64,000 nt of DNA, taken from positions 744,001 through 808,000 of the forward strand of contig NZ_PVTV01000011.1 of assembly GCF_003003055.1 (NCBI RefSeq), in the 5' to 3' direction. Both the position numbers and the translations under genes were made by a program. The notes beneath the pieces were generated by a model that saw nothing but the letters and a program-made list of their open reading frames with translations, did not search any database and was not told where the DNA came from. Of the stretch, positions 1 through 64,000 are shown piece by piece (within the stretch, counting starts at the first letter, position 1; each line of letters starts with the position of its first letter). This DNA is from Jezberella montanilacus. GTDB lineage: Bacteria > Pseudomonadota > Gammaproteobacteria > Burkholderiales > Burkholderiaceae_B.

Positions 1-98
1 GAAAACTCCATGTCATCTCCGTCTCGGTTTTATTTTTCATTTTTATAACAGAGACGATGATATCGCAGACTAAGCAATAATGGGGTACAGAGCCTAGG

Positions 99-1145
99 TC
101 ACACCACTAGCGTCTGTGCATCGTTTGATGCGCACTCACGGATCTCACCCAAGTTGTAGACCGTTTCGCCATGCTTCTTGAGGGAAGCGGTGATTTGACC
201 GGCTTGATCTGCTGGGACAACAACGACCATACCGATGCCGCAATTGAAAACACGGTGCATTTCGGTATCGGCCACGCCCCCTTGCTGCTGCAACCAAGCG
301 AACAACTCGGGCAATTGCCAGGCGTCGCGATGCAGATAAGCTTGCAACCCCGATTGCAGAATACGAGGCACGTTATCTAACAAACCGCCGCCAGTAATAT
401 GAGCCATACCCTTGATTGAGCCACCAAACTCAGCCAGCACCGCCAACATGGGCTTTACATAAAGGCGAGTCGGCGCCATCACCACATCTTTTAGCGGCTG
501 GCCATAGAAATCCTGCTCTGGTTTAGCACCAGCACGCTGCAATACCTTGCGTAACAGTGAGTAGCCATTTGAATGAGCGCCACTCGAGGCTAAGCCCAGC
601 ACGACATCACCAGGAGCAATGGTTTTACCCGTGATGATCTTGGATTTCTCGACCGCGCCCACTGCAAAACCAGCTAAATCATATTCACCATCGGGGTACA
701 TGCCCGGCATCTCGGCCGTTTCGCCGCCGATCAAGGCACAGCCAGAGAGCTCGCAGCCTTTGGCAATGCCGCCCACGACTTGAGCAGCGACGTCCACCGA
801 CAACTTGCCGCAGGCAAAATAATCAAGAAAAAACAGTGGTTCAGCACCTTGAACCAAAATATCGTTGACGCTCATGGCAACCAGATCAATCCCGACTGTG
901 TCGTGGCACTGCCAGTCAAAAGCCAATTTAAGCTTAGTGCCAACCCCATCAGTCCCCGAAACCAGCACGGGTTCTTTGTAGCGTTTGGGGACCTCAAACA
1001 AGGCACCAAAGCCGCCGATGCCCGCCAGAACCCCTTCCCGCATGGTTTTTGCTGCGAGAGGTTTGATCCGGTCGACCAGTTCGTCGCCTGCATCAATGTC
1101 AACGCCTGCATCGCGGTAAGTCAAAGGGGTTTGCTGTTGTGTCAT
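99..1145 (-). CDS. purM: Phosphoribosylformylglycinamidine cyclo-ligase (AIR synthetase)
   Basis: Cytoplasmic enzyme of de novo purine synthesis that closes FGAM to AIR using ATP. The protein shows the PurM signatures GTDGVGTK (residues 64-71) and GGETAEMPG (140-148), followed by an ordinary AIRS C-terminal domain, and is 348 residues long, normal for the family. I start at the ATG at 1145; a TTG eight codons upstream (1169) would add an atypical leader and has no better ribosome site. It is divergent from hda, with about 68 bases between the two starts. This arrangement is common in Burkholderiales. Identification is secure; only the start is slightly uncertain. Confidence 0.96.
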
Positions 1146-1213
1146 GGGATAGCCGTGGTTGTGTGACAATTGCCAAGTTTCTGTAAGGATTTACCCGGAT
1201 TTTAGACGAAGCC

Positions 1214-1918
1214 ATGCAACAGCAGTTATTGCTAGAGATTATCCCTTCTGCGCCGCCCACCTTGGAAAACACCGTTACCGGTGATAACGCCGAGGCCATT
1301 GCGGCCGCTCGCAACTTACTCCCCGGCCGCACCTTGTACCTGTGGGGAGCGTCTGGCTGTGGTCGAAGTCATCTTCTAAAAGCGCTTGCTGCGACCCAGA
1401 CAGCTCGTTTGTTTGACGCAAACAGCGACGACAAGGATATATGGGCAGCAGCCACAAGCGGTGTTGATTCGGTCAAAGCCAAAACGCTGATCCTGGTGGA
1501 CGATATTCATGAAATGAATGAGTTGCAACAGTCGGCTGTATTTGCCTTGTACAATCGCTGGCGCGAGCTTGCATCAGCGACGGCTGCTTTTGCCCTGGTG
1601 GTGTCGGGTGATCGGGCGCCTTTAATGATGGATTTGCGTGAAGACCTGCGCACTCGACTGGGCTGGGATCTTGTTTATCGACTTGATCCGCTATCTGATC
1701 AGGATAAGTTATCTGCGCTTGAGAACCACGCCCAACTGATCGGATTGCCCTTGTCTCATGAGGTGCTGCAGTGGATGTTTACCCATTACGCGCGCGACAT
1801 CAGACAACTATTTGCACTGGTGGATGCCTTAGACCGCTACTCCTTGTCTAAACATCGCAATATTACCGTGCCTTTGCTGCGCGCCATGCTGTCTGACCGA
1901 GATTTTTTGCAATCATGA
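1214..1918 (+). CDS. hda: DnaA regulatory inactivator Hda
   Basis: AAA+ protein related to DnaA which, with the DNA-loaded beta clamp, stimulates hydrolysis of DnaA-bound ATP and so limits re-initiation of replication. The N-terminus carries a glutamine/leucine-rich clamp-binding-like motif (QQLLLEI, residues 3-9). A Walker A-like loop GASGCGRSH (45-53) has Arg where Lys is usual, and Walker B LILVDDIHE is at 92-100. At 234 residues it is Hda-sized and lacks the DnaA DNA-binding domain. It heads a run of genes that overlap by 1-4 bases (HAD phosphatase, pcnB, folK), so all four are probably one transcript. Confidence 0.93.
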   Translation: MQQQLLLEIIPSAPPTLENTVTGDNAEAIAAARNLLPGRTLYLWGASGCGRSHLLKALAATQTARLFDANSDDKDIWAAATSGVDSVKAKTLILVDDIHEMNELQQSAVFALYNRWRELASATAAFALVVSGDRAPLMMDLREDLRTRLGWDLVYRLDPLSDQDKLSALENHAQLIGLPLSHEVLQWMFTHYARDIRQLFALVDALDRYSLSKHRNITVPLLRAMLSDRDFLQS

Positions 1919-2613
1919 TGTCCAACCGACTTGCTCTCTTTGATTTAGATCACACCCTGCTGCCTCTGGATAGCGATTACCAATGGGCAGACTATCTGGC
2001 AAAAAGTGGCAAAGTGGGGGATCCAGCAGTCGCCATCGCACGTAACAACGAACTGATGGATCGATACAATTCAGGTCAATTAAGTGCTGAAGAGGGTGCC
2101 GCGTTTATGTTGGGCCTATTGGCCAACCAGGCGCCTCAGCACCTGGCACACTGGCATGAGGATTACATGCAACACGTGATCCGTCCAGCCATGACTGCTC
2201 AGGCGCTCGACCTCGTTGAAGGGCATTTGGTGGCGGGAGATCTCTGCGCGCTGGTAACCGCGACAAATAGTTTCGTGACAGCACCAATTGCACGCGCGTT
2301 TGGCATACCTCACTTGATTGCCACTGACCCTGAGTTTGTTCGAGGCCGGTACACCGGCAAAATCCAGGGGACTCCAAGCTTCAAAGAAGGCAAAGTGTTG
2401 CGGGTGAATTCATGGCTCAACGGTATGGGTAAGAGAATGAATGATTTTAGTGAGTCATATTTTTACAGTGACTCAATCAACGATGTGCCACTGCTTGAAG
2501 CAGTCACGCATCCCATCGTGACCAATCCTAGTGCAAGCCTGCTCACGCTTGCACAACAACGTAATTGGCCTGTGCTCAATTTGTTCGAGCATTTGCAAGA
2601 TAACAAATCCTAA
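1915..2613 (+). CDS. HAD-IB family phosphatase (SerB-like)
   Basis: Haloacid dehalogenase-superfamily phosphatase of subclass IB, the group that contains phosphoserine phosphatase. The nucleophile motif FDLDHTLL has Asp10 and Asp12. A later lysine segment (SFKEGKV) and motif IV (YSDSINDVPLLE) complete the active site. Length is 232 residues. The start ATG overlaps the hda stop (ATGA); a second ATG follows immediately at 1918. In this conserved neighbourhood the gene is normally annotated only as a HAD-IB hydrolase. Its substrate is unknown, and SerB activity is possible but not shown by the sequence. Confidence 0.88.
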   Translation: MMSNRLALFDLDHTLLPLDSDYQWADYLAKSGKVGDPAVAIARNNELMDRYNSGQLSAEEGAAFMLGLLANQAPQHLAHWHEDYMQHVIRPAMTAQALDLVEGHLVAGDLCALVTATNSFVTAPIARAFGIPHLIATDPEFVRGRYTGKIQGTPSFKEGKVLRVNSWLNGMGKRMNDFSESYFYSDSINDVPLLEAVTHPIVTNPSASLLTLAQQRNWPVLNLFEHLQDNKS

Positions 2614-4013
2614 TGATCCAAACCACAATCAAAAGTTTTGTCGGACGTCTTTTAGGCCGACGTCAGTCCGGTCCGCAACGAATTGATAAATCTCGACATG
2701 GCATCGACAGGCGAAACGTATCTCGCCATGCGATTAAGGTATGTGAGGTGTTGCAGCAACAAGGTTTCGAAGCCTATATCGTAGGCGGTGCCGTGCGCGA
2801 TTTGATTGTGGGGCTTGAGCCTAAAGACTTCGATGTCGCAACCAATGCCACACCTGAGCAGATCCCCCCGCTGTTTCGGCGTGCCCGAATCATCGGCCGT
2901 CGGTTTCAGCTCGTGCATGTCGTCTTCGGTCAAGAAATCATCGAGACGTCGACATTTCGTGCGCCAGCGTCAGAACATCAACAAACAGATGATCATGGAC
3001 GCATTCTTCGTGATAATGAATTCGGCAACCATGAGCAGGATGCCGTTAGACGTGATTTCACGATCAACGCGCTGTATTACGATCCATCAACTGAACAGGT
3101 GATTGATTTTCATCACGGCGTTGAAGATCTCAAAAAACGAGTGGTGCGCATGATTGGCGACCCGCAGACCCGTTATCGGGAAGATCCGGTTCGCATGCTT
3201 CGAGCAGTCAGATTTGCAGTCAAACTCAGTGCCACGATTGATCCTGATACCCGTGCACCGATCTCAGCCATGGCGGACCTACTTGAAAACGTGCCAGCCT
3301 CGCGTCTTTTTGACGAGATGCTCAAATTATTGACCTGTGGTCACGCAATGGACTGCATCCGGCAATTGCGCCAAGATGGCTTGCACCAAGGCCTGCTGCC
3401 ATTGCTAGATGTCGTGTTCGAGCAGCCAGGGGGCGAGGACTTTATTGAACTGGCGCTGGATCGAACTGATCATCGAGTGCGCGCGGGCAAACCAGTTAGC
3501 CCGAGCTTTTTGTTTGCCGCTCTGCTGTGGCAACAAGTTGAAGCGCGTTGCAAAGTGATGGTGCAAAAAGGCGAGCCTTATGTGCAATCCCTGATGTCCG
3601 CGGCTGACTCAGTTTTGGACGAACAAACAGTCAAGCTCGCTATTCAAAAGCGATTTGCCTCTGACATGCGTGAAATCTGGTTCATGCAGCCGCGCTTCGA
3701 GCGTCGCTTGCCCAAGTCTATCTGGCGGATGTTTGAGCAGCCCAGGTTCAGGGCAGCGGTGGATTTCCTGCAATTAAGGGCGGCTGCCCATCAGTTTGAT
3801 AGCGTGCTGGCTCAATGGTGGATGGATTTGGCTAATTCGGACGATGCTGGTCGTGCTCAGATTCTCGAAGATCTGGCGAAGCAACCTCGTGACACAGGTA
3901 CTGCGCCCGCATCACGCACTCGGACCAGACGTCGCCGGGGGCCGAACCGCTCAAATGCCAAAACATCGGGTGAAAGTAGTGAGGGCGGCGGTAACACTTA
4001 CGATCCAACATGA
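2613..4013 (+). CDS. pcnB: Poly(A) polymerase I
   Basis: Class II nucleotidyltransferase that adds 3' poly(A) tails to RNA and promotes decay. The nucleotidyltransferase head is clear: YIVGGAVRDL near residue 56, then KDFDVATNA with the catalytic aspartates. The family motifs RRDFTINALYYD and REDPVRMLRAVRF follow. The C-terminal 40 residues are a basic tail rich in Arg (RTRTRRRRG), as in bacterial PcnB, rather than the HD or CBS domains of tRNA CCA-adding enzymes, which argues for poly(A) polymerase. Start and upstream stop overlap as TAATG. Length of 466 residues is typical. Confidence 0.93.
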   Translation: MIQTTIKSFVGRLLGRRQSGPQRIDKSRHGIDRRNVSRHAIKVCEVLQQQGFEAYIVGGAVRDLIVGLEPKDFDVATNATPEQIPPLFRRARIIGRRFQLVHVVFGQEIIETSTFRAPASEHQQTDDHGRILRDNEFGNHEQDAVRRDFTINALYYDPSTEQVIDFHHGVEDLKKRVVRMIGDPQTRYREDPVRMLRAVRFAVKLSATIDPDTRAPISAMADLLENVPASRLFDEMLKLLTCGHAMDCIRQLRQDGLHQGLLPLLDVVFEQPGGEDFIELALDRTDHRVRAGKPVSPSFLFAALLWQQVEARCKVMVQKGEPYVQSLMSAADSVLDEQTVKLAIQKRFASDMREIWFMQPRFERRLPKSIWRMFEQPRFRAAVDFLQLRAAAHQFDSVLAQWWMDLANSDDAGRAQILEDLAKQPRDTGTAPASRTRTRRRRGPNRSNAKTSGESSEGGGNTYDPT

Positions 4014-4486
4014 TTGCTACAGCCTTCGTCGGGCTGGGTGCCAATCTCGGCGAAGCCCGTCAGACAGTCACTGACGCCCTCGTGACGTTAGGGCAGACAA
4101 CTGGCATACTGTCCTGTGACTCTGCCCAGCTCTATGGTAGCGACCCAGTCGATGCGACTGGGCCAACTTTCGTCAATACCGTGGCTAAGTTAAGGACAAC
4201 GCTGTCACCAATTGAACTTCTAGATACTTTGCAGCGCGTTGAACAAAGGTATGGCAGACAGCGGCATTACCTCAACGCACCCAGAACCCTGGATCTTGAT
4301 CTGCTGTGGTACGAAGGGGTCGCGATGACTACGCCTCGACTGACTTTGCCACATCCTCGGATGCACTTGAGGGCATTTGTCTTGAAGCCGCTGAGTGAAC
4401 TTGCGCCAGATCTGACGTTGCCGCAGGGGTCAATTCAAACCTTGCTTTTAACAGTCGAAGAACAAGCGATTTGGGTTCTGACTTAG
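4010..4486 (+). CDS. folK: 2-amino-4-hydroxy-6-hydroxymethyldihydropteridine pyrophosphokinase
   Basis: HPPK transfers pyrophosphate from ATP to 6-hydroxymethyl-dihydropterin in folate biosynthesis. The N-terminus has FVGLGANLGEA, the centre has the signature RTLDLDLLWYEG with the metal-binding DLD, and LPHPRMHLRAFVLKPL follows. The protein has 158 residues, normal for a monofunctional enzyme. It overlaps the end of pcnB by four bases (ATGA), as in many betaproteobacteria, and closes the hda operon. No convincing terminator follows; the next 243 bases to the GntR gene hold only AT-rich sequence and weak half-sites. Confidence 0.95.
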   Translation: MIATAFVGLGANLGEARQTVTDALVTLGQTTGILSCDSAQLYGSDPVDATGPTFVNTVAKLRTTLSPIELLDTLQRVEQRYGRQRHYLNAPRTLDLDLLWYEGVAMTTPRLTLPHPRMHLRAFVLKPLSELAPDLTLPQGSIQTLLLTVEEQAIWVLT

Positions 4487-4729
4487 ACTGTCAGCAATCA
4501 TTTAGCCGGTCAATTGCAATAAAAATTCGCCTGTGCTGGCTTTGATGCAGTCAGTTGGGATGTTACCGTAAGTCCTGCAAGACTCCCAAGCTCATCACTT
4601 AGCATTAAACTCGATCGCTAATCGAATCTATCATCATGAAACTTCAAGTTATCACGTCTGCCGATGCTCAGCTTCTAGAATACCAAGGGGTTCTTTCAAG
4701 CGCTGGTATGACGACCAGGTCTTGCTTCT

Positions 4730-5359
4730 ATGGTTGGTAATCAATCACTGACCGATGGGGTGGTCAAGACGCTTCGGGATCAAATCCTGCAAGGGGAGTT
4801 GCGTCCTGGCGCTCGTCTGGTTGAAGGCAAAATATCAGAACAACTCGGTGTCTCACGCGTACCAGTGCGGGAAGCCTTGCATTTACTTGCAGCGGAGGGC
4901 GTTGTCACCATTGAAGCTCGCAAGGGTGCGGTCGTGACAGTATTTTCTGTTCAGCAAGTCAGAGAACTTGTAGAAGTGAGAGCGACGCTTGAGGCCCTTA
5001 ATGCCAAACTGGCAGCGCGGCGCAATGATCCAGAGCAGTTAGCCATACTTGAACAGATCTTGAAACAAGGAAACGATCTGACCGGTAAAGATGATCTCGT
5101 GCGCATCGCTGAACTCAACATGGCGTTTCATGATGCGCTGGGCAAGGTTGCCGCAAATTCGATTTTGCAAGACATGATGAGATCGTTGCGTGAGCGCACC
5201 GCCTTGATCTTTACCTCGCGAGACGATGGTTTTATTACCAAAACCTGGCAAGAACATGAAGCCATTTTGCGTGCGGTGATCTCTGGTGATGGTGAGATGG
5301 CAGCCTTACTGGCGCTGCGCCATGTCTACAGTGCAGCACAAATCGATCGGCCAGTTTAA
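4730..5359 (+). CDS. GntR family transcriptional regulator, FCD type
   Basis: DNA-binding regulator: an N-terminal winged helix (roughly residues 8-72, with the recognition segment QLGVSRVPVREALHLL) and a C-terminal FCD ligand domain. The FCD domain keeps histidines in the usual metal-site positions (NMAFHDAL, QEHEAIL, LRHVYSA), so a metal plus carboxylate effector is plausible. Length is 209 residues. It converges on the ferredoxin gene behind it (stops overlap by four bases). The closest palindromes of the type FCD regulators bind lie at 6059-6124, between the divergent ferredoxin and oxidase genes, which makes it the likely local regulator. The effector is unknown. Confidence 0.9.
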   Translation: MVGNQSLTDGVVKTLRDQILQGELRPGARLVEGKISEQLGVSRVPVREALHLLAAEGVVTIEARKGAVVTVFSVQQVRELVEVRATLEALNAKLAARRNDPEQLAILEQILKQGNDLTGKDDLVRIAELNMAFHDALGKVAANSILQDMMRSLRERTALIFTSRDDGFITKTWQEHEAILRAVISGDGEMAALLALRHVYSAAQIDRPV

Positions 5360-5652
5360 TTAACTTTTTTTGGTGTCCAAGATACGCTCACATCACCAGT
5401 GATAAACGTCTGGCAGGCCATCCGGTAGTTATTTGCAAAGTCTTCTTCAGTAAGGTGCTTTCTTTCTTTTGCTTTAATCGCATCTGTGTTGGCAATGCCT
5501 TGCTCAATCCTGCACTTACAGGTGCCGCAGATACCACCGCCACAACGGTAAGGTATCCCACCTTTTTCTCTGAGTGATATGCGCAAAAGGCTGCCGCCTT
5601 CTTCGAGAGTAACCGTTTTATTGTCGTTCGTAATAAAGGTGACAGTAATCAT
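5356..5652 (-). CDS. [2Fe-2S] ferredoxin, plant type (first of two)
   Basis: Small soluble electron carrier of 98 residues with a beta-grasp [2Fe-2S] fold. Cluster ligands are visible as C37-x4-C42-x2-C45 (CGGGICGTC) and C80 (RMACQTF), the plant-type spacing. It lies downstream of a second ferredoxin gene with a 39-base gap, so both should be on one transcript read away from the oxidase gene. No ferredoxin reductase is encoded nearby, so reduction must come from elsewhere. By position the likely partner is the diiron oxidase at 6186, which is an inference. Confidence 0.9.
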   Translation of the reverse strand: MITVTFITNDNKTVTLEEGGSLLRISLREKGGIPYRCGGGICGTCKCRIEQGIANTDAIKAKERKHLTEEDFANNYRMACQTFITGDVSVSWTPKKVN

Positions 5653-5691
5653 GTTTTAACACGATGGCAGCGGCCACAGTCGAAGCGTGTT

Positions 5692-5991
5692 TCAGACAAG
5701 ATCATTTTGTTCAATTTCCAAATCGTGGCTTACCCAAAGCTGGCACATCAGCCGAAACCCCAAATCGATTCTGTCCCCGAGTAACTTTAGCTCCTTCCAG
5801 TTTGGCTCAGGCAGATGCTCCTGACCTGCAATCACCCGACACGCGCACTTGCAACATTTGCCCATACCGCAACCATATTTAAGATGTGGATAGGGAAATT
5901 TTTTAATGCCCGCACACACGACCAGATTGGCATTATTCTTGACCTCGCCAGTCTGGATTTGACCGTTTTTGTGTATGGTGATGATAGGCAT
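5692..5991 (-). CDS. [2Fe-2S] ferredoxin, plant type (second of two)
   Basis: A 99-residue ferredoxin with cluster ligands C41-x4-C46-x2-C49 (CGMGKCCKC) and C83 (RLMCQLW). The sequence differs strongly from the neighbour at 5356, so this is not a recent duplicate; it has a longer segment before the cluster and additional cysteines (C26, C47, C51). It is the first gene of the leftward transcript and starts 194 bases from the divergent oxidase gene. A pair of unlike ferredoxins may mean two redox partners or a two-step electron path. Confidence 0.9.
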   Translation of the reverse strand: MPIITIHKNGQIQTGEVKNNANLVVCAGIKKFPYPHLKYGCGMGKCCKCACRVIAGQEHLPEPNWKELKLLGDRIDLGFRLMCQLWVSHDLEIEQNDLV

Positions 5992-6058
5992 TGAGGTGCT
6001 TGTTTGACAGATTCAATCTATATATCGTGAGCAGTTGAAATTAAAGAGCCCAATCAAA

Positions 6059-6072
6059 TTTAGTATACCAAA
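6059..6072. promoter_or_regulatory. Probable GntR-type operator, distal copy
   Basis: Near-palindrome TTTAGTATACCAAA centred on GTATAC (6063-6068), with one mismatch in the arms. It resembles the site at 6113-6124 and fits the general TnGTnnnACnA pattern bound by FCD-type GntR proteins. Binding by the product of the gene at 4730 is inferred. Confidence 0.6.
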
Positions 6073-6112
6073 CCAGCATAAAGTGATATAAATGTCAGCA
6101 AATATGATCAAT

Positions 6113-6124
6113 TTGGTATACCAA
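6113..6124. promoter_or_regulatory. Probable GntR-type operator, proximal copy
   Basis: Perfect 12-base palindrome TTGGTATACCAA. Its centre is 53 bases from the centre of the copy at 6059-6072, about five helical turns, so both sites face the same side of the helix. It lies 62 bases before the oxidase start, in the divergent ferredoxin/oxidase promoter region. Confidence 0.68.
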
Positions 6125-6185
6125 TTTTGATTGTGATCCTTGGTTTTGTTGCTTAAGCCCGCAGTCAACTTCTCAGGAGTTTGCC

Positions 6186-6917
6186 ATGTCACTGTTAATG
6201 AGCCACGATGAGTTTCGCACCGCCCTTGAGGAATCCATTCAGGGCAAGACTGCAACAAAAGCCCTTTTTAGTATGGCTTGGGCCAATGGCGACTTGAGCC
6301 GCGAGCATTTTTGTCGCTGGGCAGAGAATCACTATCACTATGTGGGCCCCTTTGCTGATTACTTGGCTTACGTCTATGCACGCACCCCGGACAGCTGGAC
6401 TGAGGCAAAAGATTTTCTTCTGTCCAATATGTACGAGGAGGAAATTGGCGGCGATCGTCACACCGATTTGTTAATCCGGTTTGCAGAGGCTTGTGGCACG
6501 ACCCGTGAGCGCGTGACGAATCCGGACAATATGTCACCGACTACGCGAGGCCTGCAATCCTGGTGCTATGCCGTCGCCATGCGAGAGGATCCTGTCGTTG
6601 CGGTGGCGGGTCTCGTCGTTGGTCTTGAGTCACAAGTCCCGTCTATTTATCGTAAGCAAACGCCTGTTTTGCGCGAAAAATATGGATTTACTGATGAGCA
6701 GGTTGAGTTCTTCGATCTGCATATCGTTTCTGACGAAATTCATGGCGAGCGTGGTTATCAAATTGTTTTGGATCACGCCACCACGCCTGAGCTACAGCAA
6801 AAATGCTTAAAGATTTGTGAAATCGGTGCCCAGATGAGATTTCTCTATACCACCGCGCTCTATAACGACTACGTGGCGGGACACGATGGGCAAACACCTC
6901 ACTTGAAGGTAGCCTGA
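6186..6917 (+). CDS. Heme-oxygenase-like diiron oxidase (TenA/PqqC-like, HDO family)
   Basis: All-helical protein of 243 residues with the ligand set of HDO enzymes, the family of CADD, UndA, BesC and SznF. E85 and H92 lie in the YEEEIGGDRH segment, E148 in VVGLESQVP, and H179, D183 and H186 in LHIVSDEIHG. The E-x6-H and H-x3-D-x2-H spacings match the CADD-type pattern. The residue before the second Glu is Leu, not the Tyr found in CADD, so a self-sacrificing 4-aminobenzoate synthase is not favoured. A good ribosome site (AGGAG) precedes the ATG. It overlaps the next gene by one base. Likely role is an O2-dependent oxidation fed by the adjacent ferredoxins; the substrate is unknown. Confidence 0.82.
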   Translation: MSLLMSHDEFRTALEESIQGKTATKALFSMAWANGDLSREHFCRWAENHYHYVGPFADYLAYVYARTPDSWTEAKDFLLSNMYEEEIGGDRHTDLLIRFAEACGTTRERVTNPDNMSPTTRGLQSWCYAVAMREDPVVAVAGLVVGLESQVPSIYRKQTPVLREKYGFTDEQVEFFDLHIVSDEIHGERGYQIVLDHATTPELQQKCLKICEIGAQMRFLYTTALYNDYVAGHDGQTPHLKVA

Positions 6918-7396
6918 TGAAGCCTATCCTTCGCCTTGAGTTGCAAGAAGCGCGTGTCATGATCAACGCTGCAATTGCCAAGTCAGAAGAGATTGGCGTT
7001 TACGAAACGGTCTGTATCGTGGACGAAGGCGGTTTTCCCATCGCAATGGAGCGGATGAACGGGGCTCGTATCACCGGCCCGCAAATCGCCTGGAATAAAG
7101 CCTTCACTGCTGCGGGCCATAAGCGCTCTACCCACCTCTTTAATTCTCCTCCCAACGGGCCTGCGTTGCCAAACAACGAGGCTTTCGGGATTCAATGGAG
7201 TTTTGATGGCAAGTTTGCGACCTTTGTGGGCGGCTTCCCCATCGTGGTCGATGGCGAAGTAGTCGGTGGTGTGGGGCTAAGCGGGGGCAACGGCGAGCAA
7301 GATACCAAAGCTGGTATAGCCGCGCTTGAAGCTTTAAGCACGTTGCTTGCACCCAAAGGCCATCACGTCGTCACTGACGCAAATATTAAGAGATAG
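6917..7396 (+). CDS. GlcG/HbpS family protein (DUF336)
   Basis: A 159-residue single-domain protein of the GlcG/HbpS family. It has the characteristic pattern of helix (ARVMINAAIAKSEE), VCIVDEGGFPIAMERM, the central NKAFTAAGHKR region, and the C-terminal glycine-rich GGVGLSGGNGEQD loop. Family members bind heme or small ligands and often sit beside oxidoreductases or catabolic enzymes, but no uniform reaction is established. Its start overlaps the oxidase stop (TGATG), so the two are translationally coupled. It may be a cofactor- or ligand-binding accessory of the oxidase, which is inference. Confidence 0.85.
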   Translation: MKPILRLELQEARVMINAAIAKSEEIGVYETVCIVDEGGFPIAMERMNGARITGPQIAWNKAFTAAGHKRSTHLFNSPPNGPALPNNEAFGIQWSFDGKFATFVGGFPIVVDGEVVGGVGLSGGNGEQDTKAGIAALEALSTLLAPKGHHVVTDANIKR

Positions 7397-7401
7397 CGCA
7401 A

Positions 7402-8946
7402 ATGAACACGGTTGCCATCGGAAGTGCGCATTGGGTGTATGCGTTCGGTGTAGGTGCGATCGTCGTCACGATGCTGTTGCGAGCGAACGTCGTGGTACCA
7501 GCCGTGCTGGCCACCGCATTGGTGGTTTTTGCGGCTACAGGTAGCGCCATTTCAGCGGTAAGTGGTGTGTTTATGGCGAGCTTTATCGCCGCAAAAGAAC
7601 TCTTCAATATCTTTCTGGTAATTGCACTGATGACGGCGTTGTTGAACGCCTTAAAGATTTTGAAGTCGGATATTCGAATGGTGGAGCCTTTTCGAGCCGT
7701 TATGAAGAATGGCCACAGTGCCTTCGTCATACTCGCTTTCGTGACCTATTTGATTTCCCTGTTTTTCTGGCCAACACCAGCAGTACCCTTAGTTGCCGCT
7801 GTCTTGTTGCCTGCGGCTATTGCGGCTGGCTTGCCACCACTGGTCAGTGCCGCCGTCATTGCGATTGCGGGACAGGGTATGGCCCTATCCTCCGACTACA
7901 TCATTGGTGTTGCCCCCGGGATTAGCGCCAAAGCAGCGGGATCGGGCGTCAGCGCCGCTCTAGTCGGTGATCGCGCACTGGTGTTGTCTTTTGTTGTAGG
8001 TGGCATTGCTTTATTGCTGTTGTATGCGAAACAACGACAAGTTTTTCTAAAGCCAAGTAGCACGTTGTTGCAAGCTTGGCAGGCGGTAGCAGAGAGTTCG
8101 GTTGATCAGCCCCCGGAAAAAAAAGGCACCTTTGACAAGGCTGAAATGGCCAGAGCGGTATCTTACGAGCAGCCGTTCGCAACGGACGCTGACATCAAAA
8201 ACATCTTAAAGATCAGGGATCAACGCTTAGTTTTTTGGTCGAAAAGCTTTGCTGTCCTCACTCCCTTTTGTTTCCTGATTGTGATTGCCGTCATGATTTT
8301 GCCGAAATACGTTAAGGGGATGCCTGATTTAAAAGGTGGGGATGCTGCCTCATTGATTGGCGGTGCTGCTGCGTTATTGATGATATTTGCTACGTGGGCT
8401 GCCTCGGGCTCTCGTCACTTCTTTGAAGATAGCGCCAACCATATTACTGATGGTTTTGTGTTCGCCTTTAAGGCCATGGGCTCGGTCTTGCCGATTGCTG
8501 GTTTTTTCTTTGTTGGAGCAGGAGACACCGCAGGCCCCATTCTGGGGCTGGCCTCCAGCGTGAAGGCACCACATTTACTGTTTGAATTAATCCAGAGCGC
8601 CCAGCATCTGATTCCTCAAAACGACATGCTGGTTTCATTGGGGATTTTGCTCGTCGGCATGATTACTGGTATTGATGGATCAGGTTTTGCTGGTTTACCA
8701 CTGACTGGTTCCCTATCCGGCGCTCTAGCACCTGTGGCGCACATGAATCCCGCTACCCTTGCGGCAGTGGGGCAAATGGGTGCCGTGTGGACGGGAGGTG
8801 GCACCTTGGTCGCTTGGTCTTCGCTTATAGCCGTGGCCGGCTTTGCGCGTGTGCACGTCATGGAGCTCGTGCGTGTATTGGTCGTGCCGGTTATAACAGG
8901 CTTAGTCGTTGCAGCCCTCGTGGCCCCCCTGATTTGGACGCAGTGA
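7402..8946 (+). CDS. Multi-spanning permease, ion-transporter-superfamily-like
   Basis: Integral membrane protein of 514 residues with roughly 12 hydrophobic segments in two halves. A hydrophilic stretch of about 70 residues near the middle (around 215-285, rich in Lys, Asp and Glu) separates them. Short glycine/proline-rich breaks such as FWPTPAVPL and GIDGSGFAGLPLTGS resemble re-entrant loops of dicarboxylate/gluconate-type secondary carriers. I cannot assign it to a named family with certainty. It follows the DUF336 gene by five bases and overlaps the next gene as GTGA, so it probably carries the substrate or product of this operon. Confidence 0.7.
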   Translation: MNTVAIGSAHWVYAFGVGAIVVTMLLRANVVVPAVLATALVVFAATGSAISAVSGVFMASFIAAKELFNIFLVIALMTALLNALKILKSDIRMVEPFRAVMKNGHSAFVILAFVTYLISLFFWPTPAVPLVAAVLLPAAIAAGLPPLVSAAVIAIAGQGMALSSDYIIGVAPGISAKAAGSGVSAALVGDRALVLSFVVGGIALLLLYAKQRQVFLKPSSTLLQAWQAVAESSVDQPPEKKGTFDKAEMARAVSYEQPFATDADIKNILKIRDQRLVFWSKSFAVLTPFCFLIVIAVMILPKYVKGMPDLKGGDAASLIGGAAALLMIFATWAASGSRHFFEDSANHITDGFVFAFKAMGSVLPIAGFFFVGAGDTAGPILGLASSVKAPHLLFELIQSAQHLIPQNDMLVSLGILLVGMITGIDGSGFAGLPLTGSLSGALAPVAHMNPATLAAVGQMGAVWTGGGTLVAWSSLIAVAGFARVHVMELVRVLVVPVITGLVVAALVAPLIWTQ

Positions 8947-10391
8947 AGTATTTAACGGCGTCATCGTGCATGGTGGCTTCGGGTAATCCGCTTGCGATTG
9001 ACGCTGCCCGCGCCATACTAAAACAGGGCGGCAGTGCGATCGATGCAGCCATCGCCGCAGACGTCATGATGGGTGTGGTCGAACCCATGGCGACTAGCAT
9101 CGGTGGCGATTTGTTAGCGATGGTTGTGGAGCCAACGGGCAAAGCTCTGGCATATAACGGTACCGGACGAGCGCCTATTGCGTTTACCGATACCTTGCTC
9201 AATCAGTTTAAAAATCACCAAATTCCTGAGCGACATGGTTTGTCCATCACAACGCCCGGCGTGGTGATGGGGTGGTGGGATTTGCATCAGCGGTATGGAA
9301 AAATGCCCTGGTCCAATTTATTTACGTCCGGCATTGATATCGCACGTGATGGCTTTCGAATCGCAGCGATCGCAGCCAGAGAATGGAAAATCTTTGACTC
9401 AGTCTTGCATTACGATCCGACCAGTTCGGCCCTGTTTCGCGCGGGTGATCCGCCCAAAGCAGGTGAACTGTTTCGTAATCCCGATTTAGCTCGCGTACTG
9501 GAGAACATTCAGCAACGTGGGCCTCAGGGGTTTTATCAAGATTTTCCAGCAAGAGCCTGCGCGCAAGCGAGTCAGCGGCATGGTGGGGTGCTGCACGAAG
9601 ATGATTTTGACAATCATCAAGGTAATTTCTGTGAGCCTATCAGTCAAAAGTTTAAAGATGTCACCGTTTACGAATGTCCACCCAACACACACGGCGTTGC
9701 GGTGTTGCAAGCGCTCGGTGACATGGCAGACTTGAGTTTTGACGAAATGGATGAGCCCATCGTGGTGCTTCGCTCTGTTCAAGCGATGGGTCGTGGCATG
9801 GAACACGCCAAAAAAATCGTCGCTGATCCTGCCGGGAACACAGTCTGTACTGTCGTCGTCGACGCCCATGGCTTGGCTGTCACGTTGATGAGTAGTGTGT
9901 TTAAGCGTTTTGGTTCTGGCATTTCGGCAGAAGGCTGCGGTTTCGTTTTGCAAAATCGCGGGTTTGGTTTTGCAGGGCCTGGCCATATCAATAGCCCAGC
10001 ACCTGGTAAACGCCCGTTCCACACCGTGGTGCCCGCTGCAGCAACGAGAGACGGGCAATTCTTCGCCTCGTTCGGTGTCGTAGGGGGTGCCATGCAACCC
10101 CAAGGGCAACTGCAATTATTGCTCAAGGTTGTTGGAGCGGGTCACACAATCGAGACCGCCATAAAAGCTCCTCGGTGGCGTCTTGAATCTGCTGATACAC
10201 TCGCCATCGAAGACGGCATGCCTGGTGACGTCGTTGCTGCCTTAAGATCTGCAGGCTATAAAGCCCCTACCTTCGGAGAACTGGGCGGTCGCAGTGATTT
10301 CGGTGGAGCCCAGTGGATTATGCGTCTGCCCGATGGAAGTTATGCCGGCGCATCTGATCCGCGCAAGGATGGCGCGGTTTGGGGTGAATGA
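8943..10391 (+). CDS. Gamma-glutamyltransferase family hydrolase
   Basis: N-terminal nucleophile hydrolase that would cleave itself into large and small subunits. The N-terminal part has NPLAIDAARAILKQGGSAIDAAIAA and SIGGDLLAM. The predicted catalytic threonine is T300 in GNTVCTVVVD, followed by FKRFGSGI; the TV context resembles shorter bacterial GGT-like proteins rather than E. coli Ggt (TTH). I start at the GTG overlapping the permease stop, giving 482 residues. Upstream in-frame codons lie inside the permease gene. No signal peptide is seen, so it should act in the cytoplasm, perhaps on a gamma-glutamyl amide brought in by the permease. Confidence 0.85.
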   Translation: MKYLTASSCMVASGNPLAIDAARAILKQGGSAIDAAIAADVMMGVVEPMATSIGGDLLAMVVEPTGKALAYNGTGRAPIAFTDTLLNQFKNHQIPERHGLSITTPGVVMGWWDLHQRYGKMPWSNLFTSGIDIARDGFRIAAIAAREWKIFDSVLHYDPTSSALFRAGDPPKAGELFRNPDLARVLENIQQRGPQGFYQDFPARACAQASQRHGGVLHEDDFDNHQGNFCEPISQKFKDVTVYECPPNTHGVAVLQALGDMADLSFDEMDEPIVVLRSVQAMGRGMEHAKKIVADPAGNTVCTVVVDAHGLAVTLMSSVFKRFGSGISAEGCGFVLQNRGFGFAGPGHINSPAPGKRPFHTVVPAAATRDGQFFASFGVVGGAMQPQGQLQLLLKVVGAGHTIETAIKAPRWRLESADTLAIEDGMPGDVVAALRSAGYKAPTFGELGGRSDFGGAQWIMRLPDGSYAGASDPRKDGAVWGE

Positions 10392-10408
10392 CCAAGTTGA
10401 TTGGCGAC

Positions 10409-10861
10409 TTAGTTCTTCGCCAACTGAGACGTAATCAAACCTGTGATCACCAAGGCAAGCCCACCAAGCCTTGCCAAGGACACTTCTCTAACAGCTGCAC
10501 CAAATAATCCAAAATGATCAATTGCTGCAGACACCACAATCTGTGTACAAACGGCAAACAAAATAAAGTTGCCTACCCCAATGCGCGGCGACAAAAGCGT
10601 CGCGCTAACAACATAAAAGCAAACGAAAAATCCGCCTAACAGATACATTGGATTGACCGATCCTAGTGCACGAACATTTGGTAATTTCGAGGTCAGGATC
10701 AGACTAATGCTGATGGCTACGAGCAGGCCTACCAGCATCAGAATCACAGGAGCATGCAACGGATTACCGAGTGTTGCTCCAAGTTTGGCGTTCAAGACCG
10801 CCATCACTGGGATTAAACCACCAGCTAATGCTGCCCACAGAGCATATTTGATAAACAGCAT
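10409..10861 (-). CDS. DMT-superfamily small membrane protein (DUF606/YdcZ type)
   Basis: A 150-residue membrane protein with about five hydrophobic helices, opening with KYALWAALAGGLIPVMAVLNAKLG, a typical start of the DUF606 subgroup of the drug/metabolite transporter superfamily. Such single-domain proteins probably work as dimers; substrates are mostly unknown. It starts six bases after the CaiB gene on the same strand, so it is likely the last gene of the leftward operon beginning at 15240, and may export or import an acid intermediate. It converges on the gamma-glutamyltransferase gene. Confidence 0.82.
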   Translation of the reverse strand: MLFIKYALWAALAGGLIPVMAVLNAKLGATLGNPLHAPVILMLVGLLVAISISLILTSKLPNVRALGSVNPMYLLGGFFVCFYVVSATLLSPRIGVGNFILFAVCTQIVVSAAIDHFGLFGAAVREVSLARLGGLALVITGLITSQLAKN

Positions 10862-10867
10862 AAAGTC

Positions 10868-12079
10868 CTAAATCGCTTTCGCGGCAACAAGATCAGCAAT
10901 CATCTGCTCACTGACATTCAAGTCTTTCAAGATCTTAGCCGTGTGCTCACCAATAGCCGGTATTGGATCCATACGAGCATCAAATTGATTATTGCTGGCC
11001 GGTGGTAACAACGCTGGCAATGGTCCGACTGGGCTCTGTATCTCAACCCAACGTTCGCGGGCTTGAAGCTGAGGATGCGCCCAGACGTCTTTCATCTCGT
11101 TGACCCGCGCGTTGGCAATTTGCGCCGCTTCAAGACGCTGAACCACTTGGTCAATGGTCATTTTGCTAAAGGCCTCAACGATCAGCGCTCGAAGCGGCTC
11201 ACGATTCGCTGATCGCCTGGAGTTGTTTTCATAATCGGCACTGGTTGCTACCGTTGGGTCCTGCAAGACCTTGTCACAAAAAGCGACCCACTCTCTTTCG
11301 TTTTGCAAACCAAGCATCACCTGGCTACCATCCCCTACCGGAAAGGGTCCATAAGGATAAATGGTTGCATGAGCCGCGCCAGCTCTCACAGGGGGTGCGG
11401 CACCGTCATATGCGTAATAAAGCGGAAAGCTCATCCACTCAACTGTGCTCTCTAACATCGACACGTCTAACCGACTACCGAGTCCTGTTTTATGGCGCAG
11501 CAACAAAGCATTGAGAATACTTGAATACGCGTACGAGCCGGCAGCAATATCCGACAAAGAACAACCTGCTTTAGCAGGAGCATCGGGTGAACCAGTGGTT
11601 GACACAAAACCGCTTTCGCTCTGTATTAAGAGGTCATAGGCCTTTTTGGTTTCGTAAGGGCCACCTTCGCCGTAACCTGAAATATCACAGACAATCAGCT
11701 TGGGGAATTGAGGATGCAAGGCGTTAAACGACAAGCCCATTCGGGCTGCAGCGCCTGGCGCGAGATTCTGTACCAACACATCTGCCTTCTCTAACAGTTG
11801 CATCAAAATGGCGTGTGCATCCGGATGCTTGAGGTCAAGCGTCAAACTTTCTTTCGATCGGTTAGTCCAGACAAAATGGGATGCCAGACCTTTTGTTCGC
11901 GTATCGTAGTTGCGAGCGAAATCCCCAACACCAGGTCGCTCAACTTTGATGACGCGAGCCCCCATATCGGCAAGTTGCCTTGTACAGAAAGGCGCAGCGA
12001 TAGCATGTTCGAGACTCACCACGGTAATTCCGTCAAGCGGACGGGGGCGAGCGGTTGTTGGTGGTGCAGTTGTATTCAT
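10868..12079 (-). CDS. CaiB/BaiF family CoA-transferase (first)
   Basis: Family III CoA-transferase of 403 residues that moves CoA between a thioester donor and a carboxylic acid. It has the N-terminal PLDGITVVSLEHAIAAP and ADMGARVIKVERPGVGDFAR motifs, and the catalytic aspartate region KAYDLLIQSESGF, where the Asp forms an anhydride/thioester with substrate. It lies three bases from the hydratase gene at 12083 and downstream of two acyl-CoA dehydrogenases. The order suggests it activates the acid that the dehydrogenases then oxidise. A mesaconyl-CoA C1-C4 transferase role is an alternative given the neighbouring hydratase. Substrate is not readable from sequence. Confidence 0.9.
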   Translation of the reverse strand: MNTTAPPTTARPRPLDGITVVSLEHAIAAPFCTRQLADMGARVIKVERPGVGDFARNYDTRTKGLASHFVWTNRSKESLTLDLKHPDAHAILMQLLEKADVLVQNLAPGAAARMGLSFNALHPQFPKLIVCDISGYGEGGPYETKKAYDLLIQSESGFVSTTGSPDAPAKAGCSLSDIAAGSYAYSSILNALLLRHKTGLGSRLDVSMLESTVEWMSFPLYYAYDGAAPPVRAGAAHATIYPYGPFPVGDGSQVMLGLQNEREWVAFCDKVLQDPTVATSADYENNSRRSANREPLRALIVEAFSKMTIDQVVQRLEAAQIANARVNEMKDVWAHPQLQARERWVEIQSPVGPLPALLPPASNNQFDARMDPIPAIGEHTAKILKDLNVSEQMIADLVAAKAI

Positions 12080-12082
12080 TGC

Positions 12083-12913
12083 TTAGATATCAAATTGAAT
12101 TTCAGCTTGATGGGCAAGCGTGCCGTCTTGCTGCGCCCAGACGAGAGCCTGGCCGTTGTCTTGTATTATGCCCGCCACATCGAAAGGTGCTGGCGAGATC
12201 AAAGGACGCAAGCCTCGATAAGCCAGGTGTTTCATACGCGCCTGCGGATTAGCTTGCGTAAAACCCTGACACATCATGGTTGCAATCAGCGGGCCGTGTA
12301 CCACTAAGCCCGGATAACCCTCCGTTTGTGTCACATAAGGGTAGTCGTAATGGATCCGGTGACTATTGAAGGTCACAGCAGAATAACGAAACAACATGAC
12401 CTCTGTCGGATTAACTGGATAGATCCATTGCGACACGGGGGCGGGTTCACTACCAATGAGTTTCGGTGGACTGGGCTCCCGGTAAACGATGTCCTGCTCC
12501 TCGCTAATGAGCAGTTTCCCATTTTGCACAATGTCGTGTTTGACCGTGACGAACAGCAGAGAACCTGTCCTGCCTTGCTTCTCTTTAATAGCTGTCACAG
12601 TTGAGGTCTTTTCTGCTTCCACCCCTACTTTCAGGGCTCCAAGAAAATTGACGCGTCCACCTGCCCACATACGATTGCGATTATCCGCAGGTGGCAGAAA
12701 ACTGCCACGCGCAGGATGACCATCTCTGCCCGTTTCAGACAAAGGGACCGTTTCAAGAAAGTAAGCCCAGTGCCAAAGCGGGGCCAGATCACTACCCACG
12801 CCTGGCTTAGCTTGCCCCAAGGTGACCGCGATCGAAGCAGCATGATTGGGATCAAGTCGATCCGAGACAGTCTTAGAACGCCCAACCCATGCGCTTAGAT
12901 CGCTTGTTGTCAT
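12083..12913 (-). CDS. MaoC/HTD2-type acyl-CoA hydratase (mesaconyl-C4-CoA hydratase-like)
   Basis: Double hot-dog hydratase of 276 residues. The N-terminal half is the FAS1-like dehydratase domain with HWAYFLETVP and the RMWAGGRVNF motif. The C-terminal half has FNSHRIHYDYPY and GYPGLVVHGPL, the HTD2-type active-site pattern. This subgroup includes mesaconyl-C4-CoA and 3-methylfumaryl-CoA hydratases but also many unassigned enzymes. It sits between the CaiB gene and the acyl-CoA dehydrogenase pair on one strand with gaps of 3 and 5 bases, so it probably hydrates the enoyl-CoA made by that pair. Confidence 0.85.
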   Translation of the reverse strand: MTTSDLSAWVGRSKTVSDRLDPNHAASIAVTLGQAKPGVGSDLAPLWHWAYFLETVPLSETGRDGHPARGSFLPPADNRNRMWAGGRVNFLGALKVGVEAEKTSTVTAIKEKQGRTGSLLFVTVKHDIVQNGKLLISEEQDIVYREPSPPKLIGSEPAPVSQWIYPVNPTEVMLFRYSAVTFNSHRIHYDYPYVTQTEGYPGLVVHGPLIATMMCQGFTQANPQARMKHLAYRGLRPLISPAPFDVAGIIQDNGQALVWAQQDGTLAHQAEIQFDI

Positions 12914-12918
12914 GGTGC

Positions 12919-14034
12919 TTAACTCTCCATATCCTGCATACGCTGCAGGTGATGAAGCGTATCGCCAAGCAAAAGGTCTGTGTAGGTCAGCCGTTTGAAG
13001 TAGTCGCCAACTTCCAGTTCGTCTGTCATCCCCATCCCGCCATGCAACTGAACCGCTGCCTCTCCAACTAAACGCGCGGCGGCGGCCACTTCAACTTTAG
13101 TCATAGACACCAATCGGCTTCTCTCAGCAGCGTTACTCTGGCCCAAGGCCTGAGCAGCGACATAGGTCATCGACAAAGCCATTTCCTGCTGGATCAGCAT
13201 ATCGCCCATCCGATGCTGCAGGACTTGGAAATTAGCAAGGTATTGACCGAACTGCTGTCGTGTTTTCAGGTACTGAATCGTCACTTCCGTCAGGTATTCC
13301 ATCGCACCACTCGCATGCGCACACAAGGCGGTAATACCAAAATCTAATGCCAGATTAATCAAAGCCTCAGCTTCGGCACCTTTCGCAATGAGGGCCTCTG
13401 CGCCCACCGATACTTTATCTAGACCGACCGTGGCCGTCCGCATTCCATCGAAGGTAGGGTAGTCAGCCATTGATAAACCATTTGCTGAACGCTCAATTAA
13501 GAACAGCGCAATTTCACCTTCGAGCAAAGCCGACACGATAAGCGCGCTCGCAGCGGCGCCGTGCCAAACCAAGGTCTTGCGACCACTGACGACGAAGCCG
13601 GAACCAGAGCGTTCGGCATGGGTGCATAAAGGCCTGATCGAGTACCGCTCACCCTCTTCTTGCCACGCGATGGAGAGTACAGCCTCGCCTTCTGCGTGTG
13701 CGCTCAGCCATCTTTCCTTCAATGACTCATTGCTGCTATTCGAAAGCAAAGTGACTGCCATGACTGCGCTCGGAATAACCGGTTCGCTGACCAGTCCACG
13801 CCCAAGCTCCTGGTGCACGGTCAACATCGTTGCTGGAGATTCACCAAATCCGCCGTATGCCTCTGGGACCATTAAGCCTGCTACACCAAGATCAGCAAGC
13901 GATTGCCACGCTTGCTTGTCCATCTGACCTGTTGCCTGGCGGGCGCGACGGTGTTTAAAGGTCCAGTTTTCGCTCATGACACGGCGCAAACTGTCTGTCA
14001 ACATGCGTTGTTCTTCTGAGTATGCAAAATCCAT
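12919..14034 (-). CDS. Acyl-CoA dehydrogenase, beta-type subunit of a probable heteromer
   Basis: FAD-dependent acyl-CoA dehydrogenase fold, 371 residues. The FAD-contact motifs are present in the C-terminal half: RQQFGQYLANFQVLQHRMGDM-like helix start and the glycine turn QLHGGMGMTDE. The central domain is poorly conserved, with a weak CoA/FAD loop (GRKTLVWHG), and the C-terminus ends without the usual catalytic Glu segment. It lies 12 bases downstream of a longer acyl-CoA dehydrogenase. Adjacent genes of about 400 and 370 residues are typical of alpha2beta2 enzymes such as the mycobacterial ChsE group. I infer a subunit rather than an independent enzyme. Confidence 0.87.
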   Translation of the reverse strand: MDFAYSEEQRMLTDSLRRVMSENWTFKHRRARQATGQMDKQAWQSLADLGVAGLMVPEAYGGFGESPATMLTVHQELGRGLVSEPVIPSAVMAVTLLSNSSNESLKERWLSAHAEGEAVLSIAWQEEGERYSIRPLCTHAERSGSGFVVSGRKTLVWHGAAASALIVSALLEGEIALFLIERSANGLSMADYPTFDGMRTATVGLDKVSVGAEALIAKGAEAEALINLALDFGITALCAHASGAMEYLTEVTIQYLKTRQQFGQYLANFQVLQHRMGDMLIQQEMALSMTYVAAQALGQSNAAERSRLVSMTKVEVAAAARLVGEAAVQLHGGMGMTDELEVGDYFKRLTYTDLLLGDTLHHLQRMQDMES

Positions 14035-14046
14035 TTTGAGGTCCTT

Positions 14047-15240
14047 TTATACGCCGATAATGTGCTTGGCAATGATGCCTTTCTGCACTTCAGTACTGCC
14101 GCCGTAGATCGTAGTCTTGCGCGTATCGAAATACGCCGCCGCTGCAGCGGGCGAGAAATCAGGACTTGGGCCATGAAAGCTTGACTCTGCAAACATCCAA
14201 TCGGGGTCATACGGCCACGCATCAGCCCCTGCAATTTGCATTTGCAAACGAGCAAGATCTTGTTGGATTTCGGATCCTCTGATTTTGAGAATGGATGCTT
14301 TAGGACCCGGTTCAGCCGAGCTGCTATCTGCGGCAACACGCAACAACAGCATTTCGAGCGCCCGGACAGATGCCTCGACGCGATTAATGTTGTCCCGCAC
14401 TCTTGGGTCCATACCCAGCGACTCACCCCTTGAAGTCGTTCGCTCTGCTAATGATTTGAGAATCGCCAACTCACGATAGCAGTACCCCAAACCCGCAATG
14501 CCGGTTCTCTCGTGGCCAAGCAGGTATTTGGCGTAGGTCCAACCACCATTCAATTCACCCACAAGATTTTCGAGGGGGGCTTTGACATTTTCAAGCCAGA
14601 CTTCGTTTACCTCTGCGCCAGAATCCAGGGTCTTGATCGGACGGACGTTCACGCCTGGCTGGCGCAAGTCGATCAACACCATCGAAATCCCCCGCTGTGC
14701 TTTGGCACCAGGATCGGTTCTGACTAAACAGAACATCCAATCGGCATGATGAGCGAGGGTCGTCCAGGTTTTCTGGCCGTTGATCACAAACTCATTACCG
14801 ACAATTTCAGCCTTGGTTTTCAGGGACGCGAGATCGGAGCCTGAGCCGGGTTCTGAATAACCCTGACACCACCAGTCATCCATATTGATGATACGGGGCA
14901 GGTAATAATCTTTCTGTGCCTGATTACCAAACTTCATCAAAACGGGGCCGATCATGCTCAGCCCAAAAGGCAGCATTCTTGGGGCGCCGCCTTTAAACGT
15001 TTCAACTTCAAAAATCATTTTCTGTAGACTGGTCCAACCGGTCCCGCCGTATTCTTTGGGCCAGTTAGGTGCCCCCCAGCCTCGATTTGCCAGGATCTTG
15101 TGCCAGCGAATGTAATCCTCGCGGCTTGCCCTTTGGTGCGCAAAGGTTTTGGCGCGCATGTCTTCAGGGATCTGAGTTTTCACGAATTCGCGGACTTCGT
15201 CGCGAAAGGCTAACTCTTCTGCGGTCCAGGTTAAGTCCAT
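14047..15240 (-). CDS. Acyl-CoA dehydrogenase, alpha-type catalytic subunit
   Basis: Acyl-CoA dehydrogenase of 397 residues with GYSEPGSGSDLASL (127-140), the NGQKTWTT loop (about 154-161) and a final IYGGSTEVQKGIIAKHI. That last motif has Gly where short-chain enzymes have the catalytic Glu. A candidate base is E244 in LLGHERTGIAG, the position used by isovaleryl-CoA dehydrogenase and by alpha subunits of heterotetrameric enzymes. A ribosome site GGAGAA precedes the ATG. It heads the leftward operon with the beta-type subunit, hydratase, CaiB and DMT genes. Substrates of such pairs are often branched or ring-bearing acids; that is inference here. Confidence 0.9.
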   Translation of the reverse strand: MDLTWTAEELAFRDEVREFVKTQIPEDMRAKTFAHQRASREDYIRWHKILANRGWGAPNWPKEYGGTGWTSLQKMIFEVETFKGGAPRMLPFGLSMIGPVLMKFGNQAQKDYYLPRIINMDDWWCQGYSEPGSGSDLASLKTKAEIVGNEFVINGQKTWTTLAHHADWMFCLVRTDPGAKAQRGISMVLIDLRQPGVNVRPIKTLDSGAEVNEVWLENVKAPLENLVGELNGGWTYAKYLLGHERTGIAGLGYCYRELAILKSLAERTTSRGESLGMDPRVRDNINRVEASVRALEMLLLRVAADSSSAEPGPKASILKIRGSEIQQDLARLQMQIAGADAWPYDPDWMFAESSFHGPSPDFSPAAAAAYFDTRKTTIYGGSTEVQKGIIAKHIIGV

Positions 15241-15251
15241 GTTGGTTCTCC

Positions 15252-15364
15252 TTGTGGCAAATATAGTAACGCTCGTGGCAAACAGGGGATTCTCTGTTTT
15301 TGAAAGTCTGAGTTCTTATTCTTAAAATCCCGTATAACTATAAAGCACACGTACAATGCCACAA
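15252..15364. repeat. Three TTGTGGCA-type motifs in a divergent promoter region
   Basis: TTGTGGCA occurs at 15252-15259, a near copy TCGTGGCA at 15273-15280 (21 bases apart, two helical turns; both followed by AA), and a perfect inverted copy TGCCACAA at 15357-15364. They flank the region between the dehydrogenase gene (start 15240, minus) and the Bug gene (start 15393, plus), which also has an AT-rich TATAACTATAAAG stretch that could hold a -10 box. They look like binding sites for an unknown regulator of both transcripts. Confidence 0.45.
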
Positions 15365-15392
15365 AACGAGCAAAAAAGCTTGGGGAGACACT

Positions 15393-16364
15393 ATGAAAAC
15401 GACATCAAAAATATTGGTGTGCTGCGTATTCACGTTCGGACTAGGAGCCAATGCAATCGCTGCGTGGCCTGAAAAACCGATCACCATCATCGTCCCGGCG
15501 GCACCTGGCGGGACCGCGGATATCTCTACGCGAGTCATCAGCGACAAGCTCGCTGCTGCGCTTGGCACCACTGTAGTAGTAGAGAACAAAGCGGGTGCTG
15601 CAGGCATTATTGGTTCGCAGTCACTCGTCCGCTCTGCTCCCGATGGCTACACCCTCGACATGGGCAACATCGGCCCCAACGCGATTAACTACTCGATGTA
15701 CAAGAAACTACCCTACAAGCCTGAAGATTTCAGCGCGGTCACGATGGTGGTTGCCGTGCCGAATATTCTGGTTGTCAATAATGAGTCCCCCTACAAAACC
15801 GCTCGCGAACTGATTGAGGCAATAAAGAAAAATCCTTCCGGACAGTATTCATTCGGCTCCTCTGGCACAGGTCAATCGCCGCACCTTTCTGGCGAGATGT
15901 TCCTTCAACGCGCGGGGATTCAAGCTGCGCATGTCCCCTACAAGGGCGCAGGTCCCGCCGTATCAGCCCTGTTGGGTAATCAATTTACCTTCATGATCGA
16001 TAATCTACCTAGCTCAATGCCTTACATCAAAGGCGGGCAATTCAGGGCCCTGGCCATCACCAGTAAGACACGATCACCCGAGTTGCCAGACGTCCCGACT
16101 ATGGCTGAGGCAGGTATCGATAACATGGTTGTGACGGCCTGGTTTGGCTTGGTCGCGCCAGCGGGCACGCCGCTTGAAATTCGTCGGAAAATCCAGCAGG
16201 CAACGAAAGCCGTACTGGAAGCGCCAGAGATGCAAGCTCGATTTCAAGCAATGGGCGGCACAACCGGCGGCAATACCCCTGAAGCCTTTCAAACCTACAT
16301 CGATGAGCAACGTGCGACGTGGAAACCTATCGTCGAAGGCGCTCATCTATCCATGGAGCAATGA
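15393..16364 (+). CDS. Bug/TctC family periplasmic solute-binding protein (first)
   Basis: Extracytoplasmic receptor of the tripartite tricarboxylate transporter group, 323 residues. A signal peptide (residues 1-23, cleavage after ANAIAA) is followed by WPEKPITIIVPAAPGG, the first ligand loop, and later VVENKAGAAG and HVPYKGAGPAV, all Bug hallmarks. A GGGGAGA ribosome site precedes the ATG. No tctA or tctB membrane gene is present in the window, so it must share a transporter encoded elsewhere or act as a sensor. It is four bases upstream of a CoA-transferase gene pair, which points to a carboxylate ligand activated by that enzyme. Confidence 0.92.
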   Translation: MKTTSKILVCCVFTFGLGANAIAAWPEKPITIIVPAAPGGTADISTRVISDKLAAALGTTVVVENKAGAAGIIGSQSLVRSAPDGYTLDMGNIGPNAINYSMYKKLPYKPEDFSAVTMVVAVPNILVVNNESPYKTARELIEAIKKNPSGQYSFGSSGTGQSPHLSGEMFLQRAGIQAAHVPYKGAGPAVSALLGNQFTFMIDNLPSSMPYIKGGQFRALAITSKTRSPELPDVPTMAEAGIDNMVVTAWFGLVAPAGTPLEIRRKIQQATKAVLEAPEMQARFQAMGGTTGGNTPEAFQTYIDEQRATWKPIVEGAHLSMEQ

Positions 16365-16367
16365 AGT

Positions 16368-17039
16368 ATGTTGAACAAAATAAAAGCGTCACTTGAAGAT
16401 GCAATTGCCCCCATCCAAGACGGTGCATCCATCATCGTCAGCGGTTTTGGGGAGGCTGGCGTACCCTACGAATTGATGAACGCGATCATCGATAAAGATC
16501 TTAAAGAACTGGTCATCATCGCCAACAACGCCGGGACCTTTGATCGCGGTATTGCGGCAATGATCCGCCAAGGCCGAGTCCGCAAAGTGATTTGTTCGCA
16601 TCCACGTCCGCCCAATTCAGAGGCGTTTGCCGAGGCGTACAAAGCTGGCAAAATTGAACTCGAATGCATGCCTCAAGGCACCCTGGCAGAGCGACTGCGC
16701 GCTGCGGGAGCAGGCTTGGGCCCATTTTTTACGCCAACGGGCTACGGCACCTTGATTGCTGAGGGGAAAGAGCAACGAGTGATAGATGGAAAAGGCTACA
16801 TCCTTGAGCAACCCTTGTCAGGGGATTTCGCGCTAATCAAGGCAGACAAAGGCGACCGCTGGGGCAACCTGACCTATCGTTTCGCTCAGCGACAGTTTGG
16901 TCCGGTGATGTCCATGGCGGGCAAATACACGATTGTTCAAGTCAGAGAAATAGTTGAACTCGGCGAACTTGACCCTCAATACATCATGACACCTGGCATT
17001 TTTGTCAATGCGGTCGTCCAAACAGGAGCCAGTAAATGA
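16368..17039 (+). CDS. 3-oxoacid-type CoA-transferase, subunit A
   Basis: Alpha subunit (223 residues) of a family I CoA-transferase, the group of AtoD, ScoA and PcaI. It shows GASIIVSGFGEAGVPYELM near residue 20-38, a CoA-binding GTLAERLRAAGAG segment and FALIKADKGDRWGN. The start follows the Bug stop by three bases and its end overlaps subunit B by four bases (ATGA), a typical co-translated pair. The substrate could be a 3-oxoacid or another short carboxylate; sequence alone does not separate acetoacetate, 3-oxoadipate and similar acids. Confidence 0.9.
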   Translation: MLNKIKASLEDAIAPIQDGASIIVSGFGEAGVPYELMNAIIDKDLKELVIIANNAGTFDRGIAAMIRQGRVRKVICSHPRPPNSEAFAEAYKAGKIELECMPQGTLAERLRAAGAGLGPFFTPTGYGTLIAEGKEQRVIDGKGYILEQPLSGDFALIKADKGDRWGNLTYRFAQRQFGPVMSMAGKYTIVQVREIVELGELDPQYIMTPGIFVNAVVQTGASK

Positions 17040-17731
17040 GCAACTATCAATCGTTGAACCGCCTAGAAATCGCATATCTTGTTGCTCAGCACTTCGAAGA
17101 TGGCGCTATCGTTAATCTTGGGATAGGCATGCCAACACAGGTCAGCAACTATCTGCCCAAAGACAAAGAAATCCTATTGCACAGCGAGAATGGCATCCTT
17201 GGCATGGGTCGTAATGCTGAAGGTGACGAAGTGGACTGGGATTTGATCAATGCGAGCCGCACGCCAATCACGCTCGTTTCAGGCGCGTCAATTTGCGAGC
17301 ATACGACTGCTTTTGCGATGATGCGGGGTGGTCACCTTGACTACTCAGTCCTCGGAGGGTTTCAAGTCGCGGCCAATGGCGATTTAGCCAACTGGATGAC
17401 TATCGAACCCAACGCAATTGCTGCCATTGGTGGCGCGATGGATTTAGCGATTGGTGCAAAAAGTGTGATCGTCACCATGGATCACGTCGCTAAAGACGGG
17501 TCACCAAAACTACTGGAAAAATGCACCTACCCCCTGACAGGGATTGGTGTGGTCAAGCACGTTTATACGGACCTTGCCATTGTTGACGTCAAGGCGGGTG
17601 AGTTTAGCGTTCGAGCCTTGCTGGATGGTCTTAGCTTTGATGAACTTCAGTCCAAAACCGGGGCGCCGCTCAAACGGGCTCCGAATATGTCGGTCATCAA
17701 ACGCAGTGCCAATGGACAACTGAGTTTTTAA
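17036..17731 (+). CDS. 3-oxoacid-type CoA-transferase, subunit B
   Basis: Beta subunit (231 residues), carrying the catalytic glutamate in LLHSENGILGMG, where the Glu forms the enzyme-CoA thioester. Other family motifs are NLGIGMPTQVSNY near the N-terminus and the SVLGGFQVAANGDLANW stretch. It overlaps subunit A by four bases. Together with the flanking Bug genes it forms a receptor / CoA-transferase / receptor cassette, so uptake and activation of one acid seem linked. A second Bug gene follows after 54 bases. Confidence 0.91.
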   Translation: MSNYQSLNRLEIAYLVAQHFEDGAIVNLGIGMPTQVSNYLPKDKEILLHSENGILGMGRNAEGDEVDWDLINASRTPITLVSGASICEHTTAFAMMRGGHLDYSVLGGFQVAANGDLANWMTIEPNAIAAIGGAMDLAIGAKSVIVTMDHVAKDGSPKLLEKCTYPLTGIGVVKHVYTDLAIVDVKAGEFSVRALLDGLSFDELQSKTGAPLKRAPNMSVIKRSANGQLSF

Positions 17732-17785
17732 CTCACGCAATTGGCATCGTTTTAATTACACGCAGGCTCATCAAGGGAAAGGAAT

Positions 17786-18775
17786 ATGATTCGAAAACCG
17801 ACTGTTCTGAACTTGGCTCAATTGGTTTTACGATCTTGGCTGTTCGGATTGTTTTTATTCGCGACCAGCGCTGGCGCGCAGGAGTTTCCCACTCAGCCAA
17901 TCACCTTATTGCTGCCTTACCCTCCGGGAGGCAGTGCTGATTTTCTGGCACGCCCCATGATGGCAGAGTTACAAAAGAAATTCGGGCAGCCGGTTGTCAT
18001 TGAATATAAAGCCGGGGCGGGTGGCACGATCGCCACTAACGCGCTGGCTCACGCCAAACCAGACGGATACACAGTCCTGATGGTTTTGTCAGCACATGCT
18101 ATCAATCCAGCGCTCTACCCCTCGTTGCCTTACGACACAATGAAGGACTTCGCGCCTGTTTCGTTAGTGGCGCGACTGCCTTTGTTGTTAGTGGTGAAAC
18201 CGAGTTTGCCCGTCCATACCGTGAGCGAACTCGTCGCCTATGCCAAAGCCAATCCAGGTAAGCTTTCTTATGGATCAGCAGGTAACGGCAACACCAGCCA
18301 TCTTTCATCCGAAATGTTTCAAAAAGCAACAGACACAAAGATGGTGCACGTCCCCTACAAGGGTAGCGGCCCAGTCGTTGTGGCGTTATTGGGTGGCGAT
18401 ATTGACCTGATGTTTGATAGCTTTTCTACCTCGTACCCTCAGGTACAAAATGGCAAGTTCAGACCGATAGCAGTCGCCAGTGCAAAACGCTCTGCTTTAC
18501 TTCCCGATACCCCAACCATAGCAGAGACGGTGCCAGACTTTGTCATTGATGGTTGGTACGGAATTATCGCGCCCGCTGGCACACCCAAGCCAATTATCGA
18601 CAAACTGAATCAAACTTTCAACGAAGTCGCAAACATCCCTTCAGTCAAAGCACAACTCAATGCAAGCGGGTATGACATCGTTGCATCGACCCCGGAAGCG
18701 TTCGCAAAAACGATAGAAAAAGACCTGATCACCTGGCGCAAGGCCGTCAAAGAATCTGGCGCCAAAATAGAATGA
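17786..18775 (+). CDS. Bug/TctC family solute-binding protein (second)
   Basis: Receptor of 329 residues with a long signal peptide (about residues 1-31, ending TSAGAQ), then FPTQPITLLLPYPPGGSAD, the YKAGAGGTIA loop and HVPYKGSGPVVV. The ribosome site is GGAAAGGA before the ATG. Its stop overlaps the start of a third Bug gene by four bases (ATGA), so the two receptors are co-translated. The pair is clearly diverged, which suggests different ligands rather than a dosage duplication. Confidence 0.91.
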   Translation: MIRKPTVLNLAQLVLRSWLFGLFLFATSAGAQEFPTQPITLLLPYPPGGSADFLARPMMAELQKKFGQPVVIEYKAGAGGTIATNALAHAKPDGYTVLMVLSAHAINPALYPSLPYDTMKDFAPVSLVARLPLLLVVKPSLPVHTVSELVAYAKANPGKLSYGSAGNGNTSHLSSEMFQKATDTKMVHVPYKGSGPVVVALLGGDIDLMFDSFSTSYPQVQNGKFRPIAVASAKRSALLPDTPTIAETVPDFVIDGWYGIIAPAGTPKPIIDKLNQTFNEVANIPSVKAQLNASGYDIVASTPEAFAKTIEKDLITWRKAVKESGAKIE

Positions 18776-19755
18776 AGAAAACGATGAGGCACTTAAGTAA
18801 TCTACTCATATCAATCGGGATAACAATTGGCTGTGCGACAGCCATAGCAGAGAGTAAATGGCCTGAACGCCCAATCAAACTCTTGGTCGGCTATTCGGCC
18901 GGAGGCCCGGTCGATACGACGGCGCGGCTGTTTGCCAAGTATCTCGGCGATGAGCTAAAGAGCTCGGTTGTCGTTGAAAATAAAGCCGGTGCAAGCGGCA
19001 TGATTGCTGCTGATCAAACTGCGAAAGCAACTCCAGATGGCTATATCCTGAACTTCGTTGCCAGTCCGAGCATGACCATTACACCGGTGGTTCAACGAAG
19101 CAAAATGTTCAATCCGCGCACCGACTTCACTTTGATTGGCTCAGTCGTCAACTACACCAATATGCTCGTGATTGGCCCTCAGATACCGGCCAACTCCATT
19201 CAAGAACTGATTGATTACGCTAAGTTGAATCCCGACAAAGTCTCGTTTGGCTCAGCGGGGATCGGCGCCTCCAACCACATGTCCGCTGAGTTATTGCGCC
19301 AATCGACTGGTACTGAAATGTTGCATGTACCATACAAGGGCAATTCGCCAGCCATGATGGACGTCGTCAGCGGCAAAATCACTTTCATGTTTGACATCAT
19401 CAGCACTGCCAAAGTGTTCGTCGATTCGGGACAAGGCAGAGCGCTCGCCGTCACGTCACGCAGCCGCAACCCGGGCATGCCCAATGTGCCAACCATGATT
19501 GAATCGGGCATCAAAGACTACGAGGTAGTCGGTTGGATAGGCCTAATCGGCCCATTGAATATGCCTGACGCAGTCGTCGCTCAACTCAGAGAAGCGACCA
19601 ACAAAGTTAGAAGCAACCCTGACTTTATCGCGGCGGTAGAAAAGGGAGGGTACGCTGTTGACACGATCAACGAGATTCAATTTGGCGAACGCATCGCACA
19701 TGAACTTGATCTTTGGCAGGAAGTCGTGACTAAAGGGAACATCAGACCCGAGTGA
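18772..19755 (+). CDS. Bug/TctC family solute-binding protein (third)
   Basis: A 327-residue receptor whose signal peptide spans about residues 1-25 (ending TAIAES). The mature part has WPERPIKLLVGYSAGGPVD, ENKAGASGM and HVPYKGNSPAM. The first ligand loop reads GYSAGGPVD, unlike PYPPGGSAD in the preceding gene, and similar to the opposite-strand Bug at 19804 (PFAPGGPVD) in the last residues. It is the last gene of the five-gene Bug / CoA-transferase operon and converges on that Bug gene with 48 bases between. Confidence 0.91.
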   Translation: MKKTMRHLSNLLISIGITIGCATAIAESKWPERPIKLLVGYSAGGPVDTTARLFAKYLGDELKSSVVVENKAGASGMIAADQTAKATPDGYILNFVASPSMTITPVVQRSKMFNPRTDFTLIGSVVNYTNMLVIGPQIPANSIQELIDYAKLNPDKVSFGSAGIGASNHMSAELLRQSTGTEMLHVPYKGNSPAMMDVVSGKITFMFDIISTAKVFVDSGQGRALAVTSRSRNPGMPNVPTMIESGIKDYEVVGWIGLIGPLNMPDAVVAQLREATNKVRSNPDFIAAVEKGGYAVDTINEIQFGERIAHELDLWQEVVTKGNIRPE

Positions 19756-19803
19756 GAGCCCCGATCTCAGCGTCACTAAAGCAAACCGTGATTATCGTCA
19801 GCG

Positions 19804-20772
19804 CTACTCGTCAACGGTAATGTGAGCGGACCTGATCACATCACCCCATTTTTTAATTTCAGCTGACAAGAAGATCTGAAATTGCGAAGGACTGTCTGGT
19901 GCTGGTTCGGCACCCGCTACTTTTAGTGCCTCAGCTGTCTTGGGGTCGGCCAATACCTTAACCAAGTCGGCATTCACGCGATCGATGACCGCTTGCGAGG
20001 TACCAACAGGGGCGAGCAAGCCTGTCCATGAATAAGCTTCGTAACCGGCCAGCCCTGATTGCGCGATAGTTGGCAAATCCGGGAAGAACGTCGATGGCTC
20101 GGGGTTACCAACAGCCAGGGCTCTGATTTTTCCGGCCTTAATGAAAGGGATTGCTGAAGGCGCATCAGCGAACATCACCTGCACTTGACCTGCGACAAGA
20201 TCTTGCATGGCCGGAGCACTGCCCTTGTAGGGAATATGCTGCATCTTGGTCCCAGCCAGGCTATCGAAAATCTCACCAGCCAAATGCGTGCCGCCTCCAG
20301 TACCCGATGAGCTGTAGGACAACTTATTGGGATTAGCTTTCGCATAAGCAATCAAATCTGAAACCGATTTAACTGGAAGAGATGGATTAACCACCAGCAC
20401 AATCGGAAATCTGGCAACCAGACCAACTGGGACTAAGTCTTTTTGGACGTCGTAACTTAAATTCGGCTTCAACGCGGGCAAAATTGAATGATGGATAGCA
20501 CCGAAGAAAAAGTGATAGCCGTCCGGTGCAGACTTAACCGCAGCCTGTGCTCCGAGGATTCCGCCCGCGCCGGCTTTGTTCTCGATCACAGTCGGTACTT
20601 TCCAGAGCTGTGCTAGCGCTTGGGTGGTAATCCGCGCCGTTGTGTCGACTGGCCCACCCGGAGCAAAAGGCACAATAAAATCCACAGCCTTATCTGGCCA
20701 GGGCTGCGCTGAGGCTGAAGAAGAAAAGCAAACCAGCAGCGCACATACCCAACCAAGCGAAACTCTTCTCAT
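19804..20772 (-). CDS. Bug/TctC family solute-binding protein (fourth)
   Basis: A 322-residue receptor on the minus strand. Signal peptide about residues 1-22 (ending SSASA), then WPDKAVDFIVPFAPGGPVDT, ENKAGAGGILGA and HIPYKGSAPAM. It starts 169 bases from the divergent SDR gene at 20942, so it may be co-regulated with the SDR / MaoC / CaiB / Liv operon instead of the Bug operon it faces. An imperfect inverted repeat lies in that shared promoter region (20890-20909). Confidence 0.91.
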   Translation of the reverse strand: MRRVSLGWVCALLVCFSSSASAQPWPDKAVDFIVPFAPGGPVDTTARITTQALAQLWKVPTVIENKAGAGGILGAQAAVKSAPDGYHFFFGAIHHSILPALKPNLSYDVQKDLVPVGLVARFPIVLVVNPSLPVKSVSDLIAYAKANPNKLSYSSSGTGGGTHLAGEIFDSLAGTKMQHIPYKGSAPAMQDLVAGQVQVMFADAPSAIPFIKAGKIRALAVGNPEPSTFFPDLPTIAQSGLAGYEAYSWTGLLAPVGTSQAVIDRVNADLVKVLADPKTAEALKVAGAEPAPDSPSQFQIFLSAEIKKWGDVIRSAHITVDE

Positions 20773-20889
20773 ATCACGTCCATTGCTTTGTTATTTGTTC
20801 GACGAAACACGCACGGCTTGTATTTCGATCAGGCTAAGGCTGCCATCCCGAAAACTGAATAGCGAAGCGACCCGTTTGGCCCTACTATA

Positions 20890-20909
20890 TTGCAACAACT
20901 GCGTTGTAA
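20890..20909. promoter_or_regulatory. Imperfect inverted repeat upstream of the SDR gene
   Basis: TTGCAAC (20890-20896) and GTTGTAA (20903-20909) form a dyad with one mismatch and a six-base spacer, 33 bases before the SDR start. It abuts a TACTATATT stretch that could be a -10 element, so a bound repressor would block initiation. The protein that binds is unknown. Confidence 0.4.
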
Positions 20910-20941
20910 CACTGAAAATTCAAAATAAACGGAGAATCGGG

Positions 20942-21856
20942 ATGAGTGGAATGTTGGCAGGCAAAGTAGCAGTCGTGACTGGATCGGGCGGCGGTGTGGG
21001 ACGTGGTATTGCCTTGGCGATGGCGGCGGCAGGAGCCAAAGTGGTCGTAAACGACATTGGTGCAAGTTTGCATGGCGAAGGTTTAAGTGCTGGTCCAGCC
21101 CAGCAAGTCGTTGACGAAATTATTAAAGCTGGCGGCCAGGCAGTGCCTTGCACAGACAGCGTTGCAACACGTGCAAGTGCCAATAACATCATTGAAACGG
21201 CAGTCCAGCATTTCGGCAAAATCGATATCGTCGTTAATAACGCCGGCAATTTGCGTGACCGTGTGTTCCATAAAATGAGCGACGAAGAATGGAGTCAAGT
21301 CATCGACGTTCATTTGAACGGCACCTACTACGTCAGCCGAGCCGCAGCGAATTATTTCCGCGAACAAGAATCAGGCTCGTTTGTGCACATGACATCGACC
21401 TCCGGACTCATTGGGAACTTTGGTCAGGCCAATTACTCCGCGGCTAAGCTCGGTATCGCTGCGTTGTCAAAATCTATTGCACTGGATATGTCGCGCTACA
21501 ACGTGCGCTCGAACTGCATCGCCCCATTCGCCTGGAGCCGCATGACAAGCTCAATCCCTGCGAATACGCCTGAAGAAAAAGCGCGCGTCGAAAAACTACA
21601 GAAGATGGATGCCGGCAAAATCGCTCCGATGGCTGTGTACCTATCAAGCGATGCGGCCAGTCACGTGACCGCTCAAATCTTCGGTGTGCGCGCCAATGAA
21701 ATCATGATTTTCAGCCAGCCGCGCCCAGTACGTTCGGTACACATGAGCGAAGGCTGGACACCCGAGTCCATTGCTGCGGTTGGCGCACCGGCGCTCAAGA
21801 GCCATTTCTATCCGCTTGAGCGCTCGGGTGATGTAATCGGCTGGGACCCCATCTAA
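20942..21856 (+). CDS. SDR family 3-hydroxyacyl-CoA dehydrogenase-like oxidoreductase
   Basis: Short-chain dehydrogenase of 304 residues: cofactor loop TGSGGGVGRGIA, NNAG region (VVNNAGNLRD), catalytic serine in MTSTSGL and YSAAK with Tyr and Lys. The opening region with DIGASLHGEG and the long C-terminal extension resemble the dehydrogenase part of peroxisomal multifunctional enzyme type 2. I start at the ATG at 20942 with a GGAG site; an in-frame extension of 122 codons upstream would run through the Bug promoter and is not credible. The MaoC gene follows two bases later, so the two act as a split MFE-2-like pair. Confidence 0.89.
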   Translation: MSGMLAGKVAVVTGSGGGVGRGIALAMAAAGAKVVVNDIGASLHGEGLSAGPAQQVVDEIIKAGGQAVPCTDSVATRASANNIIETAVQHFGKIDIVVNNAGNLRDRVFHKMSDEEWSQVIDVHLNGTYYVSRAAANYFREQESGSFVHMTSTSGLIGNFGQANYSAAKLGIAALSKSIALDMSRYNVRSNCIAPFAWSRMTSSIPANTPEEKARVEKLQKMDAGKIAPMAVYLSSDAASHVTAQIFGVRANEIMIFSQPRPVRSVHMSEGWTPESIAAVGAPALKSHFYPLERSGDVIGWDPI

Positions 21857-21858
21857 TC

Positions 21859-22710
21859 ATGGACTATCAAACCATCAAAAACTGGAAGTTTCCAGTCGTT
21901 CATCAAACCTACACGGCAAAGGATTCAATCCTTTATGCCCTCGGGATTGGGTTGGGTCAAGAAGCCACGGATGCCAGCCATCTGCAATTCACCTACGAGA
22001 AAAACCTGCAAGCCTTTCCCACCATCGCTGTGGTGTTGGGCTATCCAGGTTTCTGGATGAAAGATCCAGCTACCGGGGTGAACTGGGTCAAACTCGTACA
22101 CGGTGAGCAAAGACTAAATATTCACCAACCCATCCCCGCCGAGGGAAAAGTAGTGAGTACGCTCAAAATCACGCATGTGATTGATAAAGGGGCAGACAAA
22201 GGCGCACTTGTCATCAGCGAAAGAAGTCTGAGCGATGACAGGGGTAGCTTGCTCGCCACCATCACCTCGACGACTTTCTGTCGGGGTGATGGGGGGCTGA
22301 GTCAAACAGACGAAAGCCCGGAGCAACTCAAGGCTACCCCCGATACGGCACCTGATGTGACCTGTACCATCACTACCTTGCCTCAAGCTGCATTGATCTA
22401 TCGCTTGAGCGGGGATGACAATCCTTTGCATGCAGACCCTGCCGTGGCGACCGCTGCAGGCTATCCCAAACCAATTCTTCATGGTTTGTGCACCTACGGT
22501 GTTGCCGCCAGAGCAGTGGTTCAGATGCTGTGCGGTAATGATGCAAGCAAGCTGACTGCTTTGCACAATCGTTTTTCCTCACCGGTTTACCCTGGTGAAA
22601 CCCTGGTAGTAGACATGTGGCGTACCGGCTCAAATAGCGCAAGCTATCGTGCCAAAGTAGCTGAGAGAGATGTGGTGGTGTTGAGCCACGGTTACGCGGA
22701 ATTTAAATAA
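21859..22710 (+). CDS. MaoC family enoyl-CoA hydratase 2
   Basis: Double hot-dog (R)-specific enoyl-CoA hydratase of 283 residues. The catalytic hydratase-2 motif is complete: YRLSGDDNPLHADPAVA (around residues 177-193), with Asp and His as acid/base, followed by PILHGLCTYG. The N-terminal hot-dog has YALGIGLGQEA as in MFE-2 type enzymes. It is sandwiched between the SDR and CaiB genes with gaps of 2 and 0 bases. Together they should convert an enoyl-CoA to a 3-hydroxyacyl-CoA and then to a 3-oxoacyl-CoA. The chain type is unknown; branched acids are common for such clusters. Confidence 0.91.
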   Translation: MDYQTIKNWKFPVVHQTYTAKDSILYALGIGLGQEATDASHLQFTYEKNLQAFPTIAVVLGYPGFWMKDPATGVNWVKLVHGEQRLNIHQPIPAEGKVVSTLKITHVIDKGADKGALVISERSLSDDRGSLLATITSTTFCRGDGGLSQTDESPEQLKATPDTAPDVTCTITTLPQAALIYRLSGDDNPLHADPAVATAAGYPKPILHGLCTYGVAARAVVQMLCGNDASKLTALHNRFSSPVYPGETLVVDMWRTGSNSASYRAKVAERDVVVLSHGYAEFK

Positions 22711-23913
22711 ATGACTCAAGCAAGACAGGCACCACTGACCGGCATACGGGTGCTGGATTTATCACGTGTGTTAGCAGGGCCCTGGTGCACCCAGAATCTG
22801 GCAGATCTGGGTGCTGATGTAATTAAAGTAGAAAGGCCCAAGCTCGGGGATGACACACGCGCCTGGGGACCACCCTACTTAAAGGATGCAGATGGTCACG
22901 ACACAAGTGAAGCAGCCTATTACCTCAGCACGAACCGCAATAAACGTTCGATAGAAATTGATTTGGCTAGCTCAGAGGGCGCGGACCTTGTGCGTGAACT
23001 GGCCAAGCATTGTGACATTCTGGTTGAAAACTTCAAAGTCGGTGGTTTGAAACAGTACGGACTTGATTACGAAAGTATGAAGGCAGAATTCCCTCATCTG
23101 ATTTACTGTTCGATCACCGGGTTTGGTCAGACAGGGCCCTTCGCCGAGCGCCCCGGCTATGACTTCATGATCCAAGGCATGGGTGGTCTGATGAGCATCA
23201 CGGGTGAACGTGATGGATTACCGGGTGCTGGCCCTCAAAAGGCTGGCGTAGCGGTCACTGACATCATCACCGGCATGTACGCCTCCCTGGCTATCGTCGC
23301 AGCCATACGCGAACGCGATCGCAGTGGACTCGGTCAACATCTGGACATTGCGCTACTGGACTGCCACGTGGCAATGCTAGCCAATCAGAATCTCAACTAC
23401 ATGACGTCTGGTGTGACGCCACAACGTGCAGGCAATGCCCATCAAAACGTCGTGCCATATCAAGTATTCAAGACTTCAGACGGATTTATGATTGTGGCTG
23501 TCGGTAATGACTCGCAGTTCAGATCCTACTGCCAGGCAATAGAACGGGCAGATCTGGCAAGCGATCCGAAATACCTCACGAATCGCCAGCGTATCATCAA
23601 CCGAGACGAGTTGATCCCTCTGCTAGAAGTCACCATGGCAAGCGGCAAGCGCGATGAATGGATAGCCAAACTGGAAGCTGGGGGTGTACCTTGCGGTCCG
23701 ATTCAGTCAATTGATCAAGTGTTCGATCATCCACAAGTCGTCGCGAGACAGATATGGAAGAGCATGCCTCATCCCATTGCTGGGTCCACGCCCACGACGG
23801 CCAGCCCGATGATTTTTTCGGACACGCCGGTAGAATACCGACGCGCCCCCCCGACGCTAGGCCAGCATACAGATGAAATTTTGCAAGAATTACTGGGAAA
23901 GAGAGCAATCTAA
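22711..23913 (+). CDS. CaiB/BaiF family CoA-transferase (second)
   Basis: Family III CoA-transferase of 400 residues with the family motifs in canonical form: GIRVLDLSRVLAGPWCTQ, ADLGADVIKVERPKLGDDTR and RPGYDFMIQGMGGLMS, the last holding the catalytic Asp. The start ATG follows directly on the MaoC stop. It is much closer to the consensus than the enzyme at 10868. Placed just before an ABC importer of the Liv type, it probably activates the imported acid or hands CoA from a product to a fresh substrate. Confidence 0.92.
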   Translation: MTQARQAPLTGIRVLDLSRVLAGPWCTQNLADLGADVIKVERPKLGDDTRAWGPPYLKDADGHDTSEAAYYLSTNRNKRSIEIDLASSEGADLVRELAKHCDILVENFKVGGLKQYGLDYESMKAEFPHLIYCSITGFGQTGPFAERPGYDFMIQGMGGLMSITGERDGLPGAGPQKAGVAVTDIITGMYASLAIVAAIRERDRSGLGQHLDIALLDCHVAMLANQNLNYMTSGVTPQRAGNAHQNVVPYQVFKTSDGFMIVAVGNDSQFRSYCQAIERADLASDPKYLTNRQRIINRDELIPLLEVTMASGKRDEWIAKLEAGGVPCGPIQSIDQVFDHPQVVARQIWKSMPHPIAGSTPTTASPMIFSDTPVEYRRAPPTLGQHTDEILQELLGKRAI

Positions 23914-23973
23914 CGGTAGAGTAGTGCAAATTACGTCGCGATAAGACGACTAAACATTAATGGAGACAAACAA

Positions 23974-25107
23974 ATGAAAAAGCTTTTTGCTGTGCCATCT
24001 TTCCTGTCTGTTTTGGCGATTACTGTGTTGACTATGCAGCCCGCGCTTGCTGCAGACATCACGATCGGGGGAGCATTCCCCATGAGTGGCGATAATGCTG
24101 AATACGGTCAGATTTTTAGCAGCGGGGCCAACATGGCGGTTGAGCATATCAACGCCGACAAAATGCTCTCGGGTAAGCTGAGTATCGTTTACGAAGACAG
24201 CCAAGCCACCCCTGCGCAGGGCGTCGTCGCAGCAAACAAGCTCATTAACGTCAACAAAGTACCGTTCATGCTGTCGGCGTTTACTGGCGTATCCAAAGCG
24301 GTCGCACCGGTAGGGGCTCGCACCAAGACCGTTGTGGTCAACGGTGGCGGCGTCGGACCTGATCTGGCCACACTCGGCGACTATTTCTGGAACACCATCC
24401 CTCTGGCCAACTTCGAGGTCAAAATCATTGTGCCCTATCTGGTCAAAGAGAAAGGCTTGAAGCGCGTTGCGCTGATTTATGTTGATGACCCGCTTGGCCA
24501 GGCAATTGTGAAAGAGCTCGGTACCGAGCTACCGAAAGTGGGCGGCGAATTGGTCGGATCATTTTCTATCCCAACCACCGCACAGCAATTCTCGGGCGTT
24601 GCCGCACGGGTTCGCGATGTCAAACCAGATGTCGTTTACTTCGCTACTTATGGCAATCAGGAAAGCCAGTTAGTGAAACAACTACGTGACAATGGCGTTA
24701 GCCAGCCACTGGCCAGTTACTCTGCCGTTGACATCCCCTCAGTCCAGAAACTGCCTGAGGCGAAAGGCATTATCTACACCAGTCAGCAAATTGATTGGGA
24801 TAAACAAGATGCTCGTACCAAACGGCTGATAACCGATTACACAGCCAAATACGGCAAGAAGCCGACCACCTATGTGGTCAACTACTACAACTCAGTCCTG
24901 ACCTTCGGCCTGCTCGCAGCAGCACTCGAAAAAGCGGGTAAACCCGTCACGGGCGAAAACCTTCTTGCTCAGCGCAAAGCAACTGACAAGTTTGAATTTG
25001 CCGGATCAACCGTCTCATTTGAAGCCGACGGCACCGTCAAAGCACCCATTCAAATTATGGAAATCGTGGGTGATGGCACAGGCAAACTACTGGTACCAGG
25101 CAAATAA
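23974..25107 (+). CDS. Liv-type ABC transporter substrate-binding protein
   Basis: Periplasmic receptor (377 residues) of the branched-chain amino acid type ABC importers. The signal peptide covers about residues 1-26 (ending QPALAA), followed by DITIGGAFPMSGDNAEYG, the classical beginning of the type I fold, and VVNGGGVGPDL with ligand-contact residues. A GGAG site precedes the ATG. It heads a full permease/ATPase set. Such systems in Burkholderiales transport many aromatic or aliphatic acids besides amino acids; the CoA enzymes upstream favour an organic acid. Confidence 0.9.
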   Translation: MKKLFAVPSFLSVLAITVLTMQPALAADITIGGAFPMSGDNAEYGQIFSSGANMAVEHINADKMLSGKLSIVYEDSQATPAQGVVAANKLINVNKVPFMLSAFTGVSKAVAPVGARTKTVVVNGGGVGPDLATLGDYFWNTIPLANFEVKIIVPYLVKEKGLKRVALIYVDDPLGQAIVKELGTELPKVGGELVGSFSIPTTAQQFSGVAARVRDVKPDVVYFATYGNQESQLVKQLRDNGVSQPLASYSAVDIPSVQKLPEAKGIIYTSQQIDWDKQDARTKRLITDYTAKYGKKPTTYVVNYYNSVLTFGLLAAALEKAGKPVTGENLLAQRKATDKFEFAGSTVSFEADGTVKAPIQIMEIVGDGTGKLLVPGK

Positions 25108-25147
25108 TAAATAGATATCCACCTAAGCTGCCCCAGGTAGAAGCTTC

Positions 25148-26020
25148 ATGCTGATTGTTCAACTGATATTCAACGGCCTGCAAACCGGTGCGCTGTATGC
25201 ACTGATTGCGGCCGGCTTCTCGCTGATTTTCGGCATGACGCGGATTTTTCATGCGGCACACGGCGCCACCTTCACGATTGCTGGCTACGCGTTCTTTGAA
25301 ATGTACTCAGTCGCCCACTTCGGATGGCCGATTGCTGCGCTCACAGCTATTGCAGCAGCCGCTGTCTTCGGGATGCTGCTCGACCGCTGGGTCTACGCCA
25401 TTATCCAGCGACATGAAGGTTCTTTCTTCACAGTGTTCGCCGCGTCATTCGGTGTCGCTATCGTGGTTCAAAACGTAATCGCGATGGCCTTTGGTCGTGG
25501 GTTAGTTACCATCAGTACGCCCTTGAGCAAAAGTGTCGAGCTTGCGCCTGGCTTATTTGTAGCACCCATGTTGGCAATCGTTCTGGTCTGCGCAGTCATC
25601 TGTTTTGCCCTGTTGCAGTATTTATTGACCAAGACAAATCTGGGCATCGCCCTACGGGCTTTAGGTGAAAATCCAGTGCTAATCGAGGTCTACGGCCTAA
25701 CTCAGAGAAAAATCTCCCAATTTGCGTTTTTGATCGGTTCCATTCTGGTTGTACCGGCTGCGATTTTGACGGCGACGACATCGGGCTTAAACCCCTCCAT
25801 GTCGCATCATGTCATGCTGATCAGTCTGGCAGCAACGATCGTAGGCGGTGTGGGCAGCCTGAGAGGCGCGGCACTGGCCGGTATGTTGCTGGGCATGGCA
25901 GAAAACCTCTGCCTGGCCATCATTGATCCTCAATGGAGCGAAGCGGTGACTTTTGTCATTCTCTTCCTCTTTATCCTGTTCCGGCCCGGCGGCGTATACG
26001 GCCGAGCCATTACCACTTGA
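25148..26020 (+). CDS. Liv-type ABC transporter permease (LivH-like)
   Basis: Inner-membrane permease of 290 residues with about eight hydrophobic segments. The N-terminal LIVQLIFNGLQTGALYALIAAGF-type stretch and the conserved cytoplasmic loop (ALRALGENPVLIEVYG) identify LivH. It begins 40 bases after the receptor gene. It ends 13 bases before the LivM-like gene, with which it forms the membrane channel. Confidence 0.91.
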   Translation: MLIVQLIFNGLQTGALYALIAAGFSLIFGMTRIFHAAHGATFTIAGYAFFEMYSVAHFGWPIAALTAIAAAAVFGMLLDRWVYAIIQRHEGSFFTVFAASFGVAIVVQNVIAMAFGRGLVTISTPLSKSVELAPGLFVAPMLAIVLVCAVICFALLQYLLTKTNLGIALRALGENPVLIEVYGLTQRKISQFAFLIGSILVVPAAILTATTSGLNPSMSHHVMLISLAATIVGGVGSLRGAALAGMLLGMAENLCLAIIDPQWSEAVTFVILFLFILFRPGGVYGRAITT

Positions 26021-26033
26021 GTCAGGCAACACG

Positions 26034-26918
26034 ATGATCGCCTATCTCCAAAATATCGCTGTTCTCTTTTGTGTCAACGGCATCCTTGCGCTGACTCTGA
26101 ATTTCATCATGGGATACGCTGGTATTTACTCGCTTGCTCACACCATTTTCTTTGGGATTGGGGCGTATACCGCGGCCTATCTCGCCTTGAACGTCACTGA
26201 CTCACTATTGATTTCAATGCTGGTAGCTTTCAGTCTGTCTGCGCTGGTTTCAATGGCTTTAGCATTACCCGCTTTACGTGTCAGGGGAGAATATTTCGTT
26301 GCTGCGTCGCTGGGCTTACAAGTGATCGGTGTGACGATCTTTGCAGAATGGAAGTCTGTGACGGGTGGTTTAGGCGGAATGATCGGGATCCCGAGACCTA
26401 GGCTATTTAGCTATGTCTTTATTGATGACACCGCATTTTTAATTCTGTCAGTCATCGTGTTACTCGCCGTGCTGGGCATTCTCAGTTTACTCGTACGAGG
26501 CAGTTTTGGTCGCAGCCTCATGGCGATCAGGGATAGCGAATCTGCTGCGCAAGCCTATGGCAAACACGTTAACGCCGTCAAAACTTTATCGGTCGCGATC
26601 TCATCTGGTTTGGCTGCGATTGCGGGCGTGCTCTACACCTTTTACATGAGCTTCATTAATGTCGAAGGCTTCACACTCGAAACATCGATTCTTCTCATGG
26701 CCATGGTCATCATCGGTGGCACCGGTACATTGCTTGGTCCTGTCGCAGGTGCTGCTTTACTGATGACGCTACCCGCTGCACTGACTTACCTACCGTTTCT
26801 TCCCCCTGGAGAGCTAGGTGCTATTCAGCAAATTGTTTATGGTGCTGCAATGGTGGTGTTAATGATCTTCAGGCCCGGTGGCTTAGTGGGTGGTCGTAGC
26901 AAGGAGAAATCCGCGTGA
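26034..26918 (+). CDS. Liv-type ABC transporter permease (LivM-like)
   Basis: Second membrane subunit, 294 residues from the ATG at 26034; an upstream in-frame start at 25953 lies inside the LivH gene and is rejected. LivM features include NFIMGYAGIYSLAHTIFFGIGAY near the N-terminus and the cytoplasmic loop SLMAIRDSESAAQAYGKHV that contacts the ATPases. About nine hydrophobic segments are seen. Its TGA overlaps the GTG start of the next gene. Confidence 0.92.
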   Translation: MIAYLQNIAVLFCVNGILALTLNFIMGYAGIYSLAHTIFFGIGAYTAAYLALNVTDSLLISMLVAFSLSALVSMALALPALRVRGEYFVAASLGLQVIGVTIFAEWKSVTGGLGGMIGIPRPRLFSYVFIDDTAFLILSVIVLLAVLGILSLLVRGSFGRSLMAIRDSESAAQAYGKHVNAVKTLSVAISSGLAAIAGVLYTFYMSFINVEGFTLETSILLMAMVIIGGTGTLLGPVAGAALLMTLPAALTYLPFLPPGELGAIQQIVYGAAMVVLMIFRPGGLVGGRSKEKSA

Positions 26919-27655
26919 GCACCGCAGAGATACTTTTGCAAATCAAAGGTCTGAACAAAAATTTTGGTGGACTGCAAGCGATATCCGATGTCACGTTGGA
27001 TTTGCCTGCGGGGGTGATCACCACGCTTGTCGGCCCAAACGGAGCGGGAAAGACCACCCTTTTCAATCTGATCACGGGACACCTGATACCCACAACAGGC
27101 ACCGTTCATTGGTTGGGTGCACAGATTAATGGCATCGAACCCTGGAAGATCGCACGCATGGGCATTGCGCGCACGTTTCAGGATCTGCGTTTGTTCAATC
27201 AGATGACCGTCGAAGAAAATATCATGACAGTCATGGAGCGCGGCAGCTGGATCTGGCAATCTGGTCAAGAAAAAAATGCCGAGCGAATCGAACGGGTTTT
27301 AAACGAAACAGGTTTGATCGACAAACGCAAAGAGCGCGCCGTCGATCTCGCCTATGCAGAGAGAAAGTTTCTGAGTCTCGCCCGCATCATGGCAAGTGAG
27401 GCAAAACTCTGGTTGCTAGATGAGCCCGCCTCTGGGCTTGATCCGCGCTCGTTCGAGAAATTCGTGACGTTGTTGCGTCAGTATGCTGCAAGTGGAGTCA
27501 CCATTTGCATCATTGAACATAATCTCGATATCGTCATTCAATTATCAGATCGTGTGGCCTTTCTTGATCAAGGAAAACTGCTGGCTCAAGGCAGTTCACA
27601 GGATATTCTCAAAGATCCTCATCTTGCCGCAATCTATTTCGGAGATCACGCGTGA
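26915..27655 (+). CDS. Liv-type ABC transporter ATP-binding protein (LivG-like) with degenerate signature
   Basis: ATPase subunit of 246 residues starting at a GTG that overlaps the LivM stop. Walker A GPNGAGKTT (40-48) and Walker B LWLLDEPASGLDP are intact. The ABC signature, normally LSGGQ or LSYGQ, reads LAYAE here (145-149) followed by RKFLSLAR, so the Ser, second Gly and Gln are all replaced. The C-terminal LivG extension (DILKDPHLAAIYFG) is present. Together with the canonical LivF partner this would give one normal and one altered ATP site. Confidence 0.91.
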   Translation: MSTAEILLQIKGLNKNFGGLQAISDVTLDLPAGVITTLVGPNGAGKTTLFNLITGHLIPTTGTVHWLGAQINGIEPWKIARMGIARTFQDLRLFNQMTVEENIMTVMERGSWIWQSGQEKNAERIERVLNETGLIDKRKERAVDLAYAERKFLSLARIMASEAKLWLLDEPASGLDPRSFEKFVTLLRQYAASGVTICIIEHNLDIVIQLSDRVAFLDQGKLLAQGSSQDILKDPHLAAIYFGDHA

Positions 27656-28404
27656 GTAACGTGCCCCACCTGAATCATGCGCGCAAAAGCGGTGACGAAC
27701 CGTTTCTCGAGGCAAAGAACCTGCGAGTTGGCTATGGCGGTCGGCCAGTGCTTAACGACTTCAGCGTCAGGCTCGAACATAACGAAGTGCTTTGCTTGAT
27801 TGGTCATAACGGTGCCGGCAAATCAACCTTGCTTAAGGCCCTATTTGGGTTGATCCCTGTTGAGCAAGGCACGCTTGCATTAGAAGGTCGACTGGTTGCG
27901 AAGCCAACGCCTAAATCTATGAACAGTGCTGGTATTGCCTTGGTCCCTGAGGGTAGAGGTGTGTTCCCAGGACTGACTGTCGCAGAAATCATGCGGCTAG
28001 GCTTCTGGGCAAACGGCACACCCAAAGGGGAACAGGCAGCCCGTCTCGATTGGGTCATGGACGTGCTGCCCATGATAAAAAAGTTTTATCAACAACGGGC
28101 CGGCACCTTATCCGGCGGACAGCAACAAATGGTTTCGCTCGGACGTGCACTATTGAGTCAGCCTCGCTGTCTCTTGCTGGACGAGCCTTCGATTGGCTTA
28201 GCTCCTAAGCTTTTTCAAGATTTGCTGGGGCCCATACGTGCGCTGCAGAAAGAACGTAAGATGTCGATCCTGATCGTCGAGCAGAACGTCAAAGAAGCCT
28301 TGAAGATTTCTGATCGAGTGATGGTGATGAAATCAGGCGAGCTTATTAAAGAAGGCACGCCCGACGAATTTGCAGACAACACGCAGTTAATGGAGTTGTA
28401 TTGA
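27652..28404 (+). CDS. Liv-type ABC transporter ATP-binding protein (LivF-like)
   Basis: Second ATPase subunit, 250 residues, starting at a GTG overlapping the LivG stop by four bases. Walker A GHNGAGKST, canonical signature LSGGQQQMVSLGRAL and Walker B CLLLDEPSIGLAP are all present. It has an N-terminal extension of about 17 residues before the usual first strand. It overlaps the next gene, a TauE/SafE protein, by four bases, so the importer and that exporter are translated together. Confidence 0.93.
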   Translation: MSNVPHLNHARKSGDEPFLEAKNLRVGYGGRPVLNDFSVRLEHNEVLCLIGHNGAGKSTLLKALFGLIPVEQGTLALEGRLVAKPTPKSMNSAGIALVPEGRGVFPGLTVAEIMRLGFWANGTPKGEQAARLDWVMDVLPMIKKFYQQRAGTLSGGQQQMVSLGRALLSQPRCLLLDEPSIGLAPKLFQDLLGPIRALQKERKMSILIVEQNVKEALKISDRVMVMKSGELIKEGTPDEFADNTQLMELY

Positions 28405-29153
28405 GTCATTCGTATTTGGTCATTGCTCTTGGATCCATGATTTTTGTCATGGCTGGCGTCATCAAAGGCGTGCTGGGTATGGGCCTACCGACTTTTGCCA
28501 TCGGTGTCCTCAGCCTCATCATCCCTCCTGCGGAAGCAGCCGGGATGCTGGTGATCCCCTCGTTACTCACCAACGTATGGCAACTCTTCAACGGCCCACA
28601 TTTCGGCAATCTCACTAAGCGTTTTAGTCTCTTGCTGATTGCTGTCTGCGTGGGAACGCCGCTCGGGGTCATGTTCATGACCAGCGGTGCAACTCATTTG
28701 GCAAACATCGTACTGGGCTGCGTGTTGGCTTTTTATGGCGTATTCGGTTTGAGCAATGTGAAATTTGTAGTGCGTCCAACGTCTGAGAGACTGGCCTCAC
28801 CTGTGGTTGGCCTGACTACTGGCGTCATCATGGGGGCTACGGGCATCTCGGTCATGCCCGTTGGGCCCTACTTTGCTGCACTCGGTCTAGAAAAAGATGA
28901 TCTCATCCAAGCCTTAGGCTTGACCTTCACGGTTTCATCACTTGCGCTGGCGGTTGGTCTGATATTTGCCGGACAATTTCAGCTGAATGTCGCGACCAAT
29001 TCCATGATCGCACTGATCCCTGCCTTTGCGGGGATGTACCTTGGGCAATCCATCCGCGGGATGATTTCTCAGCAAGTTTTCAAGAAATGCTTTCTAAGCG
29101 GACTTGTTGTGCTGGGATCGTATATGGCAATCAATACGATCCTTCAGCACTAA
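28401..29153 (+). CDS. Sulfite exporter TauE/SafE family membrane protein
   Basis: Membrane protein of 250 residues with about eight hydrophobic segments in two repeats, each with the family glycine-rich pattern (MAGVIKGVLGMGLPTFAIGVL and GVIMGATGISVMP). The start is TTG overlapping the LivF stop. Family members export sulfite, sulfoacetate and other small organic anions. As the last gene of the operon it may release a sulfonate or carboxylate side product, but nothing in the enzymes upstream is specific for sulfur. It converges on the fumarase gene. Confidence 0.87.
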   Translation: MSHSYLVIALGSMIFVMAGVIKGVLGMGLPTFAIGVLSLIIPPAEAAGMLVIPSLLTNVWQLFNGPHFGNLTKRFSLLLIAVCVGTPLGVMFMTSGATHLANIVLGCVLAFYGVFGLSNVKFVVRPTSERLASPVVGLTTGVIMGATGISVMPVGPYFAALGLEKDDLIQALGLTFTVSSLALAVGLIFAGQFQLNVATNSMIALIPAFAGMYLGQSIRGMISQQVFKKCFLSGLVVLGSYMAINTILQH

Positions 29154-29174
29154 CTTAAAACGCTCGCGTTTATC

Positions 29175-30698
29175 TCAGGCCACAACAACCGGTATCCCAG
29201 CAATCTTCGCCGACCACTCTTTAGGCCCTGTCGTGTGAACCGAGACGCCCTCTGAATCGACGGCAACCGTCACCGGCATATCCTCAACGTCAAATTCATA
29301 GATTGCCTCCATACCCAAGTCTTCAAAAGCCAGGACCTTGGAAGACTTGATCGCTTTGGACACGAGATAAGCCGCTCCGCCCACCGCCATCAAGTAGACC
29401 ACCTTGTGTTTGCGGATTGATTCAATCGTTGCTGGACCGCGCTCGGACTTGCCAATCATGACCGTCAGGCCTGTCTGATCAAGCATCATGTCGGTGAACT
29501 TATCCATACGCGTTGAAGTAGTCGGACCTGCGGGGCCAACAATCTCATCGCGAACGGGATCCACCGGACCGACGTAATAAATCGCCCGGTCTTTAAACGA
29601 CACAGGCAATGGTTCGCCTTTAGCCAACATATCCTGAATACGCTTGTGTGCAGCGTCTCGGCCAGTCAGCATTTTTCCGTTCAACAACAACGTGTCGCCA
29701 CGCTTCCAGGTAGCGATCTCGGCTTTCGTCAGCGTATTCAAGTCCACCCGCTTGGACGCCTTGTAATCCGGTGCCCACGTGACCTTTGGCCAATCATCTA
29801 ATGAAGGCGTATGCAAATGTGCTGGTCCCGATCCATCCAGCTCAAAATGTGCGTGGCGTGTCGCAGCACAGTTAGGGATCATGGCAACGGGAAATGAAGC
29901 TGCGTGCGTGGCGAAGGTCTTGATCTTTACATCCAGCACAGTCGTCAAGCCACCTAAACCTTGAGCGCCGATCCCCAAAGCGTTGACCTTGCGATAGAGC
30001 TCGATCCGCAGTTCTTCGAGTTTGTTTGCAGGACCACGCTCAAGCAGTTCATACATATTGAGATCTTCCATCAAAGACTGCTTGGCCATCAAAACAGCTT
30101 TTTCAGCGGTTCCGCCAACGCCAATCCCCAACATGCCAGGTGGACACCAGCCAGCACCCATCGTCGGGACGGTTTTGACAACCCAGTCTACGATGGAATC
30201 GTTAGGATTAAGCATGGCCAACTTGGATTTGTTCTCTGAACCACCGCCTTTGGATGCCAGCTGAACATCAACTTTATCGCCGGGCACGAGCTCAACATTG
30301 ACGACACAGGGTGTGTTGTCTTTTGTATTCTTGCGCGCAAAAATGGGGTCATCGAGAATCGATGCACGCAAAGGATTGTCGGGATTCATGTAGCCACGAC
30401 GCACGCCTTCATCACAGATCTCTTGCAGGCTCTTGGTGCTGTTAAAGCGAACATTCATGCCGACTTTAAGAAACACATTGACGATACCCGTGTCTTGGCA
30501 CAAAGGACGATGCCCTTCTGCGCTCATGCGTGAATTAGTCAAAATTTGAGCCATGGCATCTTTTGCCGCCGGGCTCTCTTCACGCTCGTAAGCGCGTGCC
30601 AGATGTTTGATGTAGTCGGCGGGATGGTAATAACTGATGAACTGAATCGCATCAGCGATCGATTGAACCAGATCTTCTTCTTGAATCGTGACAGACAT
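29175..30698 (-). CDS. Fumarate hydratase, class I
   Basis: Oxygen-sensitive [4Fe-4S] fumarase of 507 residues. The cluster cysteines can be assigned to RPLCQDTGIV, MIPNCAATRHAHFE and GWCPPGMLGIGVGG. The C-terminal domain with GPAGPTTSTRMDKFTD is also present, so this is the one-chain FumA/FumB type. I start at MSVTIQ (30698); in-frame codons further upstream run into the neighbouring crotonase gene. It is 49 bases downstream of that gene on the same strand. Role is the TCA cycle or hydration of a fumarate analogue such as mesaconate; class I enzymes accept both in some bacteria. Confidence 0.92.
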   Translation of the reverse strand: MSVTIQEEDLVQSIADAIQFISYYHPADYIKHLARAYEREESPAAKDAMAQILTNSRMSAEGHRPLCQDTGIVNVFLKVGMNVRFNSTKSLQEICDEGVRRGYMNPDNPLRASILDDPIFARKNTKDNTPCVVNVELVPGDKVDVQLASKGGGSENKSKLAMLNPNDSIVDWVVKTVPTMGAGWCPPGMLGIGVGGTAEKAVLMAKQSLMEDLNMYELLERGPANKLEELRIELYRKVNALGIGAQGLGGLTTVLDVKIKTFATHAASFPVAMIPNCAATRHAHFELDGSGPAHLHTPSLDDWPKVTWAPDYKASKRVDLNTLTKAEIATWKRGDTLLLNGKMLTGRDAAHKRIQDMLAKGEPLPVSFKDRAIYYVGPVDPVRDEIVGPAGPTTSTRMDKFTDMMLDQTGLTVMIGKSERGPATIESIRKHKVVYLMAVGGAAYLVSKAIKSSKVLAFEDLGMEAIYEFDVEDMPVTVAVDSEGVSVHTTGPKEWSAKIAGIPVVVA

Positions 30699-30747
30699 GT
30701 GATTGCCCATTAATGAGATGGTTGGAGTAGAAGTGAAAAAATGAAAC

Positions 30748-31515
30748 TTATTTACCTTGCCAGACTGGTTTACGTTTTTCAGCAAACGCGGTGGAGCCCT
30801 CGCGCGCATCTAGCGACGAAAAAATGTGCGCCATGCGAGGCCGTTGCAAGTCAAACATCTGATCCGATGACCAATCAAGCCCTTCGTTAATCAGACGTTT
30901 AGCGGTTTGAATCGCCAAGGGGCCATTCTCGCTAATCCGCTGTGCCAACTTGATGGCCCCGGCCAAAGCTAACCCAGGCTCAGTCAATACATTAATCAAG
31001 CCAAACTGGTGGGCACGTTCAGCAGAGAACATATCACCTGTCAAAACGACTTCCATGGCGATATGGTACGGGATTCGTCTTGGCAAACGCATCATGCCAC
31101 CCGAGCCAGGCACCAGGCCACGTTTCAGTTCAGGCAAACCAAAACTAGCGTTGTTGGCCGCTACGACCAAATCACAAGCCAAGACCATCTCGCAACCTCC
31201 GGCTAGCGCATAGCCTTCGACCGCGGCGATCAAGGGTTTTTTTGGTGGCGCTTCGACAAAACCGGCGAATCCCTTACCTTCTACAACAGAACGTTTGCCG
31301 GTGCGGGCAAAGTCCTTTAAATCCATGCCCGAGCTGAACGTAGCAGCAGCACCAGTCAAAATCCCGATTCTGACGTCGTCTCGCGCATCCATCTCTTCGA
31401 AGGCGGCGGCCATTTCAACCGCGGTGTCGATGGTGATCGCATTTTTCGCCTGAGGTCGATTGATGGTGATGATCTGAATGCCATCGCTCACTTCGACGTT
31501 GATGTATTGGGGCAT
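30748..31515 (-). CDS. Enoyl-CoA hydratase (crotonase family)
   Basis: Crotonase-fold enzyme of 255 residues. The oxyanion-hole segments are present (FSSGMDLKDF and VEGYALAGGCEMVLACD), and both catalytic glutamates of true hydratases can be placed, in LPELKRGLVPGSGG and in IAMEVVLTGD. That argues for hydration of an enoyl-CoA rather than isomerase or hydrolase activity. It is the first gene of a leftward pair with fumarase, and is divergent from glyQ with 136 bases between. Confidence 0.9.
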   Translation of the reverse strand: MPQYINVEVSDGIQIITINRPQAKNAITIDTAVEMAAAFEEMDARDDVRIGILTGAAATFSSGMDLKDFARTGKRSVVEGKGFAGFVEAPPKKPLIAAVEGYALAGGCEMVLACDLVVAANNASFGLPELKRGLVPGSGGMMRLPRRIPYHIAMEVVLTGDMFSAERAHQFGLINVLTEPGLALAGAIKLAQRISENGPLAIQTAKRLINEGLDWSSDQMFDLQRPRMAHIFSSLDAREGSTAFAEKRKPVWQGK

Positions 31516-31651
31516 TGAGTGACTCCGATTGCAGCAATGAATAGGGATTTTGTTAAATGATAGGCGATTAAGGGGGGAACCGCTGTTTAGTCCGTCTGGC
31601 GCTGTAAAATGCTGGTCTCGCTCGTCAGAAACGACTTTTTACCAAAGATAC

Positions 31652-32554
31652 ATGCTTACTTTTCAGCAAATTATCCTGCGCTTGCAAGAATACTGGGATC
31701 AGCAGGGCTGCGCGCTACTGCAGCCCTATGATATGGAGGTCGGCGCCGGCACCTCTCACACGGCAACATTCCTCCGGGCCATTGGCCCCGAGCCTTGGCG
31801 CGCGGCTTATGTACAACCATCAAGACGCCCTAAAGATGGTCGCTACGGCGAAAACCCCAATCGTCTGCAGCACTATTATCAGTACCAAGTTGTCCTTAAA
31901 CCCGCACCACCTGATATCCTCGATTTGTACATCGGCTCGCTCAAAGCGCTGGGCATTGATCCGCTTAAGCATGACATTCGCTTTGTTGAAGACGATTGGG
32001 AGAACCCCACCTTGGGTGCCTGGGGTCTTGGCTGGGAAGTCTGGCTTAACGGCATGGAAGTCACACAATTCACTTACTTCCAGCAAGTCGGGGGTTTGGA
32101 CTGTACGCCTGCAACCGGTGAGATCACCTATGGGCTTGAGCGTCTGGCCATGTATTTGCAGGGCGTTGAAAGCGTGTACGACCTGGTCTGGACAGAAAAT
32201 ACAAGTGGGAAGGTCTTGTATCGCGATGTGTTTCATCAAAATGAAGTCGAGCAATCAACCTACAACTTCGAATACGCCAACGCTGACATGCTGTTCAGGC
32301 ACTTCAATGATTACGAAGCGTCGGCTCAAGCGCTCATTGCTGTGCCGCTGGCGCTACCCGCCTATGAAGCTACTTTAAAAGCTGCTCACACTTTCAATAT
32401 GCTGGACGCTCGGGGTGCAATCAGCGTGACTGAACGTGCTGCCTACATCGGCCGTATACGCAATCTGTCGCGAGCGGTAGCACAAGCTTATTACGACTCT
32501 CGTGAGCATCTCGGGTTCCCCATGCTGAAACAGGGACAAGAGGTCAGCGCATGA
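31652..32554 (+). CDS. glyQ: Glycine--tRNA ligase, alpha subunit
   Basis: Catalytic subunit of the alpha2beta2 glycyl-tRNA synthetase, 300 residues from the ATG at 31652. It begins [15 protein letters not shown], the near-universal GlyQ start, and contains [17 protein letters not shown] and [17 protein letters not shown]. Thirty-four in-frame codons upstream are not part of the family and are left out. It overlaps glyS by four bases (ATGA). This opens a conserved run of glyQ, glyS, gmhB, plsC, a metalloprotease and gloA. Confidence 0.97.
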
Positions 32555-34734
32555 GCTCGACCATCAGGGATCACAACGTGCCGGACCACATCGCTACGCT
32601 TATCAGCAAACCGCTGTTAGTGGAACTTTTCACAGAAGAACTGCCCCCTAAGGCCTTGAACAAATTAGGCCAAGCTTTTGCACAAGGGATGCGAGATGGG
32701 CTCGCCGCACACGGCCTGCTGGATGCCAATTGTGAGCTCAGCACCTTTGCCACGCCACGCAGATTGGCTGTCCGATTGACTGCCGTCCTTTCACAGGCAC
32801 CGCAGCAGTCTTTTTCTGAAAAGCTCATGCCGGTAAAAATCGGTCTGGATGACTCAGGCGCGGGAACCCCTGCACTTCTCAAGAAGCTGGCATCCAAGGG
32901 CTGGGAAAAAATCGACTTGAACACCCTGGCTCGCGAATCAGACGGTAAACAGGACTATCTCGTGCTTCGGGGTGAAGCGGCGGGTGCAAAACTTGGGGAA
33001 GTACTCCAAGCGGTTATTGAATCAGCATTGGCCGGATTACCTATCCCTAAAGTCATGAAGTATCAACTGGCTGACGGACTGACCTCGGTCAAGTTCGTGC
33101 GTCCGGCGCACGCACTGGTTACTCTGTTTGGTCAGGACATCGTCCCGGCAACCATCTTAGGCTTGCAAGCGGGTCGCACCACGTACGGGCACCGCTTTTT
33201 GCACCCAGGTTCAATCGACATCAAAGATGCCAATACTTACGAGGATCAGCTAGCCAGGCAAGGTCATGTCCTTGCCTCGTTTGAAGCGCGCCGCAATGAT
33301 ATTGCCAAGCAACTTCAAACTGAATCAGAGCGTCTGGGCACTACCTTGTCAGACGACCCAGCCGTCGCGGCCTTGCTTGACGAGGTCACCGCGCTGGTCG
33401 AGTCGCCAAAAGTTTATGTCGGCGCTTTTGAAGAACGTTTTCTGACCGTGCCACAAGAGTGCTTGATCCTGACCATGCGTCTGAATCAAAAATATTTCCC
33501 CTTATTCGACCCGGTCAGCGGCAAGCTGACAAATCAATTTCTGATCGTGAGCAATATGCCAACAGCTCAACCAGAAGCGATTATTCAAGGTAATGAGCGA
33601 GTGGTGCGACCGAGATTGGCCGATGCTGAATTCTTCTACCAAACCGATCGCAAAACGCCACTCGCCGAGCGCGTCGCAACACTTGGCAATATTGTTTATC
33701 ACAACAAACTCGGGTCACAACTGCAACGGGTGGATCGAGTTCGTCAGATCTCAGCTTGGATCGCACACGCATTGAATATAGACCCGACCGCTGCCGATCG
33801 TGCCGCCTTGTTGGCCAAAGCTGATTTGACGACCAATATGGTGGGGGAGTTTCCTGAACTTCAGGGGATCATGGGAGCCTACTATGCCCGAGGCGACGGT
33901 GAAGCCACCGAGGTGGTTGACGCGCTGCACACACAGTACCGGATTCGCTTCGATACGCCTATTCACCAAGAGCAACTGGCTTCTGCGATTTTGTTCATGG
34001 CCGACCGTGCCGAGACCTTGACAGGCATATGGGGCATTGGTCTCGCCCCCACGGGAGAGCGTGATCCGTTTGGTTTACGACGAGCGGCACTCGGTTTGAT
34101 CAGCGCCTTCGAGCAATTGACTGCAGGCGGATTCCTGCGTATCAATGAGCATGGCTCCATGACCCTTGACGGGCTTTTACAAGCCGCCGCCAAGTCTTTC
34201 GCTGTTGGCACCTTAACTGATTCGACCGTCGCTGAGGTCAATGCGTTTGTAATTGAACGTTTACGCAACTCACTCATCCAGCAATTTGACCGCGATGCAG
34301 TTGAGGCGGTGCTCGCACTGTCACCCGCGCTGCACCAAATACCCGCTCGCGTCAAAGCTGTGACGGCGTTTATGCAACTTCCTGCTGCAACGAGCCTCGC
34401 TGCAGCGAATAAACGCATAAGCAACTTATTGAAAAAAGCCGATCAGACAACGACTAGTGTAGACCCTTCTTTATTGACGGATCCGGCTGAAATTAATCTC
34501 GCTGGCATCGTGGACAAGCTTCGGCCGGTTGCTACCGAACAAGTCACTGCTGGCGATTACGAAGCAGCCATGCAAACACTTGCCCAAGCTCGTGAACCAG
34601 TTGATGCCTTTTTCACAGAGGTCATGGTTATGGCTGATGAGCTTGCTGTTCGAAACAATCGTTTAGCCTTACTAGCAAATCTGCACGGCCTCATGAATCA
34701 GGTAGCAGATCTATCAAAACTGGTGACTACATGA
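32551..34734 (+). CDS. glyS: Glycine--tRNA ligase, beta subunit
   Basis: tRNA-recognition subunit, 727 residues, slightly longer than the E. coli protein because of an N-terminal extension of about 22 residues before [15 protein letters not shown]. Other family landmarks are [31 protein letters not shown] and the C-terminal anticodon-binding region ending with [16 protein letters not shown]. The ATG overlaps the glyQ stop, so the extension is probably real. It overlaps gmhB by four bases. Confidence 0.97.
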
Positions 34735-35276
34735 AGCTGATCATCCTTGACCGTGACGGTGTCATCAATCAAGACAGCGAAGAATATATAAAAAGCCCGG
34801 ATGAATGGCAGGCTCTGCCAGGTAGCTTAGCTGCCATTGCGAAACTCAATCAAGCGGGCTGGACGGTTACGGTTGCGTCTAACCAATCCGGGCTTGCCCG
34901 AGGCTATTTCGATACCAAGACCTTGACAGCAATCCACCAAAAATTGCGCAAAGAACTAGCCCAACACGGTGGTACGATCGACTCGTTCTTTGTTTGCCCA
35001 CATGGTCCTGATGATGGCTGCGACTGCCGTAAGCCTTTGCCAGGGATGTTTCACGACATCGCCAGGCGCTACGATATTTCGATAGAAGGTGTGCCGGCAA
35101 TCGGAGACTCCCTGCGTGATCTTCAAGCATCACATCAGGCGGGTTGTGCACCCTGGTTAGTGCAGACTGGAAACGGCCGCAAGACGCTCAGTAAAGGTGG
35201 GTTACCTGAAGGTACCAAGCTGGCACAAGATTTAGCAGACGCAGTTGAACAAATTCTGGAAGCCTCATCAAATTGA
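34731..35276 (+). CDS. gmhB: D-glycero-beta-D-manno-heptose 1,7-bisphosphate 7-phosphatase
   Basis: HAD-superfamily phosphatase of the LPS heptose pathway, 181 residues. The nucleophile motif LDRDGVIN (Asp7, Asp9), the ASNQSGLARG motif and the zinc-binding cluster VCPHGPDDGCDCRKP (Cys-x-His and Cys-x-Cys) are all present, the last being specific to GmhB. It overlaps glyS and plsC by four bases each. The gene order is standard for Bordetella relatives. Confidence 0.95.
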   Translation: MKLIILDRDGVINQDSEEYIKSPDEWQALPGSLAAIAKLNQAGWTVTVASNQSGLARGYFDTKTLTAIHQKLRKELAQHGGTIDSFFVCPHGPDDGCDCRKPLPGMFHDIARRYDISIEGVPAIGDSLRDLQASHQAGCAPWLVQTGNGRKTLSKGGLPEGTKLAQDLADAVEQILEASSN

Positions 35277-36001
35277 TCATTTTTTTGCGTAGCGCGCTAT
35301 TTGCAATTTTTGAACTTGTCACGGTCATTCCCTATGCCTTTGGTTGCATACTTTGGGCACCGCTAACTTTGCCCTGGCGCTACAGGCTCACGATGGGCTG
35401 GACTGCACTGACGATCTGGGGCGCAAAGTCAATCTGTGGCGTGAACTGGCGCGTCATCGGTCAAGACAATTTACCTGATGCACCAGCTGTGGTGCTATCC
35501 AAACATCAGTCCGCTTGGGAAACCCTCTTTCTTCCTTCACACCTGCCACGTGAATTGTGCTTTGTCTACAAGCGCGAGCTGCACAGAGTCCCATTTTTCG
35601 GATGGGGAATCGCCTTATTAGACATGATTGCAATCGATCGCAGCAATGGGCGCGACGCCATCGAGCAAGTGGTGAAGATTGGTCAAGAGAAGCTCAATCA
35701 AGGGCGCTGGCCCATTCTGTTCCCTGAAGGGACGCGAATCAGACCAGGCAAAATGGGCAAGTTCAAGTTAGGTGGCGCGATCTTAGCTTGCCGCACTGGC
35801 GTGCCAGTTATTCCGATTGCTCATAATGCTGGAGACTGCTGGCCGCGAAATGCATTTTTCAAAAAACCCGGTCTGATCACAGTGTCTATCGGCCCCCCAA
35901 TCCCCTCGGCTGGCCTAACACCCGCAGAACTTAATGCCAAAGTGTTTGCCTGGATTGAATCCGAAATGCAAAGACTAAACCCAGAATATTACGCGGGCTG
36001 A
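35273..36001 (+). CDS. plsC: 1-acyl-sn-glycerol-3-phosphate acyltransferase
   Basis: Membrane-associated acyltransferase that makes phosphatidic acid. The start is a TTG overlapping gmhB. An N-terminal hydrophobic segment precedes the catalytic motif KHQSAWET, where the usual Asp of HX4D is Glu, as in many betaproteobacterial homologues. Motif II (FVYKRELHRVPFFG) and motif III (FPEGTRIRPG) follow. Length 242 residues. A paralogue acting on other acceptors cannot be excluded, but the neighbourhood favours PlsC. Confidence 0.92.
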   Translation: MIIFLRSALFAIFELVTVIPYAFGCILWAPLTLPWRYRLTMGWTALTIWGAKSICGVNWRVIGQDNLPDAPAVVLSKHQSAWETLFLPSHLPRELCFVYKRELHRVPFFGWGIALLDMIAIDRSNGRDAIEQVVKIGQEKLNQGRWPILFPEGTRIRPGKMGKFKLGGAILACRTGVPVIPIAHNAGDCWPRNAFFKKPGLITVSIGPPIPSAGLTPAELNAKVFAWIESEMQRLNPEYYAG

Positions 36002-36003
36002 TC

Positions 36004-36843
36004 ATGAGTCAGCTTGAGTTACTCCTGGCAGAACCGCAAGGTTCACAGCCAAACTGGGTTCAACCACCACAAAGCATGCCGGACGGAGGTCGTTGGCGCA
36101 TCGTTCGATCGGGGCACAACGTCGTGGGCTTTGTATTACTTAGATCGAAGCGACGCAGCATTGGCTTTGTCATCGGCGACGACGGTTTGCGGGTCACTGC
36201 GCCAAACTGGGTCACGCTGGTGCAGATCGACAATGCAGTCATCGAAAAAATGTCCTGGATTTTGACAAAACTGCAGGACTGGCAACGCCGCAAAGATAGT
36301 ATGGCGATGTCGCACACGCGCTGGCAGTCTGGGGGTGAACTTCCCTACCTTGGGTGTCCTATCGTACTAAGGGTGGGCGTACCCGGAGCTCATATCCCAC
36401 ACGGTAGCCCGCATTTTGAGGGAGATCACAACGCTCCTCAAGCAGGTCAATGCTTATGGTTGCCGTTGCCGTTAGACGCAGATAACTCACGAATCAGAGA
36501 GATGGCACAAGCTTGGCTGCAGGGACGAGCGCGAAACTGGTTTCAGGACAGGTTGAACCACTTTCTTCGCAAAACGGGCCTCAGCATCACAAAATGGCGA
36601 CTATCATCTGCCGGCACTCGCTGGGGATCATGCAGCAGTGATGGAAACATCATGCTTAACTGGCGACTGATACACTTTTCCCCCATGGTTATCGATTACG
36701 TAATTGCGCACGAACTTGCTCACTTACGCGAAATGAACCATAGTCGAGACTTCTGGAACGAAGTTGAACAACTTTACCCGGATTATCTATCGGCCAAACA
36801 GATTCTTAAACAGTTTTCGCCAGACGGCGTACCAGAACTTTAA
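36004..36843 (+). CDS. YgjP-like zinc metallopeptidase (DUF45)
   Basis: Protein of 279 residues with a zinc-protease consensus: HELAH plus a further histidine in MNHSRDFW, giving HEXXH-x5-H. The preceding [25 protein letters not shown] is typical of the YgjP/DUF45 family, which is related to SprT-like proteases. No signal peptide is visible, so it is likely cytoplasmic. Biological substrates are not established for the family. It follows plsC by two bases. Confidence 0.88.
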
Positions 36844-36856
36844 TCAAAGGACTAAG

Positions 36857-37240
36857 ATGCGAATTCTTCACACCATGTTGCGCGTTGGCAATCTCGAGCG
36901 CTCGATAGATTTCTACACCACCGTCCTGGGCATGCAGGTCATTCGCAGTACCGAATACCCGACAGGCCGATTCACCAACACTTTTGTCGGTTATGGGGAC
37001 GAAAGTCAGGGCGCAGTGCTCGAACTTACCTATAACTGGGATACCGATCATTATGAAATCGGTACTGGCTACGGTCATATTGCTTTAGCAGTCGAAAATG
37101 CCTATGAAGCCTGTGACAAGATCCGCGAACGAGGTGGCAAAGTCACTCGTGAAGCGGGGCCGATGAAGCATGGCACGACAGTCATTGCTTTTGTTGAAGA
37201 TCCCGATGGTTACAAAATTGAATTGATTCAACGTAAATAA
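36857..37240 (+). CDS. gloA: Lactoylglutathione lyase (glyoxalase I)
   Basis: Metal-dependent glyoxalase I of 127 residues that converts the methylglyoxal-glutathione adduct to S-lactoylglutathione. The expected metal ligands can be seen: His5 in MRILHTML, a Glu in AVLELTYNW, His in GYGHIALAV and Glu in [10 protein letters not shown] start at the ATG at 36857, preceded by AAAGGA; codons upstream overlap the metallopeptidase. It is the last gene of the conserved glyQ block. Confidence 0.96.
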
Positions 37241-37265
37241 TGTTAATGGCTAGCACTCACTCTCA

Positions 37266-38411
37266 ATGAAAATTGTTGTCGCGCCCGACTCTTTCAAAGA
37301 AAGCCTCTCTGCCAAAGAAGTAGCGCTTGCGATTGCCAGAGGCATTCAACGAGTCTTGCCAGATGCTACTGTGCTTTGCATTCCAATGGCAGACGGTGGC
37401 GAAGGCACTGTAAATGCCGTCTTAGCTGCGACCAAGGGAGAGCAACGAATCTCCATTGCGCAGGATGCTCTCGGGCAACCACGAAATGCCGCCTGGGCCT
37501 GGCTGCCTGCTAAGACTGCAGTGATAGAAATGGCAACCGCAGCTGGCCTTGAATTGATTCGCCCAGAAGACCGCGATCCGATGCGCGCCAGCAGCTTTGG
37601 TGTCGGCGAGATGATCCTTGACGCCCTCGACCAAGGTGCGGAGCACATCGTTTTAGGTCTGGGCGGTTCGGCAACCAATGATGCCGGCGCAGGCATGTTG
37701 CAGGCATTAGGCCTCAAGCTAACAGATTCGGAAGGCCACACCCTAGCGCCAGGAGGAGCCGCCCTGATTCGACTGGCGGCCCTTGACGCGACCAATCTGG
37801 ATCCGCGACTAAAAACCGTTCGAGTGACCATTGCATCCGACGTTGATAATCCTTTGTGCGGCACTCAGGGTGCCTCAGCGATTTTTGGTCCACAAAAGGG
37901 CGCCACGCCTGCGCAAGTGCGACAACTTGATGAAGCGCTAGGTCATTTTGCTGATTCGGTCACCCGAACAATGGGTCACGATTTTCGCAATAGCAAAGGC
38001 TCAGGCGCCGCGGGTGGCTTGGGTTTCGCAGCACACAGTTTCATGAAGGCTCGCTTTAGGCCTGGGGTAGAGGTGATAGCCGAACTCAGTGACTTGGTAA
38101 AAGCTGTTGACGGCGCAAGTCTGGTCGTGACTGGTGAAGGACGGATGGACGCTCAAACCTTGCACGGCAAGACGCCCATGGGTGTTGCGCAAATCGCAAA
38201 AAGACTGAGCGTACCAGTCATCGCAATTGCAGGTTCACTGGGCATTGGGTATAAGGAACTCTATGGCGTCGGTATTCAAGCAGCATTCAGCTTGACCAAC
38301 GGTCCAATGACCCTTGCCCAGGCTTGTCAAGATTGCGCCCAGTTACTCGAAGACCGCGCAGAGGACATCATCCGTGTCTGGCTGGCTGGGCAACTTAGCG
38401 TTCACGCTTGA
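37266..38411 (+). CDS. Glycerate kinase, type 1
   Basis: Phosphorylates D-glycerate with ATP, in the glyoxylate and hydroxypyruvate salvage route. The 381-residue protein opens with [20 protein letters not shown] and contains [24 protein letters not shown] and [17 protein letters not shown], all diagnostic of the GlxK/GarK family. It begins 25 bases after gloA and converges on rsmA with a ten-base overlap of the coding ends. No other glyoxylate gene is nearby. Confidence 0.94.
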
Positions 38412-39199
38412 GCAAGGCTGTTAACACCTTGCGCATGCAGAGCGTCTGCCATGCCGATATAGGCTTGCACGGATACTGCTTCAGCCCGCAAGCTTGGCTC
38501 GATACCCAAGTCAGACCAAGGTATCATCGGCACCCAGGCCGACAAAACACCTCTTAACATTTTTCGCCGCTGGGAAAACGCGCGAGCAACAACCTCTGCA
38601 AAGAGTTTTTCGTTCGCTGCACGTCGACGGTTCTGATCTAGCGGAATCATTCGCACAATCGATGAGACCACTCGCGGCGGCGGATCAAAAGCGCTGGGAT
38701 CCACATCAAAAAGCTTGGTCATCTTATAGCGATACTGCAACATCACTGACAAACGGCTGAAGTCACCACTTCCAGGTGTCGCCACCATTCGATCAACAAC
38801 CTCACGTTGCAACATGAAATGCTGGTCAATAATGCTGTCGGCATATTGACTTAAGGCAAACAGGAGGGGGGTCGATATGTTGTAAGGCAAATTACCCACA
38901 ATTCGCAAACTCGATCCGAACGCCGAAAAATCTACTTGAAGCGCGTCGGCTTCAATCACGTCAAGCTTGTCTGTGGAAAACCGATTGCGCAAACGACTGG
39001 CTAAATCACGGTCAATTTCAATGGCTACCAGTTTAGACAAGCGCGCTGACAACGGCTCTGTCAGCGCAGAGAGACCTGGCCCAATCTCAATCATTCGATC
39101 GCCGACTGAGGGGTCAATAGCGCGAACAATGGACTCGATAACCCCCTGATCGACCAAAAAGTTTTGACCGAATCTTTTCCGAGCCTGATGCGTCGCCAC
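38402..39199 (-). CDS. rsmA: 16S rRNA dimethyladenosine transferase
   Basis: KsgA methyltransferase that dimethylates the two adjacent adenines near the 3' end of 16S rRNA, 265 residues. Motifs: [15 protein letters not shown] at the N-terminus, the SAM-binding [15 protein letters not shown] and catalytic NLPYNIST. The start is GTG at 39199, four bases from the surA stop. In most relatives pdxA lies between surA and rsmA; it is absent here. The transcript is lptD-surA-rsmA. Confidence 0.96.
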
Positions 39200-39203
39200 C
39201 CGC

Positions 39204-40898
39204 CTACTCAGTTGCTTGTTGCTTCAAGCGCTTTTCGAGACGATTATCGATATAGCTCTGATTTCTGAGTTGCAATACCCAATCTTCAAAGGCAGTTTCA
39301 GTACGCTTTTGATAGAGGTACTGCCTGACTTGATTGCGTCTAAATTGATCAGCCATATCTTCGGTGCGGCGATCATCAACGGTAATGAGGTGCCAACCAA
39401 ATTGTGATTGCACAGGTTGGCTAACTTCACCGAGTTGCAGTTGGTTCATTGCCCGCTCGAACGGTGGTACGGTATCGCCCGGATTGAGCCAACCAAGATC
39501 ACCACCCTGCGGAGCAGACGCATCGTTAGAGAAGCGTTTTGCCAAATCAGAGAAAGACTCTTTACCGACAATCAGACGGTCGCGTATATCTTTCAAGCGC
39601 TGCAAGGCTAACTCATCAGTCATGACAGGACTTACCTTGATCAGAATATGCCGTGCCTTAGTTTGCTGCACAAGCATTGGCCCTTTACTTTCACCAATTA
39701 CAACCGGGCCCTGTGGGCCACGACCGGGTTGCGCATTTTGCCCAGAAGCTTGCTTTTGCGACGCTGTTGGCGACCCGGCCGCCTCTTTTGCATTTTTGCC
39801 TGGCTTGGCTACTTTGGATGACGCCTGTTGTTGAGGAGGGGCTGCATCCGATCGAGCCAATACCTTCAGAATGTGAAAGCCATTTCCACTTTGAATAATG
39901 CCGCTAATCTGTCCATTCCCCAATTTAATGACTGCGTTAGCAAACAGATCGGGCCAACCTTCAATAGGACGGGCGCCAAGTTGCCCCCCGCGCATGGCCT
40001 CAGGACCCTCTGACATCCCAGCTGCCACAGTTTCAAAGCTTTGTCCCGATTTCAACAGTGCAAGGATATCTTCGATTTTTTTTCGCTTGGCTGCAATCTC
40101 TTCTTTTGAGGCACCATCAGGTACCCGCACCAAAATCTGCGATAACGCCATTGCGAGTGGCTGATTGGGTGGCATGGTTGCCTGCTGTTGTCCATCAGCG
40201 GATTCCACCTCACTCGGCGCTGCTGGACGACCAAGCGGCGCTAAGCCACCTGCCTGTCGAGCACTCTGTTCACGCAAAAATGCATCCACTTCCGCATCCG
40301 ATACAACTGTGTTCGATTCAACAACTCGCTGTCGCAGCCGATCCAGCAGGATTTCTTTTTTCAAGTTGTTCTGATACTCGGACCAAGTCAACCCAGTTGC
40401 CTCTACTTGTTTACGTAACTGGGCAACGGTCAGTTTGTTACGTTCTGCAATCGACTCTGTCGCCAGCTGCAAATTTTGGTCAGTGACTGTCAATTTCAAG
40501 CGCCCGGCTTCTTGTCCAATCAGCTTATCAGTCACCAAGCGCTGCAACACCTGCGCGCCTAAAAGATCATCGGGAGGCAACTGAATTTTTTGTGCAGTCA
40601 ACTCTTGTTTGGCTTTTTTTAGCTCAACGTTCAGCTCACTTTGGGTAATGACGTCTTTGTTAACGACGGCAACAATCTGATCGGCTTCGATTTCGGCTGG
40701 AGCAGTGCTACTTTTATTTGCAGAGTCAGTTGCCTTGACTGGCACAGCAGACGTTTTGCTGGGCGAGGTCGAAACACTGTTGGCATCGGTTTTCTTTTTT
40801 ACCGAGCTAGTTGACTGAGCCATCGCAGCGCACGGCACAACCAAAACCATACAACACAGTAGCTTGACGATTCTGGATGTCACACTCGATTGAGTCAT
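39204..40898 (-). CDS. surA: Periplasmic chaperone/peptidyl-prolyl isomerase SurA, enlarged
   Basis: Outer-membrane protein chaperone of 564 residues, about 130 more than E. coli SurA. After a signal peptide (residues 1-27, ending CAAMAQ) comes a Ser/Thr/Lys-rich spacer of about 45 residues. Then the SurA N domain follows ([14 protein letters not shown]), an insert rich in Gln and Pro, the first parvulin domain ([10 protein letters not shown]), another low-complexity linker of about 60 residues, and the second parvulin domain ([12 protein letters not shown] to [10 protein letters not shown]). It overlaps lptD by one base (TAATG), consistent with joint work on LptD assembly. Confidence 0.94.
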
Positions 40899-43369
40899 TA
40901 TTCGTACCTTTCAAATTTCGAAACATTAGGCACCATGGGCACTGGATTCTCATAACCAACAACACTCTTGGCGATGAGACCCATTGGATTACTGCCTAAA
41001 GCACCTAATCCGGACAACTCAAGCTGCAAGAACACCGCTGTGTTGTAGGTATTGGCAGTTGCAAGCGTCGTCGCGACAGTCGTGTTCAGCAACGGATTAA
41101 GGGCATAACGCTGCAATACAACCCTTGCCGCCCAACAGCAATCAGACTTGTACTCCAGCCCACCAAGCATCTGCGTAAAGCCTGGCAATTGATAAGTATT
41201 TGGACTGTTTACAAACGAGTAATCGATTCGACCGACCGTGTACCAGTTTTTTCCCAAGGGCCACTGACCAGAGACACTGATCTGGTTTTGACCTTGAGTC
41301 CTGTAAACGGAAGTATCGGTTGGTGTCACCTGATAGCGCCAGGACGCTGCAATCAACGCTTGACGTTGTGGCTTCCAGCGCGCAGACAGCTGGCTGCGAT
41401 CAAACTGACCAGAATATGGGTTGTATTGCAAGGTGGCCGCGGTGCCAAGCTTATCCGTCCATGCGGCCGTGTTTTCAAACAACACCGAGGATGTGCTGTT
41501 GGTCCGCGCAACGGCATACGGCAAGGTCACCAACTGATCAGTCATGTAGTACTGTTGAGCCACAGCGAATGTCAAGCGCTCAAAGCCAGTGTCCGCATCA
41601 AGAAAGCGCGTCGAGACACCGGTCGTAATTTGATTGGCGTTGGCTACCCTGTCCCAACCACCAGAATAAATATTTTCTTGAAAGAGTTGCGAATAGCTGA
41701 GATCCGCCAACGTGGTGTCATAAACAGGAACCTGAGCTTGGTTCTGATAGGGCACGTAAAGATAATTTACTCTGGGCTCAATTGTTTGGATGGCTGCGTT
41801 ATTAAATAATTTGGTGTCCCGCTCAAAGCGCATACCCGCATCAATCGAGGCTAACGGCAACATGAGCGTGTTGGATGACTGCCCGTAAGAACCCGTCAGT
41901 GCCTTCCAGTCGGTGTTGTACTGACTACCGAATAAACTCAACTTCGGCGTGACATACCAGCCTGGCTGCACGACGGGATAAGAGATTTGCGTATAAGACC
42001 TAAACCGCTGGCCTACCGGCAAGCTACTGTAGTTTGTCACGCCGACGCTATTGGTCAAGTCAAACTGCGTGGCCGTATTCTCGGTTTGAAGATCCAGGCC
42101 GTGCCAATTAAACAAATTACCGGCGAGCGCAACTTCTGGGACTTTATTGTAGGGAGCCACGACTGGATTCGATACGGACGACAGCGTTTGATAAGTCAAG
42201 TACTGAACAGAAGAAGACCAGAATCCGTCGGCCCAACCGGCCATCGCCATTCGCGGCAAGATTGTGGTCGGAATCTGATTCGCGCCAATCACCGCAAAAT
42301 CCTGGAAATAGTTAGGATCCGAAACACCGGTCGCAGACCAAGCGGCATAAAAGCCGCGATCGAGGCTTTTGAAGCCATTCGTTGAATACAACCAGCGATT
42401 AGTCTGAGTTGTCAGATCGTTATTTAGATAAGTGCCTGAAAAGTCAAAACGATCATATAACGTCGCATCAAACTCGGTGCGGCGTTGGCCTCTGACATAC
42501 GTACCCGGTGCGTAGATAGATGTGCCTTCGAACGCATTCATCCAGCGAAATTCGCCACCGATCTGCTCGCCGCGCTTACTCATCGTGCGGCTGACAAGGG
42601 TCGCATCGTAATTAGGCTGGAGATTGAAATAATACGGTTGCGTGTAATCAAAGCCCGTCGTCGAAGTGGACGCAAAAGTCGGAATCAAAAACCCCGACTT
42701 ACGCTCTTTCTTGATAGGAAAAGTTAAATAAGGGGAGGCTAGGATCGGCACATCCTTAAAATAAAGTACGCCATTGCGAGCCACACCCTCGTTGTTATCA
42801 AAGTCCAGATCAAGTTTGTCCATCTGCATGTACCACGCAGGATTTGGACAGGGACAGCCAGAATAAGTCACATCGGTCACTGACATCTGACTACGACTAA
42901 AAATATCGGCCCAAGAACCAATGCCAGAACCACCGCTCTCTAACCAGAAGTTCGGTTGGTTGACAGTGCCCGTCCCGTTTTCGGTGTCGTAGTGGATTTC
43001 AGGACCCGTGATGGTACTCCCGTCGCGGATCAGTCGACCGTGGCCGCGTCCATCCATGACAGACGACACTTTGTTGTAGTCAATAACGTCGGCTTTCAAG
43101 ATTGCATCCTGACGACGGGTGGACGCATTACCCGTGAGCAATACGTTTTCGTCAGCGTCCGACCTGAGCTCATCACTCTCGATAAAGGACGCCATCGGCT
43201 TGTCACCCGCGGGAGGGCGGTTCAATGCGGGCGTCAACCGCAAGCCCGGCCCAACCCAAGCTTTATCAACTGGTTTAGCGGCGAGAGGGTCGACCATCTG
43301 TTGACCATGCGCTTGCATGGCAGACAAACTCAAACCAAACAGCAAAAAAATACAGCGAAAAAAATACAC
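40898..43369 (-). CDS. lptD: LPS-assembly protein LptD
   Basis: Outer-membrane beta-barrel that inserts lipopolysaccharide into the outer leaflet, 823 residues. A signal peptide (about 1-22, ending MQAHGQ) is followed by the LptA-like jellyroll domain (DADENVLLTGNAS to DYNKVSSVMDGRG) and a barrel with alternating aromatic strands. The cysteine pairs for disulfides are visible: Cys-Pro-Cys in SGCPCPNPAW and an adjacent Cys-Cys in KSDCCWAARV. The start is GTG at 43369. It is first in the lptD-surA-rsmA transcript and divergent from amgK. Confidence 0.96.
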   Translation of the reverse strand: MYFFRCIFLLFGLSLSAMQAHGQQMVDPLAAKPVDKAWVGPGLRLTPALNRPPAGDKPMASFIESDELRSDADENVLLTGNASTRRQDAILKADVIDYNKVSSVMDGRGHGRLIRDGSTITGPEIHYDTENGTGTVNQPNFWLESGGSGIGSWADIFSRSQMSVTDVTYSGCPCPNPAWYMQMDKLDLDFDNNEGVARNGVLYFKDVPILASPYLTFPIKKERKSGFLIPTFASTSTTGFDYTQPYYFNLQPNYDATLVSRTMSKRGEQIGGEFRWMNAFEGTSIYAPGTYVRGQRRTEFDATLYDRFDFSGTYLNNDLTTQTNRWLYSTNGFKSLDRGFYAAWSATGVSDPNYFQDFAVIGANQIPTTILPRMAMAGWADGFWSSSVQYLTYQTLSSVSNPVVAPYNKVPEVALAGNLFNWHGLDLQTENTATQFDLTNSVGVTNYSSLPVGQRFRSYTQISYPVVQPGWYVTPKLSLFGSQYNTDWKALTGSYGQSSNTLMLPLASIDAGMRFERDTKLFNNAAIQTIEPRVNYLYVPYQNQAQVPVYDTTLADLSYSQLFQENIYSGGWDRVANANQITTGVSTRFLDADTGFERLTFAVAQQYYMTDQLVTLPYAVARTNSTSSVLFENTAAWTDKLGTAATLQYNPYSGQFDRSQLSARWKPQRQALIAASWRYQVTPTDTSVYRTQGQNQISVSGQWPLGKNWYTVGRIDYSFVNSPNTYQLPGFTQMLGGLEYKSDCCWAARVVLQRYALNPLLNTTVATTLATANTYNTAVFLQLELSGLGALGSNPMGLIAKSVVGYENPVPMVPNVSKFERYE

Positions 43370-43533
43370 GTGCAGGGTTTAACCTTGTGACAAGCGTTAG
43401 GCATCAATCGCACCTTACCGCTTTTATAAGCGCAAAATAGGTGCAGCCGAACGGTATTATAGAGAAGCAAACTATTACGTGTTGATAACTCGGCAATCTG
43501 CCCCGAATCGTACCCTTTTCTACGCATTGACTC

Positions 43534-44577
43534 ATGACTTTATACGCTCAGGACGCTCGTTTCACCCTCCTCATTGATTGGCTGTCCAAATTGGGCACCG
43601 AATTGTCTATCGATCCGACAAGCGTGGTAGCCGCCTCGAGTGACGCCAGTTTTCGCCGTTATTTCAGGGTCTCGGCCACTACCAGAACCTTGGTGGTGAT
43701 GGATGCGCCACCGCCCAACGAAGACTGTCGTCCCTTTATCGATGTGACGCAACGACTGATAGATGCCGGACTCAATGTCCCGCACGTTATTAGGGAAAAC
43801 CTTAGTCTGGGATTTCTGCTTTTGACTGACCTTGGTCCTACCACTTACTACGATCGAATCGAAAATGGCATTGATGACCCAAGTCTTCAAAACATGTATC
43901 GGCAGGCCGTGAGCGCCCTTGTCCAAGTACAGCAAGCTCGAAAAGACGGTCTAGCCGTTTACGATGCGCCTCGGCTCAAAGCCGAACTTAGTTTATTTAA
44001 TGACTGGTATCTGTCAGTGCATTACAAAATGACTCTCGATGGGACTCAGGCTCAAGCGATCGATCAGGTATTCGACCTGTTGGTACAACACAACTCGGCT
44101 CAACCGAGCGTGTTCGTCCATCGTGATTTTCACTCTCCGAATCTGATGTATTGCGCTGAGGCTCAGTACGGGCCAAATCCCGGCATTTTGGATTACCAAG
44201 ACGCTGTTTCCGGGCCAATCACCTACGACCTTGCATCACTAGTCATGGATGCCCGCACCACGTGGGAAGAACCGCAACAACTAGATTGGGCGATCCGTTA
44301 TTGGGAGCAAGCCCGTAAGGCAGGGCTGCCGGTGCCGACAGACTTTGCAGACTTTCACCGAGATTACGAGTGGATGGGTCTACAAAGAAACCTAAGGATT
44401 CTCGGGGTCTTTGCTCGCTTAAATTACCGCGACCATAAAGCCCATTATCTGGCTCACCTCCCACGGGTCAACCAATACGTCAGACAGGTCGCCGGGCGTT
44501 ATCTGGCGTTTCGGCCCCTGATCAAACTGCTCGATCAACTGGACAACATCCAGCCATCTGTCGGATATACCTTTTAA
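43534..44577 (+). CDS. amgK: N-acetylmuramate/N-acetylglucosamine kinase (AmgK-type)
   Basis: Aminoglycoside-phosphotransferase-fold sugar kinase of 347 residues that phosphorylates MurNAc or GlcNAc at the anomeric carbon in the peptidoglycan recycling shortcut. The kinase motifs are VFVHRDFHSPNLMY (catalytic Asp and Asn) and GILDYQDAVSGP (metal-binding Asp). The substrate assignment rests on the next gene, a MurU-type nucleotidyltransferase, whose start overlaps this stop as TAATG; this pairing is characteristic. Divergent from lptD with 164 bases between. Confidence 0.9.
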   Translation: MTLYAQDARFTLLIDWLSKLGTELSIDPTSVVAASSDASFRRYFRVSATTRTLVVMDAPPPNEDCRPFIDVTQRLIDAGLNVPHVIRENLSLGFLLLTDLGPTTYYDRIENGIDDPSLQNMYRQAVSALVQVQQARKDGLAVYDAPRLKAELSLFNDWYLSVHYKMTLDGTQAQAIDQVFDLLVQHNSAQPSVFVHRDFHSPNLMYCAEAQYGPNPGILDYQDAVSGPITYDLASLVMDARTTWEEPQQLDWAIRYWEQARKAGLPVPTDFADFHRDYEWMGLQRNLRILGVFARLNYRDHKAHYLAHLPRVNQYVRQVAGRYLAFRPLIKLLDQLDNIQPSVGYTF

Positions 44578-45296
44578 TGAGAGCCATGATTCTGGCGGCA
44601 GGTCGGGGCGAAAGAATGCGCCCGCTCACCGATCATCTGCCCAAGCCCTTGCTAAGCGTGGGCGGAAAGCCTCTGATTGTCTGGCATCTGCTTAAGCTGG
44701 CTCAGGCAGGCATTACTGATATCGTCATTAACCACGCGTGGCTGGGTGAAAAGATCGAGGCTACTTTAGGGGATGGAGGCGAGTTTGGGGTTCAACTTCA
44801 GTACTCGTCTGAAATCAGCGCACTCGAAACTGCCGGTGGTATTGCCACGGCACTTCACAAACTTGGGACGGACCCGTTTTTAGTGATCAACGGGGATATC
44901 TGGTGTGACTGGAACCCGTCGCACGCGGCTGAAATCGCCAACCGCTTGACTCGAACTGGTTTGCTCGCCTGGTTACTCATGGTACCGAATCCTCTTCACA
45001 ATCCATCGGGGGACTTCACCTTAAACCCGGCCGGGCAGCTCACTCAGCACAAATCGCAATTAACCGCCCTAACTTTTTCAGGCATCGGTGTTTATCAACC
45101 TGCTCTCTTTGCCAACACGCCGAAAGGATTGCCCGCTAAATTGGCTCCGTTACTCAGAACAGCAATGGATCATCAGCTCGTTTTGGGCGCTCGCTTTGAC
45201 GGCACTTGGATGGATGTCGGGACGCCCGAAAGGTTAAGTGAGTTGGATGAGTACCTCAGGAAGTCATTGCAGCAAGCCCCGAACCAGCTATCCTGA
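44577..45296 (+). CDS. murU: N-acetylmuramate alpha-1-phosphate uridylyltransferase (MurU-type)
   Basis: Nucleotidyltransferase of 239 residues with the Rossmann-like signature MILAAGRGERMRPLTDHLPKPLL at the N-terminus, the metal-binding FLVINGDIWCDW and the C-terminal GTWMDVGTPERL. It would make UDP-MurNAc from MurNAc-1-phosphate, bypassing de novo synthesis and giving fosfomycin tolerance in species where this was studied. It is coupled to amgK by a one-base overlap. Confidence 0.92.
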   Translation: MRAMILAAGRGERMRPLTDHLPKPLLSVGGKPLIVWHLLKLAQAGITDIVINHAWLGEKIEATLGDGGEFGVQLQYSSEISALETAGGIATALHKLGTDPFLVINGDIWCDWNPSHAAEIANRLTRTGLLAWLLMVPNPLHNPSGDFTLNPAGQLTQHKSQLTALTFSGIGVYQPALFANTPKGLPAKLAPLLRTAMDHQLVLGARFDGTWMDVGTPERLSELDEYLRKSLQQAPNQLS

Positions 45297-45372
45297 CTGA
45301 TCGCAACGCAAGATCACGCTAAAACGGTTATTCTTGCGCGCTTATCAAGTGCAGCAGAAATAGGACGTATGA

Positions 45373-45699
45373 ATGGTAATCCGTGTGCAACCGCAACGAC
45401 CAAGCTTTAAACCCATCCCCTACCAGAGAACCAGTCACCGGCGCGGCATCCCAGCCTGGCTCATCATTTTGACCATTGGTATTGCGATTGGCGCACTGGG
45501 TGTGCTTTTTTTACAAACAAGTTACGGGCCAAAACGACTATCGGCAACCGAGGCGCAAAAGTTGACAGACGAGTTAAGTAGCAGCAATATCGACCGTCAA
45601 AGATTACGCACTGAACTGGAAGAATTAAAAGCTGCGCTTGACGCGGTTCGTATCAATACCCCACCGTCCTCTGGCAGTCCCGCACCAGTTAGCCAATAA
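45373..45699 (+). CDS. Hypothetical single-pass membrane protein with coiled coil
   Basis: I do not recognise this 108-residue protein. It has a basic, proline-containing N-terminal tail of about 27 residues, one hydrophobic segment (AWLIILTIGIAIGALGVLFL, about 29-48), then a charged helix (ELSSSNIDRQRLRTELEELK) with heptad-like leucines that may form a coiled coil, and a Ser/Pro-rich end. Positive-inside reasoning puts the helix in the periplasm. It lies between murU and the GT39 gene on the same strand and may be an envelope accessory protein. Confidence 0.7.
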   Translation: MVIRVQPQRPSFKPIPYQRTSHRRGIPAWLIILTIGIAIGALGVLFLQTSYGPKRLSATEAQKLTDELSSSNIDRQRLRTELEELKAALDAVRINTPPSSGSPAPVSQ

Positions 45700-45737
45700 C
45701 GCGGGCCCGGCACATGGGACGCTAATACTTAACCCCT

Positions 45738-47306
45738 ATGCCCACGAACCCTGCAAAAATCGTGCCCCCACCACTCAGCGCCTCTCTCATGGGTCTGTTG
45801 GTATTGGGGGGGCTGATCCACGTCGGCTTTGGCTTTTTACTTGGCTTTTCTGTCGACGAGGCGCACTATGCGCTGTATGCCACAAAACTGGACTTTAGCT
45901 ATTTTGATCACCCGCCTCTTGTAGGCTGGATTCAATGGCCGCTTGTTGCGCTTCAAGCACCAATCGGTGTGCTTCGCCTCATACCCGAGGCGCTTTGGCT
46001 GCTTTCGAGCCTCTTGGCTTGGCAACTTGCACGCGATCCTGCTCTGCCAGTTCTCTTAAGAATGCCGAAAGGTGTTTCAAGCAACGCTGGGGTGGGTCCT
46101 GCGACAGGGGATCAAGTCGAGCCAGCCCAACAACGAGAGCTAGCTGGCCTGTGGGCGGTCGGTTTAATCTTGATTTCACCGGTCTTACACGTTTTAGCGG
46201 TGGGTTTATTGCCCGATACTTTGCTGATGGCGCTGACGCTTGGCTTGATGAAACTCACGCTGCATGTCTGTCAAAACAATACGATCAAGCAGATTCGTTT
46301 ACAACATTGGCTACTGCTTGGCTTGCTTCTCGGCCTGGCTGGCTTATCCAAATACACCGCGATTTTTAGCGCTCTAGCTGTGACGTTAGTCTTGCTTTGG
46401 CATTTTGGTCTGGCCGCCTTGAAGTGTCTAGGGCTTTGGCTGGCGATGGCTGTTGCCATGGTTATCGTTACCCCGGTTGTTTACTGGAATTTCACACACA
46501 ACTGGATTTCATTCGTTTATCAAATCCACCATGGGTCGGGCGGCGACTGGCAATTTAAGCGATTCCTCCTGTTCTTTTTAATCCAGCTTGGCGCCTATGG
46601 GCCCTTACTGGTCGGCGCGAGCGCCATGGCCTTATGGTTGGGCGTCAGACAAAGACAGGCAAAGGGTTTGGCTATGATGCTTTTTTTCTTCATCCCATTT
46701 GTAGTGACCGCCTATCTCGCAGGTGGCGGCGGGCTGCCGCACTGGACAGCACCTGCATGGTTAGCGGCAAGCCCTTTTGCAGCGCGACTGATTGCGCAAG
46801 ACTGGGCAAATGGTCGACGACGATTCATCAAGCTACTCGTCGTCGTGCAGGCTTTGGTGTGCTCACTCGCTTTCACCCTGCTATTTTTCGGGGGCCTACC
46901 GGGCGTCACTGCACAGGACAAGTGGGGCAAACAAAATCCCTTCGCAGACCTGTGGGGTTGGGATCAAGCAGGATCAGTGGCGAGAGATCTAGCGGTTAAA
47001 CTAGACGTGGCTGGCATATCAATCAGCAACTGGACGTTAGCAAGTCGTATGGCTTGGTACGCGCAACCGCTGGCCATTTACGTGCTTGATGATCGCTTTG
47101 ACCAGTTTGACATCTGGTTTGGGCAAATCCCCCGTAACAGCGACACGATATTTGTCAATTGGTCTCAAATGAAATTCGATCTGCCACTCAAATCCGGACA
47201 ATTCAAATCCTGCGACTTCATCGAGACGCTACCCATCGCGCGGGCTGGCAGGGAAATCTCCACTTTTGATTTTTATCACTGCAAAAGCTGGGGCGGTCGG
47301 CCTTGA
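45738..47306 (+). CDS. GT39/ArnT-like membrane glycosyltransferase
   Basis: Integral membrane glycosyltransferase of 522 residues with about ten or more hydrophobic segments. The first periplasmic loop has the catalytic acidic pair and the conserved neighbourhood VDEAHYALYATKLDFSYFDHPPLVGW, typical of the GT39/GT83 group that uses polyprenyl-phosphate sugars. The C-terminal part is a soluble periplasmic region of about 130 residues. It starts a block of four overlapping genes (flippase-like, GT9, PAP2) that look like lipid-linked sugar chemistry. The acceptor, lipid A or another glycolipid, cannot be told. Confidence 0.86.
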   Translation: MPTNPAKIVPPPLSASLMGLLVLGGLIHVGFGFLLGFSVDEAHYALYATKLDFSYFDHPPLVGWIQWPLVALQAPIGVLRLIPEALWLLSSLLAWQLARDPALPVLLRMPKGVSSNAGVGPATGDQVEPAQQRELAGLWAVGLILISPVLHVLAVGLLPDTLLMALTLGLMKLTLHVCQNNTIKQIRLQHWLLLGLLLGLAGLSKYTAIFSALAVTLVLLWHFGLAALKCLGLWLAMAVAMVIVTPVVYWNFTHNWISFVYQIHHGSGGDWQFKRFLLFFLIQLGAYGPLLVGASAMALWLGVRQRQAKGLAMMLFFFIPFVVTAYLAGGGGLPHWTAPAWLAASPFAARLIAQDWANGRRRFIKLLVVVQALVCSLAFTLLFFGGLPGVTAQDKWGKQNPFADLWGWDQAGSVARDLAVKLDVAGISISNWTLASRMAWYAQPLAIYVLDDRFDQFDIWFGQIPRNSDTIFVNWSQMKFDLPLKSGQFKSCDFIETLPIARAGREISTFDFYHCKSWGGRP

Positions 47307-48298
47307 AAACTCGTCTCAAATTCATCGGCCCCTATTTGCGGATTGGGTTCTCGATACTGCTTCTATGGCTTGCGTTTCGCGGCGTTGACTGGAAGACGCT
47401 GCGTTCTGCGGACATTGAGGTTTCGCCCAAGTGGTTGATCTTTGCAATGCTAATCATGTTGCTGGGTACCGTGCTGGCATCTTTTCGCTGGGCATGGATT
47501 GCGCGTTCTGCAGGGATCAATTTACCAATAGCACGCTTCATCAAAATCTACTTTGCCGGGCTGCTGATCAATCAAGGCTTACCGACCATGATTGGTGGGG
47601 ATAGCTACCGAGCCATTGAGGCTCACCGCCTAAGCGTGACGATCAATCCAGCAGTTGAGCCAACCAAATTGAGGATCGGTTTTTTTGTCGTGCTTTTAGA
47701 TCGGGGCCTGGGCTTCGTTGGTAACAATATCGTCGGGGCGAGCGGATTGATTTTTGCAGGCTCACTGATCACCGCTTGGGCCACTACTCTAGGTGTTGCT
47801 GTATTGGCTGCAATGCTCGGTGGGATGGCTCTCTGCGCTCTCTTGCTTGCTTGGCCGACATCGCATTCACTGGTCAATATTGTGCTGAAAAAATTACATC
47901 TGTCTGCCGGCTTGCCAGCACTGACTATCGCGCTGGGGTCACCCACCTTTATTGTTCAGTTAATGCTTTCTGTTGCCGTTCACCTTTGCGGAATCTGTGG
48001 TTTCGGATTTTGTTTACGGGCCTATGGCGCAGCGGTGCCAATTGAAGCCTTGATGGTTGCATTGCCCGCACTAGGTCTACTGACGCTACTACCGATCAGT
48101 ATTTCTGGCTGGGGCTTACGCGAAAGTACCTTTGCGACGGTGCTGGTCTTGTGGAACGTCGATCCAACTATTACGCTAATTAGCTCAGTGAGCTTCGGAC
48201 TAGTCAACTTGCTCACGAGTTTGCCTGGTGCCTGGGCGCTCCTTCAACGTGCCAGACATCACCATCCAACCCAACAAAGCGAGCTTAGCAAATCATGA
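47303..48298 (+). CDS. UPF0104/MprF-flippase-like membrane protein
   Basis: Membrane protein of 331 residues with eight or so hydrophobic segments, starting at a TTG that overlaps the GT39 stop. Conserved family spots include FRWAWIARSAGINLPI, YFAGLLINQGLPTMIGGDSYRA and ISGWGLRESTFA. The family includes the flippase half of lysylphosphatidylglycerol synthase and other proteins of unknown role in lipid or glycolipid transport. Here it may move or hand over the lipid-linked sugar used by the GT39 enzyme. Confidence 0.83.
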   Translation: MKTRLKFIGPYLRIGFSILLLWLAFRGVDWKTLRSADIEVSPKWLIFAMLIMLLGTVLASFRWAWIARSAGINLPIARFIKIYFAGLLINQGLPTMIGGDSYRAIEAHRLSVTINPAVEPTKLRIGFFVVLLDRGLGFVGNNIVGASGLIFAGSLITAWATTLGVAVLAAMLGGMALCALLLAWPTSHSLVNIVLKKLHLSAGLPALTIALGSPTFIVQLMLSVAVHLCGICGFGFCLRAYGAAVPIEALMVALPALGLLTLLPISISGWGLRESTFATVLVLWNVDPTITLISSVSFGLVNLLTSLPGAWALLQRARHHHPTQQSELSKS

Positions 48299-49575
48299 GT
48301 ATCAGCGTTGACACCATGCGAGCGATTGACAGACGGGTCGGGGTACCGCTGTGTGCATTGATGAGTCCTTTCGTTCGAATCGCAGACTGGATAAAAAATT
48401 TAATCAAGTCGGCTCCTGCCTCTCCAGAAAAACTGCTTTTTATTGAATTATCAGAGATGGGCAGCGCAATCATTGTTGACCCAGCCATGCGGGATGCTCA
48501 AGCGCGAGGGGCTGAAATCTTTTTTCTGATTTTCAAAAGTAATCGAGCCAGTCTGACGCTGCTAAATACTGTCAAACCAGAGAACATTTTCACGATCGAC
48601 GCCTCCGGACTGATCAGTCTTGTTCGTGACACTTTAAAATTTTTGCTCGATGCCAGGCGACGAAACATCGACACGGTGATCGATCTCGAACTGTTCTCTC
48701 GTTTCACTGCCTTGCTAACGGGCTTGTGCGGTGCGCGCAGGCGAGTGGGTTACGATATTTTTCACGGTGAGGGACTCTGGCGCGGCTCGATGTTGACCCA
48801 TAAAGTTCACTACAACCCCCATCAGCACATTGCAAAAAATTTTCTTGCCTTGGTCTATGCCGCTTTCAGTCATCACAAAGAACTCCCGTATAGCAAAGTC
48901 CATTTTCCAGATTCTGCGATACAAATTGCTCAGGCTCACATCGAACCCTCAATGCATCAAAATGTGATGAATCGAATTGAAGCGCTGGCCAAAGCCAATG
49001 GTCTGGAATACCGCCACGGCACACACCCCCTGTTTCTGATCAATCCGAATGCAAGTGAATTACTGGTTCAAAGAAGATGGGCGCCCGAAAGCTTCTCAGC
49101 CTTGATCATCGCCATTGAACGTCAATGGCCCGACAGTCTGATTCTGATCACCGGGTCACCCGAAGAGAATGCCTATGCAGAGAAAGTAAGGCTTGGGGCC
49201 AACGTTGCAAACGCCTTGAACTTTGCTGGTCAAGTGAAATTCAGCGAGCTGCCAACCCTTTACACCATCGCAGATGTCATGGTCACGAACGATTCGGGTC
49301 CTGGGCATTTCTCGTCGGTTACCGACTTGCACACCGTTGTACTGTTTGGCCCCGAAACCCCTGCTTTATATGGCTCATTGGGTAAATCCATCCCCATCAC
49401 GGCTGAGCTGGCCTGTTCACCGTGTGTCAGCGCAGCCAATCACCGTAAAACGCCCTGTCACGATAACGTATGCATGAAAGCGATTACCGTCCAGCAAGTG
49501 ATGAACAAGGTTCTGGTTCAATATGAAGCTGCCGTGTCACATCAAGCGTTTCATCGCTCGGTCCTGCTGAATTGA
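48295..49575 (+). CDS. Glycosyltransferase family 9 (heptosyltransferase-like)
   Basis: GT-B fold transferase of 426 residues. It has a long N-terminal lead of about 40 residues before the first strand (KLLFIELSEMGSAIIVDPA), the central acceptor region with VGYDIFHGEGLWRGSML, and the donor-site signature NDSGPGHFSSVTDLHTVVLFGPETPALYG near the C-terminus, typical of ADP-heptose:LPS heptosyltransferases. A conserved cysteine-rich tail (ACSPCVSAANHRKTPCHDN) follows. It overlaps both neighbours by 1-4 bases. It may add a sugar to LPS core or to a related glycolipid. Confidence 0.86.
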   Translation: MSISVDTMRAIDRRVGVPLCALMSPFVRIADWIKNLIKSAPASPEKLLFIELSEMGSAIIVDPAMRDAQARGAEIFFLIFKSNRASLTLLNTVKPENIFTIDASGLISLVRDTLKFLLDARRRNIDTVIDLELFSRFTALLTGLCGARRRVGYDIFHGEGLWRGSMLTHKVHYNPHQHIAKNFLALVYAAFSHHKELPYSKVHFPDSAIQIAQAHIEPSMHQNVMNRIEALAKANGLEYRHGTHPLFLINPNASELLVQRRWAPESFSALIIAIERQWPDSLILITGSPEENAYAEKVRLGANVANALNFAGQVKFSELPTLYTIADVMVTNDSGPGHFSSVTDLHTVVLFGPETPALYGSLGKSIPITAELACSPCVSAANHRKTPCHDNVCMKAITVQQVMNKVLVQYEAAVSHQAFHRSVLLN

Positions 49576-50405
49576 TGACTGTTGATCACACAGTGAGCAG
49601 TCTCAAAGCGCCAAACGATATAAATCGGTCGTTTAGTCCATGGTATTGGCTGTTACCGATACTGCCTTTACTCGTTTGGGCTATTGCTCACTTCACGGCT
49701 CCAGAACCGGCTTTGTTTTATTTTATTAATCAGCGGACTCAGCGTTTGTCTGACAGTTTTTGGGGATTTTTTGTTTTTCTTGGAAATGGTTGGGGCCTTT
49801 ACTCGCTGGTATTTCCCTTGGTGCTCATTGCCCCTCGTTTGCTAGCGGCGGGCGCACTAAGTGGTTTGATTGCCGGACTCGCCTCTCGAACGCTCAAGCT
49901 CGCGTTAGATTTCCCAAGACCTGCGAGCGTGCTGGACCTCAGCACTTTTCATATTGTCGGCAACCCCTTGCTTCACTTGTCCTTACCGTCTGGGCACACG
50001 CTGACCGCCTTTGCAGTGGCGACTGCGTTTTATTTTTCGATCAATGCAGCAAAAAGAAAATACGCCTGGATCTTTTTCTTGATCGCTACAGGCACGGGGT
50101 TTGCAAGGATTGCAGTTGGCGCTCACTGGCCAGCCGATGTGCTTGCGGGTGCTTCGGTCGGCATCCTCAGTGGTCTGCTCGGTGCCAGTCTCTGTAACCG
50201 GATGCACACCGCCTCATTCACTACAAAATCCCGACTCACTTGGATTTTCATGATTGGTGCGCTCTTGGATGCTTATATGCTTTCGTCCACCGTACTCGAT
50301 TTCGACAGCAATCATCCCTATCAAGTTCTAGGGATGATTGTGCTTGCCCTGACCCTGTTCAGCCTGGCAATCAAGGTCGTGGCCGACAGCCGTCATCGGG
50401 CTTGA
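49575..50405 (+). CDS. PAP2 family phosphatase
   Basis: Membrane phosphatase of 276 residues with the three-part lipid-phosphatase signature: KLALDFPRP (KX6RP-like), SLPSGHTLTAFA (PSGH) and ARIAVGAHWPADVLAG (the SRX5HX3D motif with Ala for Ser). About six hydrophobic segments. The ATG at 49575 overlaps the GT9 stop; a TTG one codon earlier is also possible. Likely substrates are undecaprenyl diphosphate or a lipid A phosphate. Either would fit the upstream block, where removing a phosphate would recycle the lipid carrier after transfer. Confidence 0.87.
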   Translation: MTVDHTVSSLKAPNDINRSFSPWYWLLPILPLLVWAIAHFTAPEPALFYFINQRTQRLSDSFWGFFVFLGNGWGLYSLVFPLVLIAPRLLAAGALSGLIAGLASRTLKLALDFPRPASVLDLSTFHIVGNPLLHLSLPSGHTLTAFAVATAFYFSINAAKRKYAWIFFLIATGTGFARIAVGAHWPADVLAGASVGILSGLLGASLCNRMHTASFTTKSRLTWIFMIGALLDAYMLSSTVLDFDSNHPYQVLGMIVLALTLFSLAIKVVADSRHRA

Positions 50406-50419
50406 TCACCTCAGCCTCG

Positions 50420-51382
50420 TCAACGCGATAGCTTTAATTGCGCCAAGCGCTTCTCTTGTCGTGCAATCAAGCGATTCAAATCAGCCAGATCCATCGCCGA
50501 TAAACTCGGACCAGGCTTACGCACCGTTGCACTAGCGATGGCACCGCGTGCTGCCAGAATGTGCTTTCTAACCGCCAGGCCAATATTCTGTTGCTGCTCG
50601 TAGCGCGCCAAGGGCAGATAAGCGTCAAAGATATCGAAAGCAGCATCCACGTCACCCCGTGCGTAAGCCGCGCATACATCCACCATCATCTCCGGATAAG
50701 CAAAACCTGTCATGGCACCGTCAGCACCTCTGACAAGTTCTTCTGGCAAAAATAAACCACCCCCGTTGCCAGTGAGGATGGACACACGTCTGAGTTCGCC
50801 CTTATCACTTGCGGCACGGATAGCCGATAGTTTGGCGAGTCCTGGTGAATCTTCATGTTTAAACATCACACAACGAGGCGAGTTTTTCAAAATACTAAGC
50901 ACTACCCTGGTCGACATCTGCACGCCCGTGGCCACGGGATGATCTTGCAATACCCACGGCACATCGGATCCAAGTGTGTGATTAACCATGTCGAAATAAG
51001 CAAGGATCTGATCATCTGTTCTCACAGTGGCAGCAGGCGCAACCATGACACCGGCGGCACCCATATCCATCACGCTTTTGGTCAACTCGCCCATCGATGC
51101 GAACCCAGCCGCCGACGCCCCCACCACCACAGGCACCCTACCCGCTACTCTAGCCAGCACACGCTTTACAAACAGTTTTGACTCTTCAGCCGTCAATTTG
51201 GGCGCCTCGCCCATGATCCCCAGAATCGTCAGTCCAGTCACCCCGCTTTCAAGCGAAAAGTCGACCATCCGATCAGTACTATCCAGATCAAGTGCCCCAT
51301 CGTCTTTGAAGGGAGTGACCGTGATCAGGTACACCCCTTTTGCAGATTCGTTCAGCGTGTTCATGAAATGTGAATTGCCCAT
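50420..51382 (-). CDS. DapA-like (dihydrodipicolinate synthase family) aldolase of unknown substrate
   Basis: Class I aldolase fold, 320 residues. The substrate-carboxylate segment GIMGEAPKLTAEE (55-67) and the Schiff-base Lys175 in MFKHEDSPG are present. The tyrosine region that in DapA reads YNVP is VLQDHPVATG here (residues 144-153), so a different chemistry from true dihydrodipicolinate synthase is expected. An alternative ATG six codons in (51364) is possible. It is divergent from a Bug receptor gene, a common association in Alcaligenaceae, which suggests catabolism of the imported acid. Confidence 0.87.
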   Translation of the reverse strand: MGNSHFMNTLNESAKGVYLITVTPFKDDGALDLDSTDRMVDFSLESGVTGLTILGIMGEAPKLTAEESKLFVKRVLARVAGRVPVVVGASAAGFASMGELTKSVMDMGAAGVMVAPAATVRTDDQILAYFDMVNHTLGSDVPWVLQDHPVATGVQMSTRVVLSILKNSPRCVMFKHEDSPGLAKLSAIRAASDKGELRRVSILTGNGGGLFLPEELVRGADGAMTGFAYPEMMVDVCAAYARGDVDAAFDIFDAYLPLARYEQQQNIGLAVRKHILAARGAIASATVRKPGPSLSAMDLADLNRLIARQEKRLAQLKLSR

Positions 51383-51433
51383 TTTGATCTAAACAAATAG
51401 TCTAAGCGATTCACTCACGTTTTGGAGTCGACT

Positions 51434-52420
51434 TTGAGATTTCTTTCTGCCAATTACCGCTCACTTTTTGTGTCAATCATCGCGTCGATTGGGTTCTGTG
51501 GCGCGACGATGGCGCAGGATTTCCCGAAACAGCCAATCAAACTGGTTGTTCCCTGGGCACCCGGCGGTAATGTCGACATCACAGCACGGGCAGTTGCCCC
51601 CGCGTTGAGCGATATTTTGGGACAACAAGTTGTCGTCGAGAACAAACCCGGTGCTGGCGGTTTCATTGGCACAACAGGGGTGGTTAGGTCTGCCGCTGAT
51701 GGCTACACCTTGATGCTTGGTTCGAGTGGCTCAATTTCTGTAGGGCCTGCGCTGACCAGAAACCCGCCTTATGATCCGACAAAAGACCTGGTAGCCGTTG
51801 GCCCGATTCATTCGGTGCCCATGGTGTTAACCGTTGCAGCCAAGGGCAGCATTAAAAACTTTGCTGAGTATGTTGCCCGTGCCAAGCAAGCAGACAACCG
51901 GGTTTCAATTGGTTCTGCGGGCAATGGCTCCAGCCAACATCTCGTGCTCGAATTATTGGCTTATCGATTAGGTATCAAACTTAATCACATCCCTTATAAA
52001 GGCAGCGGCCCAGCCAACAATGATCTCTTGGGTAATCAAATTGATTCAATGATGGATCAATTGACAGCCTCAATCGGGCATATCCGCAGCGGCAGCTTGA
52101 TCGCCATTGCTCAGAGCGGCAAGCGACGATCAGCCCTGATACCAGATGTTCCCACTTTCGAAGAACTCGGTGTGAAAGACTTTGACATGGTGACTTACAC
52201 AGGCATCTTCGGGCCTGTAGGTATGCCACCAGCCGTGCTGGATAGGCTGACAGACGCACTCAAACAGGCCTTAGCAACGACCTTAGTGAAAGAGCGCTTC
52301 GATAATCTGGGTGTGGATATCATCACCCTTGATCGCAAGGCCTTCCAGGAATATGTCAATAAGGATTTTCGTAATTCACAAGAAATCGGCAAGGCGGCAA
52401 ATATCGTTATTAATGAATAA
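51434..52420 (+). CDS. Bug/TctC family solute-binding protein (fifth)
   Basis: A receptor of 328 residues with signal peptide about 1-28 (ending GATMAQ), FPKQPIKLVVPWAPGGNVD, ENKPGAGGFIG and HIPYKGSGPANN. There is no ATG; I choose the TTG at 51434, which has a GGAG six bases upstream and begins right at the signal peptide (MRFLSANYRS), over the TTG at 51422. It is divergent from the DapA-like gene across about 50 bases, so both are likely induced together. It is separated from the other four Bug genes by 31 kb. Confidence 0.88.
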   Translation: MRFLSANYRSLFVSIIASIGFCGATMAQDFPKQPIKLVVPWAPGGNVDITARAVAPALSDILGQQVVVENKPGAGGFIGTTGVVRSAADGYTLMLGSSGSISVGPALTRNPPYDPTKDLVAVGPIHSVPMVLTVAAKGSIKNFAEYVARAKQADNRVSIGSAGNGSSQHLVLELLAYRLGIKLNHIPYKGSGPANNDLLGNQIDSMMDQLTASIGHIRSGSLIAIAQSGKRRSALIPDVPTFEELGVKDFDMVTYTGIFGPVGMPPAVLDRLTDALKQALATTLVKERFDNLGVDIITLDRKAFQEYVNKDFRNSQEIGKAANIVINE

Positions 52421-52480
52421 GGCGGTATTAGCGTTTAGGTCAGTTTTGTCAACCGGGTTGACGGGAAGCGCGTTATTTGA

Positions 52481-53487
52481 ATAGCATAGGCTGTGATTTA
52501 TCCGGCTGAGTGCTCCCCATCAAACCCACCGCATTCAAGAAGCTCATCGAGGACGTCGGCACCCTGTCCGCGTCCGAGTGCATCGAAGCCAAAAAGGCCC
52601 TGCGTGGGCGCGAACAGGAGGTGCAAGGCTCCTTGGTTCTACGCGAAGCGGAAGAGGCGATCAAGACCTGCCCCTAATGCGATTGCGAGCACTTCACCAA
52701 GTCAGGAGTCCGCGACGGACGGCAACGCTTCAAGTGCAAGGCATGCTCCAAAACCTTCAACGCATTGAGTGGCACTCCATTGGCAAGACTTCGCATGGCC
52801 GAAAAGCATATCGAGAATGCGGAGTGCATGGTGGATGGGCTGAGCGTGGCCGCAACTGCTGAACGATTGGGCGTCGCAGTCACCACGGCATTCCGTTGGA
52901 GGCATCGCTTCCTGCGCTCGCCGCAAAAAATACAACCTCTGCAATTGACCGGAGTGGTGGAAGCGGACGAGACGTTTTTCATCGAGTCCTTCAAGGGTCA
53001 ACGCAAGGGCCTGCCTCGCCCGGCGAAAGTGCGTGGCACCAAGGCCGTGAAGCCTGGACTGTCCAAGGAGCAAATCCCCGTGCTGGTGGCCCGCGACCGT
53101 TCGAGCGGAGCCACGCTGTCAGCCGTCATCGCCTCACGCAAGGCCAAGGACATTGGAGAGAAGTTGTCGCCTGTCCTGTCTGACGATTGCCTGCTTTGCT
53201 CGGATGGCTACAAGGCTTATGGAGTCATTGCCAAAGCTAAGGGCATCCAATCCAAGAGCGTGCCAGCAAAGAAGGTGGCTGGCAGCTACCATATTCAAAA
53301 TATAAATTCCTACCACTCGCGTCTCAAAGGATGGATGCATCGCGTCTACGGAGTGGCCACCAAGAACCTCGACAACTATCTTGGCTGGCACCGCATGCTC
53401 GATAAGGACAACTGCATGGACGGCAAAACCTTCTTGAATACCTCGTTTCGCTAGGACTCCAACCTTCTTCAAGCACCTCTATGCAAT
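52481..53487 (+). mobile_element. IS1595-family insertion sequence
   Basis: An insertion element of about 1 kb around a DDE transposase. Imperfect ends can be matched: ATAGCATAGGCTGTGATTTA (52481-52500) and the reverse complement of 53469-53487 share GCATAG and, with one gap, most of the next eight bases. No target duplication is evident, so the true ends are uncertain. The element appears richer in G+C than its surroundings. It sits between the Bug gene and a DUF924 gene and breaks neither. Confidence 0.65.
52510..53454 (+). pseudogene. IS1595-family transposase interrupted by an in-frame TAA
   Basis: Read from the GTG at 52510 the frame runs 315 codons with a single TAA at 52675-52677. The stop falls inside the zinc ribbon: Cys-Pro-stop-Cys, then FKCKACSKTFNAL. 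In related transposases a sense codon, often His, fills this place. After the stop the frame is clean: SGTPLARLRM, a helix-turn-helix, then the DDE domain with VVEADETFF, LCSDGYKAY and YHSRLKGWMHRVYGV. A TTG at 52765 could restart translation but would lose the zinc ribbon. Most likely a recent inactivating point change. Confidence 0.85.
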
Positions 53488-53541
53488 AGATGTGGCCGCC
53501 ATTGTGGATATGGCACATTTATCAGCAAAATTGAGAAACCG

Positions 53542-54087
53542 TTAGAAAGACGAGTCTGGCATTGCCAGGAATTCAATTTCGTTTGGCGTGGAGACGCGCC
53601 CCAACAATGCGTTGCGATGCGGAAACCGGCCAAAACGTTCGATGATGTCCTTATGCTTTCGTTCGAATTCCAAACTACTCTCCATGCCAGGAGCATCGAA
53701 AAGTGCCATTGCCACTAAGTGCATCATTGATGACTCGCTGTGCATGTAAGGAAGGAATAAAAATGAACGTTCTTTCACTTCAAGTTCACTGTCAGCTTGG
53801 ACTGCAACGGCGGTTTGCGCCAGCGCAAGCGCCAAAGGGTCGCATGCAAAGGCTGACGCTTGGTCCCGGTAAATGTTGCGCGAAAACTGATCAAGCACCA
53901 AAATTTCGGCTAGTCGGCCAAGTGCAGTCTCACGCCACGCAAATAGTTCGCAAGCTGCCGCCGCCTTGTGCAAAGCCCCAAACCGCCGGAAAATCAACTG
54001 GTCAAAATCCGCTGATTTCTCCCACCACTGTTTAGGCGCGATCTCCTCAAACCAGAATGAAATGACTGAGTCGGGGCTCTGGTGCAT
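53542..54087 (-). CDS. DUF924 family protein
   Basis: A 181-residue protein of the DUF924 family, recognised from VISFWFEEIAPKQWWEKSADFD at the N-terminus, LDQFSRNIYRDQASAFACDPLAL in the middle and FLFLPYMHSES later. It ends with the usual IEFLAMPDSSF, so the nearby IS did not truncate it. The fold resembles helical TPR-like proteins; no activity is established. It is nine bases downstream of a membrane protein gene on the same strand. Confidence 0.87.
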   Translation of the reverse strand: MHQSPDSVISFWFEEIAPKQWWEKSADFDQLIFRRFGALHKAAAACELFAWRETALGRLAEILVLDQFSRNIYRDQASAFACDPLALALAQTAVAVQADSELEVKERSFLFLPYMHSESSMMHLVAMALFDAPGMESSLEFERKHKDIIERFGRFPHRNALLGRVSTPNEIEFLAMPDSSF

Positions 54088-54096
54088 GGTGCTCGC

Positions 54097-54618
54097 CTAT
54101 CGGTTTGAATTATTGCGCAGTGAAGGCATGCCATACGGGGTCATGATTATCGCCAAAAACCAAATGACAGGACCGCCAACCGTCCCTGCGTTTAGTTCAA
54201 TGACACCTGAGGTGACCATGGCAAAGAGAAAGGTAAGGTCGGCAATGCCTATGATGAATACGCCTATGAAATAGGCAGGCCAAGAAGCACGATTCAAAAT
54301 GAGCCATGCCACGGCGAGGCCCAGAACTCCATATCCACCAACGTCGATGCAGAAGTTCAAAAGCAATTGGCCCTGCGCGAAGAGAGTGGTCGCATCGGTT
54401 GCTTGCAAAAAGGTCGAGCGAAGAGCCTTGCTGCCGCCAATCACCATGTTCCACTGTCCTGGCGTCCCGTTGCTGAGGTATTGGTGAATGCCTTCATAGC
54501 CCACCCAGACGTGCAATACGCCCCATAAGACGAACAGCCAAGCTCCCACCTTTGCGGCTGCTCCTAAGTTGGGTTGAGATGCAGATGTGCCATTAGGACC
54601 GGATGCGAGAAGTGTCAT
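54097..54618 (-). CDS. Small multi-spanning membrane protein, unknown function
   Basis: A 173-residue membrane protein with four hydrophobic segments (about residues 25-45, 85-105, 110-130, 135-160). I start at the ATG at 54618, preceded by AAGGA at proper spacing; 30 further in-frame codons upstream cross the LysR promoter and are not credible. I do not recognise a named family. It is divergent from a LysR regulator 124 bases away and co-directional with the DUF924 gene, so the LysR protein probably controls it. Confidence 0.75.
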   Translation of the reverse strand: MTLLASGPNGTSASQPNLGAAAKVGAWLFVLWGVLHVWVGYEGIHQYLSNGTPGQWNMVIGGSKALRSTFLQATDATTLFAQGQLLLNFCIDVGGYGVLGLAVAWLILNRASWPAYFIGVFIIGIADLTFLFAMVTSGVIELNAGTVGGPVIWFLAIIMTPYGMPSLRNNSNR

Positions 54619-54711
54619 TGCAGATTCCTTATTAAATGTTTGTGCCGTTGTAGAAGAGGTTGTATCAGTGGTTAATATATGATATTCACAATCGAAACGA
54701 AATACCATAAA

Positions 54712-54730
54712 ATAAGACTATACGTCTCAT
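54712..54730. promoter_or_regulatory. Inverted repeat in the LysR/membrane protein intergenic region
   Basis: ATAAGAC (54712-54718), spacer TATAC, then GTCTCAT (54724-54730): a 19-base dyad with one mismatch per arm pair. It is 12 bases before the LysR start. Size and place fit an autoregulatory LysR-family site; binding is inferred. Confidence 0.4.
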
Positions 54731-54742
54731 ATATGGAACGAA

Positions 54743-55624
54743 ATGAATCTTGATGACTTGTCCGACTTTGTCTTGGTGGCATCCAACGGTGGGTTTTCTC
54801 AAGCGAGCCGGATGAGTGGACGCCCGAAAGCTAGCCTGTCTCGCAAAGTCATGGATTTGGAGAGGAGCATAGGGGTGCGCCTGTTTGAGCGAAGCGCCAG
54901 GTCCGTCCAACTGACAGAGGAAGGAGAGATGCTCTTCAAGAGCACTTCGGGACCCCTCAATGACATTGCCCAAGCAGTGGACATGCTGCGAGACGGAAGT
55001 GCACAACCAAAGGGTCGATTGCGCGTTAACGTTCCATTTCTATTTGGGCTCATGTTTATGGGCCGCCTAACTGGCCAATTCAAGTCTGCCTATCCAGAGA
55101 TTGAGTTGAAAGTAACGATGGAAGATCGCGAAGTGGACCTCGTAAGCGAAGGCTACGACGTAGTGATCCGGGTTAACCCGAAAGCGGATTCGGAGCTTGT
55201 GGGGACATGCTTCCTCAGGGACCAACTTTTAGTTGTTGCGGCGCCGTCCTTGTTGGATCCGTCAACGTCGGCTACTTCCCCTCGCCAGCAGTCGCTACCC
55301 GTGGTGGTTAGGAATGCTGCTAGGAACCCCGCCACTTGGAAGATCGGGGGGAACCCCTGTCGTGAAATCGAAACGAAGCCAGTTCTTGAACTGCCGACGT
55401 TCACGATGATCCGTGATGCTGTGCTCACAGGCATCGGCGCCGCCAAACTGTCGAGCGCACTTGTCGAAGAAGATTTAGCTGCGGGCAGGCTTGTCTGTTG
55501 GGGGCCTTCATCCGCTGCTCCTGCTGAAATTTGGGCATTGCACACTTCTAGACGCTTTGCGAGCGCGAAGGTTAAAGCGTTCATGCAGTATCTGAAAACA
55601 GCTTTTCCTGCGCGACGTGGATAG
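54743..55624 (+). CDS. LysR family transcriptional regulator
   Basis: A 293-residue regulator. The N-terminal winged helix-turn-helix (MNLDDLSDFVLVASNGGFSQASR, then RPKASLSRKVMDLERSIGVRLFERSARSVQLTEEG) is of the subgroup related to AaeR/CrgA-like regulators. The effector domain begins near residue 90 (KGRLRVNVPFLFG). It is divergent from the membrane protein gene and reads away from it, the classic LysR arrangement. The nitrate operon downstream begins 363 bases later and has its own sigma-54 promoter, so regulation of that operon by this protein is less likely. Confidence 0.91.
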   Translation: MNLDDLSDFVLVASNGGFSQASRMSGRPKASLSRKVMDLERSIGVRLFERSARSVQLTEEGEMLFKSTSGPLNDIAQAVDMLRDGSAQPKGRLRVNVPFLFGLMFMGRLTGQFKSAYPEIELKVTMEDREVDLVSEGYDVVIRVNPKADSELVGTCFLRDQLLVVAAPSLLDPSTSATSPRQQSLPVVVRNAARNPATWKIGGNPCREIETKPVLELPTFTMIRDAVLTGIGAAKLSSALVEEDLAAGRLVCWGPSSAAPAEIWALHTSRRFASAKVKAFMQYLKTAFPARRG

Positions 55625-55836
55625 CAACAAACTTTATCTAGACTGACACAGAATCGGTATGGGTATTGCTATTGCTATTCTAGGATCATGAATTTTCCGG
55701 TAATGAAAGCTCTGACTGCACATCAATATTATTTCGTGGAGTTTGCGCAGTCGAGTGGTCGTTTAGTTCGAAATGGTTTTTCGATTAGCTGACCTTATCG
55801 CTAATACCGCCATGAATAACTAGCCATCAGCACTTA

Positions 55837-55853
55837 TGCACCAACTTAGTGAA
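55837..55853. promoter_or_regulatory. NtrC-like enhancer site
   Basis: TGCACC-AACTT-AGTGAA compared with the NtrC consensus TGCACC-N5-GGTGCA: the left half is perfect and the right half keeps four of six bases. It lies about 100 bases upstream of the sigma-54 promoter at 55937, a normal distance for an enhancer. Confidence 0.5.
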
Positions 55854-55858
55854 TGGGG

Positions 55859-55889
55859 AGGCAATACAGGTAAAACGAAGGTATTGCCT
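55859..55889. other. Nine-base-pair hairpin upstream of the nitrate operon
   Basis: AGGCAATAC (55859-55867) and GTATTGCCT (55881-55889) pair perfectly around a 13-base loop. It is not followed by a T run, so it is not a simple terminator. If transcription starts at the sigma-54 promoter it lies outside the message and would be a protein-binding dyad instead. Confidence 0.45.
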
Positions 55890-55936
55890 GCTTTCCCTGC
55901 CTCAGCATAGGCATAGATCACGTCTTAAGCACTGAC

Positions 55937-55954
55937 TTGGCACGATAGTTGCTT
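55937..55954 (+). promoter_or_regulatory. Sigma-54 promoter of the nrt-nir-nas operon
   Basis: TTGGCACGATAGTTGCTT matches the consensus TGGCACG-N4-TTGCW in full, with GG and GC separated by the required ten bases (GG at 55939-55940, GC at 55951-55952). The start would fall near 55964, about 24 bases before the nrtA ATG. This predicts RpoN control with an activator such as NtrC, in line with nitrogen-limited expression. Confidence 0.8.
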
Positions 55955-55987
55955 TGTTACCGGTACACCACAGACCGGAGCTCAGCA

Positions 55988-57262
55988 ATGCGCAACAAGC
56001 AACCACCCGCCCAACCCGTTGATTCTGCTCGCCGCAACATCGTTACCACTGCAGTCAAATCGCTCGGCGCAGCCAGCATCATGTCACTGGTCGATCCACT
56101 GGTTAGAGCGGGCGCTTGGGCAGCGGGCAGCGATGCACCTGAAAAAACCGAAATCAAAATTGGTTTTATTCCTCTGACAGACTGTGCCTCGGTGGTGATG
56201 GCTTCTGTCATGGAGTTTGATAAAAAATACGGCATCAAAATCGTGCCGTCGAAAGAGGCGTCTTGGCCAGGCATTCGGGACAAGTTGGTCAATGGAGAGC
56301 TCGATGCGGCTCACGTTTTGTACGGACTGATCTATGGCGTGCAGTTAGGCATTGGCGGCCCCAAAAAAGATATGTCGGTGTTGATGACGTTGAGCAACAA
56401 CGGGCAAGCGATCACGCTTTCGCAAAAACTAGCGGAGAAAGGCGTCAAGGATGGTCCGTCACTTCGCGCCTTAATGACTAAAGAGTCGCGTGAATATACC
56501 TTTGCGCAAACTTTCCCGACGGGCACGCATGCCATGTGGCTTTACTACTGGCTGGCCGCGAACGGTATTAATCCGATTAAAGATGCCAAAGTCATCACCG
56601 TTCCCCCTCCACAAATGGTTGCCAATATGCGAGTCGGCAATATGGATGGCTACTGCGTCGGGGAACCCTGGAACGCACGTGCCGTCGCAGACAAGATCGG
56701 CTTTACTGCGACAACGACACAAGCTATCTGGAAAGATCATCCAGAAAAAGTGTTGGGCTGTACCGCTGACTTTACCGTCAAATACCCAAACACCGCCCGT
56801 GCCATGACTGCTGCCATTTTGGACGCGTCTAAATTCATCGATGCTTCGGTCGTTAATCGCCGCAAAACAGCAGAGGTCATCGCGGCTAAATCCTATGTAA
56901 ATACGGACATGGACGTCATTGTCGACCGCATGCTCGGCAGATACACAGATGGTATGGGCAAAACCTGGGATGATCCAGACGCCATGAAGTTCTACAACGA
57001 CGGCCACGTCAACTTCCCCTACCTGTCAGACGGCATGTGGTTTTTGACACAGCAAAAACGTTGGGGCCTGCTGAAAGAGCATCCAGATTATCTTGCAGTC
57101 GCGACGAAAATCAATCGCATTGATATTTACAAACAAGCTGCGACGGCATCGGGTGTTGCCCTGCCTGCTACTGAGATGCGCACGTCGACGCTGATGGACG
57201 GCAAAACTTGGTCTGGCAAGGATCCTGCCGCGTACGCTGACAGCTTTGCTATTAAAGGTTGA
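55988..57262 (+). CDS. nrtA: Nitrate ABC transporter substrate-binding protein (NrtA-type)
   Basis: Receptor of 424 residues in the NrtA/CmpA/TauA-like group. The N-terminus is long and has a twin arginine before a modest hydrophobic stretch (ARRNIVTTAVKSLGAASIM), suggesting a Tat signal. The mature part starts KTEIKIGFIPLTDCASVVMA, with NrtA motifs EASWPGIRDKLVNGELDAAH and the conserved FPTGTHAMWLYYWLAANGINP. I start at the ATG at 55988, with GGAG seven bases upstream. Operon context (nirBD, nasA) supports nitrate or nitrite as ligand over bicarbonate. Confidence 0.92.
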   Translation: MRNKQPPAQPVDSARRNIVTTAVKSLGAASIMSLVDPLVRAGAWAAGSDAPEKTEIKIGFIPLTDCASVVMASVMEFDKKYGIKIVPSKEASWPGIRDKLVNGELDAAHVLYGLIYGVQLGIGGPKKDMSVLMTLSNNGQAITLSQKLAEKGVKDGPSLRALMTKESREYTFAQTFPTGTHAMWLYYWLAANGINPIKDAKVITVPPPQMVANMRVGNMDGYCVGEPWNARAVADKIGFTATTTQAIWKDHPEKVLGCTADFTVKYPNTARAMTAAILDASKFIDASVVNRRKTAEVIAAKSYVNTDMDVIVDRMLGRYTDGMGKTWDDPDAMKFYNDGHVNFPYLSDGMWFLTQQKRWGLLKEHPDYLAVATKINRIDIYKQAATASGVALPATEMRTSTLMDGKTWSGKDPAAYADSFAIKG

Positions 57263-57269
57263 CCGAGAA

Positions 57270-58148
57270 ATGCTGGTCGACCCAAAGCACGCAGAGGAGT
57301 CGTCGCTTGAACAAGACGCTGAGATGGCCGCGTTACGCGATCGTGAAACAAAGCGACTGGCGGCCCGAGACAAGGTGATGGCGGTGCTTGAGCCAGTCAC
57401 CCCGGCTCTGCTGGGCAGTTTAGGTTTTCTGCTGTTTATTGCTATCTGGCAGGCGATACATAGTGCGATTACTGAAATCCCTTCGCCCGGCTTTACTTTT
57501 AACGCAGCAGTGGATCTGTTCTCCCATCCTTTTTATTCGAATGGGCCAAATGATCAAGGGATTGGCTGGAACATCTTATCTTCCTTGCGTCGCGTCGCTC
57601 TTGGCTTCGGCTTCGCAGCCATCGTCGGCATCCCAACTGGTTTTGCGATCGGTCGATTCAAAGTCTTCGGGGCGATGACGTCACCCATCATCAGCTTATT
57701 GCGACCGGTGTCACCCCTGGCCTGGTTGCCAATTGGCCTTCTACTTTTTAAAGCAGCCAATCCAGCGGCGATCTGGTGCATTTTCATCTGCTCCATCTGG
57801 CCCATGATCATCAATACCGCCATCGGAGTGCAAAGAATCCCAGTCGATTACATGAACATTGCTCGGGTGCTGAATTTGTCAGAGTGGAAAGTATTCACCA
57901 AGATCCTACTCCCGGCCACACTTCCTTACATGTTAACTGGCGTGCGCTTATCAATCGGTACGGCCTGGTTGGTTATCGTCGCTGCTGAAATGCTGACCGG
58001 CGGTGTGGGCGTGGGCTTTTGGCTATGGGACGAATGGAACAATCTGAAAGTCGAAAACATCATCATTGCTATTTTTGTTATCGGTATTGTTGGGTTGCTG
58101 CTTGAATACTGCCTGATCTCGATCGCCAAACGATTCTCTTACGAATAA
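57270..58148 (+). CDS. nrtB: Nitrate ABC transporter permease (NrtB-type)
   Basis: Inner-membrane permease of 292 residues with about six hydrophobic segments after a charged N-terminal region of about 40 residues. The cytoplasmic coupling loop is NIARVLNLSEWKVFTKILLPATLPYML, an EAA-type motif. It begins seven bases after nrtA, so translation is likely coupled; the ribosome site itself is weak. It pairs with the ATPase at 58167. Confidence 0.91.
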   Translation: MLVDPKHAEESSLEQDAEMAALRDRETKRLAARDKVMAVLEPVTPALLGSLGFLLFIAIWQAIHSAITEIPSPGFTFNAAVDLFSHPFYSNGPNDQGIGWNILSSLRRVALGFGFAAIVGIPTGFAIGRFKVFGAMTSPIISLLRPVSPLAWLPIGLLLFKAANPAAIWCIFICSIWPMIINTAIGVQRIPVDYMNIARVLNLSEWKVFTKILLPATLPYMLTGVRLSIGTAWLVIVAAEMLTGGVGVGFWLWDEWNNLKVENIIIAIFVIGIVGLLLEYCLISIAKRFSYE

Positions 58149-58166
58149 CTTCAGGATATCGCCAAT

Positions 58167-58982
58167 ATGTCGACCCTTCATCTCGATCGCTATTTGCTCA
58201 TCCAAGGCGTCCAGCAAACCTTTAAGACCAAGAAAGGTCCTTTTGTTGCGCTCAAAGACATTGAATTGACGGTTAAGAAAGGCGAGTTCATTACCCTGAT
58301 AGGTCATTCAGGCTGCGGGAAATCCACCTTATTAAATCTGATCGCTGGCCTCACGATGCCGACCGAAGGACGTTTGATCTGTGCAGGTCGAGAGATCGCA
58401 GGACCAGGCCCCAGCCGCGCAGTCGTCTTCCAAAATCATTCGCTGTTGCCGTGGCTGACTTGCTTCGATAACGTTTATCTGGGTGTCGAACGGGTCTTTG
58501 CAGAATCTGAATCCAAGAAGCAATTGCAAGAGCGGACAGCAGAGGTAATGGCTTTGGTCGGACTGTCACACGCGCAACACAAGTTGCCACACGAAGTATC
58601 GGGTGGCATGAAGCAACGTGTCGGTATTGCACGTGCCTTGGCAATGGAGCCTCAGGTGCTTTTGCTTGATGAGCCCTTCGGTGCGCTTGACGCACTCACG
58701 CGCGCGAATCTGCAGGACGAGTTAATGCGCATCATGGCCGCGAAACAAAGTACCGCTGTCATGGTGACACACGATGTAGACGAAGCTGTCCTGCTGTCAG
58801 ACCGTATCGTCATGATGACAAATGGCCCGGCCGCAAAGATTGGTGAAATCGTGAGTGTTGCACTGGATCGCCCACGCGACCGCGTAGCATTGGCCAACAG
58901 CGTCCAGTATCAAGAGTACCGAACTGAAGTGATTGACTTTTTGTATCGAAAGCAGGGCAACCCCGCTCTCAAGGCGGCCTAA
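58167..58982 (+). CDS. nrtD: Nitrate ABC transporter ATP-binding protein (NrtD/NrtC-type)
   Basis: ATPase of 271 residues: Walker A GHSGCGKST, Q-loop FQNHSLLPWL, signature VSGGMKQRV and Walker B VLLLDEPFGALDA, then the switch histidine in VMVTHDVDEAV. It is a single-domain protein without the NrtA-like C-terminal regulatory domain of cyanobacterial NrtC, hence the NrtD name. It lies 18 bases after nrtB and ten before nirB. Confidence 0.91.
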   Translation: MSTLHLDRYLLIQGVQQTFKTKKGPFVALKDIELTVKKGEFITLIGHSGCGKSTLLNLIAGLTMPTEGRLICAGREIAGPGPSRAVVFQNHSLLPWLTCFDNVYLGVERVFAESESKKQLQERTAEVMALVGLSHAQHKLPHEVSGGMKQRVGIARALAMEPQVLLLDEPFGALDALTRANLQDELMRIMAAKQSTAVMVTHDVDEAVLLSDRIVMMTNGPAAKIGEIVSVALDRPRDRVALANSVQYQEYRTEVIDFLYRKQGNPALKAA

Positions 58983-58992
58983 GGAGATTGCC

Positions 58993-61434
58993 ATGAAAAA
59001 AATGAAACTGGTTCTGATCGGAAACGGCATGGCGGGTGTTCGCACCCTTGAAGAGCTGTTAAAAATTGCCCCTGATCTATACGACATTACTGTTTTTGGT
59101 GCCGAGCCACATCCCAACTACAACCGCATTTTGCTCTCACCCGTGTTAGCGGGTGAACAAAATCTTGAACAAATCATTCTCAATGATCTGGATTGGTATG
59201 AGAGCAATCAGATCCGTCTTCACTTAAACAAAACAGTTGTCAAGATTGATCGTAAGGCGCGTGAAGTCATAGCCGAAGATGGCACGGTTGAACCTTACGA
59301 CAGACTACTGCTAGCGACTGGATCGCTCCCCTTCATCTTGCCTGTCCCAGGCAAGGATTTGCCCGGTGTAATCGCCTACCGCGATATTAAAGACACCAAT
59401 GAGATGATCGCTGCTGCCAAGGACTATCAACATGCGGTCGTCATTGGCGGCGGTCTCCTGGGCCTCGAAGCGGCGAATGGCTTGCGAACTCGTGGAATGA
59501 AAGTAACGGTCATTCATCTAGCCGATTGGCTCATGGAAAGACAGCTCGATTCGGTTGCTGCCAATCTGCTACAGACCAGTCTGGAGAGTCGCGGTATTGA
59601 CTTCCGACTGAAGGCACACACCGAAGCCTTATTACCCAATAAAGAGGGTACGCGTGTTGCTGCGGTCAGACTTAAAGATGGGACAGAAATCAGTGCTGAC
59701 TTAGTCGTCATGGCAGCAGGCATTAAACCCAATACAGCGCTTGCGGAATCGGCTCGCATACATTGCTCGCGTGGCGTGATTGTGAACGACACGATGCAGA
59801 CCTTCGACCCTTTGGTCTATGCAGTCGGCGAATGTGCCAACCACCGTGGTGCCGTGTACGGTCTTGTGGCTCCACTCTTCGAGCAAGCCAAAGTCTGCGC
59901 CAATCACCTAGCCGAATACGGTATTGCTCGCTATCTTGGCTCATTCACTTCGACCAAACTCAAGGTCACCGGCATTGATCTTTTTTCAGCAGGAAATTTC
60001 ATGGGTGGTGAAGGCTGTGATGAAATCACGCTCGCCGACCCAGGTTCAAACGTTTATAAAAAACTTGTACTTAAAGATGACAAACTGATTGGCGCCTGTG
60101 TCTATGGTGACACCGCTGACAGTACTTGGTATTTCAAGCTCTTACGAGAAGAGAAAAATATCGCGAGTATTCGGGACTCGCTTATCTTTGGCGAAACGAA
60201 CATTGGCGATGTTGGTCACGAAGGGCATAACAAAGCCGCGGCGATGGCCGATGGCGATGAAGTTTGCGGCTGTAACGGGGTCAGCAAAGGTCGTATTGTC
60301 AAAGCGATCAAAGAAGAGGGGCTATTTACTCTGGACGACGTCCGCAAGTGCACCAAGGCAAGCGCGTCGTGCGGGTCCTGTACTGGCTTGGTCGAACAAA
60401 TTCTCATGAATTGTCTGGGCACGAATTACTCTGAGACCCCTGCAAAGAAAGCTATGTGCGCTTGCACGGACAGCTCACATGAAGATGTGCGCGTTGCTAT
60501 ACGCGAACATAAATACTTAACACAGCAGCAAATCAGGGAGAATCTTGGCTGGAGAACCCCGTCTGGTTGCGCAAGCTGCAGACCAGCATTGAACTATTAC
60601 CTGATCTCGACGTGGCCGCATGAAGCGATCGATGATCCGCAGTCACGCTTTATCAATGAGCGTGCGCATGCCAATATTCAGAAGGACGGCACGTATTCTG
60701 TCGTTCCGCGTATGTGGGGCGGTCTCACCAACTCAAGCGAGCTGCGTCGTATTGCCGATGTTGCCGACAAATACAACGTGCCGACCGTCAAAGTAACGGG
60801 CGGACAGCGCATCGATTTGCTGGGGATCAAGAAAGAAGATCTGCCGGCGGTCTGGAAAGACTTAGGCATGCCCTCTGGGCATGCGTACGGCAAATCCATC
60901 CGTACTGTCAAAACTTGTGTGGGGTCAGAGCATTGCCGCTTTGGTACTCAGCTATCGATGAACATGGGTGTGGCACTCGAACGCATGCTGTTCGGTATGT
61001 ATTCACCGCACAAGGTCAAACTCGCGGTCTCCGGTTGCCCACGCAACTGTGCCGAAGCAGGGATCAAAGACGTCGGCGTCATCGGGGTCGACTCAGGTTG
61101 GGAGATCTATGTTGCAGGCAATGGAGGCATCAAAACCGAAGTGGCTGAATTTCTTTGCAAAGTAAAAACCGATGAGGAAGTGCGCGAATACTCTGGCGCC
61201 TTCATTCAACTATATCGTGAAGAGGGCTGGTATCTCGAGCGAACGGTTCACTATGTGCAGCGCGTTGGCCTGGATTACGTCAAGAAACGAATTCTTGAGG
61301 ATGCGCAAGGGCGCAGCGATCTCTATGACCGCTTACTGTTTGCGCTCAAAGATGCCCCTGATCCCTGGAAAGATTTTGAAAAAGCGGGCGTTGACACCAG
61401 ACAGTTTCAACCAATCACCGTTCAAACCACTTAG
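58993..61434 (+). CDS. nirB: Assimilatory nitrite reductase NAD(P)H, large subunit
   Basis: Cytoplasmic six-electron reductase of nitrite to ammonium, 813 residues from the ATG at 58993 (ribosome site AAGGAGA). Order of parts: FAD/NAD(P)H domain (LVLIGNGMAGVRTLEELL; VVIGGGLLGLEAANGL), first BFD-like [2Fe-2S] motif around residue 424 (CGCNGVSKG, then CGSCTG), a second one (CACTD to SGCASCRP), then the sulfite/nitrite reductase domain. The siroheme/[4Fe-4S] cysteines are in CVGSEHCRFG (about 641) and SGCPRNCAEAG (about 682). It is followed by nirD. Confidence 0.96.
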   Translation: MKKMKLVLIGNGMAGVRTLEELLKIAPDLYDITVFGAEPHPNYNRILLSPVLAGEQNLEQIILNDLDWYESNQIRLHLNKTVVKIDRKAREVIAEDGTVEPYDRLLLATGSLPFILPVPGKDLPGVIAYRDIKDTNEMIAAAKDYQHAVVIGGGLLGLEAANGLRTRGMKVTVIHLADWLMERQLDSVAANLLQTSLESRGIDFRLKAHTEALLPNKEGTRVAAVRLKDGTEISADLVVMAAGIKPNTALAESARIHCSRGVIVNDTMQTFDPLVYAVGECANHRGAVYGLVAPLFEQAKVCANHLAEYGIARYLGSFTSTKLKVTGIDLFSAGNFMGGEGCDEITLADPGSNVYKKLVLKDDKLIGACVYGDTADSTWYFKLLREEKNIASIRDSLIFGETNIGDVGHEGHNKAAAMADGDEVCGCNGVSKGRIVKAIKEEGLFTLDDVRKCTKASASCGSCTGLVEQILMNCLGTNYSETPAKKAMCACTDSSHEDVRVAIREHKYLTQQQIRENLGWRTPSGCASCRPALNYYLISTWPHEAIDDPQSRFINERAHANIQKDGTYSVVPRMWGGLTNSSELRRIADVADKYNVPTVKVTGGQRIDLLGIKKEDLPAVWKDLGMPSGHAYGKSIRTVKTCVGSEHCRFGTQLSMNMGVALERMLFGMYSPHKVKLAVSGCPRNCAEAGIKDVGVIGVDSGWEIYVAGNGGIKTEVAEFLCKVKTDEEVREYSGAFIQLYREEGWYLERTVHYVQRVGLDYVKKRILEDAQGRSDLYDRLLFALKDAPDPWKDFEKAGVDTRQFQPITVQTT

Positions 61435-61449
61435 CCAATTAAAAAAAAA

Positions 61450-61791
61450 ATGGAAACGACTAAATCTGATTGGGTATTCGTGGTTAAACAGGCTGACATC
61501 CCTGTCGCCGGAGCGCGCGTCATTGAAGGTGCGGCGGCTGGCCCAATCGCCATCTTTCGCTCGCTCGACGACGTGGTGTTCGCAGTCCTTGACAAATGCC
61601 CTCACAAAGGTGGGCCGCTGTCACAAGGAATCGTTCACGGCCATGCGGTCACGTGTCCATTACACGCCTGGAACATCAATTTAGCTGATGGTTGTGCGTT
61701 AGCGCCCGATACGGGTTGCGCGCGTCCTTACACAACACGCTGCGAATCTGGGGATGTGTTTCTATCTGCGACTGAACTGGCGAGAGATTAA
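61450..61791 (+). CDS. nirD: Assimilatory nitrite reductase, small subunit (Rieske type)
   Basis: Rieske-fold partner of NirB, 113 residues. The [2Fe-2S] ligands are intact: C50 and H52 in DKCPHKGGPL, C69 and H72 in TCPLHAWNI. Some enterobacterial NirD proteins keep the fold but lack these ligands, so this copy can carry a cluster. It starts 15 bases after nirB in an A-rich gap with no strong ribosome site, and its stop overlaps the nasA start as TAATG. Confidence 0.94.
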   Translation: METTKSDWVFVVKQADIPVAGARVIEGAAAGPIAIFRSLDDVVFAVLDKCPHKGGPLSQGIVHGHAVTCPLHAWNINLADGCALAPDTGCARPYTTRCESGDVFLSATELARD

Positions 61792-64000
61792 TGCACGCAG
61801 CGACGGCGATCAACTCGCAGGTCAAAACTACCTGCTGCTATTGCGGGGTTGGTTGTGGCATGCTGGTCGAGACAGAGCAAGTTTCGGGCAAGTTACGCAT
61901 CAAGAGCGTCACTGGAGACCCTGCTCATCCCGCCAATTTAGGTCGACTCTGTAGCAAAGGGGCCACGCTACACCTGACGGCGCAAACACATGTTTACGAG
62001 CAGACTCGCGCCAAGCACCCTGAATGGCGACACAGTAAAGACGCAGCGCGAACCCGCGCAAACTGGGATCAGGCAAACGAGTTGGTCGCCAGTCGGTTTG
62101 CAGACATTATCAACGAGCATGGTCCGAATTCAGTGGCCTTTTATGTCTCGGGACAAATCCTGACTGAAGACTATTATGTCTTCAACAAATTGGCCAAGGG
62201 CCTGCTCGGTACTAATAATATCGACACCAATTCGCGTCTATGTATGTCAAGCGCAGTTGCTGGCTATAAGCGCAGCCTTGGCGCAGACGCCCCACCCTGC
62301 AACTACGAAGATATTGATCGCGCCAGCGTGATTTTTATTACGGGTTCAAATGCTGCCTATGCTCACCCCGTTCTCTTCAGGCGAATCGAAGCAGCCAAAG
62401 AGAAAAACCCGGCACTCAAAATTATCGTCGTCGATCCTCGACGAACAGACACGGCTCAAGCAGCCGATTTATTTTTACAAATCCTGCCAGGTACTGATAT
62501 CGCTCTCTACCATGGCATGTTGCATCTCATGCTCTGGGAAGGGTGGCTCGATCAAACCTATATCGATGCCCACACTGAAGGCTTTAGTGACTTAAAAGCA
62601 CTGGTTAAAAACTACCCCCCTAAAACGGTTGCGCAGCTCTGTGGGATTTCTGAATCTGAGCTGTTTGAAGCAGCCAGACTATTTGCCACTTCTACAGCAA
62701 CGTTATCTCTGTATTGTCAGGGTTTAAATCAATCGACTTCAGGCACAGCAAAAAATAGTGCTCTTATTAACTTGCATCTCGCCACTCGACAAATTGGCAA
62801 GGCTGGTGCGGGACCCTTCTCATTAACAGGACAACCCAACGCAATGGGTGGCAGAGAAGTTGGCGGTCTTGCCAATCAACTGGCCGCGCATCGCGACTTA
62901 GGCAATCCAGCGCATCGTCGGGAGGTTGCTGACTTTTGGGGAGTGACTGATGTCGCTGAAGCCCCCGGACTGACCGCCATCCCCATGTTTGAGGCGCTTC
63001 GCTCAGGTCGCTTGAAAGCCATCTGGATTGTTTGTACCAATCCGGCACAATCCTTACCCGACCAGACACTTGTCCATCAGGCTTTAGAAGCAGCAGAATT
63101 TGTCGTACTGCAAGAAGCCTATACCAATACTGCGACGGCACCCTACGCCGATGTGTTGTTACCCGCAACAACATGGGCTGAGAAAGAAGGGACGGTAACC
63201 AATTCCGAGAGGCGGATCTCGCGTGTGAATCCAGTGATTGCGCCACTTGGCGAATCTAAAAATGATTGGCAGATCTGCCTTGATATCGCCCGACTCATTG
63301 AGAAAAAACTTGAACGTCCACGTCGACTCAAGGACTCGTCGTTGTTTAATTTCACAACGGCTGAAGAGATCTGGCTAGAGCATCGCGCCTTGACCAAGGG
63401 CCGAGATCTGGACATCAGTGGCTTGAGTTATGAGATCCTCGACACCCAAGGTCCTGCTCAATGGCCCTATCCCGAAGGTGCAACCGAGGGGCAGGCACGC
63501 CTATACGAAGACGGCATTTTCCCAACCGCAACCGGCAGAGCAAAGTTCCTGACCGAGGACTATCGGTCAACGGCTGAAGCCACCAGTGCGCGGTATCCGA
63601 TTGCATTAACCACCGGGCGTTTGCGCGATCAATGGCACGGAATGAGTCGAACCGGCACGATTGCCAGACTATTCGCGCATGCGCCTAAACCAGCGATCGA
63701 CCTGTCTGCCGCTGATGCACAACGACTGGATTTGCACAATGATGAGCTTGTCTACGTGACCTCTGCGCGGGGCGTTCAAGTTCTGCCTGTCTCAATAACG
63801 ACCAGTGTGCGTCCGTCACAGGCCTTCGTTGCCATGCACTGGGGCAGTGAATATGTAGCGGGGCATGCGGGCAAATCAATGAGCCTTGGTGTGAACGGTT
63901 TGACCAGTTCAGCTCGCGATCCGATTTCAGAGCAACCCGAACTCAAATTTTCGGCGGTCAAAGTTACCAAGGCTAATTTACCGTGGCATCTGCACGCCTT
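61791..64000 (+). CDS. nasA: Assimilatory nitrate reductase, catalytic subunit (partial, runs off the window)
   Basis: Molybdenum (bis-MGD) nitrate reductase of the NasA/NapA family; 736 codons are visible and no stop is reached. The N-terminal [4Fe-4S] site is C15-x2-C18-x3-C22 (CYCGVGCGM) with C54 in GRLCSKG. The molybdopterin regions follow (DTNSRLCMSSAV with the conserved Cys, GQPNAMGGREVGGLANQL), and the C-terminal cofactor domain with RLRDQWHGMSRTGT. It is coupled to nirD by one base. The missing end may include a C-terminal BFD-type [2Fe-2S] domain as in Klebsiella NasA; the window cannot show this. Confidence 0.95.
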   Translation, partial: MHAATAINSQVKTTCCYCGVGCGMLVETEQVSGKLRIKSVTGDPAHPANLGRLCSKGATLHLTAQTHVYEQTRAKHPEWRHSKDAARTRANWDQANELVASRFADIINEHGPNSVAFYVSGQILTEDYYVFNKLAKGLLGTNNIDTNSRLCMSSAVAGYKRSLGADAPPCNYEDIDRASVIFITGSNAAYAHPVLFRRIEAAKEKNPALKIIVVDPRRTDTAQAADLFLQILPGTDIALYHGMLHLMLWEGWLDQTYIDAHTEGFSDLKALVKNYPPKTVAQLCGISESELFEAARLFATSTATLSLYCQGLNQSTSGTAKNSALINLHLATRQIGKAGAGPFSLTGQPNAMGGREVGGLANQLAAHRDLGNPAHRREVADFWGVTDVAEAPGLTAIPMFEALRSGRLKAIWIVCTNPAQSLPDQTLVHQALEAAEFVVLQEAYTNTATAPYADVLLPATTWAEKEGTVTNSERRISRVNPVIAPLGESKNDWQICLDIARLIEKKLERPRRLKDSSLFNFTTAEEIWLEHRALTKGRDLDISGLSYEILDTQGPAQWPYPEGATEGQARLYEDGIFPTATGRAKFLTEDYRSTAEATSARYPIALTTGRLRDQWHGMSRTGTIARLFAHAPKPAIDLSAADAQRLDLHNDELVYVTSARGVQVLPVSITTSVRPSQAFVAMHWGSEYVAGHAGKSMSLGVNGLTSSARDPISEQPELKFSAVKVTKANLPWHLHA

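Follow-up and report, generated by a model that had tools for sequence, protein, structure and literature searches.

Genomic context of the nitrate assimilation genes

The window, i.e. the whole stretch of 64,000 nucleotides of Jezberella montanilacus DNA that was analysed, ends in a run of genes for nitrate uptake and assimilation (nrtABC-nirBD-nasA, Table 1). The last of these is named from its match and its neighbours because its NCBIfam matches lie below the cut-off. A search of the own genome with the nrtA protein returned one match, nrtA itself. A LysR-type regulator gene (54743-55624, forward strand) ends 313 bases above the promoter that precedes nrtA. Further upstream, about 3.4 kb (52421-55800) lie between DHDPS-like and tripartite-carrier genes and the promoter region; this stretch holds a transposase-like open reading frame (ORF; 52765-53454) and the LysR gene. 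In L216, a relative with a short nrtA leader, DHDPS-like and tripartite-carrier binding-protein genes are located directly 5' of nrtA. These neighbouring genes were named by eye.

Table 1 Features of the nrtA promoter region and of the downstream genes (window coordinates)
Feature	Position	Strand	Basis
NtrC-type dyad, TGCACCAACTTAGTGAA	55837..55853	+	11/12 consensus positions, centre 93 bases above -24 element
Sigma-54 promoter -24/-12, TGGCACGATAGTTGCT	55938..55953	+	exact consensus match, ortholog conservation
Predicted 5' untranslated leader, ~24 bases	55964..55987	+	start inferred from -12 element
Likely ribosome-binding site GGAG, 7 bases before ATG	55977..55980	+	by eye
nrtA, nitrate ABC transporter substrate-binding protein type, ATG start, 424 aa	55988..57262	+	Pfam NMT1_2
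nrtB, permease	57270..58148 (start approximate)	+	TIGR01183 over cut-off
nrtC-type ATP-binding protein	58167..58982	+	TIGR01184 over cut-off
nirB, assimilatory nitrite reductase large subunit	58993..61434	+	TIGR02374 over cut-off
nirD-like small subunit	61450..61791	+	TIGR02378, slightly below cut-off (73.1 vs 74.65 bits)
Molybdopterin oxidoreductase, probably assimilatory nitrate reductase (nasA/nasC type)	61791..63998, runs off window end	+	NCBIfam below cut-off

A probable sigma-54 promoter upstream of nrtA

Promoters of the sigma-54 (RpoN) type follow the consensus TGGCAC-N5-TTGCW, with GG and GC ten bases apart. A sequence-only reading of the locus had reported a full match with this spacing, which was confirmed: in TGGCACGATAGTTGCT, GG occupies 55939-55940 and GC 55951-55952, with ten bases between them, and the context is that of a sigma-54 promoter. 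The site is intergenic, overlaps no ORF of ≥80 aa, lies a short distance before nrtA (TGG to ATG, 50 bases) and is kept in orthologs. With the start point of a sigma-54 promoter set at ~12 bases after GC, transcription of nrtA is predicted to begin at ~55964. The promoter had been placed 24 bases before nrtA; the element itself ends 34 bases before the ATG, and the value of 24 holds for the distance from the predicted start to the ATG.

Scanning the window for TGGCACGNNNNTTGCW with ≤3 mismatches gave 133 matches compared to 134.6 in shuffled sequences, and the weak matches are regarded as noise because the total equals the shuffled expectation. TGGCACGATAGTTGCT is the sole site without mismatch among the 133; by an arithmetic estimate, ~0.015 exact matches are expected per window. 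In the whole genome, the looser pattern TGGCACNNNNNTTGCW has 18 exact matches, compared to 6 for the reversed control pattern. Nine of these were classed as promoter-like on the basis of a well-placed gene start downstream. The genes that follow are, by eye, glnK, glnA, amtB, nrtA, urtA-like, cobA and three genes for peptide/amino-acid binding proteins. This class is not clean, as four of its nine sites (those of amtB, cobA and two of the binding-protein genes) share sequence with an ORF of ≥80 aa. The remaining nine were classed as not promoter-like, since they coincide with an ORF and no well-placed start follows; one of them, C2:214472, precedes an amidase-like frame and may be a promoter should this frame start further in.

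NrtA orthologs were collected from 61 genomes, from 32 genomes of the genus and from a named genome collection (alignment A1, best 80 of 592 confirmed loci). Upstream regions were read for 95 loci, namely these best 80 of 592 and 15 others; exclusion of two duplicates (L064 = L010, L105 = L018) and of two loci with short upstream sequence (L120, L011) left 91. A sigma-54 score of ≥17.5 (of 20.7) was reached in 82/91 upstream regions (shuffles: mean 8.4, maximum 15) and a score of ≥19.7 in 69/91 (shuffles: mean 0.28, maximum 1). Nine orthologs are without a site, five of them from Polynucleobacter (L075, L084, L090, L091 and L094, 70-72% identity) and one from Cupriavidus (L082); the rest (L078, L080 and L089) are from MAGs without a genus name.

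A group of nrtA-like matches with 34-37% identity, L026-L038 among them, was first taken for a second class of nitrate transporters with short leaders. In the two operons that were read further (L221, L222), the gene after the nrtA-like gene is cyanase by eye, and the class was therefore omitted from all nitrate counts. These NrtA-like ABC transporters have sigma-54 sites upstream in other members of the genus, and the NrtA-like/cyanase operons probably represent NtrC-controlled cyanate use.

NtrC-type dyad and regulatory machinery

The consensus of the NtrC box is TGCACY-N5-RGTGCA. The dyad TGCACCAACTTAGTGAA lies 101 bases above the TGG of the promoter and is one of two sites with a single mismatch in the window. 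With ≤2 mismatches, the window contains 11 NtrC-type sites vs 12.2 in shuffles. Since such sites occur by chance, the dyad alone is not significant and needs outside support; it gains weight from its conservation in orthologs and from the boxes before glnK, glnA and amtB. For the ortholog comparison, the best box in the 200 bases above the sigma-54 site was scored in 82 regions, a set in which the two duplicates were retained and from which loci were removed if their site was weak, their start unassigned or their sequence too short. A dyad of ≥10/12 was found in 45 of them (shuffles: mean 3.7, maximum 9) and one of ≥11/12 in 18 (shuffles: mean 0.23, maximum 1). Among the other short-leader species, the dyad scores 11 in L010 and L013 and 10 in L014, and L011 has too little upstream sequence. 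The NtrC-like dyad proposed about 100 bases upstream is of a type conserved among these regions.

Within the own genome, the top box score is 10 at glnK, 10 at glnA, 11 at amtB, 11 at nrtA, 9 at the urtA-like gene and 9 at cobA. The three remaining promoter-like sites have boxes of 7-8, no better than shuffles (average ~8), and the nine exact sites that are not promoter-like have boxes of 7-9. Perfect palindromic boxes (GCACY-N5-RGTGC) were also searched for. They gave 14 strand matches (7 places) in the genome compared to 16 for the reversed control, and none lies at the listed sigma-54 sites. Perfect palindromes are therefore no marker of NtrC targets in this genome, and degenerate boxes were scored instead.

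A strong hairpin without a T run is located between the NtrC box and the promoter (55854-55904). It is built on a nine-base perfect inverted repeat (AGGCAATAC/GTATTGCCT). Comparison with the window and 18 loci of the own genome gave matches of chance size only (12-18 bases) and no comparable copy.

The genome encodes one rpoN (TIGR02395, 411.8 bits, cut-off 277.35). The sigma-54 activator domain (PF00158) has five matches, a single one of which is strong (236.6 bits); this protein is NtrC (TIGR01818, 671.6 bits, cut-off 558.6), and by eye an ntrB-like kinase gene is found just before ntrC. The other four matches (20.8-39.8 bits) are ComM-, ClpA-, ClpB- and RarA-like by eye. If the promoter is of the sigma-54 type, NtrC is the only evident activator, as it is the sole strong PF00158 match. 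Control of the nitrate genes by NtrC and RpoN, which is of a known kind, is very likely. The earlier prediction of control by nitrogen limitation via RpoN/NtrC is supported by the conserved elements, by rpoN, by ntrC with its ntrB-like neighbour and by the lack of a second strong activator match. Published mutants fit such control: according to the parts of the reports available, a Burkholderia cenocepacia ntrC mutant fails to use nitrate and shows reduced expression of its nitrate genes (PMC5491218), and a Paraburkholderia phymatum rpoN mutant is unable to use nitrate (PMC5748707).

Antitermination leaders in relatives

The distance from TGG to the gene start was determined for 82 non-duplicate loci with a site score of ≥17.5 and an assigned start. 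It is 100-228 bases in 75 of them and 337 bases in L086, where the start is uncertain. A short distance of 50-73 bases was found in six loci, namely L009 (the window's own locus), L010, L011, L013, L014 and L096. The 34 long leaders that were printed contain, as far as read, a hairpin with an AACGGC-like loop, a second hairpin with an AAAGGC or AACGGC loop and a terminator able to compete with the second hairpin. In an alignment of 24 long leaders, loop positions 1 (A) and 4 (G) are invariant in both loops. ANTAR targets are described, in the text available of PMC3369931, as paired hexaloops with A at position 1 and G at position 4. Because the invariant A1/G4 hexaloop pair matches this published rule, the tested long leaders are, as judged from their sequences, ANTAR-type antitermination leaders of the kind read by NasT or NasR.

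No leader with two hexaloop hairpins and a terminator was found at the window, where 34 bases separate the -12 element from the ATG. The region around the start of nrtA (55963-56010) folds worse than most shuffles, 190/200 of which are at least as good. A covariance model built from the 24 leaders (R1) was applied to 49 sources with a limit of E 1. It matches 22 of 23 held-out long-leader loci at E ≤ 1.2e-5 and misses L135; the held-out set excludes the training duplicate L018 and counts the more distant L025. R1 has no match in the window, in the short-leader loci L009, L010, L011, L013, L014 and L096, in the Polynucleobacter loci L075 and L084 or in 11 loci of the own genome (L046-L054, L060, L063). 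Its weaker matches are mostly on the opposite strand of leaders, with one of 27.4 bits elsewhere in L068.

Among 14 loci compared with the Rfam narK RNA (RF03032) to E 5, six with long leaders match, namely L017 with a score of 43.6 above the curated 43.2 and L022, L018, L021, L012 and L020 below it. There is no match at this threshold in the long-leader loci L016, L019, L023 and L024, nor in the four short-leader loci L009, L010, L013 and L014 (4/4). At the curated score, 12 more loci yielded one match (L069, 44.8). Across the 61 genomes, 16 match at E ≤ 0.1, a single one of them exceeding the curated score, and several of the weak matches lie at a distance from nrtA. A genome-wide search with strict filters found no match in the own genome, which is weak evidence alone because 66 of 485 candidates were scored there under these filters.

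Shorter patterns were also tried. The leader core motif GGACAANGGNGTCC has 53 matches in the window with ≤3 mismatches, compared to 50.6 in shuffles, and none in 53508-56277. With one mismatch, GACAANGGNGTC has 110 forward and 129 reverse matches in the own genome, compared to 91 and 112 for the control pattern. The short core motif being too weak for searching, R1 and Rfam were used instead.

A Sulfuricella MAG (L096) likewise has a short distance of 73 bases from its sigma-54 site to nrtA and no R1 leader, a possible further independent loss of the leader.

Nitrate sensors

The 61 genomes were searched for the ANTAR domain, the NIT domain and the NasT protein, and NasR was recognised as NIT plus ANTAR. 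The window's genome (completeness 100, 19 contigs) encodes one ANTAR protein, which carries an AmiR_N domain and, by eye, is encoded beside an AmiC-like gene. No NIT domain was found in it, and the best NasT match (6.5e-8) covers query residues 7-111 only. The sequence-only reading had noted that neither nasT nor nasR lies in the window and had suggested a look for nasST elsewhere; in the ANTAR, NIT and NasT searches, this absence extends to the whole genome, with neither NasT nor NasR found.

Of the 61 genomes, 16 contain nrtA at E ≤ 1e-100, and 15 of them were compared; G003, with its nrtA truncated at a contig end, was set aside. L025 (G040, 39% identity), which has a long leader and NasT, was left out of this comparison. 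NasT or NasR is encoded in 10/10 long-leader genomes vs 1/5 short-leader genomes (Fisher p = 0.004, kinship ignored). The one short-leader genome that has kept NasR is G028, whose leaders lie at a second nirBD locus. G017 and G019 each encode one ANTAR protein of 202 aa, taken as AmiR-like by length and score, and no ANTAR protein was found in G013 (completeness 89). The alignment of NasT in G046 continues across one stop.

A putative second sigma-54 unit (cobA-nirC)

Another exact sigma-54 site of the own genome (G000:C3:20379, L053) has its TGG 27 bases 5' of the first cobA ATG, and this short distance puts the predicted start point almost on the ATG. By eye, nirC-like and phosphatase-like genes follow cobA. 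The counterpart in G028 and G008 has the order nasR - cobA - nirB - nirD - nirC - phosphatase, where cobA of G028 was identified by its position. Leaders precede nirB in both genomes (43.7 and 28.0 bits, respectively) and, weakly, cobA (18.5 and 19.2); G026 has nirB after nasR, again with a leader (24.7). No nasR, nirBD or leader was found in the 11-kb stretch L053 of the own genome. Nitrate-specific control has probably been lost at both the nrt and the cobA-nirC units of this species.

History of the leader

In a 41-row NrtA tree, the leader-bearing G016 (L012), in which NasR adjoins, branches inside the window's genus and sits between the window and the four other short-leader species. Support is 100/93 for G016 with these four species, 100/96 for the four and 97/88 for all six. 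On the adjacent branches (Alcaligenaceae, Cupriavidus), leaders are long wherever a site was found. With G016 between short-leader species and long leaders on these branches, the simplest explanation is that the leader was lost twice; alternatively, it may have been lost once and regained once, or transfer may be involved. On balance, we favour the view that within the genus the layer of nitrate-specific antitermination has left the nrt operon at least two times, which would leave an NtrC-only, nitrate-blind operon, and that in the own genome the cobA-nirC unit was reached as well.

Discussion

The observations are best accounted for, with good confidence, by an NtrC-activated sigma-54 promoter that would drive nrtABC-nirBD-nasA in a nitrate-blind manner, with the leader and its sensor apparently gone and initiation probably the only checkpoint. 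When nitrogen is short, NtrB would phosphorylate NtrC, which would bind the dyad, loop and open the promoter. Transcription would then begin ~24 bases 5' of nrtA and read through the operon. In most of the examined relatives, a second checkpoint is predicted, in which the leader RNA terminates transcription unless NasT or NasR senses nitrate or nitrite and the antiterminator is stabilised. At the window, leader and sensor appear to be gone, which would make initiation by NtrC probably the sole checkpoint. We infer NtrC binding, the start point, read-through of the operon and nitrate-independent expression from the DNA sequence. As the nitrate-sensing RNA switch was not found, the genes probably answer nitrogen hunger alone. 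The window operon looks like a two-checkpoint system that was reduced by removal of the nitrate checkpoint.

It is unlikely, if conceivable, that control by NtrC and RpoN is as described but nitrate is sensed otherwise, e.g. by the LysR-type regulator or by an unrecognised sensor. The LysR gene shares the strand of the operon and ends close above its promoter, and the sensor search covered the ANTAR, NIT and NasT types; however, this neighbour is not conserved in the short-leader loci L216 and L218, where other genes precede nrtA (by eye), and its best NCBIfam matches (LysR model, YafC, GcvA) are all far below the cut-off. We give very little credence to a main transcript from an upstream sigma-70 promoter, with the hairpin at 55854-55904 as a leader element of an undescribed kind. 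The region 55850-55905 does fold well (-21.2 kcal/mol, z -2.96; 1/200 shuffles as good), but the single sigma-70-like match (55703-55732) is near shuffle level (0.7) and no terminator-like site was found in 55560-56060. The hairpin also falls within the spacer that separates two conserved elements, the NtrC box and the promoter, and could not be made out by eye when the four other short-leader relatives were aligned with the window. That the -24/-12 match arose by chance and the operon is controlled otherwise is hardly credible: weak matches reach the level of shuffles, half of the 18 exact genomic sites were classed as not promoter-like and the reversed pattern still gives 6, but the nrtA site is exact, well placed, free of ORF overlap and matched by a good site in 82/91 orthologs.

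The predicted nitrate-blind control by NtrC and RpoN may be compared with several known systems, each considered from the parts of the reports available. In Klebsiella oxytoca, nasFEDCBA combines initiation by NtrC/sigma-54 with antitermination by NasR (PMC5424462, PMC3369931). The window operon resembles it in that assimilatory nitrate genes are activated by the Ntr system under low nitrogen (here predicted), whereas the nitrate-responsive leader and NasR of Klebsiella were not found here. Similarly, the NasST-controlled nas operons of Azotobacter, Pseudomonas putida and Paracoccus (PMC5424462) join general nitrogen control to nitrate assimilation genes; in contrast to them, no NasT and no terminator-bearing leader were found here. 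The NtrC regulon of Burkholderia cenocepacia H111 (PMC5491218) likewise contains genes for nitrate/nitrite reductase and transport in a betaproteobacterium, and these require NtrC and sigma-54, as is predicted for the window operon. Predicted sigma-54 targets of Pseudomonadota comprise nitrate-type ABC transporters (COG0600, COG1116, COG0715) and nitrite reductase, and ANTAR proteins (COG3707) are listed there as sigma-54 controlled in beta- and gamma-Proteobacteria (PMC12316311); the loss of a leader or of an ANTAR regulator is not treated in the available part of that work. The Rfam narK RNA is present in the leaders of several nrtA relatives and was not found at the window locus. Control of nitrate assimilation by NtrC and RpoN is well known, and the apparent absence of leader and sensor is the new part; the open-access literature searched, as far as its text was available, contained no report of nitrate operons that lose the leader while keeping NtrC control.

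Close relatives appear to differ by one clean module, with the same type of promoter and activator site and with or without a nitrate-reading RNA. The value of nitrate-specific control becomes testable by comparing these natural variants. Some species are predicted to make the costly nitrate reductase whenever nitrogen is short, whether nitrate is present or not. If the repeated loss within the genus is true, these species would offer a natural experiment on the conditions under which a cell can skip sensing a nutrient that it imports.
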